Assembly: GCA_030655145.1 (NCBI GenBank)
Contig: JAURWD010000101.1
Location: 1 to 48,377, forward strand
Length of the DNA stretch: 48,377 nt
Source of the DNA: Ferruginibacter sp.
GTDB lineage: Bacteria; Bacteroidota; Bacteroidia; Chitinophagales; Chitinophagaceae
Reading direction: 5' to 3'
Below are positions 1 through 48,377 of the stretch, one piece after another. Both the position numbers and the translations under genes were made by a program. Below the pieces are notes generated by a model. That model worked only from the letters and a program-made list of their open reading frames with translations, was not told the DNA's origin and did not search any database. Numbering within the stretch: position 1 is the first letter of the stretch; each line of letters begins with the position of its first letter.

Positions 1-30
1 CGAAAAAATATATGTGCTTTTTAAGCAATA

Positions 31-1317
31 TTATTCGAACCCTTCTTCAATAAATTTTTTATACATGTCTCGATAGGATTCAAACCTGGCTTCTGTACCG
101 AGAAAATGGTTGTGCCAAATTGTGATCATCGTACCTCCAACGCGCTGGCAAACCCGGGCATATTTTTTAAGTTCCGCGCAGGCTTCAGCAGCACCCAACT
201 GCTGTTCATAAAATGAGTTGGCTTCCATAAAACAAAAAGGATGTATCCGTAACTCGGTAGTTTCCTCTCGCTCAAGGTCGTACCAAAAGAAAGGAGATGC
301 TGTGGAAGCACGAAATCCATTGATGCTGCCATAACCCATGGAATAGTCATCTGTAACTCCTTCATTGATCAATCGTCGGTAGCCATCGGGTAAATTAAAC
401 CGAATGTAATGTTGCCGCGAATGCGAAACCTGTTGACCGCTGATCAGTTCCAGTTGTTTCAGTTCACTTTCAAGTAGCTGAGGATCGTCACCGGATTGCC
501 AGGATGGATGAATAGCGATCGGGTATTTTGTAGACAGGCGTTGCACCAATTGGCGAAGCGCTTTTTTACGCGGTAAAATGTGTTTGTCGTACCGGCTGTT
601 TTTTTCCGCCAGGAGAAAGAAATACCTGGGTTGCAGCTTGTGTTGCGCATGCAGATCATCCATCCACTCAAATGCGTCGTACGGGTCCGGTTTCATACCA
701 GCCAATACCAGGAATCTTTTTAGAGTGGGCGATTTCAAACTGCCACCGATAGAACGAAGAAGGCCTTTATGTTTAAATGAAAATGCGATGTCAATATCGT
801 AGGTGGGAAGAAATTTGAAAGCCGGCATTTTTATTTTCGTCTCAGGAAATTTTTGTTGGATGAAATATCCAAGTTGTAGCGCCCAATGATTAATGAGCGG
901 CTGATCTAAAAAACCATTTTGAAAAGCCAGGGATTCCTCATGCGCAAAACGGCCATACATGTCTTTCTTATGCGGCAAATATTCTTCGTACCGCGAAAGC
1001 AGGTAGAATGCGGCAGCGAAAACATCAAAGAAAAGATCAGGCCCGCCTGTTTTAAAAAAAGCGACCTGCTCTTTGAAAAAAAGGCAATCGACCTGTTGTG
1101 GTTGAATCGTTTTTTCAAATAACAATCCATGTGGAATAACCTGCAGCCCGTCCCCGTGTAATTGCTGGTCGCTGTAATTAATTTTTGCGCCACTGTGGCG
1201 CAGGTGATCGTCAACGTTAGTTGTCAGCTTAATTTGCATTCCCAGCAAATCACCCAACATAAAACTGGTGATGTATACCAGGCGTGGCGAAATATGGTTG
1301 GTATAAAGGAGCAGCAT
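31..1317 (-). CDS. DUF7033 / polysaccharide-deacetylase-like protein
   Basis: About 428 residues. The N-terminus (MLLLYTNHISPR) and overall composition resemble the Bacteroidota proteins annotated as DUF7033 domain plus a polysaccharide-deacetylase-like fold. Visible landmarks are FLPTYDIDIAF mid-protein, where family members have an Asp pair, AIHPSWQSGDD, and a C-terminal WHNHFLG. A longer reading frame begins at 1338, but the ATG at 1317 gives the family-like N-terminus, so I chose it. There is no signal peptide, so it is probably cytoplasmic. It is last in a minus-strand unit after kbl and lutB, 63 bases behind the lutB stop. The substrate is unknown. Family assignment is from recalled similarity and the function is not established. 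Confidence 0.7.
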   Translation of the reverse strand: MLLLYTNHISPRLVYITSFMLGDLLGMQIKLTTNVDDHLRHSGAKINYSDQQLHGDGLQVIPHGLLFEKTIQPQQVDCLFFKEQVAFFKTGGPDLFFDVFAAAFYLLSRYEEYLPHKKDMYGRFAHEESLAFQNGFLDQPLINHWALQLGYFIQQKFPETKIKMPAFKFLPTYDIDIAFSFKHKGLLRSIGGSLKSPTLKRFLVLAGMKPDPYDAFEWMDDLHAQHKLQPRYFFLLAEKNSRYDKHILPRKKALRQLVQRLSTKYPIAIHPSWQSGDDPQLLESELKQLELISGQQVSHSRQHYIRFNLPDGYRRLINEGVTDDYSMGYGSINGFRASTASPFFWYDLEREETTELRIHPFCFMEANSFYEQQLGAAEACAELKKYARVCQRVGGTMITIWHNHFLGTEARFESYRDMYKKFIEEGFE

Positions 1318-1380
1318 GGAAATAAAAAAAGCCGGCATCAGGCGGCTATTAAAAATAAATGAATTGGGTGAGCAGCACCG

Positions 1381-2757
1381 TTATTTTTTAAAGCGCTCCT
1401 TCCATAGCTCATTGAAAGTTTTCGGACTAAATTCCAGTTCGCTTCTATGTTGTTTCCAACCTTTGAAAAGGCCATTGACTACTTTATTTTTCAGCGGCCC
1501 GTTGCCGAGATTCATCATGCCCCGGCGCAGGCTAGCGACCTTCCAGATCTTCCAGGCTATCTTCTCCGACATCGGACTCAATCCTTCCTCTACAGCCTCA
1601 TGCCGGTTCTCTAACAGCAGTTCGTGTAGGTTGATCTTTACCGCACAAACCTGGGTGCAGGCGCCACAAAGCGAAGACGCATAACTCAAATGTTTGAAAT
1701 CCTGCATGCCTTGCAGGTTTGGCGTGATCACGCTCCCAATTGGTCCACTATACGTGGCGCCGTAACTATGTCCGCCAATATTCTTATACACCGGGCAGGC
1801 ATTCAGGCAGGCGCCGCACCGGATGCAATACAAGCTTTCCCGCTGTTTGGGATTTTTTAGGATGTTCGTGCGCCCGTTATCCAGCAGGATCACGATCATT
1901 TCTTCGGGACCATCGGGTTCATTTGCCTGGCGCGGGCCGGTCACAACCGTGTTATAAACCGTCACTTTCTGGCCCGTGCCAAACGTGGAAAGTAAAGGCC
2001 AGAATAATCCAAGATCAGTGAGCGAGGGAATTACCTTCTCGATCCCTACGATCACAATATGTGTTTTTGGGAAAGCGCAGCTCAGCCTGGCATTACCTTC
2101 ATTTTCCGTAACTGCAATACCGCCAATATCACTGATGATAAAATTGGCGCCGGTAACGCCAACGGTTGCCTGCACATATTTTTCACGGAGAATAACACGG
2201 GCTACCTGGGTAAGCTCAGTGGGTGTGAGGTTGATATTCGTTCCTAATTTTTCGTGGAAAAGCTTTGCAACATCTTCTTTGCTTTTATGCATCGCCGGCG
2301 TAACAATATGATAGGGAGCTTCACCATCCAGTTGCTGGATGTATTCACCGAGATCAGTCTCAACGCTTTCGATGGATTTCGCTTCGAGCGCTTTATTCAG
2401 GTGAATTTCTTCGGTGACCATGCTCTTGCTTTTCACCACTTTGGTGCATTGCTTTTCTGCGCAAATGCGCAAAATTTCTTCGATGGCTTGCTCAGCGGTT
2501 TCAGCCCATACCACCTTTCCTCCGCGGCGGGTGAAATTCAGTTCAAAGCTTTCTAGTTGCTGATCAAGGTTTTCAATGGCACGCCACTTCAAATTTTTCG
2601 CCCGCTCCCTTGCCAGGTTCACGTCTGCGAACTGTTCTTTTCCCTCCGGGACTTTTGAATTGTATTTGCCGATGTTAAAGTTGATCTTCCGCCGGTGATC
2701 GAGATCAGCCGACTTTATCTTACTCTTGGCCAGAAATGTGTCTGCTGTGTCGGTCAT
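1381..2757 (-). CDS. lutB: LutB-type iron-sulfur lactate-utilization protein
   Basis: 458 residues, the usual length for LutB/YkgF. An LUD domain fills roughly residues 70-300. Two Cys clusters follow, CIRCGACLNACP near residue 313 and LCGACTQVCAV near 365, as expected for two [4Fe-4S] centres, and a helical C-terminus ends the protein. In characterised species LutABC together oxidise L-lactate to pyruvate in the cytoplasm. Here LutB lies between kbl (35 bases upstream) and a DUF7033 gene, and neither LutA nor LutC is in this stretch, so partners must be elsewhere or the role differs. Family assignment is firm; lactate oxidation in this organism is inferred. Confidence 0.9.
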   Translation of the reverse strand: MTDTADTFLAKSKIKSADLDHRRKINFNIGKYNSKVPEGKEQFADVNLARERAKNLKWRAIENLDQQLESFELNFTRRGGKVVWAETAEQAIEEILRICAEKQCTKVVKSKSMVTEEIHLNKALEAKSIESVETDLGEYIQQLDGEAPYHIVTPAMHKSKEDVAKLFHEKLGTNINLTPTELTQVARVILREKYVQATVGVTGANFIISDIGGIAVTENEGNARLSCAFPKTHIVIVGIEKVIPSLTDLGLFWPLLSTFGTGQKVTVYNTVVTGPRQANEPDGPEEMIVILLDNGRTNILKNPKQRESLYCIRCGACLNACPVYKNIGGHSYGATYSGPIGSVITPNLQGMQDFKHLSYASSLCGACTQVCAVKINLHELLLENRHEAVEEGLSPMSEKIAWKIWKVASLRRGMMNLGNGPLKNKVVNGLFKGWKQHRSELEFSPKTFNELWKERFKK

Positions 2758-2792
2758 GGTGAAAATGATTTGTTGAATTCCGAAGGATGATC

Positions 2793-3980
2793 TTATTTAA
2801 TAACGCCGAGCTCTTTTCCAACTTTGGTGAAGGCCGCAATCGCTTTGTCAAGGTGGGCAGGCTCATGTGCTGCACTTAACTGAACCCTGATCCTTGCCTG
2901 GCCTTTTGCAACCACCGGGAAGAAAAACCCGATCACATAAATTCCTTCATCCAATAATTTGGCAGCAAAATTTTGAGCTATCACGGCATCGTACAACATG
3001 ATCGGCACAATGGGGTGTTCGCCGGGTTTGATGTCGAATCCCGCTGCCGTCATTTTTTCGCGGAAGTATCGGGTATTGGATTCCAGTTTGTCGCGTAACT
3101 CCGTGGTCTCACTGAGCATGTTCAGCACCGCGATGGACGCACCGACAATACTTGGTGCGAGTGTATTGCTAAAAAGATACGGGCGGCTGCGTTGCCGAAG
3201 CATTTCAATGATCGCCTTATTTCCACTCGTGAACCCACCACTTGCACCTCCCAACGCTTTCCCGAGGGTTCCGGTTATGATATCGATCCTGCCAAGTACA
3301 CCGCGGTATTCATGTGCACCGCGGCCTGTTGTGCCCAGGAATCCGGAAGAATGGCACTCATCGATCATTACAATGGCGTCATATTGATCTGCGAGGTCGC
3401 AGATCTTGTCAAGCTGGGCGATGGTTCCGTCCATACTAAAGGAGCCATCCGTTACAATGATGCGGCTGCGCAGGTGAGCAGATTCCTTTAGTTTGTTTTC
3501 CAGGTCTTCCATATTGTTGTGCTCGTAGCGGAGGCGCTGCGCCTTACACAAGCGCACTCCGTCGATGATGCTGGCATGGTTCAACGCATCACTGATAATG
3601 GCATCCTGTTCTCCAAACAATGGCTCGAACAAACCCCCGTTGGCATCAAAAGCGGCAGCATACAAAATGGTGTCTTCTGTACCTAAAAATTCCGATAGTT
3701 TTTTTTCCAGCTCCTTGTGAATGTCCTGCGTTCCGCAGATAAAACGCACGCTGCTCATGCCGTAACCACGATGGTCAATGTATTTTTTAGCAGCGGCCAC
3801 AACTTTAGGATGCGAAGACAGCCCGAGGTAATTGTTCGCACAAAAATTCAACACGCTTCGGCCACCAACGATGATTTCTGCGCCCTGTTCGCTTGTAATA
3901 ATGCGCTCTTTTTTATACAGACCGGCGGATTCTATCTCAGCAAGTTCTCCTGCTATCCTCGTAACAAAACTTGTATTCAT
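2793..3980 (-). CDS. kbl: Glycine C-acetyltransferase (2-amino-3-ketobutyrate CoA ligase)
   Basis: 395 residues, close to the length of E. coli Kbl, and similar along its whole length. Recognisable blocks are NFCANNYLGLSSHP, SVRFICGTQD, SDALNHASIIDGVRLCK and ITGTLGKALGGASGG, the last carrying the lysine that binds pyridoxal phosphate. The enzyme splits 2-amino-3-oxobutyrate with CoA into glycine and acetyl-CoA, the second step of threonine breakdown. The partner threonine dehydrogenase gene is not adjacent; lutB follows 35 bases downstream. A TTG-N21-TATTTTTG promoter lies 18-49 bases upstream of the ATG. It appears to head a three-gene minus-strand unit. Confidence 0.95.
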   Translation of the reverse strand: MNTSFVTRIAGELAEIESAGLYKKERIITSEQGAEIIVGGRSVLNFCANNYLGLSSHPKVVAAAKKYIDHRGYGMSSVRFICGTQDIHKELEKKLSEFLGTEDTILYAAAFDANGGLFEPLFGEQDAIISDALNHASIIDGVRLCKAQRLRYEHNNMEDLENKLKESAHLRSRIIVTDGSFSMDGTIAQLDKICDLADQYDAIVMIDECHSSGFLGTTGRGAHEYRGVLGRIDIITGTLGKALGGASGGFTSGNKAIIEMLRQRSRPYLFSNTLAPSIVGASIAVLNMLSETTELRDKLESNTRYFREKMTAAGFDIKPGEHPIVPIMLYDAVIAQNFAAKLLDEGIYVIGFFFPVVAKGQARIRVQLSAAHEPAHLDKAIAAFTKVGKELGVIK

Positions 3981-3997
3981 GCAAATAGTTTAATGGG

Positions 3998-4029
3998 CAA
4001 AAATAGGCAAGCCCCCGTTAATCGGTCAA
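3998..4029 (-). promoter_or_regulatory. Bacteroidota-type promoter for kbl operon
   Basis: Read on the minus strand: TTG (4029-4027), 21 bases, then TATTTTTG (4005-3998), which fits the TAnnTTTG -7 box. The kbl ATG at 3980 lies 17 bases downstream of the box, implying a short leader. Confidence 0.6.
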
Positions 4030-4098
4030 TAGTTGAAGGAAATTAATAAAGATTGTAACATTCGGACAGGCTCACCGTTTCATTCAAAAAAAACCTGC

Positions 4099-4305
4099 AT
4101 GCGAATAAAAAGATCGTTGATGCTTTTGATGACCCTGGCGGCAAGTTCCCTGCTGTTATTGATCATGTCTTCAAAAGCGGAGATCCGGGCAACCCGAAGC
4201 CTGCATAACATAGGAATTGGCGGCGAGGGAAACCTAATGATGGAACGCACCTCCTATTCCCGGTGGGAACTGCTAACCGGGTTACTCATGCGCCCTGCCT
4301 TATAA
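4099..4305 (+). CDS. Possible small secreted or membrane peptide
   Basis: A 68-residue reading frame starting MRIKRSLMLLMTLAA. It has a basic N-terminus, a hydrophobic run to about residue 23 (LLLLIMSSKA), then a polar tail with NIGIGGEGN. That shape suits a signal peptide or single membrane anchor. It lies 88 bases before the ECF sigma gene on the same strand. I recognise no family, and no clear promoter or ribosome site supports it. It may be a chance frame inside the sigma-factor leader; confidence is low. Confidence 0.3.
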   Translation: MRIKRSLMLLMTLAASSLLLLIMSSKAEIRATRSLHNIGIGGEGNLMMERTSYSRWELLTGLLMRPAL

Positions 4306-4393
4306 ATTAATTTTTAGTTGTAACTTTTTATTGCTTCAGCCGTATTAATAGCACATTTGCCAATTCAAACACTAAACCAGCACCAACTGCTGT

Positions 4394-4879
4394 ATGACTG
4401 AAAGAGAATATAATAATTGTGTAAACCAGTACGCAGACAATGTGTACCGATTTATATATAAGAATATGGGCCACGCGGAAGATGCAAAAGATGTAGTACA
4501 GGGTGCTTTTGAAAAAATGTGGGTGAACAGGGAGACGGTCGACAATGACCGTTGCAAGAGTTACCTGTTTACGGTGGCGTACCACCAGATGATCGACGTG
4601 ATCCGTAAAAATAAGCGCATTACCTTGAGGGAAGACTTTAATGAAAATTCAAAGGTTACCCGGGATGTTCACCATGACTCCAAGCGGATTTTACAGGACG
4701 CCTTGAACAAACTGAATGAAACACAGAAAAGTTTGGTGATGCTGAAAGATTATGAAGGATACAGTTACGAAGAGATCGGGAAAATTACCGGGTTGAATGA
4801 AAGCCAGGTAAAGGTTTACCTGCACCGCGCCAGGTTACAATTACGGTCTTACATTGTGAGCCCGGAGAATGTCATTTGA
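4394..4879 (+). CDS. ECF-type RNA polymerase sigma factor
   Basis: 161 residues, typical of a minimal group 4 sigma factor. Region 2 spans about residues 8-75, with YRFIYKNMGHAEDAKDVVQ and FEKMWVNR followed by SYLFTVAYHQMIDVIRKNK. Region 4 spans about residues 100-155, with LVMLKDYEGYSYEEIG, then the helix-turn-helix TGLNESQVKVYLHRARLQL. It would direct RNA polymerase to a small regulon. The next gene, 48 bases on, is the membrane anti-sigma protein, and a barrel protein follows, so the three form a likely autoregulated cassette. The stress sensed cannot be read from the sequence. Confidence 0.93.
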   Translation: MTEREYNNCVNQYADNVYRFIYKNMGHAEDAKDVVQGAFEKMWVNRETVDNDRCKSYLFTVAYHQMIDVIRKNKRITLREDFNENSKVTRDVHHDSKRILQDALNKLNETQKSLVMLKDYEGYSYEEIGKITGLNESQVKVYLHRARLQLRSYIVSPENVI

Positions 4880-4927
4880 AATGGGTTCGCATTGAATCCA
4901 GGATTTTTTTAATTTGAAGAAACGATC

Positions 4928-6034
4928 ATGAACATAAACCGCAATAATTACGAAAGCTTTTTCTTACTCTACATCGACAACGAGTTGTCGGCTGAGCAAA
5001 AAATCGCTGTCGATCAATTTGTACAGATTAATCCCGATTTGGAAGAAGAGTTGGTCATGCTTCAGCAAACGGTGCTGAAAGCAGACGAGCTGGAATTTGA
5101 TTTTAAAGAAAGCTTATTTAGGTCGGCAACCAGCGCAAATGAAATTGAACAGCAGTTGCTATTGCACCTTGATAATGAATTATCCTCCCCCGAACACCAA
5201 CAAATTACCAGGCTTATCCAAAATGACCCTTCAGTAAAAAAACAATGGGAGTTGTTGCAAGCCACGAGGCTTGATAAAAATGAACACATTCCTTTCCCGG
5301 ATAACAAGATATTATACCGGCATGAGGCAGGAAGAGTTGTAGCATTTCCCTGGTTACGAGTGGCTGCCGCGGCCATGTTAATAGGTGTTGCCACCTGGGC
5401 CGGGGTTGGTTATTTGAATAACGATCGGCAGGCAACCAACGTGGAGCCCGTGGCTACAGTGGATATACCAGCACCCGCTGTTCAACCAAAAACTCCGGCT
5501 GTAAAAGATCAACAGGCGCTGCCACAACCAACAACTCCTGAACCAGCCTCAACCCTGGCACAGGCTGCACAAAAACCCGTTCAGGAAATAAAAGAAGTAG
5601 CGCCTACCAATAAACGCACTCCTAAAATTGTCGGCGAAATAACACAAGAAGAAGTCGCACTAAAAACGACAGGGCGAACTAATAATTTGTCCGATGTCTC
5701 TTCTGAAAACATTAACAGATCCAGCAGTAACAATACAATCACAGCCAGCGTAACACCTAAAATATCTGATAACAACATTCGAACCGGGAAGAATGAAAAT
5801 GTTACCGATGAATACCCAAAAGCTGATGCAACCAACACTTTTGCCACTACAGCATCTTTCAATGAAGCTGAGAATAGAAATGAAGACCACGTGTTCTTTT
5901 TACCAGAAGACAAAGTAAAAAAAACAAAGCTGGGAGGATTTTTTAAGAAAGTAAAAAGAGTAATTGAGCGCACTGCCAATGTAAAAGAAGGTAACAACAT
6001 TAAAGTTGCCAACCTGGAATTTGCAATTCAATAA
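4928..6034 (+). CDS. Membrane anti-sigma protein with duplicated N-terminal module
   Basis: 368 residues. Residues 8-65 and 73-131 are tandem copies of one module: LLYIDNELS at 13-21 matches LLHLDNELS at 78-86, NPD at 35-37 matches DPS at 100-102, and SLFR at 62-65 matches ILYR at 128-131. The offset is exactly 65 residues until one insertion near the end. No zinc HxxxCxxC motif is present. A single membrane span lies near residues 142-163 (WLRVAAAAMLIGVATW). A long low-complexity periplasmic part rich in Pro, Gln, Thr and Asn follows, then a conserved-looking basic tail (GGFFKKVKRVIERT). It follows the sigma gene by 48 bases, so it presumably sequesters that sigma factor at the inner membrane. 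Confidence 0.75.
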   Translation: MNINRNNYESFFLLYIDNELSAEQKIAVDQFVQINPDLEEELVMLQQTVLKADELEFDFKESLFRSATSANEIEQQLLLHLDNELSSPEHQQITRLIQNDPSVKKQWELLQATRLDKNEHIPFPDNKILYRHEAGRVVAFPWLRVAAAAMLIGVATWAGVGYLNNDRQATNVEPVATVDIPAPAVQPKTPAVKDQQALPQPTTPEPASTLAQAAQKPVQEIKEVAPTNKRTPKIVGEITQEEVALKTTGRTNNLSDVSSENINRSSSNNTITASVTPKISDNNIRTGKNENVTDEYPKADATNTFATTASFNEAENRNEDHVFFLPEDKVKKTKLGGFFKKVKRVIERTANVKEGNNIKVANLEFAIQ

Positions 6035-6054
6035 AAAACATTAAAAGAAACAAC

Positions 6055-6927
6055 ATGAAGAAGCTATTTACATTAATGGCACTGGCAGTGGTTTGCACAG
6101 TTGCTAAAGCACAGGAAGACAGCACCTACACAGGAAAGATCGATACCATTCGCGTCGGCAACATGATCATCATCAAGGACAAAAGCAAGGCGGACACCGA
6201 ACACAAAGACGGGCCAAACTTCCGGGTTGGAAGACACAGTAACAAAGGCAAACTTTCCAACATCAGTACAAATTGGGGCGTTGTTGATCTTGGTTTTTCA
6301 TTGTACGACGACCAAACAAATTATGGTAGCACCGGAAGTTACCTCTATAACAGGCCCGGCACAGCGCCGTTGGGTGAAGGCGACTTTAAATTACGCACAG
6401 GAAAAAGTATCAACGTCAATATCTGGTTTTTTATCCAGCGCCTGAACCTGATCAAGCATCATGTTAACCTGAAGTATGGTCTTGGTTTAGAATTGAATAA
6501 TTACCGCTACAAAACCGCGGTAAGCTATAAAGAAACCAATCCATTCGTCAATCCACCGGTGTCACTCCCCATTATTTTCAGGGACTCTGTCAATTTTTCC
6601 AAGAATAAATTGGCAGCTGATTACCTCACTGTTCCATTTATGTTGAATTTCAGCACGAACCCGGCGTACGAAAACAAGGGATTAAGTCTAAGCGTAGGCG
6701 TAAGTGCAGGCTACCTTTATAGCCAGCGCAATAAACAAGTGAGCGACGAGCGGGGAAAAAGAAAAAATAAAGGAGACTATGGAATGGAACGTTTCAAATT
6801 TGCTTATGTGGGAGAACTCGGCCTGGGACCGGTACGCCTGTATGGATCTTACAGTCCAACCTCGATGTACTCAGATGGCTTGGATATGCGGCCCTATACC
6901 CTCGGTATCCGGTTGAGCAACTGGTAA
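6055..6927 (+). CDS. Outer-membrane beta-barrel protein
   Basis: 290 residues with a clear signal peptide (MKKLFTLMALAVVCTVAKA, cleavage before QEDS). The remainder alternates polar and aromatic residues as in PorT/OmpW-like barrels, for instance LKYGLGLELNNYRYKTAVSY, and ends in a C-terminal aromatic residue (RLSNW), as many outer-membrane proteins do. It starts 20 bases after the anti-sigma gene and is followed by a strong terminator, so it closes the sigma/anti-sigma cassette. It could be a target or sensor of that system; this is inferred from position only. No ligand can be named. Confidence 0.78.
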   Translation: MKKLFTLMALAVVCTVAKAQEDSTYTGKIDTIRVGNMIIIKDKSKADTEHKDGPNFRVGRHSNKGKLSNISTNWGVVDLGFSLYDDQTNYGSTGSYLYNRPGTAPLGEGDFKLRTGKSINVNIWFFIQRLNLIKHHVNLKYGLGLELNNYRYKTAVSYKETNPFVNPPVSLPIIFRDSVNFSKNKLAADYLTVPFMLNFSTNPAYENKGLSLSVGVSAGYLYSQRNKQVSDERGKRKNKGDYGMERFKFAYVGELGLGPVRLYGSYSPTSMYSDGLDMRPYTLGIRLSNW

Positions 6928-6949
6928 TCAATTAAACTTAGTATGATGG

Positions 6950-6982
6950 ATACCTCCGGCCCTGCTGGAGGTATTTTATTTT
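6950..6982 (+). terminator. Rho-independent terminator after barrel gene
   Basis: ATACCTCC (6950-6957) pairs perfectly with GGAGGTAT (6967-6974) around a 9-base loop and is followed by TTTATTTT. It ends the ECF cassette 22 bases after the barrel gene stop. Confidence 0.85.
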
Positions 6983-7165
6983 GATGAAGGCATTTATTTA
7001 TTCTACGGAATTTATGGTCTTGGAAACTAATTTCTAGCGTCGAAATGAGAGTTCAACCTGCTTGATTTTTACGTTAAAAGTCGCTTGAAATTTTCCTGCA
7101 TAAGGCATTCATTGACGCCTTTAATATGTTAAAGCATTAGTAATATTGAGATTACGTGGATAATA

Positions 7166-7180
7166 TTTTCGATGCGAAAA
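7166..7180. promoter_or_regulatory. Short perfect dyad upstream of L,D-transpeptidase
   Basis: TTTTCG-ATG-CGAAAA is a perfect 6-base inverted repeat 34 bases upstream of the ATG at 7215. It could be an operator or part of a leader hairpin. The rest of the 287-base gap (6928-7214) holds the terminator and AT-rich sequence with no gene I can support. Confidence 0.3.
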
Positions 7181-7214
7181 CGTTTAAACAGAGATCACAA
7201 ATTATTTTCGGGTT

Positions 7215-7808
7215 ATGAAAATTTCTGTTTTGTCTTCGATTTTAATAATCTGTATCATTTCTGCTTTAATGGCCTTTGTGTCGCCAGTTGATTCCCCTTC
7301 TTCATATACATCATCATCATCAAATTCTACTGAAACCAGTCGGATGAGAAAACCTGCTCCGGCTGCTAATCCTTACTATATCGTCGTTGATAAATCTGAT
7401 TACGAATTAAAAGTATATGATGACGAAGGCTGGTATGCAACCTACCCCATCGTATTTGGGAGTCGCGACCTCAGTGATAAAATGAAGGAGGGTGATAAGA
7501 AAACGCCAGACGGCCGTTTCAAGATCATTCAAAAAAAGATCCATAAAAAATGGGGCCCAGAGCTTTTATTGGATTATCCCAACGAAACCAGTTATAAGAG
7601 ATTTGTTGACAGAAAACAGCGCGGGATCTTGCCAAAAAATGCGAAGATCGGCAGCGGGATAGCCATTCATGCCACCCGCCCGGAAGAAGAATGGACCGTA
7701 GATAATTTTTATAACTGGACCGACGGCTGTGTTTCGGTTAAGTACACCGAGATGAAAGACCTTTTTAGTTATATCCCCGTAGGCACCCCGGTCACTATTC
7801 AACAGTAA
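7215..7808 (+). CDS. Secreted L,D-transpeptidase (YkuD fold)
   Basis: 197 residues. An N-terminal hydrophobic segment (residues 4-22) acts as signal peptide or anchor and is followed by a Ser/Thr-rich linker. The catalytic domain starts near residue 55 (YYIVVDKSDYELKVY). It has KKTPDGRFKI, then the active-site pair IHATR and NWTDGCVSV, whose Cys is the presumed nucleophile. The variant T-D-G-C-V-S instead of S-H-G-C-R occurs in many YkuD proteins. Such enzymes make 3-3 crosslinks in peptidoglycan or attach proteins to it in the periplasm. It stands alone and converges on queA, 27 bases apart. Confidence 0.85.
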   Translation: MKISVLSSILIICIISALMAFVSPVDSPSSYTSSSSNSTETSRMRKPAPAANPYYIVVDKSDYELKVYDDEGWYATYPIVFGSRDLSDKMKEGDKKTPDGRFKIIQKKIHKKWGPELLLDYPNETSYKRFVDRKQRGILPKNAKIGSGIAIHATRPEEEWTVDNFYNWTDGCVSVKYTEMKDLFSYIPVGTPVTIQQ

Positions 7809-7834
7809 TTGAAAGTTCCCCTTTCAATTTATTT
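7807..7834. terminator. Hairpin between convergent L,D-transpeptidase and queA
   Basis: AATTGAAAG (7807-7815) pairs perfectly with CTTTCAATT (7821-7829) around TTCCC, then TATTTC. The stem begins inside the stop codon of the plus-strand gene. It may serve both strands, but the T-tract is weak. Confidence 0.5.
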
Positions 7835-7835
7835 C

Positions 7836-9080
7836 TTACCTCGTTCTATCCAAAAACAATAAACATCCATCACCATAGCTGAGGAAGCGGAAATCATTTG
7901 CAAGGGCATGATTGTACACTCTTTTCCAGTCGGACCCAATGGCGGCTGCCACCAGTAACAGCAAGGTTGATTGTGGCTGATGAAAATTCGTAATGATAGC
8001 TATGGGTATCCGAAATCGGTATCCCGGCGCAATTAAAATTTGAGTTTGGGTAATGAGCCGATCCAGTCCATTTTTCTCCATCCAGGCTACTAGCGCACCT
8101 AGTGCTTCGGCTGCTTTCAAAGTAACACCCATCAATGGCGCTTCGTAAACATCCCATTGCCGGATTGCGAGTTGATCGACTTCTATTTCCGGTGAATTGA
8201 AGATCCTGGCGCCCATCCAATACAGGCTTTCCAAAGTTCTCACTGAAGTGGTACCAACAGCAATGATCCCATCGTCAAGTTTTTGTATCAATGTTTGAAT
8301 GGTGGAAAGGGAAACATCTATCCATTCAGCATGCATTTCATGCCCGGCCATGCTCGCAGCTTTTACCGGTTTGAAAGTGCCTGCTCCCACATGGAGTGTT
8401 ACGTAAGCCTGCGAAATTTTCCTGGCTTTTAACGCTTCAAAAATGGCCGGCGTAAAATGAAGTCCGGCCGTAGGAGCTGCTACAGATCCTTCATGCCTGG
8501 CATATACCGTCTGGTATCGCACCTTATCTGTCTCCCCAGCCTTGCGTTTGATATATGGTGGCAAGGGAATACTGCCCATGCTGGAGATCACTTCTGCAAA
8601 GCTGAGACTGGCAGGCTCCCAACTGAGTTCAACTACATAAGTTTCTGTTAGCCGCTCTATCAGCCTGGCTGCTAATTTTATGGATTCGCCATTAGCCAGC
8701 ACAGTTGTTTTTTCCAGGCTTCCTGATTTCCATTTGCTTGCACCGCCGATCAAACATTTCCAGCGAACCTTACCTTGCTTCGCCATGATCAAGGCGTAGT
8801 CATGGTTGTCTTCGTAAGGTTCCAGGCAAAATATTTCTATGACCCCGCCGGTTGGTTTTTGAAAGAGGATGCGGGCAGCAATCACTTTTGTGTTGTTGAA
8901 AACAAGCAGGGAATTTTCCGGCAGATGTTCTTCCAGGTGGCTATATTCACTCTCTTCAATAAGGCCGTCGCGGTAAACCAACAATTTGGATGCATCGCGT
9001 TCCTCCAGTGGCTGGCTGGCAATTTTCTCTTCCGGCAAATCGTAGGTGAAATCTTTTATTGATAATTCCTGTGGATGCAT
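7836..9080 (-). CDS. queA: S-adenosylmethionine:tRNA ribosyltransferase-isomerase
   Basis: 414 residues, longer than the roughly 350 of E. coli QueA but of the length I recall for Bacteroidota. The N-terminus (DFTYDLPEEKIASQPLEERDASKLLV) and the blocks LLVFNNTKVIAARI, APTAGLHFTP, YVTLHVGAGTFKPV, EWIDV and ITNFHQPQSTLLLLVAA are family hallmarks. The enzyme transfers the ribosyl part of S-adenosylmethionine to preQ1 in tRNA to form epoxyqueuosine at wobble position 34. It starts 4 bases after the alpha/beta-hydrolase stop, so the two are probably cotranscribed with acs. Identification is firm. Confidence 0.95.
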   Translation of the reverse strand: MHPQELSIKDFTYDLPEEKIASQPLEERDASKLLVYRDGLIEESEYSHLEEHLPENSLLVFNNTKVIAARILFQKPTGGVIEIFCLEPYEDNHDYALIMAKQGKVRWKCLIGGASKWKSGSLEKTTVLANGESIKLAARLIERLTETYVVELSWEPASLSFAEVISSMGSIPLPPYIKRKAGETDKVRYQTVYARHEGSVAAPTAGLHFTPAIFEALKARKISQAYVTLHVGAGTFKPVKAASMAGHEMHAEWIDVSLSTIQTLIQKLDDGIIAVGTTSVRTLESLYWMGARIFNSPEIEVDQLAIRQWDVYEAPLMGVTLKAAEALGALVAWMEKNGLDRLITQTQILIAPGYRFRIPIAIITNFHQPQSTLLLLVAAAIGSDWKRVYNHALANDFRFLSYGDGCLLFLDRTR

Positions 9081-9084
9081 GTAA

Positions 9085-10029
9085 TTAATTAGCGAGGAAA
9101 CTGCTTACTTCGGCCAGCCATTTTTCATTTTCCTTTTTACACAGCGATTCATGTGCGCTGTTTTCATAAATGACCAGGCGTTTTTTTGCAGGAAGATTGG
9201 CGTAAATGCGATCGGTCTCAACTTGCGAAACCCGAGCATCGTGCCTGCCCCATTGGAGTAAGGTTGGAACGTTTATCTGTTTGGCAAAATTTGCAGGCTT
9301 CATATTGAAAGCCCAGAAGCCGTGTTCTATGCCGCCCCAAAATGTGATCATCGTCGCAAGCGGTTCTGCAGGAACACCCATCATCGTGATCCGGCCGCCC
9401 GTAGCCTCCACGATTGAACCGAAAGGCATTTCCAGGATGAGCTTTTTTGGTTGCAGCGGGTAATCGACCATGGCTTTACTGATGGCGGCTGCGCCCATGG
9501 AGATGCCCCAAAGCACAATATTTTTTTCACCTTTTTGCTGGATGAAATCATAGGCAAGTTTTACTTCTTCGGTTTCATGGTAACCGATGGTGCAACTGTT
9601 GCCATCGCTGTTTCCATGCGCCCGAAAGTCGGGCATCATAGTGTTGTAACCCATATTGCGAAACTCGGAAGCTTCGCGAACCACGCCGGATTTTGTACCT
9701 CCATGGCCATGAAATAAAATGACAGTGCCTTTTGGCTGGGTTGCAGTCGGAATATACCAGCTTTCAATTTTCAGCTCATCTTTTGTTACCAGCTGAATCG
9801 TTTGAACCGAAGAATCCTCAACGGGTGCATTCAATCTTTTAACAAGGTTGATTCCAAAGAAAACTTCCTTCGCGATATCCCAACCATTTTTGTCGGCCTT
9901 CTCTTTTTGCACAAACTCGTCCCGGTCATAAAAGTGGGTAAACTTGTAGGCGTGAAATGCGGTGATCACATTCGCCAGTACGAACAACAATAAAATGGTT
10001 CGAAAAAAATATTTTGATATCTTATTCAT
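9085..10029 (-). CDS. Membrane-anchored alpha/beta hydrolase
   Basis: 314 residues. An N-terminal hydrophobic segment (YFFRTILLLFVLANVITAF, about residues 7-25) could anchor it on the outer face of the inner membrane or be cleaved. The hydrolase core has the oxyanion motif FHGHGGTKSG, the nucleophile elbow WGISMGAAAI (GxSxG), an acid region WGRHDARV and the late histidine in ENSAHESL. The substrate is unknown; relatives include esterases and peptidase-S9-like proteins. It sits 30 bases after acs and 4 before queA, an arrangement that does not reveal its role. Confidence 0.85.
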   Translation of the reverse strand: MNKISKYFFRTILLLFVLANVITAFHAYKFTHFYDRDEFVQKEKADKNGWDIAKEVFFGINLVKRLNAPVEDSSVQTIQLVTKDELKIESWYIPTATQPKGTVILFHGHGGTKSGVVREASEFRNMGYNTMMPDFRAHGNSDGNSCTIGYHETEEVKLAYDFIQQKGEKNIVLWGISMGAAAISKAMVDYPLQPKKLILEMPFGSIVEATGGRITMMGVPAEPLATMITFWGGIEHGFWAFNMKPANFAKQINVPTLLQWGRHDARVSQVETDRIYANLPAKKRLVIYENSAHESLCKKENEKWLAEVSSFLAN

Positions 10030-10059
10030 CGCTGATCCGTGGAATATGAAATTGGGTTG

Positions 10060-11997
<1,938 letters not shown>

Positions 11998-12102
11998 GGC
12001 TCTGTAATCGTTCGTTTTATAAAATTGGTTGCTCGTGCCCAATTTAATATATTTATCATTATTACCACCAACAAACGATTGATTCAAAATTAAAAACGAG
12101 CT

Positions 12103-13695
12103 ATGGCGTCACCAGATGGTAAAGGTATTGGTAAAGTGATTTTTTCTTCTTCTCTTGGAACTCTCATTGAATGGTATGATTTCTACATTTTCGGCATGCT
12201 GGCAAAGACGATTGCCGTACAGTTTTTTCCCGAAGGCAATGAAACAGCCGCTCTCTTAAGTACGCTGGCGATCTTTGCAGCGGGCTTCCTTGTGAGGCCA
12301 TTTGGCGCCTTGGTTTTTGGTCGCCTCGGTGATATGATCGGGCGCAAATCCACCTTTTTATTAACCCTTGTTTTGATGGGCGGATCGACATTCCTCATCG
12401 GCCTGGTACCGGGCTATAGATCCATTGGCATTGCTGCTCCCTTATTGGTATTGTTACTAAGATTGGTGCAGGGACTTGCCCTCGGCGGAGAGTACGGCGG
12501 TGCTGCAACCTATGTTGCTGAACATTCGCCCGCCAACAAACGTGGTTACTATACGAGCTGGATTCAAACAACTGCGACGCTTGGTTTATTCGTGGCGCTT
12601 GGTGTCATCATGGCGGTTAAGGCAAACATGAGTGATGCCACGTTCAATATGGAGTGGGGCGGATGGCGGTATCCCTTTTGGATCTCAATTTTGCTGGTGG
12701 GTGTTTCAATTTATATCCGCTTAAAGATGAGCGAATCTCCCCTTTATGCAAAGCTTAAAAAGGAAGGCAAGACATCGGTCAATCCCCTGAAAGAAAGTTT
12801 TGGCCACCGGGCAAATTTCAAGATGGTCTTGTTAGCGTTATTCGGTGCCGTTATGGGGCAGGGAGTTATCTGGTACACCGGACAGTTTTATGCGCAATCC
12901 TTCCTGGAGAATGCGATCAAAATTGAGTTCATGCAAAACCGCGAGATCTTGTTGTGGGGCATTGGATTAGCCACACCATTCTTTTTGGTTTTTGGCGCAT
13001 TAAGTGATCGCATCGGGAGGAAATGGATTATGCTTACGGGAATGTTGTTAGGTGTTATTTTTTACCGGCCGATCTTCAATACTTTTTTGAAAGATGCGAA
13101 CCCAAAACAATGGGTAGCAGACATGAATAATATCACTGTTGACGAAACGAAAGTGAAAACAACTGCCGATACACTGCAGCTAAATAATCGCACCCAGGTT
13201 ATAACACATCGTGAGCGGGTGTTAAATTATCAGGGCAATCAATTTACCGAAAAAACAACCGACACTTCCGATGTGTCCAGTGCGGTGCCGGGCACAGCTC
13301 CTGGTTTGAGCATGAGCAATTCAAATAAAATGCAACCAGCCCGGGTTGGAGCGACAACGTATTCCGATGTTGTGCTCGAGAGCGGACTTCAATGGAAGTT
13401 TACTTTCCTTGTCTGGTGCATGATCATCTTTGTGACGATGGCTTACGCGCCGATTGCAGCGTTCCTGGTAGAACTTTTTCCAACACGAATTCGCTATACT
13501 TCGATGAGTCTTCCTTATCATATTGGTAACGGCGTTTTTGGTGGACTTGTACCCTTTATTGCAACCTTATTGTCGACGAGTTTTGCAAACGATCCGTTGG
13601 TCGGCCTCTGGTACCCGATCGGGATAGCGGCACTCTGTTTCGTGATAGGTGCGTTGTATTTGAGTAATAAAATAGATCAGAACATACACAACTAA
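12103..13695 (+). CDS. MHS-family MFS transporter with about 100-residue insert
   Basis: 530 residues. The 12-helix MFS pattern is clear, with motif A copies GRLGDMIGRKSTF near residue 72 and GALSDRIGRKWIM near 303, and LRLVQGLALGGEYGGAATYVAE, a hallmark of the metabolite:proton symporter group (ProP, ShiA). Residues about 330-428 form a hydrophilic insert rich in Thr, Asn and Ser, placed before WKFTFLVWCMIIF, which makes this protein about 100 residues longer than typical members. The substrate is unknown. The gene is divergent from acs over a 105-base gap, and a small membrane protein follows 11 bases later. Confidence 0.88.
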   Translation: MASPDGKGIGKVIFSSSLGTLIEWYDFYIFGMLAKTIAVQFFPEGNETAALLSTLAIFAAGFLVRPFGALVFGRLGDMIGRKSTFLLTLVLMGGSTFLIGLVPGYRSIGIAAPLLVLLLRLVQGLALGGEYGGAATYVAEHSPANKRGYYTSWIQTTATLGLFVALGVIMAVKANMSDATFNMEWGGWRYPFWISILLVGVSIYIRLKMSESPLYAKLKKEGKTSVNPLKESFGHRANFKMVLLALFGAVMGQGVIWYTGQFYAQSFLENAIKIEFMQNREILLWGIGLATPFFLVFGALSDRIGRKWIMLTGMLLGVIFYRPIFNTFLKDANPKQWVADMNNITVDETKVKTTADTLQLNNRTQVITHRERVLNYQGNQFTEKTTDTSDVSSAVPGTAPGLSMSNSNKMQPARVGATTYSDVVLESGLQWKFTFLVWCMIIFVTMAYAPIAAFLVELFPTRIRYTSMSLPYHIGNGVFGGLVPFIATLLSTSFANDPLVGLWYPIGIAALCFVIGALYLSNKIDQNIHN

Positions 13696-13706
13696 ATAGA
13701 CCTTGT

Positions 13707-13952
13707 ATGAAACAACTTAAAAGAATAATGGGGGTGTTGTGGATGATCTTGGCGCCGGCAATCATTTATTTCCTGGTGGTGGGGGCTATTGAAAACATTA
13801 ATCCCGCAGGAACAAAAGATATCAATAAGCCTGTGCCCTGGATCATCATCATCGCCATCTTTACACCAATCGCCATCGGGCTCATGATCTTTGGATTTTA
13901 CTCCTTAAAAGGAGAGTATGACCAGCTACCAGAAAGCTCGGACAAATTATAG
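13707..13952 (+). CDS. Small two-span membrane protein
   Basis: 81 residues with two hydrophobic helices, near residues 8-27 (VLWMILAPAIIYFLVVGAIE) and 44-66 (WIIIIAIFTPIAIGLMIFGFYSL), joined by a short polar loop. The C-terminus is acidic (GEYDQLPESSDKL). It begins 11 bases after the transporter stop, so the two are surely cotranscribed. It resembles small accessory or DUF proteins found beside transporters in Bacteroidota; I cannot name the family. A role in supporting the MHS transporter is inferred from position. Confidence 0.75.
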   Translation: MKQLKRIMGVLWMILAPAIIYFLVVGAIENINPAGTKDINKPVPWIIIIAIFTPIAIGLMIFGFYSLKGEYDQLPESSDKL

Positions 13953-14038
13953 GCAAATCCGAACAGGGTTGAAGTATTTCGTAGGAGCGTTTACGCCTAG
14001 CTGTTACATTGCAAATTTAAAGCCGGTGTCCCGCACCA

Positions 14039-14054
14039 TTTCTTAAATAAGAAA
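14039..14054. other. AT-rich palindrome between convergent genes
   Basis: TTTCTTA-AA-TAAGAAA, a perfect 7-base inverted repeat in the 165-base gap between the small membrane protein and the GH3 fusion gene. It could weakly terminate, but it lacks a GC stem and a good T-tract. Confidence 0.3.
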
Positions 14055-14117
14055 GTGACTATATGAATAAGGCGGTAAAGTTTTTTCCTTACCACCTCCC
14101 GGAGATACCCTTGTTAT

Positions 14118-17063
14118 TTATTTGACTTTCGTTTTCCCAATGGCTTCGTAAATAGCCTCATGGATAGCAGGTCGTACATTCATTTTTCCCAATAAAGGGT
14201 TATCGCCCTTTGGCGAAACCCGGTTGCTAAGGAAAACATACACCAGGTTGGATTCAGGATCTGCCCAGGTGCAAGTGCCGGTAAAACCGGTGTGACCAAA
14301 ACTTTTAGGGGAGGCAGAAAAAGTAGGATAGGCTTCGGGCCGGGTAGCATTATCTTTCTCCGGTTTATCAAATCCCAATCCACGTCGGCTGATCTTACTA
14401 TGATACGCTGTAAACAGATCGATCGTCTCTTTGCGCAGGTATTGTTTGCCATTAAACTTTCCTTCATTTAACAGCAGTTGCATTACGATAGCAATATCGT
14501 AAGCTGTGCTGAATAATCCGGCATGCCCGGCCACTCCACCAAACATTGCGGCGCCCGGATCATGCACATCACCCCGCACCAGTTGTAAGCGAAACAGCGG
14601 TTCCCGCTCTGTCGGCACTATGCGGCCGATGGGTAGGCGCTCCCTTGGTTTGAAGCCGGCGGCGCTCAGACCTAAGGGAACATAAAATTCCTTCCTTACA
14701 TATTCATTTAAGGAAAGACCTGTGATTGCTTCAACAATTTTTCCCAGGAAGATGAAATCATTATCACTGTAAACATACTTGTTGTTTGCGCTTAAGGGAC
14801 TTTGTAAAATGCGCCGGTACATGGTATCATTCCAATCGTTGCGCAGGTACAAATTCTCAGCCACCCTTACTTTAAACGAGTCGCTGGGCTGCGTAGCAAA
14901 ATATTTCGTATAGGGCTTGCCGTTACTATCGATCGCTTCTTTATAAAATGGAATGTAGGGAACCAGTCCTGCCTGGTGCAATAAGATATCTTCAATCTGT
15001 AAAGATGCTTTGTTTGTTCCTTTCACCCAAGGCAGGTATTCTCCCAGGGTCTTTTTGAGATCCAGTTTACCCTGCTCATATAATTTCATGACTGAAATGG
15101 TGGTTGCGCAAATTTTCGTCACGGAAGCCATGTCGTATACAGATTCTAAATTGACCTGCTCTGCCCCGCCAAAGGAGTATTGTCCATAAGCTTTATTAAA
15201 GAGAATGGAGCCATCTTTTACCACCAGCACTACGCAACCCGGCGTTGCCCCTTTCTCAATGGCGTCGGTAGCAATAGAGTCGATGCGGCTGAAGGCGACG
15301 GCTTGTCTTTTTGTCTCTGGATCTTGTGATAAAGCGGTTGAAACCATGCCCGACCCAAAAGGAAATACCTCGCAAACGGTAACGGGTAATCGCCCTTTAG
15401 CAGCGATCTTACCTTGTAAAAGATCCACCGCCGTATTGTGGATAATACTGTTATCTTCATAACACGCTACCAGGTTTTTGGCACTGCAGAAATTCTTGAT
15501 CGCATACGGGTTTCCAAAAACAAGCACCGTCGCGTTGGGTTGCTCCTGTAATTGATTTACGAGGTCGATGGCGTTTTTACTTAGACCAAAATTGTTGGCA
15601 GGTGTTCTGTTGTATCCGTGTACACCAACAATCACTTTTTTGTACCGCTGCCGGATCAACTCCAGGGTTGGTGCAACCCTGAGAGAATCTTGTTTGTAAT
15701 CAAAAAAGAAAACATCTGCATTGTAGTCAGCCTTTAACCTGGTTGCAAGTCCATTGTCGGCACTGATGCCGATACCCACATAAACTACTTCGTTTGCCGC
15801 GGTTGTCTTTGCAGCTGGCAGCAGGAATTCGCCGTCAGTGCCTTTGTGCAGTACCGTTAGTGCATGCTCAGCGATCAAGCGGCGCATTGCAGGCACCTCG
15901 CTATTTAAGTCTGCTGTTAAGTTTACGGTGTTAATAGGTTTCAAAGCGGTAAGGCCATATTGATATTTTGCTTGCAGCACCTTGCGGCAGTGTTGCTCAA
16001 TTTGCTGCCAGCTGAGCCTGTTATCAGCAATAGCCGCTTTAATTTCCTGGATGGCCAATGGTACATCTCCCGGCAAACACAACATATCATTTCCCGCGAT
16101 CAATGATTCTACGGAAGCGGCCCCGTTGGGAAAATATTTCTGAACACCCTGCATTTCCAGGGCATCGGTAAAAGTGAGTCCCTGGTAACCCAATTGGTCT
16201 CGCATCAATCCGGTCACATTGTTTTTAGAAATAGAGGTAGCACGGTTCTCCGATTTGTCGATAGCAGGAATGTAAAGATGGGCGATCATCGCACTTCCAA
16301 TGCCGGCCTTGAACAACTGCCGGAAAGGATACAGTTCTAGAGAGTCGAGCTGTGCCATCGTTTTGTTGATCACAGGCAGATCGTGATGCGAATCCACGGC
16401 CACATCTCCATGTCCAGGAAAGTGCTTGGCACAGGCCATCACGCCAAGATCCTGCATGCCCCTCATGTACTGGGTTCCAAACAGGGCGACCTTATATTTG
16501 TCTTCTCCAAAACTACGATCATTGATCACGGGATTATTTGGGTTGTTGTTGATATCTACAACCGGGGCATAATTAACCTGGATCCCAATTCGTTTACACT
16601 GCTCAGCAACTACTTGTCCGTACCGATACGGGATGCTTACATCTGAAACCGCACCTAACATCATCTGGTGAGGCAGCGGCAATACGCTGTCGATCATGCG
16701 CATACCCACACCCCACTCGGCATCGATGCACATCAGGATGGGCGTTTTTGCATGCGACTGCAAACGATTCAATATTTCTGCCTGCTTAACCGGGCTGCCC
16801 TGGAACAAACAAATTCCCCCAATGTTGTACTGCTTTACCAGGCTGTCTACTTTTTCATCATAGAAGATGGCCACCTTGTTTTTAAAGTCATAAGCGGATA
16901 AGCGCACCACCATCAGTTGTGCAATTTGTTCATCCTGCGAAAGGGTTTTGAACACACTGTCAGCCCATAGCTTTCCTGCACGATCGCGGGAAGCGGTAGT
17001 TTGGGCGGGAGCGACGAAGTTTATAAAAATCAGGAGACAGGAGGCAAGGCAAATTTTCAGCAT
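14118..17063 (-). CDS. GH3 (NagZ-like) glycosidase fused to serine beta-lactamase-type hydrolase
   Basis: 981 residues from the ATG at 17063, with signal peptide MLKICLASCLLIFINFVAPAQ. An upstream TTG at 17084 would add seven residues and spoil it. The N-terminal GH3 domain (about 30-375) has KHFPGHGDVAVDSHHDLPV, the loop with the Asp-His dyad of NagZ, and FTDALEM with the nucleophile Asp. A GH3 C-terminal-like domain follows (about 400-590). The last 370 residues form a class C beta-lactamase-like domain: SVTK (SxxK), YSDND and GHTG. The family probably acts on cell-wall muropeptides in the periplasm, the glycosidase cutting GlcNAc from anhydroMurNAc; the second activity is unknown. No adjacent partner gene. 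Confidence 0.9.
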   Translation of the reverse strand: MLKICLASCLLIFINFVAPAQTTASRDRAGKLWADSVFKTLSQDEQIAQLMVVRLSAYDFKNKVAIFYDEKVDSLVKQYNIGGICLFQGSPVKQAEILNRLQSHAKTPILMCIDAEWGVGMRMIDSVLPLPHQMMLGAVSDVSIPYRYGQVVAEQCKRIGIQVNYAPVVDINNNPNNPVINDRSFGEDKYKVALFGTQYMRGMQDLGVMACAKHFPGHGDVAVDSHHDLPVINKTMAQLDSLELYPFRQLFKAGIGSAMIAHLYIPAIDKSENRATSISKNNVTGLMRDQLGYQGLTFTDALEMQGVQKYFPNGAASVESLIAGNDMLCLPGDVPLAIQEIKAAIADNRLSWQQIEQHCRKVLQAKYQYGLTALKPINTVNLTADLNSEVPAMRRLIAEHALTVLHKGTDGEFLLPAAKTTAANEVVYVGIGISADNGLATRLKADYNADVFFFDYKQDSLRVAPTLELIRQRYKKVIVGVHGYNRTPANNFGLSKNAIDLVNQLQEQPNATVLVFGNPYAIKNFCSAKNLVACYEDNSIIHNTAVDLLQGKIAAKGRLPVTVCEVFPFGSGMVSTALSQDPETKRQAVAFSRIDSIATDAIEKGATPGCVVLVVKDGSILFNKAYGQYSFGGAEQVNLESVYDMASVTKICATTISVMKLYEQGKLDLKKTLGEYLPWVKGTNKASLQIEDILLHQAGLVPYIPFYKEAIDSNGKPYTKYFATQPSDSFKVRVAENLYLRNDWNDTMYRRILQSPLSANNKYVYSDNDFIFLGKIVEAITGLSLNEYVRKEFYVPLGLSAAGFKPRERLPIGRIVPTEREPLFRLQLVRGDVHDPGAAMFGGVAGHAGLFSTAYDIAIVMQLLLNEGKFNGKQYLRKETIDLFTAYHSKISRRGLGFDKPEKDNATRPEAYPTFSASPKSFGHTGFTGTCTWADPESNLVYVFLSNRVSPKGDNPLLGKMNVRPAIHEAIYEAIGKTKVK

Positions 17064-17290
17064 ATGAGAAAGATGTAATCGCAAAATAGGAAGTTTTGTA
17101 GAGTTAACCCTTTAAATGCCATCAAATTAACGAATTGAAGGCGACGTGTCTGTGCTTCATCTTTGATCGTACCTGCTGGCTTTTAGGATAAGTATGCGCT
17201 ACCACACTTAATTATCACAACCCATTCTATTCGCGAACCAATGTTGAGGGAATGTTCGGAGATATTTAAATCAAGCCGTGTTTAACTACT

Positions 17291-17315
17291 TAATTTTGCA
17301 ACAAAAAATAAGGAG
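17291..17315 (+). promoter_or_regulatory. -7 box and ribosome site of mutL
   Basis: TAATTTTG (17291-17298) fits the TAnnTTTG -7 box; no clear TTG lies at the expected -33 distance. AGGAG at 17311-17315, five bases before the TTG codon at 17321, is a strong ribosome site and decides that unusual start. Confidence 0.55.
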
Positions 17316-17320
17316 CCGTT

Positions 17321-19171
17321 TTGCCAGATATCATTCATTTATTGCCCGATAACATTGCTAACCAGATTGCAGCCGGTGAGGTGATCCAGCGCCCTGCGAG
17401 CGCCGTGAAAGAATTACTGGAAAACGCGGTAGATGCCGGTGCGACGGAGATCAAGTTGATTGTAAACGATGCGGGTAAATCCCTCATCCAGGTGATCGAC
17501 AATGGTAAGGGGATGAGTGACACCGATGCCCGGATGAGTTTTGAACGGCATGCTACTTCGAAGATTCAAAATATTGAGGATCTTTTCCATATCAAGACCA
17601 TGGGCTTCCGCGGCGAAGCGTTGGCAAGTATCGCTGCCGTGGCGCAGGTAGAACTAAAGTCGAAGAGAGAGAATGAAACTGTTGGCACCTGCATCGAGAT
17701 CGACAACAGCGTAGTGCGCAAACAGGAAGCAGTTGCCATGCAACAGGGAACCAGCATCGCGATGAAAAATCTTTTTTTCAATGTTCCTGCCCGGCGCAAT
17801 TTTTTAAAGAGTAATCCTTCGGAACTCCGTCATATTGTTGATGAGTTTATCCGTGTTGCCATGTCGTTCCCGGATATTTTCTTTTCGCTTACCAGCAACG
17901 GCCAACAAGTCTTTCACCTGGAAAGGGGAACCCTGAAGCAACGCATTGTTCAAATACTCGGGAATAGTTATAACGCCCGGTTGGTAAGTGTACAGGAGAA
18001 TACCGATTACATGAATATTTACGGGTTTGTCGGGAAGCCCGAAACAGCGAAGAAAACCCGCGGTGACCAATACTTTTTTGTCAATAATCGCTTCATCAAA
18101 AGTGCGTACCTGAATCATGCGGTAATGGGGGCTTTCGATGAAATGATCGGCCGCGATAGCTTCCCAATGTATGCCCTCTTTATTGACCTCGACCCGGCAC
18201 AGGTCGACATCAATGTTCATCCCACGAAACAGGAAATTAAGTTTGAAGACGAGAAGATCGTCTACGCCTTTGTACAAAGTGCAGTGAAACATAGTCTCGC
18301 TCAATTCAGCATTACACCAACCCTGGATTTTGAACTGGATTCGTCTATCCAGAATCTTGATGCAGTCACTAAACCTTTTACGGAAGAGCGCAAGACCTCG
18401 GTCGCTTCCTCTTCCTTGTACAATACTTTTTCACAAAAGCACCAGGCACATTTTATCGAGAATCGCAGTGAGTTAAAGCACTGGAAAGATTTTTATGAGC
18501 CGGCACGTCCCCAGGGGGGTTCAAATGAAGGCAACCAGCAACAAAGCCTGCGTGCGCAGGATTTTTCTTTGCCCGACCATACCGTTCTCCACCATGCACC
18601 TTTTTCGGTGAGCGACATTGCGCAGTTGCACAACACGTACCTCGTCGTGCAAAATGATGCGGGCTTTATAGTTATTCACCAGCAGAATGCTCATGAGCGG
18701 GTATTGTATGAACGCTTTATGAAGGCATTGGATGGTAAACCGATCGCAACCCAACAAAGTCTCTTCCCGCTTACAATTGAACTGGCTCCCACAGATGTAG
18801 TGGTGTTGAATGAATTACTTGGCGACCTGAACTATTTAGGATATCACCTGGAGCCCTTCGGGAAAAATACCTTCGTCATCCAGGGAACACCCGCCGATGT
18901 AGACCAGGGCAGTGAAAAAACAGCGCTCGAAAAAATGCTGGAACAATACAAACATTTCAGCAGCGATTTAAAATATTCCAAACGCGAAAAATTACTTCGC
19001 TCACTTGCCTGGCAACAAGCGATCAAGGCCGGTAAAGCACTTACTCAAAAAGAAATGAAATCGTTGGTAGAAGAGTTGTTCATGTGCACCTCACCCAACA
19101 TCACTCCGAATGGTAAGCCCACCTATTCGGCTTTCAAGAAAACAGAGTTGGATAAATTGTTTGGGAGGTAA
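17321..19171 (+). CDS. mutL: DNA mismatch repair protein MutL, endonuclease motifs altered
   Basis: 616 residues starting at TTG, supported by AGGAG five bases upstream and by the canonical N-terminus (IIHLLPDNIANQIAAGEV). The GHKL ATPase half is intact: E34, N35 and D38 in LLENAVDAGA, DNGKGM, TMGFRGEALASIA, and GTSIAMKNLFFNVPARRNF. The C-terminal dimerisation domain is present but its nuclease motifs are changed: DQHAxxE reads HQQNAHE (453-459), the ACR-type Cys is Trp564, and CPHGRP reads TPNGKP (595-600). MutL couples MutS mismatch recognition to strand removal. Its stop codon directly touches that of convergent dacB. Confidence 0.95.
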   Translation: MPDIIHLLPDNIANQIAAGEVIQRPASAVKELLENAVDAGATEIKLIVNDAGKSLIQVIDNGKGMSDTDARMSFERHATSKIQNIEDLFHIKTMGFRGEALASIAAVAQVELKSKRENETVGTCIEIDNSVVRKQEAVAMQQGTSIAMKNLFFNVPARRNFLKSNPSELRHIVDEFIRVAMSFPDIFFSLTSNGQQVFHLERGTLKQRIVQILGNSYNARLVSVQENTDYMNIYGFVGKPETAKKTRGDQYFFVNNRFIKSAYLNHAVMGAFDEMIGRDSFPMYALFIDLDPAQVDINVHPTKQEIKFEDEKIVYAFVQSAVKHSLAQFSITPTLDFELDSSIQNLDAVTKPFTEERKTSVASSSLYNTFSQKHQAHFIENRSELKHWKDFYEPARPQGGSNEGNQQQSLRAQDFSLPDHTVLHHAPFSVSDIAQLHNTYLVVQNDAGFIVIHQQNAHERVLYERFMKALDGKPIATQQSLFPLTIELAPTDVVVLNELLGDLNYLGYHLEPFGKNTFVIQGTPADVDQGSEKTALEKMLEQYKHFSSDLKYSKREKLLRSLAWQQAIKAGKALTQKEMKSLVEELFMCTSPNITPNGKPTYSAFKKTELDKLFGR

Positions 19172-20578
19172 TTAATAGCGCTCTCTTATACCAGTTAAGA
19201 ACTGCTCAATTGCCCGGCGTACGGGTGTCGCTGAAGTTTTATAATTATTCGCAAGCACGGAAAATATCAACAGCCTGTTTTTTTTTGTGATGAGAAAGCC
19301 ACTCAGTGCACAATGGTTGCTCAAGGTGCCCGTTTTTGCAAAAATAAATCCCGCATCTTTTTTATAGTATGCCGTTAAAGTGCCTTCGCCGCCGGTCGGT
19401 AAAATGGTCTTTAGCCGTTCGAGGCCAAATTCATTTTTCATTTTATTGAGGAGAAATACAACTGACTGCGGTGTAACCAAATTGTACCGGCTAAGCCCAC
19501 TGCCATCCACCCATTTTGGTACCTGTGGTAGATCTTTCAGATAAGTTTGTAGTAAAGTATCGATCAATTTCCGGTCATTCATCACACCGAGAAATTCATT
19601 ACTGGCCATCATGAGGGTTTGCTCAGCAAAAAAATTATCGCTGCGATGCATCATCGGGATAAACAGCGAGTCTACCGGCCGGGAGTACACGACGTTTTTT
19701 AATTTGCCGGTGAAGTCAAGGTCCGGATTGATCATTGCATGAAGGGTGTCCTGCAGCATGCCCACCACATCTAATGCATTTGGCGAGAAAGGTACCTGGA
19801 GAACCTGGTTGGTTCCGGGCGTGATCGTGAGAATGTTATTGTCCCAATGTTTCACCACGTCGAAGCCGCTTTTGATATCGGTAGCTTCGGATAACAAGAA
19901 TTTGAGGCTGTACGGAACGATGCCAATCGTATTATCTTGTTTTCGTAGCGTGATCACATTGCCATACATGGGCAGGTTACTGCGTTGGGTCATGTATGAT
20001 TCTTTATGATCGTCCCAGGCCCAGCCGCGACCGAGAAAATTATCTGTGAAAAAGAAATTGGTGAATGTGATGTTCTTGTAGTTGCTTAAGAACGTAAACA
20101 CGGGCTGACTGGAAAAATCCGGGTGCAGGAAACTCGGATCACCGGTTGGCTGTATGCGCACTGCCCCACTATTATCCATATCGTAGCGCAGCCCAGGGAC
20201 GCTGTCGCCCAGGTATTTCAATCCGGCATACAGTGAAAATAATTTGGTGTTGGAAGCTGGTACAAAATATTTTGCAGCATCATGATCGTAAATGTATGTA
20301 TTTGTAGCAGGGTCGTAAATGCTGATGCCGATGTGGCCGGAACTGATGGCAGTGTCTTTGAACAAAACCTGGTCCGCCTGCTTACTAATTCTTTTTGACA
20401 TGGAGCAGGATGTTGCCAGCACCAGGAAAAGAAAAACAGTAACCGAACCAACCAAACTTTTACCTGTGAAAAGTTGCCCGATGGTATATGGCCGAAAGGA
20501 TTGCGACGCAACGATGCCGCTATTTGCGGAATTGCTGGTATTACTATTCTCGCAGGAAAAACTTACGGTACGGCTCAT
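19172..20578 (-). CDS. dacB: D-alanyl-D-alanine carboxypeptidase/endopeptidase (PBP4 type)
   Basis: 468 residues. Active-site blocks are S109-N-T-K112 (SxxK) in FVPASNTKLFS, SGLSRYN (SxN) and AKTGT (KTG). It trims or cleaves D-Ala-containing peptidoglycan peptides in the periplasm. The N-terminus is unusual: about 43 polar Ser/Asn-rich residues precede the hydrophobic signal segment (VGSVTVFLFLVLATSC, 43-58), so either the true start is internal (no ATG is available) or the protein has a long cytoplasmic lead. C58 could be a lipid site, though the lipobox is imperfect. Upstream, 28 bases away, is the arginase-fold gene. Confidence 0.88.
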   Translation of the reverse strand: MSRTVSFSCENSNTSNSANSGIVASQSFRPYTIGQLFTGKSLVGSVTVFLFLVLATSCSMSKRISKQADQVLFKDTAISSGHIGISIYDPATNTYIYDHDAAKYFVPASNTKLFSLYAGLKYLGDSVPGLRYDMDNSGAVRIQPTGDPSFLHPDFSSQPVFTFLSNYKNITFTNFFFTDNFLGRGWAWDDHKESYMTQRSNLPMYGNVITLRKQDNTIGIVPYSLKFLLSEATDIKSGFDVVKHWDNNILTITPGTNQVLQVPFSPNALDVVGMLQDTLHAMINPDLDFTGKLKNVVYSRPVDSLFIPMMHRSDNFFAEQTLMMASNEFLGVMNDRKLIDTLLQTYLKDLPQVPKWVDGSGLSRYNLVTPQSVVFLLNKMKNEFGLERLKTILPTGGEGTLTAYYKKDAGFIFAKTGTLSNHCALSGFLITKKNRLLIFSVLANNYKTSATPVRRAIEQFLTGIRERY

Positions 20579-20606
20579 ATTTTAGTGGATGTCGTTTAGC
20601 AAAATA

Positions 20607-21734
20607 TTAGCTGCGTTCCTGTTCACGAAGCCACCGCTCTGGAATTTCGTTGCGGCTCGCGTTCACATAGTCGTTGTAGCTACAGGCAATGATCTTATCG
20701 CCGGGAAGTTGCATCCACCAGCGGCTGGTTTTCCGGCTTTGATAAAAGACTGTGTCCATTTCAGCAACAACCGTATGAAACTCGTTAAAATGTGTTCGCT
20801 CCTGCAGGGAGGCTTCCTGTTTGCTACGACTTTTTCCATCAATGAAATACCACAACATTTGGGAGATCTGTTTCGCGGTCAGTTCATTTTTATCGAGCGT
20901 AGGATCGTAACCGAAGATACCAAAACTGCTGAGTTCACTACTCATGCCTGCATAACGGGAAAGCACACACGCCTCTTCGCCGGTAAAGCCATTTGCGCTG
21001 CAAACATTGGCCGGCGCATCTGAATACTTGATGGCGTTCATGTCAAAACTCAGCAGGTTTGTATTGCGAATAACGGGTTCCATTTCTTCAATGTTATCTT
21101 TTGCAACACCAACCCGGTAACAATCAAACCTCAGTTTGTCCATAGTCTCTAACATGCGGGGATGCACGAAGTAACTCTGGAAACCAATATGGTTATAATG
21201 CCGCACCATGTTTGGTTCACCGGTTAACATTTCCAACAGGAAATTTTCGCTGCGCAGGGAACTTTCACCACGCAGGTCGATGGTGGCATCAATGCAGGTA
21301 GCTTCGATGTGTTTGCCAAATTGTTTGTAGGCAAAATATTGCGCAAGCGAAACATCATGTGTTCCGCCGAGGATCACCACGGTTTTTTTCAAAGCGATCA
21401 GTTCGGCAACAACAGTTTTTACTGCTGCATAACTGTCGTTTAAAGTGGCACCGGTTTTTATGTTTCCCAGGTCGGCAATGCCTACATCGAAGTGCCAGTA
21501 ATGTAGTTGATAAAGCTGGCGCCGGATGGTATCTGCTGCCAGGTCATTCTCTGAAAAATTTCCGCCGCCGCGGGTTTCGCTCACGCCGATAAAAACAATA
21601 TCAACAGTTGAAAGATCAGGTATCTCACCTTCATTGACGAGGATGTGTTTTGCTAGTTGGCCATCATTGTATCCTCCATCCTCATTCAATGCATGAATAT
21701 TTACCGGGATCAGGAAGTCTTGCAGATCGTGCAT
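20607..21734 (-). CDS. Arginase/formimidoylglutamase-fold protein with incomplete metal site
   Basis: 375 residues from the ATG at 21734; a start at 21758 would add eight residues. The ureohydrolase pattern is clear: VFIGVSETRGGG, ILGGTHDVSLA (123-127 GGTHD), CIDATIDLRG (149-155) and LSFDMNAIK (229-236). In active arginases these are GGDH, DAHxD and SxDxD. Here one His ligand is Thr151 and one Asp ligand is Asn233, leaving H126, D149, D153 and D231. Bacteroidota homologues are usually labelled formimidoylglutamase or arginase. With four of six ligands, normal two-manganese chemistry is doubtful. It lies just upstream of dacB; no histidine-degradation genes are near. Confidence 0.8.
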   Translation of the reverse strand: MHDLQDFLIPVNIHALNEDGGYNDGQLAKHILVNEGEIPDLSTVDIVFIGVSETRGGGNFSENDLAADTIRRQLYQLHYWHFDVGIADLGNIKTGATLNDSYAAVKTVVAELIALKKTVVILGGTHDVSLAQYFAYKQFGKHIEATCIDATIDLRGESSLRSENFLLEMLTGEPNMVRHYNHIGFQSYFVHPRMLETMDKLRFDCYRVGVAKDNIEEMEPVIRNTNLLSFDMNAIKYSDAPANVCSANGFTGEEACVLSRYAGMSSELSSFGIFGYDPTLDKNELTAKQISQMLWYFIDGKSRSKQEASLQERTHFNEFHTVVAEMDTVFYQSRKTSRWWMQLPGDKIIACSYNDYVNASRNEIPERWLREQERS

Positions 21735-21821
21735 TTGTATTTTGAAATTTTGCAGCAAACTTAAGGAAGATAGTTGAGGTTTATAAGGTTGTCCGCGCCT
21801 TGGCTGGTAAACGCGTCACCA

Positions 21822-21851
21822 TTGGCTTTGCGCAACATTTCCTTATTTTTG
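21822..21851 (+). promoter_or_regulatory. Consensus Bacteroidota promoter of pheS, predicted leaderless
   Basis: TTG (21822-21824), exactly 19 bases, then TATTTTTG (21844-21851), matching TTG-N19-TAnnTTTG. The ATG at 21856 is only four bases past the box, so transcription should start at or one base before the initiation codon. Confidence 0.8.
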
Positions 21852-21855
21852 CGGC

Positions 21856-22887
21856 ATGGAAGAGTTGTTACAGAAAATAGAGTCGTTTAAGAGTGAAATA
21901 AAGAACGCCATTGCAACGACAAGTGAGGAGGCAGAGGCATTTCGTATCAAGTATCTCGGCACAAAGGGCCTTGTGAAAGAAGTGATGGGTGAGATGAAAA
22001 ACGTAGCAACGGACAAACGCCGCGAATTTGGGCAAGTGTTGAATGAGTTTAAACTTTTCGCAGAGGAGAAATTTGAAACGCTGAAGGCTGGCAGTGCATC
22101 AGCTCAAACCGAAACCGGCGACGGACTTGATCTTTCATTACCTGGAGATGCTTTGCCGCTGGGTTCACGTCACCCGATCAGCCTGGTGCGTAACCAGATC
22201 GTTTCCATCTTTCAGCGTTTAGGCTTTGCCGTTGCTGAAGGCCCGGAGATAGAGGATGACTGGCATAATTTTACCGCATTAAACCTGCCCGAAAATCACC
22301 CGGCGCGTGATATGCAGGATACCTTCTATATTTCACAAAATCCTGATTGGTTGTTACGCACGCATACCTCCAGTGTACAGGTACGGGAAATGGAAAAAGG
22401 TAAATTGCCGATCCGCATCATCTGCCCGGGGCGGGTATATCGCAACGAAACCATCAGCGCCCGGGCGCATTGTTTTTTTCACCAGGTTGAAGGTTTATAC
22501 ATTGCTGAAAATGTATCCTTCGCAGACCTTAAACAGACCTTGTACTTTTTTGTACAGGAAATGTTTGGAAAGGATTTCAAACTTAGGTTTCGCCCAAGTT
22601 ATTTTCCGTTTACCGAGCCATCGGCAGAAATGGACATCAGTTGCTTGATTTGCGGAGGAAGTGGCTGTAATGTTTGTAAGCACACCGGTTGGGTAGAAAT
22701 TTTAGGCTGCGGTATGGTACATCCCAACCTGCTCGAAAACTGCGGCATCGATTCTAACAAATACACCGGATTTGCCTTCGGTATGGGTATCGAACGTATC
22801 ACCATGTTGAAGTACCAGATAAAAGACCTACGTCTTTTTAGCGAGAATGATGTGCGCTTCCTAAAGCAATTTACTGCAGCTGTTTAA
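21856..22887 (+). CDS. pheS: Phenylalanyl-tRNA synthetase alpha subunit
   Basis: 343 residues, standard length. The N-terminal coiled-coil tRNA-binding arm covers about residues 1-95. The class II core has SRHPISLVRNQIV, GPEIEDDWHNF, LRTHTSSVQVR (motif 2 area), FRPSYFPFTEPSAE and the motif 3 segment GMGIERITML. The Cys-rich insert CLICGGSGCNVCKHTGW is common in Gram-positive and Bacteroidota PheS. It forms an alpha2beta2 enzyme with PheT that charges tRNA-Phe in the cytoplasm; pheT is not adjacent. It has its own consensus promoter and a terminator, so it is a single-gene unit. Confidence 0.96.
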   Translation: MEELLQKIESFKSEIKNAIATTSEEAEAFRIKYLGTKGLVKEVMGEMKNVATDKRREFGQVLNEFKLFAEEKFETLKAGSASAQTETGDGLDLSLPGDALPLGSRHPISLVRNQIVSIFQRLGFAVAEGPEIEDDWHNFTALNLPENHPARDMQDTFYISQNPDWLLRTHTSSVQVREMEKGKLPIRIICPGRVYRNETISARAHCFFHQVEGLYIAENVSFADLKQTLYFFVQEMFGKDFKLRFRPSYFPFTEPSAEMDISCLICGGSGCNVCKHTGWVEILGCGMVHPNLLENCGIDSNKYTGFAFGMGIERITMLKYQIKDLRLFSENDVRFLKQFTAAV

Positions 22888-22911
22888 ATCATTTATACAA
22901 GGAAAATCTTT

Positions 22912-22934
22912 AAAGGTCCAGCAGGACCTTTTTT
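22912..22934 (+). terminator. Terminator of pheS
   Basis: AAAGGTCC (22912-22919) pairs with GGACCTTT (22924-22931) around AGCA and runs into six Ts. It lies 24 bases after the pheS stop. The following stretch to 23116 holds nothing I can call. Confidence 0.88.
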
Positions 22935-23116
22935 CATTTATGTCATTGTAAACGAAGTGATTATCCCTCCCAGCTGCTGGTGCGTTGCACTGTAGATATA
23001 ATTCCCCACGCTATTTACTGTTTCATGTATGGCGCTACTAGCCGGCGCTTGCGGATGGTTGCTTGGCATTATTATTGGAATCTTGCTTACCAAATAAACA
23101 CCCTAAAATCACAAGC

Positions 23117-23614
23117 ATGCAATACTTAAAGCGTAATCTTCGCCTGCTCCTGGCATTTTCACTGGTCATCAGTTTCACTGCTTGTTCAGTGTCCAAAGAA
23201 GGAAGATCAATTCGTAAATCAATCAATGGTGACTGGAATTTGCAGAGTGTCAATGTCGAAGGCATAGACAGCAAACTGAAAGCAAAAGTTTTCAATGAAG
23301 CCGACCTTGAATGTTTCATTGGAAGTAGTTGGAATTTTGTTTCCAACAACGGCATGGGTAGCTATACCCTGGTCGGTAATACTTCGGGTTGTTCCTCGCT
23401 CACACGCAGCATCCGCTGGTCTGTCTATGAACCAAAAGGGGCAGATAAAGAATTTCAATTTAAAAGACTGGATGACAAGAAAAATCCTATGGACGATAAC
23501 AATGGATTCAGGATGGCTGTAGGCACGTTAACAGAAACCACCATGCAACTGAAGTCAGCGATTACCTTCGAGGGTAAGGCTGGCAACATTGTATACAATT
23601 TTGTAAAAAAATAA
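23117..23614 (+). CDS. Lipocalin-like small lipoprotein
   Basis: 165 residues from the ATG at 23117; a TTG-started frame from 23063 adds a non-signal-like stretch. The signal peptide MQYLKRNLRLLLAFSLVISF leads to a probable lipid-modified Cys in FTACS. The body begins with IRKSINGDWNLQSVNVEG, then F-N-x-A-D-L-ECFIGSSWNFVSNNGMGSY, a pattern seen in Bacteroidota lipocalin-like (DUF4923/5004-type) lipoproteins. Its ligand is unknown. An OmpA lipoprotein follows 18 bases later, so both are likely in one mRNA and both sit in the envelope. Confidence 0.75.
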   Translation: MQYLKRNLRLLLAFSLVISFTACSVSKEGRSIRKSINGDWNLQSVNVEGIDSKLKAKVFNEADLECFIGSSWNFVSNNGMGSYTLVGNTSGCSSLTRSIRWSVYEPKGADKEFQFKRLDDKKNPMDDNNGFRMAVGTLTETTMQLKSAITFEGKAGNIVYNFVKK

Positions 23615-23632
23615 AAATTAAAAAACCAGAAT

Positions 23633-24355
23633 ATGAAACAGTTAGTTGGAAAAACGTTCGTGGCAATCGCAGGCCTGGCAATGCTTTGCGCAGGTTGTGA
23701 AACCACGAAGAAAGCGAATAACAAACAAAAAGGTGCAGTAGTCGGTGCAGCTAGTGGCGCTGTGATCGGCGGTGTAATTGGTAATAACGTTGGTAATAAA
23801 AAGAATACCGCATTGGGTGCCATTCTTGGTGCAGTGGTTGGCGGTGCAGCGGGCGCTGTGATCGGTAACAGTATGGATAAGCAAGCAGAAGCCATACAAA
23901 ATGAAATTCCAGGTGCGGAAGTAACACGGGTTGGTGAAGGTATCAATGTGACCTTCAATGAAAAAAATCCTGATGGTTCAAAAGCGGGTGTTTATTTCGC
24001 TACGAATATGTCAAACATCAACTCTAATTCAAAACTTGCCCTGGACAAACTTCTGAAAGTTTTTAACGAGTATCCTGAAACGAATATTTTGATCGAAGGT
24101 CATACCGATGATGTTGGTACCGATACCTACAATGAAGGTTTATCTCAAAAAAGAGCGGCTGCTGTAGGTAATTACCTGAAAAGCGCAGGCATCGCAAGTT
24201 CCCGGCTTACGATCAAGTGGTATGGAGAAGGGCAACCAAAGGTTGACAACACGAGTGATGCAAACAGGGCAGAAAATCGCCGCGTTGAGTTCGCCATTAC
24301 AGCCAATGATAAAATGAAACAAGAAGCTGCAAAAGAAGCTGCTAACAAAAATTAA
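23633..24355 (+). CDS. OmpA-family lipoprotein with glycine-zipper segment
   Basis: 240 residues. The signal peptide ends at a lipobox-like LCAGC. Residues about 33-80 are two glycine-zipper hairpins (GAVVGAASGAVIGGVIGNNVG and GAILGAVVGGAAGAVIGN), as in YiaD-type proteins. The C-terminal OmpA domain (about 115-225) binds peptidoglycan and shows IEGHTDDVGTDTYNEGLSQKR and NRRVEFAI. It probably links the outer membrane to the cell wall. It follows the lipocalin-like gene by 18 bases. The tail is Lys/Ala-rich. Family assignment is solid; the exact role is inferred. Confidence 0.9.
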   Translation: MKQLVGKTFVAIAGLAMLCAGCETTKKANNKQKGAVVGAASGAVIGGVIGNNVGNKKNTALGAILGAVVGGAAGAVIGNSMDKQAEAIQNEIPGAEVTRVGEGINVTFNEKNPDGSKAGVYFATNMSNINSNSKLALDKLLKVFNEYPETNILIEGHTDDVGTDTYNEGLSQKRAAAVGNYLKSAGIASSRLTIKWYGEGQPKVDNTSDANRAENRRVEFAITANDKMKQEAAKEAANKN

Positions 24356-24455
24356 TACTATAACAGACCCGAAAGGAGTTTGAAGAACTGTTGTATGTGC
24401 TATTTCTTGCGGTAAGTAATTGCCAAAAAGAATATGGTTTCATACAGCAGTTTTT

Positions 24456-24463
24456 TATTTTTG
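24456..24463 (+). promoter_or_regulatory. -7 box immediately before 3-hydroxyacyl-CoA dehydrogenase
   Basis: TATTTTTG, then GCAG and the ATG at 24468: the same four-base spacing as at pheS, again predicting a leaderless mRNA. No clear TTG lies at the expected -33 position. Confidence 0.5.
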
Positions 24464-24467
24464 GCAG

Positions 24468-25316
24468 ATGATACAAACGATTTGCGTTGCTGGCGCGGGA
24501 ACAATGGGTAGCGGGATTGCGTTGCTTTGTGGGCAGCATGGCTTTACAACCATTTTGTTTGATGTAAACGCGGATACCCTCGCAAGGTCGCAAAATTCCA
24601 TTACAGCGATGTTGACAGCCCTTGTAAGCAAGGGGAAACTCAGTGTTGAAGAGCAAATGCAAATCGAACAAAGGCTGACCTTCACAATGGATATCCGTGC
24701 TTGCGTAGCTGATGTTATTATTGAAGCCATCATTGAAAAAGCCCAAGCGAAGATTGCGTTATTTAAAGATCTCGTTGCGATGAATGCCGATGCCTGCATT
24801 TTTGCTTCTAACACTTCCTCCATCTCGATTTCCTTATTGCAGGAATCAGTTGCTGTTCCCGGCCGTTTCGCCGGTATGCATTTCTTTAATCCTGCTCCTG
24901 TAATGAAGCTGGTTGAAATTGTGGTAGCTCCTCAAACCAGTACTGACACAGCTTTAGCGCTACAAGAGCTTTGCGAAGCCCTGGGCAAAACCGCGGTGCT
25001 TTGTAAAGATTCGCCGGGTTTTATTGTGAATCGCGTAGCGCGACATTATTACCTGGAAGCCATGAAGCTCGAAGCGTCCGGCGTGGCCTCTATAGAAGTG
25101 ATCGATGAGATCATGGAAACAAACGGATTTAAGATGGGCCCTTTCAGGTTAATGGACCTGATAGGAATGGATGTTAACCTGGCTGTTTCTCAAACCATCT
25201 ACGAGGCATTTGATAAGGCAGAAAGATTTCAGCCCGCAGAATTACAACAACAAAAAGTAAAAGCCGGTGACCTCGGAAAAAAGACGGGCAAGGGATTTTA
25301 TACTTACACCTCGTAG
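24468..25316 (+). CDS. 3-hydroxybutyryl-CoA / 3-hydroxyacyl-CoA dehydrogenase
   Basis: 282 residues from the ATG at 24468, a normal length; an in-frame TTG at 24420 adds a non-family stretch. The NAD-binding Rossmann motif is ICVAGAGTMGSGIA, followed by ADVIIEAIIEKAQAK, FASNTSSISI, and HFFNPAPVMKLVEIV with the catalytic His. The C-terminal domain begins at KDSPGFIVNRVARHYYLEA. It oxidises 3-hydroxyacyl-CoA to 3-ketoacyl-CoA, or the reverse, in fatty-acid or phenylacetate-type breakdown. No thiolase or crotonase gene is near; an epimerase-like gene follows after 64 bases. Confidence 0.92.
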   Translation: MIQTICVAGAGTMGSGIALLCGQHGFTTILFDVNADTLARSQNSITAMLTALVSKGKLSVEEQMQIEQRLTFTMDIRACVADVIIEAIIEKAQAKIALFKDLVAMNADACIFASNTSSISISLLQESVAVPGRFAGMHFFNPAPVMKLVEIVVAPQTSTDTALALQELCEALGKTAVLCKDSPGFIVNRVARHYYLEAMKLEASGVASIEVIDEIMETNGFKMGPFRLMDLIGMDVNLAVSQTIYEAFDKAERFQPAELQQQKVKAGDLGKKTGKGFYTYTS

Positions 25317-25351
25317 CATGTCCCGCGCAAAAGCGATAACGCAGCATACTG

Positions 25352-25359
25352 TACATTTG
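25352..25359 (+). promoter_or_regulatory. Candidate -7 box for epimerase-like gene
   Basis: TACATTTG fits TAnnTTTG and lies 21 bases before the ATG at 25381. No TTG is seen at the right distance, so this is a weak call. Confidence 0.35.
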
Positions 25360-25380
25360 CCCTTCAATCAATAACAAACT

Positions 25381-26358
25381 ATGGTATTAGTTACGGGAGG
25401 TGCTGGTTTAGTAGGGAAAGAGCTTTTGCAGCAACTCCTGTCAGCTGGCGAAAACGTTAGGGCTATCTACAATAAGACCCAGCTACCAACATTCTCCGGG
25501 CATTCTTTTGAGCAGGTTCAATGCAACATCTTAGATCCTATTGGATTAGAACTGGCCATGGAAGATGTGACAGAAGTGTATCATTGCGCCGCGATCGTAA
25601 CCTTTAACCCTGCACGCAAATCAGAGTTGTTCCATATAAACATTGAAGGCACAGCGAATATTGTTAATGCGGCGCTGACCGCAGGTGTGCGCAAATTGGT
25701 GTACATAAGTTCAGTTGCAGCGTTGGGCCGTTTGCGTGAGGGTGTATCGGTAAATGAAACCATGAACTGGACGCCAGAGACCAGTAACAGTAACTACGGG
25801 GAAAGTAAATACCTGGCAGAAATGGAAGTGTGGAGAGGGATCGGTGAGGGGTTAGAAGCTGTGATTGTAAACCCGGTGATCATCCTGGGAAATGGGGACT
25901 GGAATTCAGGCAGCTCGCAGATCTTCAAAAGTGTTTACAATGAATTTCCCTGGTATACCGAAGGCGTCACAGGATTCGTGGACGCTCGTGACCTCGTGAA
26001 CGCGATGATCGAATTGATGAAGAGCGAAGTGAGTAGCGAACGATTTATTATCAGTGCGGAGAACCGCAGCTACCGCGAAGTTTTTGATATGATCGCAACA
26101 GCTTTCAATAAAAAACTACCCCGAAAAAAAGTTACGCCGTTCATTGCAAGCATCGTTTGGCGCCTGGAAAGTTTCAAAAGTATCTTCACCAAAAGGGATC
26201 CATTGGTAACGAAAGAGACTGCTGTTTCTGCACTTGCCCATGTTTATTTTGATAACACCAAACTTGGCAAATTCCTACCCGATTTTAAATACCGCGATCT
26301 GCAGGAAACCATCAAAGATACCTGTGCAGCAATGCAACAAAAGCTTAACACCGTTTGA
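25381..26358 (+). CDS. NAD-dependent epimerase/dehydratase (extended SDR)
   Basis: 325 residues. The N-terminal nucleotide-binding motif MVLVTGGAGLVGKELL, the segment VYHCAAIVTFNPARKSE, YISSVAALG, and the catalytic Y-G-E-S-K mark an extended SDR related to dihydroflavonol-4-reductase-like proteins. It may reduce a carbonyl or epimerise a sugar nucleotide; the substrate cannot be deduced. It lies between the hydroxyacyl-CoA dehydrogenase and a CarboxypepD_reg-like gene on the same strand. No signal peptide, so cytoplasmic. Confidence 0.88.
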   Translation: MVLVTGGAGLVGKELLQQLLSAGENVRAIYNKTQLPTFSGHSFEQVQCNILDPIGLELAMEDVTEVYHCAAIVTFNPARKSELFHINIEGTANIVNAALTAGVRKLVYISSVAALGRLREGVSVNETMNWTPETSNSNYGESKYLAEMEVWRGIGEGLEAVIVNPVIILGNGDWNSGSSQIFKSVYNEFPWYTEGVTGFVDARDLVNAMIELMKSEVSSERFIISAENRSYREVFDMIATAFNKKLPRKKVTPFIASIVWRLESFKSIFTKRDPLVTKETAVSALAHVYFDNTKLGKFLPDFKYRDLQETIKDTCAAMQQKLNTV

Positions 26359-26425
26359 TATATTTTCGCAATACGTGCATATACTTAAACGTTTAAAATC
26401 TTTACATCCACCCTCAACACATCTT

Positions 26426-27523
26426 ATGAAAAAAACTTTCTTATTGCTTCTTTTTAGCTGTTCGGTATCTTTTATCATAGCCCAGGTTGGCAGTCATTCA
26501 ATTACCGGGAAGGTTGTTGATGCCGTTACTAAAAATCCCATGCAGGCCGCTTCAGTCTTTGCGCAAAATACCACCATGGGAACTGCCACCGACGCTACGG
26601 GCAACTTTACTCTCTGGGTTCCAAATGGTGGTTACGATCTCGTGATCACTTTCACCGGCTATGAGACCATTACCCGACGGGTTAGCACCAGTGATGCCGC
26701 GGATAAAAACCTCATCATCGAGTTGAAACAGCAAGAGAAGGCGATGGAAGATGTTGTGGTTAAAGCCAGCAACGAGGTGAAGGATGGCTGGGAAAAATAT
26801 GGTTCTTTCTTCCTGGAAAATTTTATTGGTAAGACGGAGAATAGTAAACAATGTAGCATCAGTAACCACGAGGTGTTGAAGTTTTACTATTACAAAAAGC
26901 GAAATCGCCTTAAGGTACTTGCGTCTGCACCCGTAGAGATCAATAACCTGGCCCTTGGCTATAAAATTATTTACACGCTGGATTCTTTCGTGCATGAATA
27001 TGGCACCGAAACAGGTGTGTACACGGGCTATCCGATGTTCCAGGAAATGACTCCAACTGACAGCATTCAAGCGAATACCTGGCAAGCCAGTCGCAAAAAA
27101 GCGTACAGTGGATCCATCCTTCATTTTATGCGGAGTATTTATAATAAGTCTTTGAAAGAGGAAGGATTCGAAATCCAGTTCCTCGGGAAAAACCAGGATA
27201 GGGAAACCGCGATCAAACTGGCAGATTTCTATACAGCATTGAATTACACACGGGACGACAGTTTAATGACGGCAGATATCAGTCCGAACCAGCCAGACCT
27301 GGCCGTTTTATTCAGTAAGGAAACGCCGGATGCAGGCTACCTGTCGCAAAACGACGACGCGCCGAAAGATTTCGAACTGTCACTGGTAAAAATTGCGGCG
27401 AATGAGTCTATTGGCATTGAACAGAACGGCTATTATTTCGATCAAAATGACCTGTCGCTTTCAGGTTATTGGGGCTGGACAAAGGTTGCAGATATGGTCC
27501 CTTACGATTATATTCCCCGGTAA
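26426..27523 (+). CDS. Secreted CarboxypepD_reg-like domain protein
   Basis: 365 residues from the ATG at 26426, which begins a good signal peptide (MKKTFLLLLFSCSVSFIIAQ); the open frame extends upstream but overlaps the previous gene. Residues about 25-110 form a carboxypeptidase-regulatory-like beta-sandwich (SITGKVVDAVTKNPMQAASV, GTATDATGNFTL, DLVITFTGYETITRRV). The remaining 250 residues, with EDVVVKASNEVKDGWEKYG, are typical of Bacteroidota surface proteins of unknown function. Unlike SusC proteins it has no plug and is too short for a TonB barrel. A terminator follows. Confidence 0.8.
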   Translation: MKKTFLLLLFSCSVSFIIAQVGSHSITGKVVDAVTKNPMQAASVFAQNTTMGTATDATGNFTLWVPNGGYDLVITFTGYETITRRVSTSDAADKNLIIELKQQEKAMEDVVVKASNEVKDGWEKYGSFFLENFIGKTENSKQCSISNHEVLKFYYYKKRNRLKVLASAPVEINNLALGYKIIYTLDSFVHEYGTETGVYTGYPMFQEMTPTDSIQANTWQASRKKAYSGSILHFMRSIYNKSLKEEGFEIQFLGKNQDRETAIKLADFYTALNYTRDDSLMTADISPNQPDLAVLFSKETPDAGYLSQNDDAPKDFELSLVKIAANESIGIEQNGYYFDQNDLSLSGYWGWTKVADMVPYDYIPR

Positions 27524-27644
27524 AAGACGCAGTTATCAATAATTATAGCGCAGTTAATAAATGCACGGTGACTTGTTAAATAAATTGCGATTATTTCGTA
27601 TCATAATCTGTACGTAACTTATTACAATACGTACCCTATTTTCC

Positions 27645-27675
27645 AAGCCCTGGCTGTTCAAGCCGGGGTTTTTTA
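27645..27675 (+). terminator. Terminator before LytS-type kinase gene
   Basis: CCCTGGCT (27648-27655) pairs with AGCCGGGG (27662-27669, one G-U) around GTTCAA, extended by AAG/TTT, with a T-rich tail. It ends the upstream gene 120 bases after its stop. Confidence 0.8.
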
Positions 27676-27703
27676 TTTATATTCACTTATTCTTTCCCGC
27701 ATC

Positions 27704-30601
27704 TTGTTCAAACCACTCCTATATACTTTTTGTTGTTTCTTGATCTCTTCTGTTTCGTTAGGCCAGGATTATAGTTATGTGCACTACGAACCCCGGGACG
27801 GGCTAGCTGGGTTTATGGTGTACGATATGTGCCAGGATAAGGAAGGTTTTATGTGGTATGCAACGGAGAACGGGGCATCCCGCTATGATGGTACCAGATT
27901 CCGGAATTTCACGACCGCTGACGGCCTGCCAGACAACGAGGTGCTGGAGTTATTTTCTGACAGTAAGGGCAGGATTTGGCTTAGCACATTCAGCAAATTC
28001 ATTTGCTATTATTATGACGGCGATATTCATACGCGGGAGAGTGATCCCGTATTAGCGCAGTTCAACTTTGCGAGCAATATTGTAACCATGGCAGAAGATG
28101 CCGCTGGGAATGTGGCATTCTGTGATCTTTCGAATAATGTTTGGGTACTCAGTCCGGACAACCGCGTTACCAAAATTGACCTGTTCGAACAGCATTTTTC
28201 GAAACCCTTAAGATTCGTATCTGTTTACTCTTTTGTACAGAACGGTAAAAAGCAACTTGTTGTCGCCGTAAACCAGCAAACCTTCGTGCTGGATAATCTT
28301 AAGTTGAAGCATTACCACTCTTCAAGGGAGACAGAAGATTTTTATGACATCACAAAGGTGCCCATCTACCGCGACCCGGCCGCAAAGGAAACTGCCTTTG
28401 TTCAACTAGACTTTGATCCTATCAGTCCCATCTACAGCGCTACCCACCTCAAATACATAACTTCTACGAATGGATGTTATTCGGTGGATACCGCAACCCG
28501 TAAACTTCAGGAACAATTTTTACCTGGAAACAGGATCAGCAATACGATTGAAGACAGTGAGGGTAACACCTGGTTTTCAACTTTGGGCAATGGCGTCTTT
28601 AAATTGTCGTCCAAAAAATTCAGGTCGCTCAGCTTAGACCGGGAGATCAATCGCGAAGTTTTTTCAATTGAAAGAACAGGTAAAGCCATCACCATCGGGG
28701 GAGCTTACAGTACCAGCTTTACCTTGGCCAATGACAAGCTTACCAAACAAGACTTCTCATCGATGCTGACTAATGCCGAAACGAAGCTTCTTTCTAACCG
28801 GTTAATAACCATAAAGTATTTGTCTGATAGCTCAACCATGCTGGGATTTGATTCTTACCTCGTACGGTTGAGGAACAAGAAGTCACAGGTGAGCACCTTG
28901 CCAGCCATAAAGTCAATTTCCGAAGTAGAGAAAGGAAACATCCTGGTGGGTACGGCCCGTGGAGCCTACCTTATATCGACGAAGGACCTTTTTGCATTAG
29001 ACACGATCTGGCCAAGCCGCTGCACCAAAGTTTTTTATCATCAGCAGAAATATTATATCGGCACACTAAACGGGCTTTACACCGTAGATAAAAATGATGC
29101 CTCGGTATTCCTGGGCGCACAGCATCCTTCTCTTCAAAGACGCATCACTGACATTGTTGCAACACCTGATGGCACTCTTTGGATCGCCACCCACGACCGC
29201 GGATTGGTTTCACTTAAGCATGACCAGGTTGTCAAAGCCCTTAACGATTCAACCGGGTTGAACAGCAACAATTGTAAGTCCATTTTTCTTCAAGACAATT
29301 TCCTGTGGGTAGGTACAAACAAGGGTCTTAACAAGGTCAACCTCGACAATTTTTCTGCAGCCTTCACAAAATTTTCCGTCTCAGATGGATTGATATCTGA
29401 CAGGATCAATGCCATTTACATCCAGGACAGCATGGTATATGTGGGTACCTCGCAGGGTGTATCCTATTTTAACGAGGCAGAGATCTCGAACAACTCCCGG
29501 TGTATCTTAAAGGTGTTCTGGAAACAGGTTTCGGGGAAAGATCTTCCTATCAACGACTCAAGAGACCTGGAATACAATGAAAATAATATTAGCTTCAACT
29601 TTGTCGGCATATCGTTTAAGTCGGAAGGTGATATCTTATACCGTTACCGGTTAGAAGGCTTAAATAATAAATGGGTTGAAACCCGCCTGAACACCATCTC
29701 GTATCCTACCCTGCCCTCGGGCACTTATACTTTTCAGCTGCAGGCCGAAAATAAATTTGGGGTCAAGAGCGATATCTACACAACCAAATTCACGATCGCA
29801 ACACCCTGGTTCAGATCAATTTGGTTCTGGACAATTATTGGAGCGTTGACAGTCGCATCGATGTGGGCGCTCATCAGCCTGCGTTTTCGAATTATCAACC
29901 GGAACAAAGAAGAGAAATTGGATTTCAGGCAACGCATTGCCGACCTGGAGCAATTGGCATTGCGGGCGCAGATGAATCCGCACTTTATTTTTAATTGCCT
30001 CAATTCCATCCAAAATTTTATCATCAACGGTGACCTGATCTTAACGAACAGGTATATGAATAGCTTCGCCCGGCTACTGCGTCAAACATTGGATCATTCT
30101 ACTAAAAGAGTGATCTCGCTGGCCGAAGAGATCAGTTATATCACCACCTATCTTGAACTGGAGAAGATGCGATTCGGTGAAAAATTTATTTACAAGATAT
30201 CCGTCGATGAATCGGTACCAATGGATTTTACCTTTATACCAAACATGATCTTACAACCGTTTATCGAAAACAGTATTCGTCATGGAATTTTACATAAGAA
30301 TTCCGGGCAGGGAATAATAGAAATAAAGTTTGAACAAGACCTCGAAACCTTAACATGCATTGTCAGTGATAACGGTATCGGCAGAAAGCATTCCCTGGCA
30401 AACAAAACCGATCATCACATCGAATACCATTCTAAAGGAATGCAATTAACTTTTAAACGCCTGGAACTGTTGAGCACGAAGAAAGAAACTATCACCACTA
30501 CAATAACTGATGCCCAGCCAGAGAACGAGCAGTATCCAGGCACGCGTGTTACAATAAATTTTCCGTTGACTATCATTGACAAATTAAATAAACAGCGATG
30601 A
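27704..30601 (+). CDS. LytS-type sensor histidine kinase with beta-propeller sensor
   Basis: 965 residues. The start is TTG at 27704, giving signal peptide MFKPLLYTFCCFLISSVSLG; no in-frame ATG is nearer. The periplasmic part is a two-component-regulator propeller with repeated units (DKEGFMWYATENGASRYDG, DSKGRIWLSTF, TPDGTLWIATHDRGLVSL), then a Y_Y_Y domain (about 640-700). One membrane span follows (WFRSIWFWTIIGALTVASMW). The cytoplasmic His_kinase domain has NPHFIFN with His760, QPFIEN (851-856) and DNGIGR. It should phosphorylate the LytTR regulator, whose ATG overlaps its TGA (ATGA). Confidence 0.92.
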   Translation: MFKPLLYTFCCFLISSVSLGQDYSYVHYEPRDGLAGFMVYDMCQDKEGFMWYATENGASRYDGTRFRNFTTADGLPDNEVLELFSDSKGRIWLSTFSKFICYYYDGDIHTRESDPVLAQFNFASNIVTMAEDAAGNVAFCDLSNNVWVLSPDNRVTKIDLFEQHFSKPLRFVSVYSFVQNGKKQLVVAVNQQTFVLDNLKLKHYHSSRETEDFYDITKVPIYRDPAAKETAFVQLDFDPISPIYSATHLKYITSTNGCYSVDTATRKLQEQFLPGNRISNTIEDSEGNTWFSTLGNGVFKLSSKKFRSLSLDREINREVFSIERTGKAITIGGAYSTSFTLANDKLTKQDFSSMLTNAETKLLSNRLITIKYLSDSSTMLGFDSYLVRLRNKKSQVSTLPAIKSISEVEKGNILVGTARGAYLISTKDLFALDTIWPSRCTKVFYHQQKYYIGTLNGLYTVDKNDASVFLGAQHPSLQRRITDIVATPDGTLWIATHDRGLVSLKHDQVVKALNDSTGLNSNNCKSIFLQDNFLWVGTNKGLNKVNLDNFSAAFTKFSVSDGLISDRINAIYIQDSMVYVGTSQGVSYFNEAEISNNSRCILKVFWKQVSGKDLPINDSRDLEYNENNISFNFVGISFKSEGDILYRYRLEGLNNKWVETRLNTISYPTLPSGTYTFQLQAENKFGVKSDIYTTKFTIATPWFRSIWFWTIIGALTVASMWALISLRFRIINRNKEEKLDFRQRIADLEQLALRAQMNPHFIFNCLNSIQNFIINGDLILTNRYMNSFARLLRQTLDHSTKRVISLAEEISYITTYLELEKMRFGEKFIYKISVDESVPMDFTFIPNMILQPFIENSIRHGILHKNSGQGIIEIKFEQDLETLTCIVSDNGIGRKHSLANKTDHHIEYHSKGMQLTFKRLELLSTKKETITTTITDAQPENEQYPGTRVTINFPLTIIDKLNKQR

Positions 30602-31344
30602 TCCAGGCCGTTATTATTGATGACGAGGTAAACAATGTGAACTCGCTCCGCAACCTGCTCACAAAATTTTGTCCGGGTGTTGAAGTAATCGGAACGGCCG
30701 ACAATGCGAATTCAGGCTATGACCTGATAAAAGCAAAAGCACCTGAGCTCGCCTTCCTCGATATCGAAATGCCTTTTGGAAACGCGTTCGACCTGTTGAA
30801 TCGCCTGGGAGAAATTAATTTCGAAATAATCTTCATCACCGCGTTTGACCGGTATGCCATCAAAGCATTTAAATATTCAGCACTTGATTACTTGCTAAAA
30901 CCAGTGGACATTGACGAACTTCAAAAAGCTGTTGAAAAAGTTACGCTCCAGGTCAATAAAAAAATAGCAAATGAAAAGGTGTTGAACCTCTTGCAAAACA
31001 TGAGTGCGGAAAAAACAGCCACACCCAAGATCGCCATCGCTGGTATCAACGATACAACCTTTATCCAGGTCCAGGATATCACGCGCCTGGAAGCACAGAA
31101 AAATTATACGCTGGTACACCTGGTGGGTGGTCAAAAAATCATGACCACAAAAAATCTTGGGAGTTATGAAGAGTTACTTCCTGAATCTTCCTTTTGCCGC
31201 ATTCACCATTCGCACATCGTGAACCTTGGGTTCATCAGTAAATATAAAAAAGGAAGAGGCGGGCACATCGTTATGGAAGATGGTACAGATATCGAAGTGT
31301 CTATCAGGAAAAAAGACGCCTTCCTCGAGCGGTTCAAACAATAA
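30598..31344 (+). CDS. LytTR-family response regulator
   Basis: 248 residues. The receiver domain (1-120) has D8, D9 and the phosphoacceptor D55 in AFLDIEMP, plus FITAFDRYAIKAFKYSALDYLLKPV. The LytTR DNA-binding domain (about 140-245) contains IQVQDITRLEAQKNYTLVHL, FCRIHHSHIVNL and the closing DGTDIEVSIRKKDAFLERF. Its ATG overlaps the kinase stop by four bases (ATGA), so the two are translationally coupled partners. Its stop codon touches that of convergent lpxD. Target genes are unknown. Confidence 0.95.
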   Translation: MIQAVIIDDEVNNVNSLRNLLTKFCPGVEVIGTADNANSGYDLIKAKAPELAFLDIEMPFGNAFDLLNRLGEINFEIIFITAFDRYAIKAFKYSALDYLLKPVDIDELQKAVEKVTLQVNKKIANEKVLNLLQNMSAEKTATPKIAIAGINDTTFIQVQDITRLEAQKNYTLVHLVGGQKIMTTKNLGSYEELLPESSFCRIHHSHIVNLGFISKYKKGRGGHIVMEDGTDIEVSIRKKDAFLERFKQ

Positions 31345-32289
31345 TTATTTGCCCATCACTTTTTCCCACAACTGTGGGATTCTTTTTATCCAGACAAGCT
31401 CGCGTTTAACTACACCCGCATCCTGCGCAGGAGCGCCCCAATAAGTCCGGTTGCCTTCAAGGCTATTGCTTACACCCGTCCTTCCAAGCAGCACGGCGTT
31501 TGCCCCGATGGTGAGTGTTTTATTTACTACTGTTTGGCCCCAAAGCGTTACCCCATCTTCAATGACCACGTATCCGGCCACAACAACGTGGGCGGCGATC
31601 AAACAGTTCTTTCCAATCACGGTATCATGACCAATGTGAATGGTGTTGTCAAACTTTGTTCCACTACCAATGATCGTGTCGTGACTTACTCCTCTGTCAA
31701 TGGTACAGCCCGCACCAATTTCCACACCATCTTCGATGACAACACGTCCCCCGCTCGGCATCTTTTTGAACCACTGTGCACGGTCTTTTTTTGTGTTGTA
31801 ATAAAATGCATCACTTCCGATCACTGAGCCGGCTTGAATCATCACATCGTTACCAATGATACAGTTGTCCATGATGGTAACATTTGGATAGATGATACAG
31901 TTGGTACCAATGCGTACATTGTGCCCGATAAAACTACCTGGGTACACATAACTTCCTTCGCCAATAACTGATCTGTCACTGATCATTTTTTCAGCAGGCG
32001 TAAATGGATTAAAGTGATTTACAATTTTGCAATAGGCTTCAAAAGGATTGTCTGTTACAAGTAGACTCTTGCCTTCAGGGACCGCTGTTTTTTTATTGAT
32101 GATGATAAAGGTGGCGGCGCTGTTGATGCACTTGTCATAGTATTTCGGGTGATCAACAAATACAAGCTCTCCCGGTTCAACTTTGTGTATCTCGTTGATA
32201 CCAATGGCTTCACCAGCGGTGTTACCAACTAGTTCTGCCTGGATGAATTCTGCGATCCAGGTGATTGAAACGGGAGCAGGAAATTGCAT
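31345..32289 (-). CDS. lpxD: LpxD-type UDP-3-O-acylglucosamine N-acyltransferase
   Basis: 314 residues from the ATG at 32289; an upstream ATG at 32343 would add 18 residues that are not family-like. The N-terminal uridine-binding-like domain is followed by left-handed beta-helix hexapeptides (IGEGSYVYPGSFIGHNVRIG, VTIMDNCIIGNDVMI) from residue about 100. HIGHDTVIGKNCLIAAHVVVAG holds the probable catalytic His region. LpxD adds a 3-hydroxyacyl chain to UDP-glucosamine in lipid A synthesis. Bacteroidota often have two such genes; this one stands alone, away from lpxC and lpxA, so it may be the second paralogue. Confidence 0.82.
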   Translation of the reverse strand: MQFPAPVSITWIAEFIQAELVGNTAGEAIGINEIHKVEPGELVFVDHPKYYDKCINSAATFIIINKKTAVPEGKSLLVTDNPFEAYCKIVNHFNPFTPAEKMISDRSVIGEGSYVYPGSFIGHNVRIGTNCIIYPNVTIMDNCIIGNDVMIQAGSVIGSDAFYYNTKKDRAQWFKKMPSGGRVVIEDGVEIGAGCTIDRGVSHDTIIGSGTKFDNTIHIGHDTVIGKNCLIAAHVVVAGYVVIEDGVTLWGQTVVNKTLTIGANAVLLGRTGVSNSLEGNRTYWGAPAQDAGVVKRELVWIKRIPQLWEKVMGK

Positions 32290-32303
32290 GCTATAATTTT
32301 TTC

Positions 32304-32311
32304 CAAAGGTA
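32304..32311 (-). promoter_or_regulatory. -7 box upstream of lpxD
   Basis: TACCTTTG on the minus strand, 14 bases before the ATG at 32289. It is the same octamer as upstream of the YceI gene. No well-spaced -33 TTG is seen. Confidence 0.4.
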
Positions 32312-32344
32312 CTGTGCTTTCGTTTGAATGATTGCATCAACAAA

Positions 32345-32785
32345 ATGCTTTGTAACGAAAGAAACTGTTCAACGTTTTCAAATAGTTGTCAACTTTTTTT
32401 TTGCAAAAAATTTCATCCTGCTGCGAGTGATTCTTCTTGAAAGAGGATGATGATTTATTCAGTGGCAGAAATTATTACACTACTTCATGTTTTGTAGCGA
32501 TCGCTTGAAACACCTGTAAAATCAATGGTTTCCACGCAATGATGATTATTGTAATGAACAATTTTTTTTGATGCGGGATAATGCATGCTCCTCATCACGC
32601 TGTGATTTGTTGCAGGAAATGCGCTTCCTTTTCCACAGCAGTTTTTAAAATGTTAATAAAAAATATCAAAATATTTTTTTGGATAGCGGAAATTATTTTT
32701 AATATTGTGTATGGAAATTTATTTCCAGTACTTACTAACCCATTCATATAATAAAGCCCGGCTTCAAAACGTCGGGCTTTTTTAT
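32345..32785 (+). ncRNA. Candidate small RNA ending at an orphan terminator
   Basis: A 570-base AT-rich gap (32290-32859) has no credible coding frame. It ends in a strong plus-strand terminator although no plus-strand gene lies within 1.4 kb upstream. Short inverted repeats occur inside: TCATCCT (32413-32419) with AGGATGA (32444-32450), and GGAAAT-TT-ATTTCC (32713-32726). I do not recognise 6S, RNase P, SRP or tmRNA signatures. The boundaries are approximate and the 5' end is unknown. Confidence 0.35.
32753..32783 (+). terminator. Orphan Rho-independent terminator
   Basis: AAAGCCCG (32753-32760) pairs perfectly with CGGGCTTT (32773-32780), followed by TTTTTT counting the stem end. It lies in a non-coding gap and no plus-strand gene directly precedes it. 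Confidence 0.85.
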
Positions 32786-32859
32786 TTTTGTATCATCAGC
32801 AACGTTCTCTGCACAAGGCATCACGCCATAAACACCAACGCTTTTAAACTCCTTACCGA

Positions 32860-33474
32860 TTGAATTTTTACTGCCTCGTTTATAAACCGTTCAATGTGTT
32901 GTCACAGTTTTCGCCACTGGATAGCAAACAAACTTTGAAGGATTTCTTTGACGTACCAAAAGATGTTTACCCTGTTGGCAGGCTCGACTTTGACAGCGAA
33001 GGATTATTGCTGCTAACAAATGATACAGCAATCAATAGCCGGTTACTTAATCCTTCTCATGCACATGCCCGGGAGTATTGGGTGCAGGTGGATGGTGCCA
33101 TCACGACTGAGGCGATCAATCAATTGCAGAAAGGTGTGGTGATTAAAATCGACGGCAAAGATCATCGGACGCTGCCTTGTAGCGCTGCAGTTTTTAAGAG
33201 CGATCCCGAAGTGCCGGAGAGAAATCCGCCGATACGTATTCGTAAAAGCATTCCTGCACCCTGGATAAAAATTACGCTTGCAGAAGGGAAGAACCGGCAG
33301 GTTAGAAAGATGACCGCAGCGGTGGGCTTCCCGACCCTTCGGCTGATACGCTATCGCATTGAATCATGCGCATTAGATGGGCTTCAACCAGGTGAAATGC
33401 GCACCTTCACAAAGCAGCAGATTTATCAATTGTTGTTTCCCGATCAAAAGGCCCCGCATAAACGAGTTGATTGA
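32860..33474 (+). CDS. rluE: 23S rRNA pseudouridine synthase, RluE-like
   Basis: 204 residues. The start is TTG at 32860: an in-frame TAA at 32845 closes the frame upstream, and the next ATG is far inside. The family start pattern FYCLVYKPFNVLSQF follows. The catalytic aspartate lies in PVGRLDFDSEGLLLLTND. Other landmarks are REYWVQVDG, KITLAEGKNRQVRKM and GFPTLRLIRYRI. It isomerises uridine to pseudouridine in large-subunit rRNA. A TATTTTTG box at 32783-32790 overlaps the preceding terminator tail and may be its promoter. yicC follows 58 bases later. Confidence 0.88.
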   Translation: MNFYCLVYKPFNVLSQFSPLDSKQTLKDFFDVPKDVYPVGRLDFDSEGLLLLTNDTAINSRLLNPSHAHAREYWVQVDGAITTEAINQLQKGVVIKIDGKDHRTLPCSAAVFKSDPEVPERNPPIRIRKSIPAPWIKITLAEGKNRQVRKMTAAVGFPTLRLIRYRIESCALDGLQPGEMRTFTKQQIYQLLFPDQKAPHKRVD

Positions 33475-33532
33475 AAACTTTTGAGCTACCTTGTAGAAAA
33501 TACTGTATCATATTTAAAACTTAATTACGCAA

Positions 33533-34408
33533 ATGCTTAAATCAATGACAGGCTTCGGAAGAGCGGAGCAAACTGTAAATGATAAAACCTTTTTGGTAGA
33601 GATAAAATCATTGAACGGGAAACAATTCGAAATGCAATTGCGTCTTCCTCCCTTGTTAAGGCCGTATGAATTTGACATCCGCAACATTCTCCAGGAGCAG
33701 TTGGTTCGTGGTACCATCGATTGCATCATTACCATCAAACAAAACGGAACTTCCAAGCCGGTAAATATTAATACAGATCTCATTAAGGCGTATTACCAGC
33801 AGATCGAAATTCTTGCCGGCGAATTATCCATCGACACAAACTCCGTGTTAAGTGCATTGCTCAGGTTGCCAGAAGTGGTAACACCGGCAAATGATATTTT
33901 GAATGATAGTGATTTCGCTGAATTCAAAAAAGTATTGCAGTCTGCCTTGTCGGAATTAAATAATCATCGTGAGGAAGAAGGCGCTAGCCTTGAGAAAGAT
34001 CTTATCAAACGAATTGACAACATCAACCTGCAGGAAGAGGCTATCGTGAAACTGGAACCCAATCGCATGAAGCGGATCCGGGAAGAGATCGTACAGTTGT
34101 TGGAGCAGCATGTCGGCAAAGAAAATTATGACGGCAATCGCCTCGAACAGGAACTCATTTACTACATTGAAAAGATCGACATCCATGAAGAGCAGGTTCG
34201 GTTGAAACAGCATTGTGATTATTTCAAAGAATTGCTCGCCAATAAAGATGATGCGAAGGGAAAAAAACTTTCCTTCATCATACAGGAAATTGGCCGGGAG
34301 ATCAATACTACCGGTAGTAAAGCTTATGATGCCGAGATCCAGAAATGCGTCGTGACGATGAAGGATGAACTTGAAAAAGCAAAAGAGCAGGTATTGAATG
34401 TTCTTTAA
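33533..34408 (+). CDS. yicC: YicC-family endoribonuclease-like protein
   Basis: 291 residues, usual length. The N-terminus MLKSMTGFGRAE is nearly invariant in the family. Other landmarks are IKSLNGKQFEMQLRLP, the coiled-coil middle, and the C-terminal LSFIIQEIGREINTTGSKA. E. coli YicC has been linked to RNA cleavage and small-RNA turnover; the cellular role here is inferred. It sits between rluE and gldH on one strand, and its stop either overlaps an upstream gldH ATG or is followed 52 bases later by the preferred gldH GTG. Confidence 0.94.
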   Translation: MLKSMTGFGRAEQTVNDKTFLVEIKSLNGKQFEMQLRLPPLLRPYEFDIRNILQEQLVRGTIDCIITIKQNGTSKPVNINTDLIKAYYQQIEILAGELSIDTNSVLSALLRLPEVVTPANDILNDSDFAEFKKVLQSALSELNNHREEEGASLEKDLIKRIDNINLQEEAIVKLEPNRMKRIREEIVQLLEQHVGKENYDGNRLEQELIYYIEKIDIHEEQVRLKQHCDYFKELLANKDDAKGKKLSFIIQEIGREINTTGSKAYDAEIQKCVVTMKDELEKAKEQVLNVL

Positions 34409-34460
34409 AACAGGTCATGGGTTTTGGTACCGCGTGTTTATTTTTGCACAAACATTTAAA

Positions 34461-34955
34461 GTGAAACAAATTTCTTTTTCGATTACATCGAAACTTAATT
34501 TTTTTGTCGCCCTTGGTTTTATTTGCTTCGCGGCTGGCTGTGCGAAGACGGAGGTGTTTGAAAAAAATACGCCTATCTCGAAGCATGAATGGAAATATGA
34601 CCTGAAACCCGCTTTTGATTTTACCATCACCGATACAGCCTCCCAGTACAATCTTTACATAGTTTTACGCCATACCGATGCTTACCGGTATAATAATATC
34701 TGGCTGAATGTAGGCACCGAAGCTCCGGGAGATTCCCTCAGATACCAGCGTTTCGATTTGCAGCTTGGCACCGATGCTACTGGTTGGGAAGGAACCGGCA
34801 TGGGTGATATTTGGGAGGTGCGGAAATCCGTAACGCGTGGTCCGTTTAAATTTAATAAGTCTGGTATTTATAAATTCGTCATAGCCCAGGTGATGCGGGA
34901 GAACCCGTTGACGGGCGTGATGAGTGTTGGCGTACGGGTAGAGAAAGTAAAATAG
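34461..34955 (+). CDS. gldH: Gliding motility lipoprotein GldH
   Basis: 164 residues from GTG at 34461, giving signal peptide (M)KQISFSITSKLNFFVALGF and lipobox FAAGC. An in-frame ATG at 34398 would add 21 residues with a poor signal and overlap yicC by 11 bases, so I prefer GTG. The body has the GldH pattern: W-K-Y-D-L-K-P-A-F-D-F-T-I-T-D, NLYIVLRHTDAYRYNNIWL, and a C-terminal IYKFVIAQVMRENPL. GldH is an outer-membrane-associated lipoprotein required for Bacteroidota gliding in Flavobacterium. A kinase/regulator pair follows after 36 bases. Confidence 0.88.
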   Translation: MKQISFSITSKLNFFVALGFICFAAGCAKTEVFEKNTPISKHEWKYDLKPAFDFTITDTASQYNLYIVLRHTDAYRYNNIWLNVGTEAPGDSLRYQRFDLQLGTDATGWEGTGMGDIWEVRKSVTRGPFKFNKSGIYKFVIAQVMRENPLTGVMSVGVRVEKVK

Positions 34956-34991
34956 CCGAAGTTCTCTTCCGTCCTTCTTTGTATCTCAGCA

Positions 34992-35981
34992 ATGTCATTC
35001 TCCTTACATAAAACACGTCGCCTTCGGCTGATCTTCCTGGTATACTGGTTCCTGTTATCCTACATCATTGCAGCCTTGGTATGGTGGTTCATTGCTTTGA
35101 ACCAGCAGAACCGTTTTATGGCTGAGCATGAGATCTCTAAACTTAAAATGGATGACCCGCTTTTCGAATCTGCTTATAACGAGATCAAAAGTTTTGAAGA
35201 CCGGAAAACAGCACAATACCTGGGTGAAGGAGCGATCTTTTTATTGTTGATCCTGGCCGGCGCATTTTTTATTTACAAGGCCGTACGCCGGCAGTTCAGA
35301 TCCGCACAACAGCAGCAAAATTTCATGATGGCCATCACCCATGAACTAAAAACGCCCATCGCCATCACGAAGCTCAACCTGGAAACGCTGCAGAAACGCA
35401 AGCTCGAAGAAGGGCAACAACAGAAGCTGATTCAAAATACCATCCAGGAAGCCAACCGGTTGAATGCGCTTTGCAACAACATGTTGCTCGCTTCACAGAT
35501 GGAAGCTGGCGATAACCCGGTTGCAATGGAAGAGATCGACCTTACCGGCCTGGTGCAGGACTGTGTACAGGATTTCATTACACGTTTTCCGCAACGCATT
35601 CTTGAAACCGAGCTTGAACCAGAAATTAGTGTAGAGGGAGATGTGTTGCTTTTACAGATGGCCGTGAATAATCTCATTGACAATTCCATCAAATACACGC
35701 CACGCGAATCGCCTGTCAAGATCATCCTTGAAGAGCACGATAAAAAAATTCACCTCACTGTGAGCGACCAGGGAAAGGGAATAGAAGACAGCGAAAAGAA
35801 AAAAGTGTTCGACAAGTTTTATCGCGTTGGTAACAAAGCCACGAGGGAGGCAAAGGGCACAGGACTTGGATTATTTTTAACGAAGAAAATTGCTGCTCAA
35901 CACAAGGGCAGGTTAGTGCTTTCAGATAATCACCCCACGGGAAGTAATTTTACAATCATTCTCAACAAGAGCGGTAGGTAG
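34992..35981 (+). CDS. Membrane sensor histidine kinase
   Basis: 329 residues. Two membrane helices (about 13-36 and 76-98) flank a short 40-residue periplasmic loop. The dimerisation helix has FMMAITHELKTPIAI with His117, then the ATPase part shows NLIDNSIKYTP (N box), VSDQGKGIED (G1) and GTGLGLFLTKKI (G2). No HAMP or PAS domain is visible. The input signal is unknown; the tiny loop suggests sensing within the membrane or via a partner. The OmpR-type regulator follows 48 bases later and should be its partner. It lies downstream of gldH, probably in the same operon. Confidence 0.93.
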   Translation: MSFSLHKTRRLRLIFLVYWFLLSYIIAALVWWFIALNQQNRFMAEHEISKLKMDDPLFESAYNEIKSFEDRKTAQYLGEGAIFLLLILAGAFFIYKAVRRQFRSAQQQQNFMMAITHELKTPIAITKLNLETLQKRKLEEGQQQKLIQNTIQEANRLNALCNNMLLASQMEAGDNPVAMEEIDLTGLVQDCVQDFITRFPQRILETELEPEISVEGDVLLLQMAVNNLIDNSIKYTPRESPVKIILEEHDKKIHLTVSDQGKGIEDSEKKKVFDKFYRVGNKATREAKGTGLGLFLTKKIAAQHKGRLVLSDNHPTGSNFTIILNKSGR

Positions 35982-36029
35982 ATTACAAAATCCTTTTACA
36001 TTAAAGAAATTGACCACCAGGTCCCCGCT

Positions 36030-36734
36030 ATGGCGCAACAAAAGATATCAATACTGTTAGTTGAAGATGAGGAAAATCTGCAGGAAGCGTTAAAGCTGAA
36101 TCTGGAATTAGAAGGGTACGAAGTAACCAGTGCCTGGGATGGACTTGAGGCTTTGAAGGCAATTCAACAGGAACATTTCGACCTCATGATCCTCGACGTG
36201 ATGTTACCGGAAATGGATGGCATCAGTGTTTGCGAGAACATCCGGTTACAAAACAATGATATCCCGATCCTGATCCTCAGTGCCCGCAACAACAGCGCTG
36301 ACCGGGTGCTCGGACTTAAGAAAGGCGCGGATGACTACCTGACGAAACCCTTCAACCTGGAAGAGCTTTTATTGAGGGTAAATAAGCTTGTCGATAAAAG
36401 CCACCGCCTCACAGCACGGAAACCATTAGACGCTGTTTATAAATTTGGAAAGAACCAGGTTGATTTCAAAGCCCTGGAATGTATCACTAAAGATGGTGAA
36501 CGCATCATGCTCACGAAGAAGGAGATCATGCTGCTGAAATTACTCATTGAAAATAAAAATGAAGTCGTTACCCGGGAGAAGATCCTACAAGCCGTTTGGG
36601 GTTATAATGTGTACCCGACTACCCGAACCATAGATAACTTTATTCTGAGCTTTCGAAAATACTTTGAAGAAGATAGTCGCAATCCCCAGTACTTTCATTC
36701 CGTACGGGGTATCGGGTATAAATTTACGACGTAG
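36030..36734 (+). CDS. OmpR/PhoB-family response regulator
   Basis: 234 residues. The receiver domain has E12, D13 and the phosphoacceptor D56 in LMILDVMLPEMDG, with KKGADDYLTKPFNLEELLLR. The winged-helix DNA-binding domain (about 135-234) has LTKKEIMLLKLLIENKNEVVTREKIL and RTIDNFILSFRKYF, ending in HSVRGIGYKFTT. It is the partner of the kinase just upstream. Its last 11 bases overlap the 3' end of convergent batD, so the two transcripts must be partly antisense. Targets unknown. Confidence 0.95.
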   Translation: MAQQKISILLVEDEENLQEALKLNLELEGYEVTSAWDGLEALKAIQQEHFDLMILDVMLPEMDGISVCENIRLQNNDIPILILSARNNSADRVLGLKKGADDYLTKPFNLEELLLRVNKLVDKSHRLTARKPLDAVYKFGKNQVDFKALECITKDGERIMLTKKEIMLLKLLIENKNEVVTREKILQAVWGYNVYPTTRTIDNFILSFRKYFEEDSRNPQYFHSVRGIGYKFTT

Positions 36735-38610
36735 ACCCGTTCAGCTTATGCACCAGCTGGTCGGCGGTGTTATACATTTCCTCCATCTTTTCCTGTTCTG
36801 AAAATGGGGTATATAACTGCCATTCGATGGCGTCAAGCAATTGATGGATTTCGAGGCAGGTGTTTACCGAAATGCCCCGTTTGTCCGCTTCTTCCGCAAT
36901 CGTTTTTTTGTTGATGGTTTCTACAGGAAGCTGGAATTTATCCGCCAGGAATTTTCTAAAATCTTTATTGAGCGTTTCGTAAAAGAATTTTGGATGCTGC
37001 GACACCAGTTGTTCTTCCGTGTTGCGCAATGGGTTGTAATCGATCGGGGCGGCGGCCAACATCACCGGGGTTTGCGCACTCGCTTTCGCGATCACATTCT
37101 CTTCGTAAACCACCCTTCGTTTATCTTTCCGAAGCCAAAGAAATATACCGGTGATCATCAGGATACCTAAGGGTGCAATGATCAGCCACCGGTTATGAAA
37201 GATCAGGTTGAAAAATTCTCCCTTGCTATTGACAGTTCCGGGCTGTTTTAGGGCATTGGTTACCTTTCCCGTACCGTTGGTGACGGTGATATTAAATGGT
37301 TTGGTTGTAAGTGTTTGATAACTGTTCTTTTTTACATCAAAAAAGTTGAAGGATACTGCCGGCAAAGTATAGTTGCCTGCCTTCGCTACCGTAAATGGGT
37401 ATTCGAAAACTTTCATGCCGCTTACAGGCACTGCATATTTGTTCAACTGCTCGCGGGTGCCGGGATCATAACTCTCGATACCTGCCGGCCAGGATACATC
37501 GGGCGCATTGATCATCGTCATATTTCCTTCACCACTCAATACGACCCGCAAGGTGGCGGCATCATCCGTCGTAAAACTTACTTTGTCTACCGCAGACTCA
37601 ATAGTAAAATTGCCGACAGCTCCATTGAACAGCAGCGTCTTGTTGGCTTCTGGGAGGGGCTTTACGGTAATAAATACCGGTGTACTACGCAGGGTAACTT
37701 TTTCGTCGTGCAGTCCCTGGGACGGAATATTTGCCTGGTTGAAATCATGAAACAGGCCACTCAGATCATTCTGTTGCAGCAGGTATTCCTCTTTAATAAA
37801 ATGAATGTGATTTTCAACCTCTGCACTTTCCAACTCTATCACGCCGGTTTGTAAGGGATACAATTGTGATTTACGGAGCGTGTACACATTGTACTCCCGG
37901 CCATTTAATTTTTCAACTGAATAATAGGTGTTCCCGGGTGGCAACAGATCTATTACGGAGAAGCCATTAAAAGAAGGATTTTTTACAATGCTACTTTCTG
38001 ATTTTAACCGCGTGTACAATTTGTAAACCACCACGATGGGTTCGCCTTCAAAACAACTCCGCTTGTCAACATCTACTTTTATAAAAATGTTTTTATTGAT
38101 CTTGTCCGCGGCATTTTCACCTTTTTTTAAAATGAAGTCCCGATCGCCTGGCCGAACCACTGGTTCGGAAAATGGTTCGTCTTGCAGGTTATAATTGCTG
38201 CCGGCACTGGATGTATTTTCGTTCGTAACGGTCAGGACTACACGATTGGTTTTAAAGGTTTTTCCATCCGCGTCCGCGATCACTGGCTCAATAACAATTT
38301 TGCCTTTTCGACGAGGGCGGACCAGGTAGGTTACACCAATGTAGCGACGTGTAACGCCGTTGATACTCTCCATACCAGTTTCCTGGTTGGGGCCACTTAC
38401 AACAATAAAATCTTTGAGATTTGGAGGGCTGATGCGATCGACCTTGGTTGCATTGTCAATGGCGAATCTTAATTCGGCGGTTTCATTTTTACCGATCGTT
38501 GCAGGGGAAATGGTTGCGCTGAATTTTACCTGTGCAGGCGATTCCAAATGACACATTGCTGTTAATAGTACGGAAAGAAGAACATATATTTTTTTCGAGA
38601 GCAGTACCAT
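36724..38610 (-). CDS. batD: BatD (oxygen tolerance) family protein
   Basis: 628 residues from the ATG at 38610, which opens a signal peptide (MVLLSKKIYVLLSVLLTAMC); an earlier ATG at 38646 makes it worse. The large periplasmic part consists of beta-sandwich repeats starting VKFSATISPATIGKNETAEL. It has EPIVVVYKLYTR and PAVSFNFFDVKKNSY, the latter near the end of the repeats. A single membrane helix lies near residues 485-505 (WLIIAPLGILMITGIFLWL), and a helical cytoplasmic tail follows. BatD usually sits in a batABCDE operon with MoxR; none of those genes is here. Function is linked to aerotolerance in Bacteroides and is otherwise unclear. Confidence 0.85.
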   Translation of the reverse strand: MVLLSKKIYVLLSVLLTAMCHLESPAQVKFSATISPATIGKNETAELRFAIDNATKVDRISPPNLKDFIVVSGPNQETGMESINGVTRRYIGVTYLVRPRRKGKIVIEPVIADADGKTFKTNRVVLTVTNENTSSAGSNYNLQDEPFSEPVVRPGDRDFILKKGENAADKINKNIFIKVDVDKRSCFEGEPIVVVYKLYTRLKSESSIVKNPSFNGFSVIDLLPPGNTYYSVEKLNGREYNVYTLRKSQLYPLQTGVIELESAEVENHIHFIKEEYLLQQNDLSGLFHDFNQANIPSQGLHDEKVTLRSTPVFITVKPLPEANKTLLFNGAVGNFTIESAVDKVSFTTDDAATLRVVLSGEGNMTMINAPDVSWPAGIESYDPGTREQLNKYAVPVSGMKVFEYPFTVAKAGNYTLPAVSFNFFDVKKNSYQTLTTKPFNITVTNGTGKVTNALKQPGTVNSKGEFFNLIFHNRWLIIAPLGILMITGIFLWLRKDKRRVVYEENVIAKASAQTPVMLAAAPIDYNPLRNTEEQLVSQHPKFFYETLNKDFRKFLADKFQLPVETINKKTIAEEADKRGISVNTCLEIHQLLDAIEWQLYTPFSEQEKMEEMYNTADQLVHKLNGSTS

Positions 38611-38761
38611 AATCCGGCGTAAAATTAGACCATACCTCAGCGGCAAAGAAATAAATGAGATGGATGGATATAAAAAATCTGTTAATTATACCTTTTCAAC
38701 GGGGGTGGAACTGGAACTGTGTTAATGCAAACCAAAGATTAATTGATTTGGCGATGTTATG

Positions 38762-39520
38762 TTAAGGCAGATCACCCAGCATTGGCCGAAAGATGATGTC
38801 TTCAACAACCGCCTGCGGAGACAGTTTCGTGGTGGCCACAACCATCGTAGCAATATCCGTGGCTTCCATGATGCGCCCGGTCGAGTTGTCGAAGCCGCTC
38901 CACGAATCACTCATGACGGCACCAGGTAAAATCGCGGTTACTTTGATATGGTGTTGTTTTAACTCTTCCCGCAGATTTTTACTAAAGCCCAGGAGTGCAT
39001 ATTTACTGATGCCATAGCTACCGCCGTTAGGATATGCATCCAACGATGCGATGGAACACATATTAAAAATGTGACCTTGCCTGGCAGCGATCATGTGTTG
39101 GATCAAATGCCGCGTAAGGTGATAGGCACTGTAGAGGTTGCCTGCCATCATCGTCTCCAACGCACCGGCAGTTTCATCATAAATATTTCCTGGCGTAAAG
39201 GTGCCGGCGTTATTGACCAGCACATCGATCCTGCCGGATGTGGTCGCTTTAATTTCTTCCAACACCCAATTACCAAACAAGTGTACACCTGCGGTGTCAG
39301 ACAGATCTGCCGGTTGCCCCTTGACCAGGGCGCCAGGAAAAGATGCCTGGATTTCAGCGATGGTATGGTAAAGCGACACTTCGTTGCGGGCGCAGATATA
39401 CACGGCGGCATTCTCGCGCGCAAAAGCCACTGCGAGGGCTTTTCCGATGCCTTTGGAGCCACCGGTGATCACGATGTTTTTACGTTCTGTTGTACTATCC
39501 CCCGGGTTTTGACGTTCCAT
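38762..39520 (-). CDS. Short-chain dehydrogenase/reductase
   Basis: 252 residues from the ATG at 39520; an upstream extension to 39604 is not family-like and would run into yjjG. NAD(P)-binding GGSKGIGKALA, NNAGT, the catalytic serine region MCSIAS and Y-G-I-S-K give a classical SDR. Basic residues after the second strand (CARNE) suggest NADPH. Relatives include sepiapterin-reductase-like and 3-oxoacyl-reductase-like enzymes; the substrate is unknown. It is divergent from the yjjG-type gene over a 73-base gap. Confidence 0.88.
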   Translation of the reverse strand: MERQNPGDSTTERKNIVITGGSKGIGKALAVAFARENAAVYICARNEVSLYHTIAEIQASFPGALVKGQPADLSDTAGVHLFGNWVLEEIKATTSGRIDVLVNNAGTFTPGNIYDETAGALETMMAGNLYSAYHLTRHLIQHMIAARQGHIFNMCSIASLDAYPNGGSYGISKYALLGFSKNLREELKQHHIKVTAILPGAVMSDSWSGFDNSTGRIMEATDIATMVVATTKLSPQAVVEDIIFRPMLGDLP

Positions 39521-39593
39521 ATTAAGCCGCTTGGTGTAATTTGCAAGATTAATACAATAATACAAAAAAGGCCGCCGAGGCTGGGTTCCGCAT

Positions 39594-40289
39594 ATGAAAT
39601 ACAAACATCTTTTTTTTGATCTCGATCATACCCTTTGGGATTTTGATGCCAATGCAAAGGTTGCGCTCGCAGAAATTTATGGCTGGTTTGAATTGGATAA
39701 AAAAGGTGTGCTTCCTTTTGATGCCTTCTACCTCCACTATCTCCACCACAATGAGATTCTCTGGGATCGATACATGAAAGGATTCATTACCAGCGATGAT
39801 CTAAAATGGAAAAGAATGTGGCGCACCTTGCTCGAGTTTAAGATCGGCGATGAGCAACTTGCAAGAGACATGGGCAAGAAATTTTTAGAAACGCTACCAA
39901 CGCAGAAGTTGTTATTTCCTCACACCATTGAAATATTGCAGTACCTCGAGAATAAAGGTTATCACCTGCATTTAATAACCAACGGCTTTGAGAAAGTGCA
40001 ATGGAACAAACTCAATAGCAGCGGGCTGGGAAATTTCTTTAAACAAGTGATCACCTCAGAATCAAGCAACAGCCTGAAACCTAAGAAAGAAATATTTCAT
40101 TATGCCGTAACGAAAGCAGGAGCAAGTTTTACCGACAGTATCATGCTGGGCGATAACCTCGACGCTGATATCATCGGAGCCATCAATGCCGGGATGGATT
40201 CAGTATTTGTTAACCACATCAACAAACAAACCGAGTTGAAACCAACCTATACCATCACCCATTTAAAAGAACTCGAGGCTATATTTTAG
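39594..40289 (+). CDS. YjjG-family pyrimidine nucleotidase (HAD)
   Basis: 231 residues. HAD motif I is FFDLDHTLWDF (D-x-D-x-T), motif II LITNG, motif III SLKPKKEIF, and motif IV MLGDNLDADIIGA. The pattern FDLDHTLWDFDANA is typical of the YjjG group, which dephosphorylates noncanonical pyrimidine nucleotides in E. coli. Cytoplasmic, no signal peptide. It ends at a shared bidirectional terminator with the small minus-strand gene at 40355. The exact substrate is inferred from family. Confidence 0.9.
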   Translation: MKYKHLFFDLDHTLWDFDANAKVALAEIYGWFELDKKGVLPFDAFYLHYLHHNEILWDRYMKGFITSDDLKWKRMWRTLLEFKIGDEQLARDMGKKFLETLPTQKLLFPHTIEILQYLENKGYHLHLITNGFEKVQWNKLNSSGLGNFFKQVITSESSNSLKPKKEIFHYAVTKAGASFTDSIMLGDNLDADIIGAINAGMDSVFVNHINKQTELKPTYTITHLKELEAIF

Positions 40290-40303
40290 AACTTTGCGAC
40301 AAT

Positions 40304-40333
40304 AAAAAAACCTCCCGTTTGGAAGGTTTTTTT
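40304..40333. terminator. Bidirectional terminator after yjjG-type gene
   Basis: AAAAAAACCTCCC pairs with GGAAGGTTTTTTT around GTTT with one mismatch. The A-run and T-run let it work on both strands: for the plus-strand nucleotidase and the minus-strand small gene ending at 40355. Confidence 0.8.
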
Positions 40334-40354
40334 ATATGATCTTACGAAGTGCTT

Positions 40355-40519
40355 TTACAGTTTAGCAGTTTTCGATTTTTCTTTAGCTGTAGATTCTTCA
40401 GTCGACTTTGAGCAGCAGCTTTTACCTTTTGCACATTTTTTCTTTTTCTTGCCGGTGTCAGCCATACTTACGCCTGTGATCATTAAACCTGCAACTGCCA
40501 ACAAAAATACTTTTTTCAT
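40355..40519 (-). CDS. Small secreted Lys/Cys-rich protein, 54 residues
   Basis: 54 residues. A signal peptide (MKKVFLLAVAGLMITGVSMA) is followed by a mature part of about 34 residues that is almost all polar: five consecutive Lys at 24-28, Cys29, Cys35 and Cys36, then alternating Ser/Thr/Glu/Lys to the end. It has its own near-consensus promoter (40549-40578) and terminator, which supports it as real. The three cysteines and many lysines might bind metal or stay near the cell wall; this is only inference. It resembles short Bacteroidota proteins with CCS-type motifs, but I cannot name a family. Confidence 0.7.
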   Translation of the reverse strand: MKKVFLLAVAGLMITGVSMADTGKKKKKCAKGKSCCSKSTEESTAKEKSKTAKL

Positions 40520-40548
40520 AATCGAAGTTTTAGTGTGTTTAATTAACG

Positions 40549-40578
40549 TGAATATAAGTCCAATATTACAATTGTCAA
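40549..40578 (-). promoter_or_regulatory. Promoter of small Lys/Cys-rich protein
   Basis: On the minus strand: TTG (40578-40576), exactly 19 bases, then TATATTCA (40556-40549), close to TAnnTTTG. The ATG at 40519 lies 29 bases past the box. Confidence 0.5.
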
Positions 40579-40617
40579 AGGCGCTGGACGTTTTTTAACA
40601 AGTTGAAAAGAGGAAAT

Positions 40618-41280
40618 CTAAGCTGAGATGGTCGCCACAACAGTCACACCACCTTGCACCATCTGGTTGAGTTCTACATTCACCTTGGTGCCGATGGGTA
40701 ACAACAGGTCGACCCGGCTACCAAATTTTATGAAACCCATTTCGCTTGCCTGGTTAACTTTCTGGCCAACCTGCATGTAATTGATGATTCTTTTGGCGAG
40801 GGCGCCGGCAATTTGTTTTACCAACACCTCATTGTTTCCCTTTTTAATTACAACTGAATGACGTTCGTTTTCAGTTGAAGATTTTGGATGCCAGGCCACG
40901 AGATATTTTCCTTTATGGTATTTGTTGTACACCACTTCCCCGTCGAGCGGACTTCTGTTTACATGCACATTCAAAGGACTCATAAAAATTGAAACCTGTA
41001 ATCGCTTGTCTTTAAAATATTCGGGGTCAACCACCTCTTCAATCACTACCACTTTACCGTCAGCGGGGGCGACAATAGCTGTGTCACTTAGCGTGAGTTT
41101 CCTGTCAGGTATCCTGAAAAAAGAAATGAGAAATATCAGCAGGCCAAGCGTCGCGAAGAAGATGATCCATCCAAGAACCGGAAGGCTGGCGCTTAAAAAA
41201 TAAAAGAAGATCAGGTTGATCGCCCCAAAGATCATGGCGCCGATAGCAATACTTTTATATCCTTCTCTATGTATTGTCAT
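40618..41280 (-). CDS. psd: Phosphatidylserine decarboxylase
   Basis: 220 residues from the ATG at 41280; the open frame runs on to 41364 but would overlap cdsA. This is the short PSD type. Two membrane helices lie in the first 60 residues, then IVAPADGKVVVIEEV, FMSPLNVHVNRSP, and the self-cleavage site GFIKFGSRVDLLLP, where G-S is cut and the Ser becomes the pyruvoyl group. It makes phosphatidylethanolamine at the inner membrane. It follows cdsA by 56 bases, in the same pathway. Last gene of the CPBP-cdsA-psd unit. Confidence 0.93.
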   Translation of the reverse strand: MTIHREGYKSIAIGAMIFGAINLIFFYFLSASLPVLGWIIFFATLGLLIFLISFFRIPDRKLTLSDTAIVAPADGKVVVIEEVVDPEYFKDKRLQVSIFMSPLNVHVNRSPLDGEVVYNKYHKGKYLVAWHPKSSTENERHSVVIKKGNNEVLVKQIAGALAKRIINYMQVGQKVNQASEMGFIKFGSRVDLLLPIGTKVNVELNQMVQGGVTVVATISA

Positions 41281-41336
41281 GATGTTGATTGAAAGGCCAA
41301 AGATAAGCTTCGACAGGTAAGGTGCAAGCCAATTGG

Positions 41337-42041
41337 TTACACAAAAAATTCCAGGTACAGCCATACAAACGGAGTGGCTACCAGCAGTGAATCAAAGCGG
41401 TCAAGAAAACCTCCGTGCCCGGGCATGATGTTCCCGCTGTCCTTCACACTCGCCATGCGTTTGAGTTTGCTTTCCAACAGATCTCCAAGGGTTCCAAAAA
41501 CAGCGCAGATTCCCGCGATGATGAAATAGGTGTAGCGGTGTTCCAACGGAACGAAAAATCGCTCCGCGATCAACGGGAAAATAAATCCAATAGCAACCAC
41601 GCAGAGAATCGCTCCTCCCATCGTGCCTTCCCAGGTCTTCTTCGGCGAAATTTTAGAAAAAGGAGTCTTCCCGATAAAAGAACCCACGAGGTAAGCCATG
41701 GTATCATTCACCCAAATGCTGCAAATGATCAACAATGGAATGGTAACCCCAAAACTAAAATCTTTTCCCAGTCCCCTTAAATCGAAGAGCGTGGTACGCA
41801 GATCAACCAGCATTAGTATGGGCATCGTGATGTAAACGAGACCTGTAAAGAGGTAGGGGAAAAACCTGGTTACATATATCCTTTTCAGCAGTTTGATAAA
41901 TTCATACCAGCAACCAAAATGAATGAGCGTGAACAGGGCGAGGAAAGTCCATTCATTCACCAATAAACCCACCAGCATTACAGCAACGAACACGAGGGAA
42001 GTCAGGGCCCGAAGGCGAAATGTCTCTTTATTTAAAGCCAT
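41337..42041 (-). CDS. cdsA: Phosphatidate cytidylyltransferase
   Basis: 234 residues, somewhat shorter than the E. coli enzyme. Multiple membrane helices are visible, and KISPKKTWEG is followed by the CdsA signature S-K-L-K-R-x4-K-D-S-G-x2-M-P-G-H-G-G-F-L-D-R-F-D near residues 187-213. It makes CDP-diacylglycerol, the precursor of phosphatidylserine and phosphatidylglycerol. It begins 9 bases after the CPBP gene and is followed by psd, so the unit supplies phospholipid synthesis. Confidence 0.95.
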   Translation of the reverse strand: MALNKETFRLRALTSLVFVAVMLVGLLVNEWTFLALFTLIHFGCWYEFIKLLKRIYVTRFFPYLFTGLVYITMPILMLVDLRTTLFDLRGLGKDFSFGVTIPLLIICSIWVNDTMAYLVGSFIGKTPFSKISPKKTWEGTMGGAILCVVAIGFIFPLIAERFFVPLEHRYTYFIIAGICAVFGTLGDLLESKLKRMASVKDSGNIMPGHGGFLDRFDSLLVATPFVWLYLEFFV

Positions 42042-42050
42042 CAGGAAGGA

Positions 42051-43052
42051 TTATGCATTATTTTCTTTGAGGAGCGGATCATTTTCAAACGGGTTAGTAG
42101 TGTACTGCACACCAGGCATTTTAACCTCTTCGCCTGGCTGATCAATGAGTTTACCGCTGGCTTTTTCAAATAGCAGGGACAATCCATAAATAGCAGCCAG
42201 CCCAACTAGTCCATATATCAGCGGGAACCTATCGTCAATTTTTGTGGGATCAACAGCTTGGCCGGGTTTGGATGAAAAATACAGCACGGTAACAGCAACG
42301 CCGTTATTAACGAAATGTCCGAAAATACTTAACCAGATATTTCCCGTGCGATAATAAAACCATCCCAGCACGAAACCCAGCGCAAACCGGCTTAAGAAAC
42401 CGAGATAGGATAAATGTATGGCGCTAAAAACTATAGAGGTTAAAATGATCGCCAAAATGGGCATCTTAAACCACCGCGAGAAAAGATTCTGAATTCCACC
42501 CCTAAACAGCGTTTCTTCAAATACTGCCGGTAAAAACGCAATTACCAAAACAGACAACAGGTAATCACCAAAATTGTCCATCCGGGCAATTACCGCTACC
42601 TGTTTGTTATAAGCAATTTCTGCTTCTTTAAATTTCAGGAGTGTAGCTTTTGACCAGGGCAACATTTCAGTAAGTTCCTGCAGTGCGCTAACCACCGGGA
42701 ACGCCGCAAGCATCACGAACAAAACCACCAGTACCTGGGGAAAGTTCAGCTGGGAATTGAAGCCCAGGTGTTGAAATGCTTTTTTATGGCAAATCAGCGC
42801 GTATACGGCAGGTGGAATAAAAAACAGGAACAGGGTAGAAATGAATTGCATCCAGCGCAGTCGGCCAGCATTTTGCGGAACCAGGAAATCGTCCATCCAT
42901 TTGGTTCCTGACCCCATATTGCTAAAATCTATTTTACCAATCAGGGGAATCAGGCTGATTACGCCGCCGATCATCAAACCTGCACCACAAAAAGCGGTAA
43001 GTATGCCCAACTGGCTCCAGTAATTAAAACGCTTCGTCGCTAGGTGAGCCAT
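42051..43052 (-). CDS. CPBP-family intramembrane metalloprotease
   Basis: 333 residues with about eight membrane helices. The CPBP (Abi/CAAX) motifs are present: EETLFRGG (EExxxR), a His in HLSYLGFLSRFALGFVLGW, and FGHFVNNGV (HxxxN). Such proteins are related to Rce1 proteases, though bacterial substrates are mostly unknown. The C-terminal tail is hydrophilic and cytoplasmic (IDQPGEEVKMPGVQY). Nine bases separate it from cdsA, so it heads the lipid unit; a role in the membrane is likely, but the link to lipid synthesis is inferred. Confidence 0.9.
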   Translation of the reverse strand: MAHLATKRFNYWSQLGILTAFCGAGLMIGGVISLIPLIGKIDFSNMGSGTKWMDDFLVPQNAGRLRWMQFISTLFLFFIPPAVYALICHKKAFQHLGFNSQLNFPQVLVVLFVMLAAFPVVSALQELTEMLPWSKATLLKFKEAEIAYNKQVAVIARMDNFGDYLLSVLVIAFLPAVFEETLFRGGIQNLFSRWFKMPILAIILTSIVFSAIHLSYLGFLSRFALGFVLGWFYYRTGNIWLSIFGHFVNNGVAVTVLYFSSKPGQAVDPTKIDDRFPLIYGLVGLAAIYGLSLLFEKASGKLIDQPGEEVKMPGVQYTTNPFENDPLLKENNA

Positions 43053-43174
43053 AGTGTTTGCTTATAAGTGCGTAAATTTACAGCCAAAAACTATACGCCT
43101 CTTAGTTTATCATCCCCGCTGCGGCAGGTTTCCCTTTAATAAACTACGGTGCGATTAATTTATTGTAATAAGAT

Positions 43175-44212
43175 ATGCCTACCATCGGTAACATAGAATT
43201 GCCCGAATTTCCACTCTTGCTCGCTCCCATGGAGGATGTGAGTGATCCGCCGTTTCGGGCCGTGTGTAAAGACAAAGGTGCAGACCTGATGTACACTGAA
43301 TTTATCAGCAGTGAAGGCCTGATCCGCGATGCGATCAAGAGCCGTAAAAAGCTGGACATTTTCGATTACGAAAAGCCGGTAGGCATTCAAATTTTCGGAG
43401 GAGATGAAGAAAGTTTGTCGCTGGCCGCGAAAATAGTAGATGTAACCAATCCCGACCTGTTAGACATCAACTTTGGTTGCCCGGTAAAAAAGGTGGCACT
43501 AAAAGGCGCCGGCGCCGGCGTGCTAAAAGACATCGACCTGATGGTACGGCTGACTTCGGCCGTGGTAAAATCTACTTCATTACCTGTAACGGTGAAGACC
43601 CGCCTGGGCTGGGATGACAATACACGCAATATTGAAGAAGTGGCGGAACGCCTTCAGGATGTCGGCATTAAAGCCCTCGCCATTCATGGCCGCACGCGGA
43701 CGCAGATGTACAAGGGTGAAGCAGATTGGACGCTCATTGGTAAAGTGAAAAACAATCCACGCATCCGGATGCCCATCTTCGGAAATGGAGATATTGACAG
43801 CCCTCAAAAAGCATTAGAGTACAAAAACAGGTATGGCATTGACGGAATTATGATCGGCCGTGCCGCCATTGGATACCCGTGGATCTTTGACGAGATCAAG
43901 CATTATATGGCTACCGGGGATATGTTACCTGCACCCACCATTGAGGATCGGGTAGAAGTTTGTAAAAAGCACCTGCATAAATCTTACGAGTGGAAGGGGC
44001 CGGTTGTCGGCATTTTTGAAATGCGCCGCCATTATGCCAATTACCTCAAAGGGTTGCCGGGAATTAAAGATTACCGCTTTCAATTGGTAACCTTGAAAAC
44101 AGTGGAAGAGATCGATGCGGTGCTTGATGAGATCGTAGTGAAATATGCCGGGTACGAGTTTGAAAAAACACCTATCGAACTGATCAATTACCACGAAAAA
44201 TGCCCGGTATAA
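43175..44212 (+). CDS. dusB: tRNA-dihydrouridine synthase B
   Basis: 345 residues. FMN-binding TIM-barrel pattern: LLLAPMEDVSDPPFRAVCK, YTEFISSEGL, VGIQIFGGDEES, DINFGCPVKKV with the catalytic Cys, TVKTRLGWD, IHGRTRTQMYKGEADW and GNGDIDSP, then IMIGRAAIGYPWIF. It reduces specific uridines in tRNA to dihydrouridine with NADPH. It is transcribed alone; its stop is one base from the stop of the convergent acyl-CoA ligase gene. Confidence 0.95.
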   Translation: MPTIGNIELPEFPLLLAPMEDVSDPPFRAVCKDKGADLMYTEFISSEGLIRDAIKSRKKLDIFDYEKPVGIQIFGGDEESLSLAAKIVDVTNPDLLDINFGCPVKKVALKGAGAGVLKDIDLMVRLTSAVVKSTSLPVTVKTRLGWDDNTRNIEEVAERLQDVGIKALAIHGRTRTQMYKGEADWTLIGKVKNNPRIRMPIFGNGDIDSPQKALEYKNRYGIDGIMIGRAAIGYPWIFDEIKHYMATGDMLPAPTIEDRVEVCKKHLHKSYEWKGPVVGIFEMRRHYANYLKGLPGIKDYRFQLVTLKTVEEIDAVLDEIVVKYAGYEFEKTPIELINYHEKCPV

Positions 44213-44213
44213 T

Positions 44214-46004
44214 TTATTTGTTGTAGATCCTGCCCAACACGTCGCGGTATTTCTCCATAATTACTTTCCGTTTTAGCTTCAACGTTGGCGTAAGCTCGCC
44301 GCTGTCGATCGTCCATTCGTGTGGTAGTAATTCGAAGCGCTTCACCTGCTCCACCTGGTTGAAGAACTTATTGAAACTGTCGATCAGTTCGCGATAAAGC
44401 TCTAAAACTTTCGGGTTATGGATCGCATCTTCATTTGTGGTAAAAGTGATTTCCTTGAGCCGCATCCACTCTTTCAGGTTAGGCATCGATGGTACGATCA
44501 AGGCACCCACAAACTTTTGATCGGCTCCTACCACCATCATTTGCTCAACAAAGGGTGATTCCTTCATACGATTCTCAATGGGTTGAGGTGCCACATATTT
44601 TCCGCCGCTGGTTTTAAAGAGTTCCTTTTTGCGATCTGTGATCTTCAGGTATTTGCCATCTTCCATCATACCGATATCGCCTGTGTGCAGCCAACCATCA
44701 ATGAGGGTTTCGGCGGTTAAATCAGGGCGCTTGTAATAACCCATCATCACACTCGGACCCTTCACACAAATCTCCCCATCAGGCTCCAGCTTTACTTCCT
44801 GCCCTTTCAATACGGGGCCTACCGTTCCAAATTTAGTTCCGCCCTTGTGGCGGCAATTCACACTGATCACCGGGCTGTTCTCCGTAGGGCCATAACCTTC
44901 GAAGATCGGGATTTTCGCTGCGGTAAAGATCCTGATCAGCCGTACCTGGCAAGCTGCACCACCGGTAATGATGTACCGGATATTGTTGCCCAGCGCTTCC
45001 CGCCATTTACTAAATATGAGTTTATTGGCGAGCGCCAGTTGCAAAGTATAACCGATTCCCTGGCTCTTATTATTGTCGTATTTGTTCCCCAGCTCAACCG
45101 CCCAATCAAATAACTTCTTCTTTATACCGGTTAGCTCCGTTCCCTTGGCCATGATCTTATCGTATACTTTCTCCAGTAAGCGCGGCACGGTGCAGAATAT
45201 CTCCGGCTGTACTTCTTTTAGATTTTCAGCAATTGTTTCGAGGCTTTCGGCGTAATAGATTGACAGGCCACTGTGGATGTAGATATAAGAAACCATCCTT
45301 TCAAAAATGTGGTTGAGGGGAAGAAAGCTCAATGCCTTGCCATTTGTATTTTCATTGAAGGGGAAGCTTGCTACCGAATTCAGCACGTTACTCACGATGT
45401 TGCGGTGGCTGAGCATTACACCTTTTGGTGTGCCGGTAGTGCCGGACGTATAAATGATGGTGGCGCAATGATGTGGCAGGATCGATTGTTTAATCGTCTC
45501 CAAGTTCCTGAGGTCATCCGGACCGGAACCTGCAAGGATCTCCCTCCAATACACCGGGCCCGGAATTTCATCGAAGGAGTACACTTCCCGCAGGGAAGGA
45601 ACCTGTGCCCTGATGTCGGACACCTTTTCAAAGATCTCTTCCCCGGAAATGAACGCGAGTTTTACCTGGGAATCATTAAAAATAAACTGGAGCTCGTTAA
45701 CATTGGTGGTAGGGTAGATGGGACAAAGGATCGCCCCGATCTGTTGACATGCCAGGTCAAGCATCAGCCACTCACACCTGTTCTTACTGATGAGCGCAAT
45801 TTTATCCTGGTTCTCGACAGTAAAATCATTTGCACCAAGCCCGAGGCGCAGCAAACCTGCACTCAGCTTGTCTACCAGTTCCTTCACCTCCTGGGTGCTG
45901 TACGACTTCCATGCTCCATGTTCCTTGCCACAAAGCATCGTAGGTTTCGGAAACTTGTCCAACTGGTATTGTAGAAAATCGAAAATCCTGGATTGTTCAT
46001 TCAT
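44214..46004 (-). CDS. Long-chain acyl-CoA synthetase (FadD15 type)
   Basis: 596 residues from the ATG at 46004 (a TTG two codons upstream is less likely). AMP-binding blocks are IIYTSGTTGTPKGVMLSHRN, FEGYGPTENSPVI, LHTGDIGMMEDGKYLKITDRKKELFKTSGGKYVAP. It activates fatty acids to acyl-CoA with ATP. Members of this group in Bacteroidota are cytoplasmic or peripheral on the inner membrane. It is convergent with dusB, one base apart, and separated from the YceI gene by a minus-strand terminator. Confidence 0.94.
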   Translation of the reverse strand: MNEQSRIFDFLQYQLDKFPKPTMLCGKEHGAWKSYSTQEVKELVDKLSAGLLRLGLGANDFTVENQDKIALISKNRCEWLMLDLACQQIGAILCPIYPTTNVNELQFIFNDSQVKLAFISGEEIFEKVSDIRAQVPSLREVYSFDEIPGPVYWREILAGSGPDDLRNLETIKQSILPHHCATIIYTSGTTGTPKGVMLSHRNIVSNVLNSVASFPFNENTNGKALSFLPLNHIFERMVSYIYIHSGLSIYYAESLETIAENLKEVQPEIFCTVPRLLEKVYDKIMAKGTELTGIKKKLFDWAVELGNKYDNNKSQGIGYTLQLALANKLIFSKWREALGNNIRYIITGGAACQVRLIRIFTAAKIPIFEGYGPTENSPVISVNCRHKGGTKFGTVGPVLKGQEVKLEPDGEICVKGPSVMMGYYKRPDLTAETLIDGWLHTGDIGMMEDGKYLKITDRKKELFKTSGGKYVAPQPIENRMKESPFVEQMMVVGADQKFVGALIVPSMPNLKEWMRLKEITFTTNEDAIHNPKVLELYRELIDSFNKFFNQVEQVKRFELLPHEWTIDSGELTPTLKLKRKVIMEKYRDVLGRIYNK

Positions 46005-46102
46005 ATGCAATCATTCAAATTAGTACTAGGATCCATTCTGCATGTTGCACCTGGTGTTGAAGCCTGGTTTTGTGGTTTAGAGAGCGTTGCAGGTATCTAA
46101 GA

Positions 46103-46139
46103 TAAATAAAAAAGCCATCCCAATTTAACGGGATGGCTT
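46103..46139 (-). terminator. Terminator of YceI gene
   Basis: On the minus strand, AAGCCATCCC (46139-46130) and its complement (46121-46112) form a perfect 10-base stem around an 8-base loop and run into TTTTTTATTT. It lies 19 bases after the YceI gene stop. Confidence 0.9.
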
Positions 46140-46158
46140 AAAAAGAATATGCTTCAAA

Positions 46159-46830
46159 CTATTTTTTCGAGGCTTTGATATCGAGCTTCAGGTTCACATT
46201 TTTACGGATAAACCAGTCAGCCGGGTTGTTAGGTCCTTTGTAGTTAAGCCCCCAGTCTGTACGATCTATATTAAAATCTGCCCGGGCAGTCAACTGATCG
46301 CCATTAAGCGCAACTTTTGCCGGGAAACTGATGTTTTTTGTGCTGTCTTTCAAAGTAAGGTTTCCTTTGATCGTATGCGTAGCATCTTTCATTACCAGGT
46401 CTTTGTTGGCAACGCTGTCATACTTAAATGGTTCAACAGCTGTGATCTCGAATTTTGCGGTTGGATATTTTGCAATGTCAAAAAAGTCAGGACTTTTCAA
46501 ATGACCTTCGAGTTTATTTTTATTAGCGGTATCTGAAACCAGGTCCTGGTTAGCGATAGAAGTAACATCGATCGTGAAACTTCCCCCGGTGAGATTACCA
46601 TCTTTCTCAGCAACACTTCCTTCACGCACTTTGAAGATGCCAGTGTGGGCGCCATTGGCCTTTGTCGCATACCAGGTAATTAAACTAGTGGTATCAAGGG
46701 CGTAAGTAGTTCCTTCGACAGTAGCTGCAGCTTCCTGCTCCCCGGTTGCAGCTTTATCTGCCTCAGGGGCATTGTTGTTACAAGCGGCTAATCCAGCTAT
46801 AACGGCAAAAGAAAATAGAATCTTTTTCAT
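46159..46830 (-). CDS. YceI-family lipoprotein
   Basis: 223 residues. The signal peptide MKKILFSFAVIAGLAAC has a clean lipobox (LAAC). A short Ala/Glu-rich linker is followed by a YceI beta-barrel (about 45-220): TTSLITWYATKANGAHTGIF, GGSFTIDVTSI, LEGHLKSPDFFDIAKYPTAKF, and RTDWGLNY near the end. YceI proteins bind polyisoprenoid or lipid-like ligands in the periplasm. It is a single gene with its own -7 box and terminator. The natural ligand is not known. Confidence 0.92.
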   Translation of the reverse strand: MKKILFSFAVIAGLAACNNNAPEADKAATGEQEAAATVEGTTYALDTTSLITWYATKANGAHTGIFKVREGSVAEKDGNLTGGSFTIDVTSIANQDLVSDTANKNKLEGHLKSPDFFDIAKYPTAKFEITAVEPFKYDSVANKDLVMKDATHTIKGNLTLKDSTKNISFPAKVALNGDQLTARADFNIDRTDWGLNYKGPNNPADWFIRKNVNLKLDIKASKK

Positions 46831-46853
46831 GATAATTTTTTTAAGGTTGAGAA

Positions 46854-46861
46854 CAAAGGTA
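46854..46861 (-). promoter_or_regulatory. -7 box of YceI gene
   Basis: TACCTTTG on the minus strand, 23 bases before the ATG at 46830, identical to the box before lpxD. No well-placed -33 TTG is visible. Confidence 0.4.
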
Positions 46862-46894
46862 ATAAAAACATAATAATTAATGTTTAAACATTGA

Positions 46895-47923
46895 TTATTT
46901 CTTTGTTACTTTTTCAATGCGATAATATTGTCCGGTTGGAACTTTATAAATGCGGCCTTTCTGAAAGCGGCTAAACTCGTTGTTTTGCTCCGAGTGAGTA
47001 GCGGTCCAGGTTTGATAAGTTGCAAGGTTTTGCGTGATGCCAAAGATCCATTGATTATAGGCTTCAAAAATTCCTTCCTGCAGCAACTGGCGTTGGAGAT
47101 CGAATAATTTATTTGGGAACAGCGTCGCGTAATTATTATACCAATCAAGTATAAACCGGGTGCGGATCATGGTCAGACTTTCGGGATTCAGGCCCGAGGT
47201 GGCTACATTGTTTTGTTTTTTGATCACTTGCAAAAACGCATCGGTAAACCTGTTCTTCTCTTTATTATCCTTGCTGTAATCCGTATCAATAAATAATTTC
47301 TTATAACTCTCGAGCAGGATAGATTTTATTTCAGGTGTGCGGGCATTCAGTGGTTCCATGTTGATGAAGGTTTCACCATACACAATGCTCCAAACCTTAT
47401 CCGTTGTAAAATAGTAGAACTTACAGGCGTTATAATAATTCTTCGAATAATTAGGTTCCATTTCAATTCCTTTCTCCCAGTATTTAATGGCTTCGTAATC
47501 CCGTTGCTTCCACAATAATTCACCTAGTTCATTATTTATAATTCCACTGGCGGGATATTTTTTCAATCCCCGGCGATACACCTTTTCAGCCTCCTTCGGT
47601 TCACCTAATTTATAATAGATGTCACCAGCGATCTGGAAACTCTGGTCATCGGCATCTTCCCGCTCAATAATCGGTTTGATAGCTTCCAGCGCTTTCTTAT
47701 TGTCTTTTTGGAGTTGATAGTTGATGGCCAGGTCCTTGATGATCTCCACGTTTTGCGGGTCAAGCGCTGTGGCCCGGCTAAGCACGAGGCCAGCGTTAGA
47801 AAAATCACCCTGTTGCATAAAGGAGCGGGCAGTTTCCTGCAGTTCCTTAGCTGTTTGACTATAGCCGCTAAGTGTGGAAAAAAGGAAAATAATACCCGCA
47901 AAAGCGGAAATCAATGCTTTCAT
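46895..47923 (-). CDS. Secreted TPR-repeat protein
   Basis: 342 residues with signal peptide MKALISAFAGIIFLFSTLSGYSQ. About four to five TPR repeats occupy residues 25-190 (ELQETARSFMQQGDFSNAG, EIIKDLAINYQLQKDNKKAL, SFQIAGDIYYKLGEPKEAEK, INNELGELLWKQRDYEAI). The C-terminal 150 residues are not repeats and contain many aromatic residues, ending GRIYKVPTGQYYRIEKV. I do not know its function; TPRs usually mediate protein contacts, here in the periplasm. The gene is followed 64 bases later by the YceI gene. Confidence 0.85.
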   Translation of the reverse strand: MKALISAFAGIIFLFSTLSGYSQTAKELQETARSFMQQGDFSNAGLVLSRATALDPQNVEIIKDLAINYQLQKDNKKALEAIKPIIEREDADDQSFQIAGDIYYKLGEPKEAEKVYRRGLKKYPASGIINNELGELLWKQRDYEAIKYWEKGIEMEPNYSKNYYNACKFYYFTTDKVWSIVYGETFINMEPLNARTPEIKSILLESYKKLFIDTDYSKDNKEKNRFTDAFLQVIKKQNNVATSGLNPESLTMIRTRFILDWYNNYATLFPNKLFDLQRQLLQEGIFEAYNQWIFGITQNLATYQTWTATHSEQNNEFSRFQKGRIYKVPTGQYYRIEKVTKK

Positions 47924-47994
47924 TGTATAAAAATTTCTTTAACTGTTAGCGATAACAATGCCAGTTTTGGGAAGATTGCCTGTAACCAAAGGTC

Positions 47995-48377
47995 TTAATC
48001 GATCAGGTGGGTCAATAAACCGTCCCGCAATTTTGGCTCGAACCAGGTGCTTTTCGGCGGCATTACGTTACCGCTGTCTGCAATGTCGAACAACTGCTGG
48101 ATACTTACCGGGTGCAGGCTGACCGCGAGGGCCATTTCACCACTGTCAACACGTTTCTGTAATTCACCCACCCCGCGAATACCTCCTACAAAATCAATGC
48201 GCTTATCCGTGCGCTGGTCTTTGATTCCCAGTATGGGGTCAAGGATATTATCCTGCAAAATGGTGACATCCAGGATACCGATCGGATCGGTAGAAAATGT
48301 TCCCTCTTTTGATGTTAAGCAGTACCACTGGTCGCCAACGTACAGGCCAAATTCATGCAATTGGGCCGGACTAAAGG
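47995..48377 (-). CDS. DUF1015-family protein, C-terminal part (cut by window edge)
   Basis: The reading frame stays open to the window edge, so the start is missing. The visible 127 residues contain FGLYVGDQWYCLTSK, GILDVTILQDNILDPILGI, FVGGIRGVGELQKRV, ALAVSLHPVSIQQLFDIAD and the terminal MPPKSTWFEPKLRDGLL, which is the DUF1015 C-terminus. Family members are about 410 residues long and often lie near serine-synthesis genes; that neighbourhood is outside this window. No function is established. Confidence 0.85.
   Translation of the reverse strand, partial: FSPAQLHEFGLYVGDQWYCLTSKEGTFSTDPIGILDVTILQDNILDPILGIKDQRTDKRIDFVGGIRGVGELQKRVDSGEMALAVSLHPVSIQQLFDIADSGNVMPPKSTWFEPKLRDGLLTHLID

Follow-up and report, generated by a model that had tools for sequence, protein, structure and literature searches.

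The mutL locus

The window, a 48,377-nucleotide stretch of a Ferruginibacter contig, contains a mutL gene with the following features.

17321..19171, forward strand: mutL, 616 residues, TTG start (open reading frame; Pfam DNA_mis_repair, HATPase_c_3 and MutL_C; NCBIfam TIGR00585, 524 bits)
17333..18319, forward strand: N-terminal ATPase half, residues 5-333, canonical (phmmer match to MutL chain 5akb; pN/pS)
18617..19042, forward strand: MutL_C dimerisation/endonuclease domain, residues 433-574 (PF08676, 4.5e-32; AlphaFold model)
18677..18697, forward strand: motif II HQQNAHE, residues 453-459, replacing DQHAxxE (alignment)
18752..18769, forward strand: beta-clamp binding motif QQSLFP, residues 478-483, kept (opposite B. 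subtilis QEMIVP)
19010..19012, forward strand: Trp564, replacing the motif IV Cys (alignment)
19085..19087, forward strand: Cys589, enriched among degenerate class proteins (column counts)
19103..19120, forward strand: motif V TPNGKP, residues 595-600, replacing CPHGRP, with the catalytic Arg changed to Lys599 (alignment)

The protein joins GHKL ATPase and MutL_C domains in a single chain (Pfam PF13589, PF01119 and PF08676, in this order) and scores 524 bits against TIGR00585, for which the cut-off is 180. Residues 5-333 match MutL chain 5akb, which, like 1x9z used below, we take to be E. coli MutL, with an E-value of 1.2e-69 (phmmer), in agreement with an earlier note on this DNA that described the ATPase half as canonical. 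The C-terminal domain contains the beta-clamp motif QxhLxP, in the form QQSLFP. The divergent neighbour of mutL (14118-17084, reverse strand) encodes a fusion of a glycosyl hydrolase family 3 domain with a beta-lactamase-family domain, and members of its family are also found near mutL at 6 of 20 loci surveyed in the class Bacteroidia.

Substitutions in the metal-site motifs

Residues 433-616 of the window MutL align end to end with the C-terminal domain of Bacillus subtilis MutL (3gab, E 1.4e-23, phmmer), and Neisseria gonorrhoeae MutL (3ncv) aligned nearly as far (E 1.9e-12). In the alignment to 3gab, the paired sequences (window MutL first, B. subtilis second) are HQQNAHERVLYE and DQHAAQERIKYE for motif II, LAWQQAIKA and MSCKGSIKA for motif IV, and TPNGKP and CPHGRP for motif V. 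There is no gap within any of the three motifs, which lie opposite DQHAAQE, MSCKGS and CPHGRP. A frame error, a sequencing error or a misalignment is ruled out by this gap-free alignment together with the agreement of relatives. The positions that the earlier note had given for HQQNAHE (453-459), Trp564 and TPNGKP (595-600) are correct and in frame with the mutL reading frame.

According to the available text of PMC2965676, B. subtilis MutL binds zinc through E468, H464, C573, C604 and H606, which correspond in the alignment to E459, Q455, W564, T595 and N597 of the window MutL. Four of the five published ligands are thus replaced, and Glu459 is the only one kept, just as the note had claimed. 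The motif II Asp that is required for activity is His453, and Glu464, the last Glu of motif II, is kept. The Arg of motif V CPHGRP, catalytic according to the available part of PMC10366529, is Lys599. The same source reports that the Arg-to-Lys mutant failed to complement in Thermus thermophilus, and that Aquifex aeolicus R406K, with all other ligands present, had weaker but significant in vitro activity. None of the motifs by which MutL endonucleases are recognised (DQHAX2EX4E, ACR and CPHGRP) was found in the aligned window MutL. TIGR00585 names the protein ‘DNA mismatch repair endonuclease MutL’ despite the missing endonuclease motifs, which suggests that, for this protein, the automatic name overstates the function.

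A shifted metal site was also looked for in the degenerate proteins. The set of His and Cys ligands was nowhere re-formed, and the sole enriched Cys was Cys589, located six residues N-terminal to the position of the lost motif V Cys. The loss of the nicking site inferred in the earlier note is therefore supported in that the ligands are gone, and the window MutL is very probably devoid of nuclease activity, judging from its sequence.

Predicted structure of the C-terminal domain

An AlphaFold model of residues 425-616, built with 11 aligned sequences, has a mean pLDDT of 77; its quality is modest, as the other four models had values of 49-59. Motif II begins a helix at residue 454 in this model. 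The PDB matches at ranks 1-36 were MutL homologues, chains of mismatch repair complexes or clamp-MutL constructs, with TM-scores of 0.75 for 3ncv, about 0.62 for 1x9z and, by query length, up to 0.60 for B. subtilis MutL. The C-terminal fold of MutL is kept in the predicted structure.

Extent of the loss in Bacteroidota

Motifs were read in 199 MutL sequences and in 20 more. The survey of the class, taken to be Bacteroidia from kinship labels and the Ferruginibacter match, and of the family Chitinophagaceae was made with the PF08676 profile, which has a MutL_C match in 117 of 119 class genomes. These 117 genomes contribute 112 sequences outside the family and 4 family sequences, and one protein missed by the seed profile (L181) was viewed by eye. 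The family count covers 57 of 58 matches, with one partial match (G436) left out. Among the 112 class sequences outside the family, none of the four His/Cys ligands is present in 92 (including L167, whose sequence stops short of motifs IV and V), only the motif II His is present in 17, and all four are present in 3. These three (L032, L034 and L038) belong to a single family, f84. The motif II Asp is kept in 87 of the 112. In the family, 55 of 57 sequences have no His/Cys ligand and the other two retain the motif II His; the position of the motif II Asp is occupied by His in 45, Asn in 6 and Asp in 4, and residue 564 is Arg in 31, Trp in 12, Lys in 9 and another residue in 5.

Fifty sequences from other classes of the phylum had four ligands in 38 cases, one in 4 and none in 8, counts that give no estimate of frequency because the sequences were not a random sample (30 best-scoring, and 20 chosen largely from families new to the sample). 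The nearest named relatives, most of them labelled Ferruginibacter, a genus of Chitinophagaceae, have 79-83% protein identity to the window MutL, so that the source is a Ferruginibacter-like member of this family. Motif II is [H/N/Q]QQxxHE in all 80 named relatives kept, a count that is biased because the six search patterns behind this set included IHQQNAHE; residue 564 in this set is Trp in 30, Leu in 30, Ile in 11, Lys in 5 and another residue in 4. The unbiased evidence for a shared loss is the class and family survey with the PF08676 profile. The alignment across Chitinophagaceae and other Bacteroidota, which the earlier note had proposed as a check, indicates that the loss is near-general in the sampled class and has parallels elsewhere in the phylum.

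History of the loss

Trees were built from the N-terminal halves, so that the metal motifs were left out. A FastTree of 173 N-terminal parts needs four changes between canonical and degenerate states, two of them forced by starred branches. It places 111 degenerate class sequences in one group and nine others outside it (L144, L180 and a group of seven), on long or unresolved branches. A more careful tree was made from 52 picked sequences, including 22 degenerate class sequences and none of the nine outliers. The 22 form one clade (99/94), the canonical family f84 is sister to them (100/98), a second degenerate group adjoins the canonical family f18 (100/97), and a third degenerate pair that keeps the motif II His (L224 and L225) sits elsewhere on a long stem, giving three changes of state.

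An AU test rejected the hypothesis that all degenerate proteins of the phylum go back to one loss (p 4.8e-6); its groups were set by motif state and include long branches. The sequences are most simply read as a single loss on the Bacteroidia stem once f84 had split off, with further losses in other lineages of the phylum; as the careful tree lacks the nine outlying sequences, a single loss across the class can only be called the simplest reading. A canonical gene regained by transfer in f84 is conceivable, though the 52-sequence tree showed no sign of it. We note that f84, with a full canonical site beside degenerate sisters, is a natural control for comparison.

Constraint on the degenerate protein

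The four lost-ligand columns have entropy ranks of 61-124 among 193 columns in 160 degenerate sequences, and they are invariant in 25 canonical ones. In the same 160 sequences the clamp-motif columns Q478, L481, F482 and P483 have ranks 3-9. The clamp motif has the form Q..L.P in 104 of 112 class sequences, and in the family it is Q..L.P in 50 of 57 and Q..M.P in the remaining 7. Among 165 degenerate sequences, E459 is kept in 142 and E464 in 150, and R460 is conserved too. The position of Arg608 is Arg in 19 and replaced in 146, and Asp, Glu and Arg are retained jointly in only 9. Cys589 is found in 151 of the 165, compared with 14 of 41 canonical sequences.

Comparison with eight near relatives, out of 80, gave the lowest pN/pS values in motif II (0.03-0.08) and the ATPase half (0.05-0.08), higher ones in the C-terminal domain (0.13-0.19) and the highest in the linker (0.24-0.41). 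These are rough ratios of which only the order is meaningful because synonymous sites are saturated. From these comparisons, selection on mutL is purifying. The low pN/pS and the kept clamp motif indicate that the C-terminal domain is not decaying, and pseudogene decay of mutL is ruled out by the open frame, the purifying selection and the retained clamp motif. The former metal helix appears still to be used for something, since motif II is under a strong constraint that a merely dead site would not need.

Other repair components in the genome

The assembly to which the window belongs consists of 340 contigs and is listed as 100% complete. Substitutes for the lost activity were searched for with the profiles PF02976, PF02086, PF01939 and PF01713 only. 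The genome has one MutL_C match and no second MutL (PF08676, 340 contigs), and no match to MutH (PF02976), to Dam-type adenine methylases (PF02086) or to NucS (PF01939). The absence of MutH, which the earlier note had stated for the window, thus extends to the whole assembly in the profile search, and the wider check for a second MutL, MutH or Dam that it had suggested likewise found none. MutH-family matches occur in 0 of 60 family, 5 of 119 class and 4 of 296 phylum genomes. The matches of four of these nine genomes were examined (L062 of G389, L063 of G379, L064 of G334 and L373 of G279, with G397, G344, G057, G059 and G103 left out), and all four are Sau3AI-family restriction enzymes, one of which also resembles Sau3AI structures. 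MutH, without a PF02976 match here, is rejected as the substitute in this genome. PF02086 methylases are patchy, occurring in 52 of 119 class genomes.

The genome encodes a full-length MutS (G000:C303, 890 bits) with GDFYE, which contains the mismatch-binding FxE, GPNMSGKS and a C-terminal QLSIF. The last of these is similar to the clamp motifs that the available text of PMC8034640 gives for MutS of B. subtilis and of E. coli.

Of 119 class genomes, 101 have an Smr match (PF01713) and 18 have none. The sole Smr match in the genome studied here is a separate 343-residue open frame with VDLHI and IHGVGTGKLR. MutS2 of the same genome (L264:3267-5387, reverse strand, G000:C118, 707 residues, TIGR01069 600 bits) lacks an Smr match. 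Elsewhere in the class, 30 genomes have an Smr match inside an open frame of MutS2 size (784-856 residues).

No nuclease gene adjoins mutL among the window neighbours examined. Gene order was surveyed at 20 class loci (L227-L246), two of them in the family. Here mutL is followed by rhomboid-like genes, named by eye, in 15 of 20 loci and by a gene for a membrane endonuclease/exonuclease/phosphatase-family (EEP) protein in 10 of 20. The order mutL, rhomboid-like, rhomboid-like, membrane EEP-family protein is found at many class loci and not beside the window mutL.

Possible modes of repair

Of the readings considered, we favour one in which the window protein is a working matchmaker MutL that is tethered to the clamp and is not a nuclease, the only MutL found, with a site lost in the ancestor of nearly all sampled Bacteroidia and with excision starting from existing breaks. 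We hold this explanation, as a whole, to be about evenly poised between right and wrong. MutS would find the mismatch, and MutL would bind MutS and, through its kept clamp motif, the beta clamp, without cutting DNA itself. Strand choice and excision would then begin at pre-existing breaks in the new strand near the clamp, such as Okazaki ends or nicks from ribonucleotide removal. It is quite likely, from the retained sequence features, that the mismatch-repair function of this MutL continues. Given the rest of the explanation, the use of pre-existing breaks is somewhat favoured over a further nuclease. Mismatch repair is known to be able to use existing strand breaks. Such breaks are sparse on the leading strand, which counts against a start of this kind. 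In a Caulobacter crescentus study, the authors suggest, as speculation, that the new strand is marked by where the clamp sits or by ribonucleotide nicks (PMC8034640, available part). The weaker activity of the A. aeolicus mutant with Lys at the catalytic Arg position (PMC10366529) also counts against the explanation, as does the conservation of motif II, E459, E464 and R460, which simple loss would not explain.

This conservation is what a docking surface might require, and a nuclease-dead MutL could recruit a separate nicking enzyme, as E. coli MutL does with MutH. We consider this possible but rather unlikely, and it follows close behind the reading based on existing breaks; the two proposals of an altered active site and of a role outside repair are less likely. 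In proteobacteria, the MutL nuclease degenerated alongside the recruitment of MutH (PMC2292703, available part). The wide occurrence of Smr in the class, and its presence here as a separate frame beside a MutS2 without Smr, make stand-alone Smr one candidate for such a partner. However, stand-alone Smr also occurs in two f84 genomes with canonical MutL (L362 and L363), and we therefore regard it as a candidate and not as the answer; the 18 class genomes without a match argue against it as well, and the lack of a nuclease gene among the examined neighbours of the window mutL argues against a partner in general. A divergent partner nuclease may escape profile searches. A more specific proposal is that the membrane EEP protein supplies the nick, since its gene comes after mutL at half of the surveyed class loci and it has homologues in the genome studied here (Pfam PF03372). 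The protein begins, however, with hydrophobic, membrane-type segments, and in one of three copies scanned, three segments and a positive loop would place the domain in the periplasm, while the other two copies showed two regions and no clear side. Moreover, the copies in this genome lie on other contigs (one beside a rhomboid-like gene), and the protein resembles VanJ very weakly (E 9e-4). With the topology scan clear in one of three copies, we judge this partner very unlikely.

The site might instead still nick DNA through other ligands, namely Asp/His453, Glu459, Glu464 and Cys589, the last three of which are kept in most degenerate sequences. N. gonorrhoeae MutL depends on Mg or Mn, activity persists in a T. 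thermophilus mutant with motif V Cys changed to Ala (PMC2965676, available text), and A. aeolicus R406K is weakly active in vitro (PMC10366529). We find such an altered site improbable, as the first motif II position varies among Asp, His, Asn, Gln and others, Arg608 is mostly replaced, the motif V Cys/His positions drift among many residues, residue 564 is variable in the family, and no Cys or His besides Cys589 is newly enriched across the degenerate proteins. If MutL had moved from replication mismatch repair to another MutS-linked task, for example blocking recombination between diverged DNAs, no nick would be needed at all, and no mutator test of mutL or mutS in Bacteroides or Flavobacterium was found in titles and abstracts of the open-access papers listed. 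This seems a little less probable still, considering that the clamp motifs of MutS and MutL and the mismatch motif of MutS are kept and that nearly all class genomes have a MutL_C match.

More tentatively, and with rather less than even confidence, a third form of MutS-MutL repair may be proposed, in which Bacteroidia use neither of the two known types of dedicated nicking enzyme and the metal helix has become a conserved strand-choice surface of the type [D/H/N]QQxAHE. This surface might dock the clamp, an existing DNA end or another nuclease, and the MutL nuclease would have been lost once on the class stem and likewise in other lineages of the phylum.

Relation to known MutL proteins

The nicking MutL proteins of B. 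subtilis, N. gonorrhoeae and A. aeolicus have the same domain order, C-terminal fold and clamp motif as the window MutL, and those of B. subtilis and N. gonorrhoeae align with it over the whole C-terminal domain. What sets the window MutL apart from them is the replacement of four of five zinc ligands, of the motif II Asp and of the catalytic Arg. It resembles E. coli MutL in its close ATPase half, in having no metal motifs and in the structural match of the model to 1x9z. E. coli uses MutH and Dam, however, neither of which was found in this genome, and the motif II helix and motif V loop of the window MutL are of the B. subtilis type, whereas E. coli MutL has a shorter motif II helix and no motif V substructure (PMC2965676, available text). 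Human PMS1 is also a MutL homologue without the metal motif, according to the same source. Eukaryotic non-nuclease MutL subunits act beside other MutL homologues, whereas one MutL gene was found here. The proteobacterial loss described in PMC2292703 is a precedent, but it came with a replacement nuclease, MutH (available part).

The available text of PMC2734928 states that MutH is, with few exceptions, confined to Gammaproteobacteria. According to the same text, MutL homologues of archaea, eukaryotes and eubacteria share the metal motif, and those of organisms with MutH lack it. Reviews divide bacterial MutS-MutL repair into MutH systems and nicking-MutL systems (PMC2734928 and PMC12733681, available parts). 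The class Bacteroidia seems to fit neither scheme, and the loss is repeated in the phylum. The class includes major gut bacteria. A survey of conserved MutL motifs, reportedly published by Banasik and Sachadyn in 2014, may bear on the novelty of the loss. Among the matches listed in a search of open-access titles and abstracts, no report of loss of the MutL nuclease site in Bacteroidota was found, and the available parts of PMC12733681, PMC5290159, PMC3200294, PMC8744996 and PMC13256674 contain no statement on Bacteroidota MutL motifs. For the question of how cells without MutH tell the new strand from the old, sister lineages with canonical and altered MutL offer natural comparisons.

Other MutS-family proteins

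The genome studied here also encodes two proteins with MutS domain V and no match to MutS domain I.

L265:3446-5236, reverse strand: MutS domain V protein, 597 residues
L266:3480-4805, forward strand: MutS domain V protein, 442 residues

Some Chitinophagaceae genomes have many places that match mutS1, with 23 in G399 and 14 in G410.
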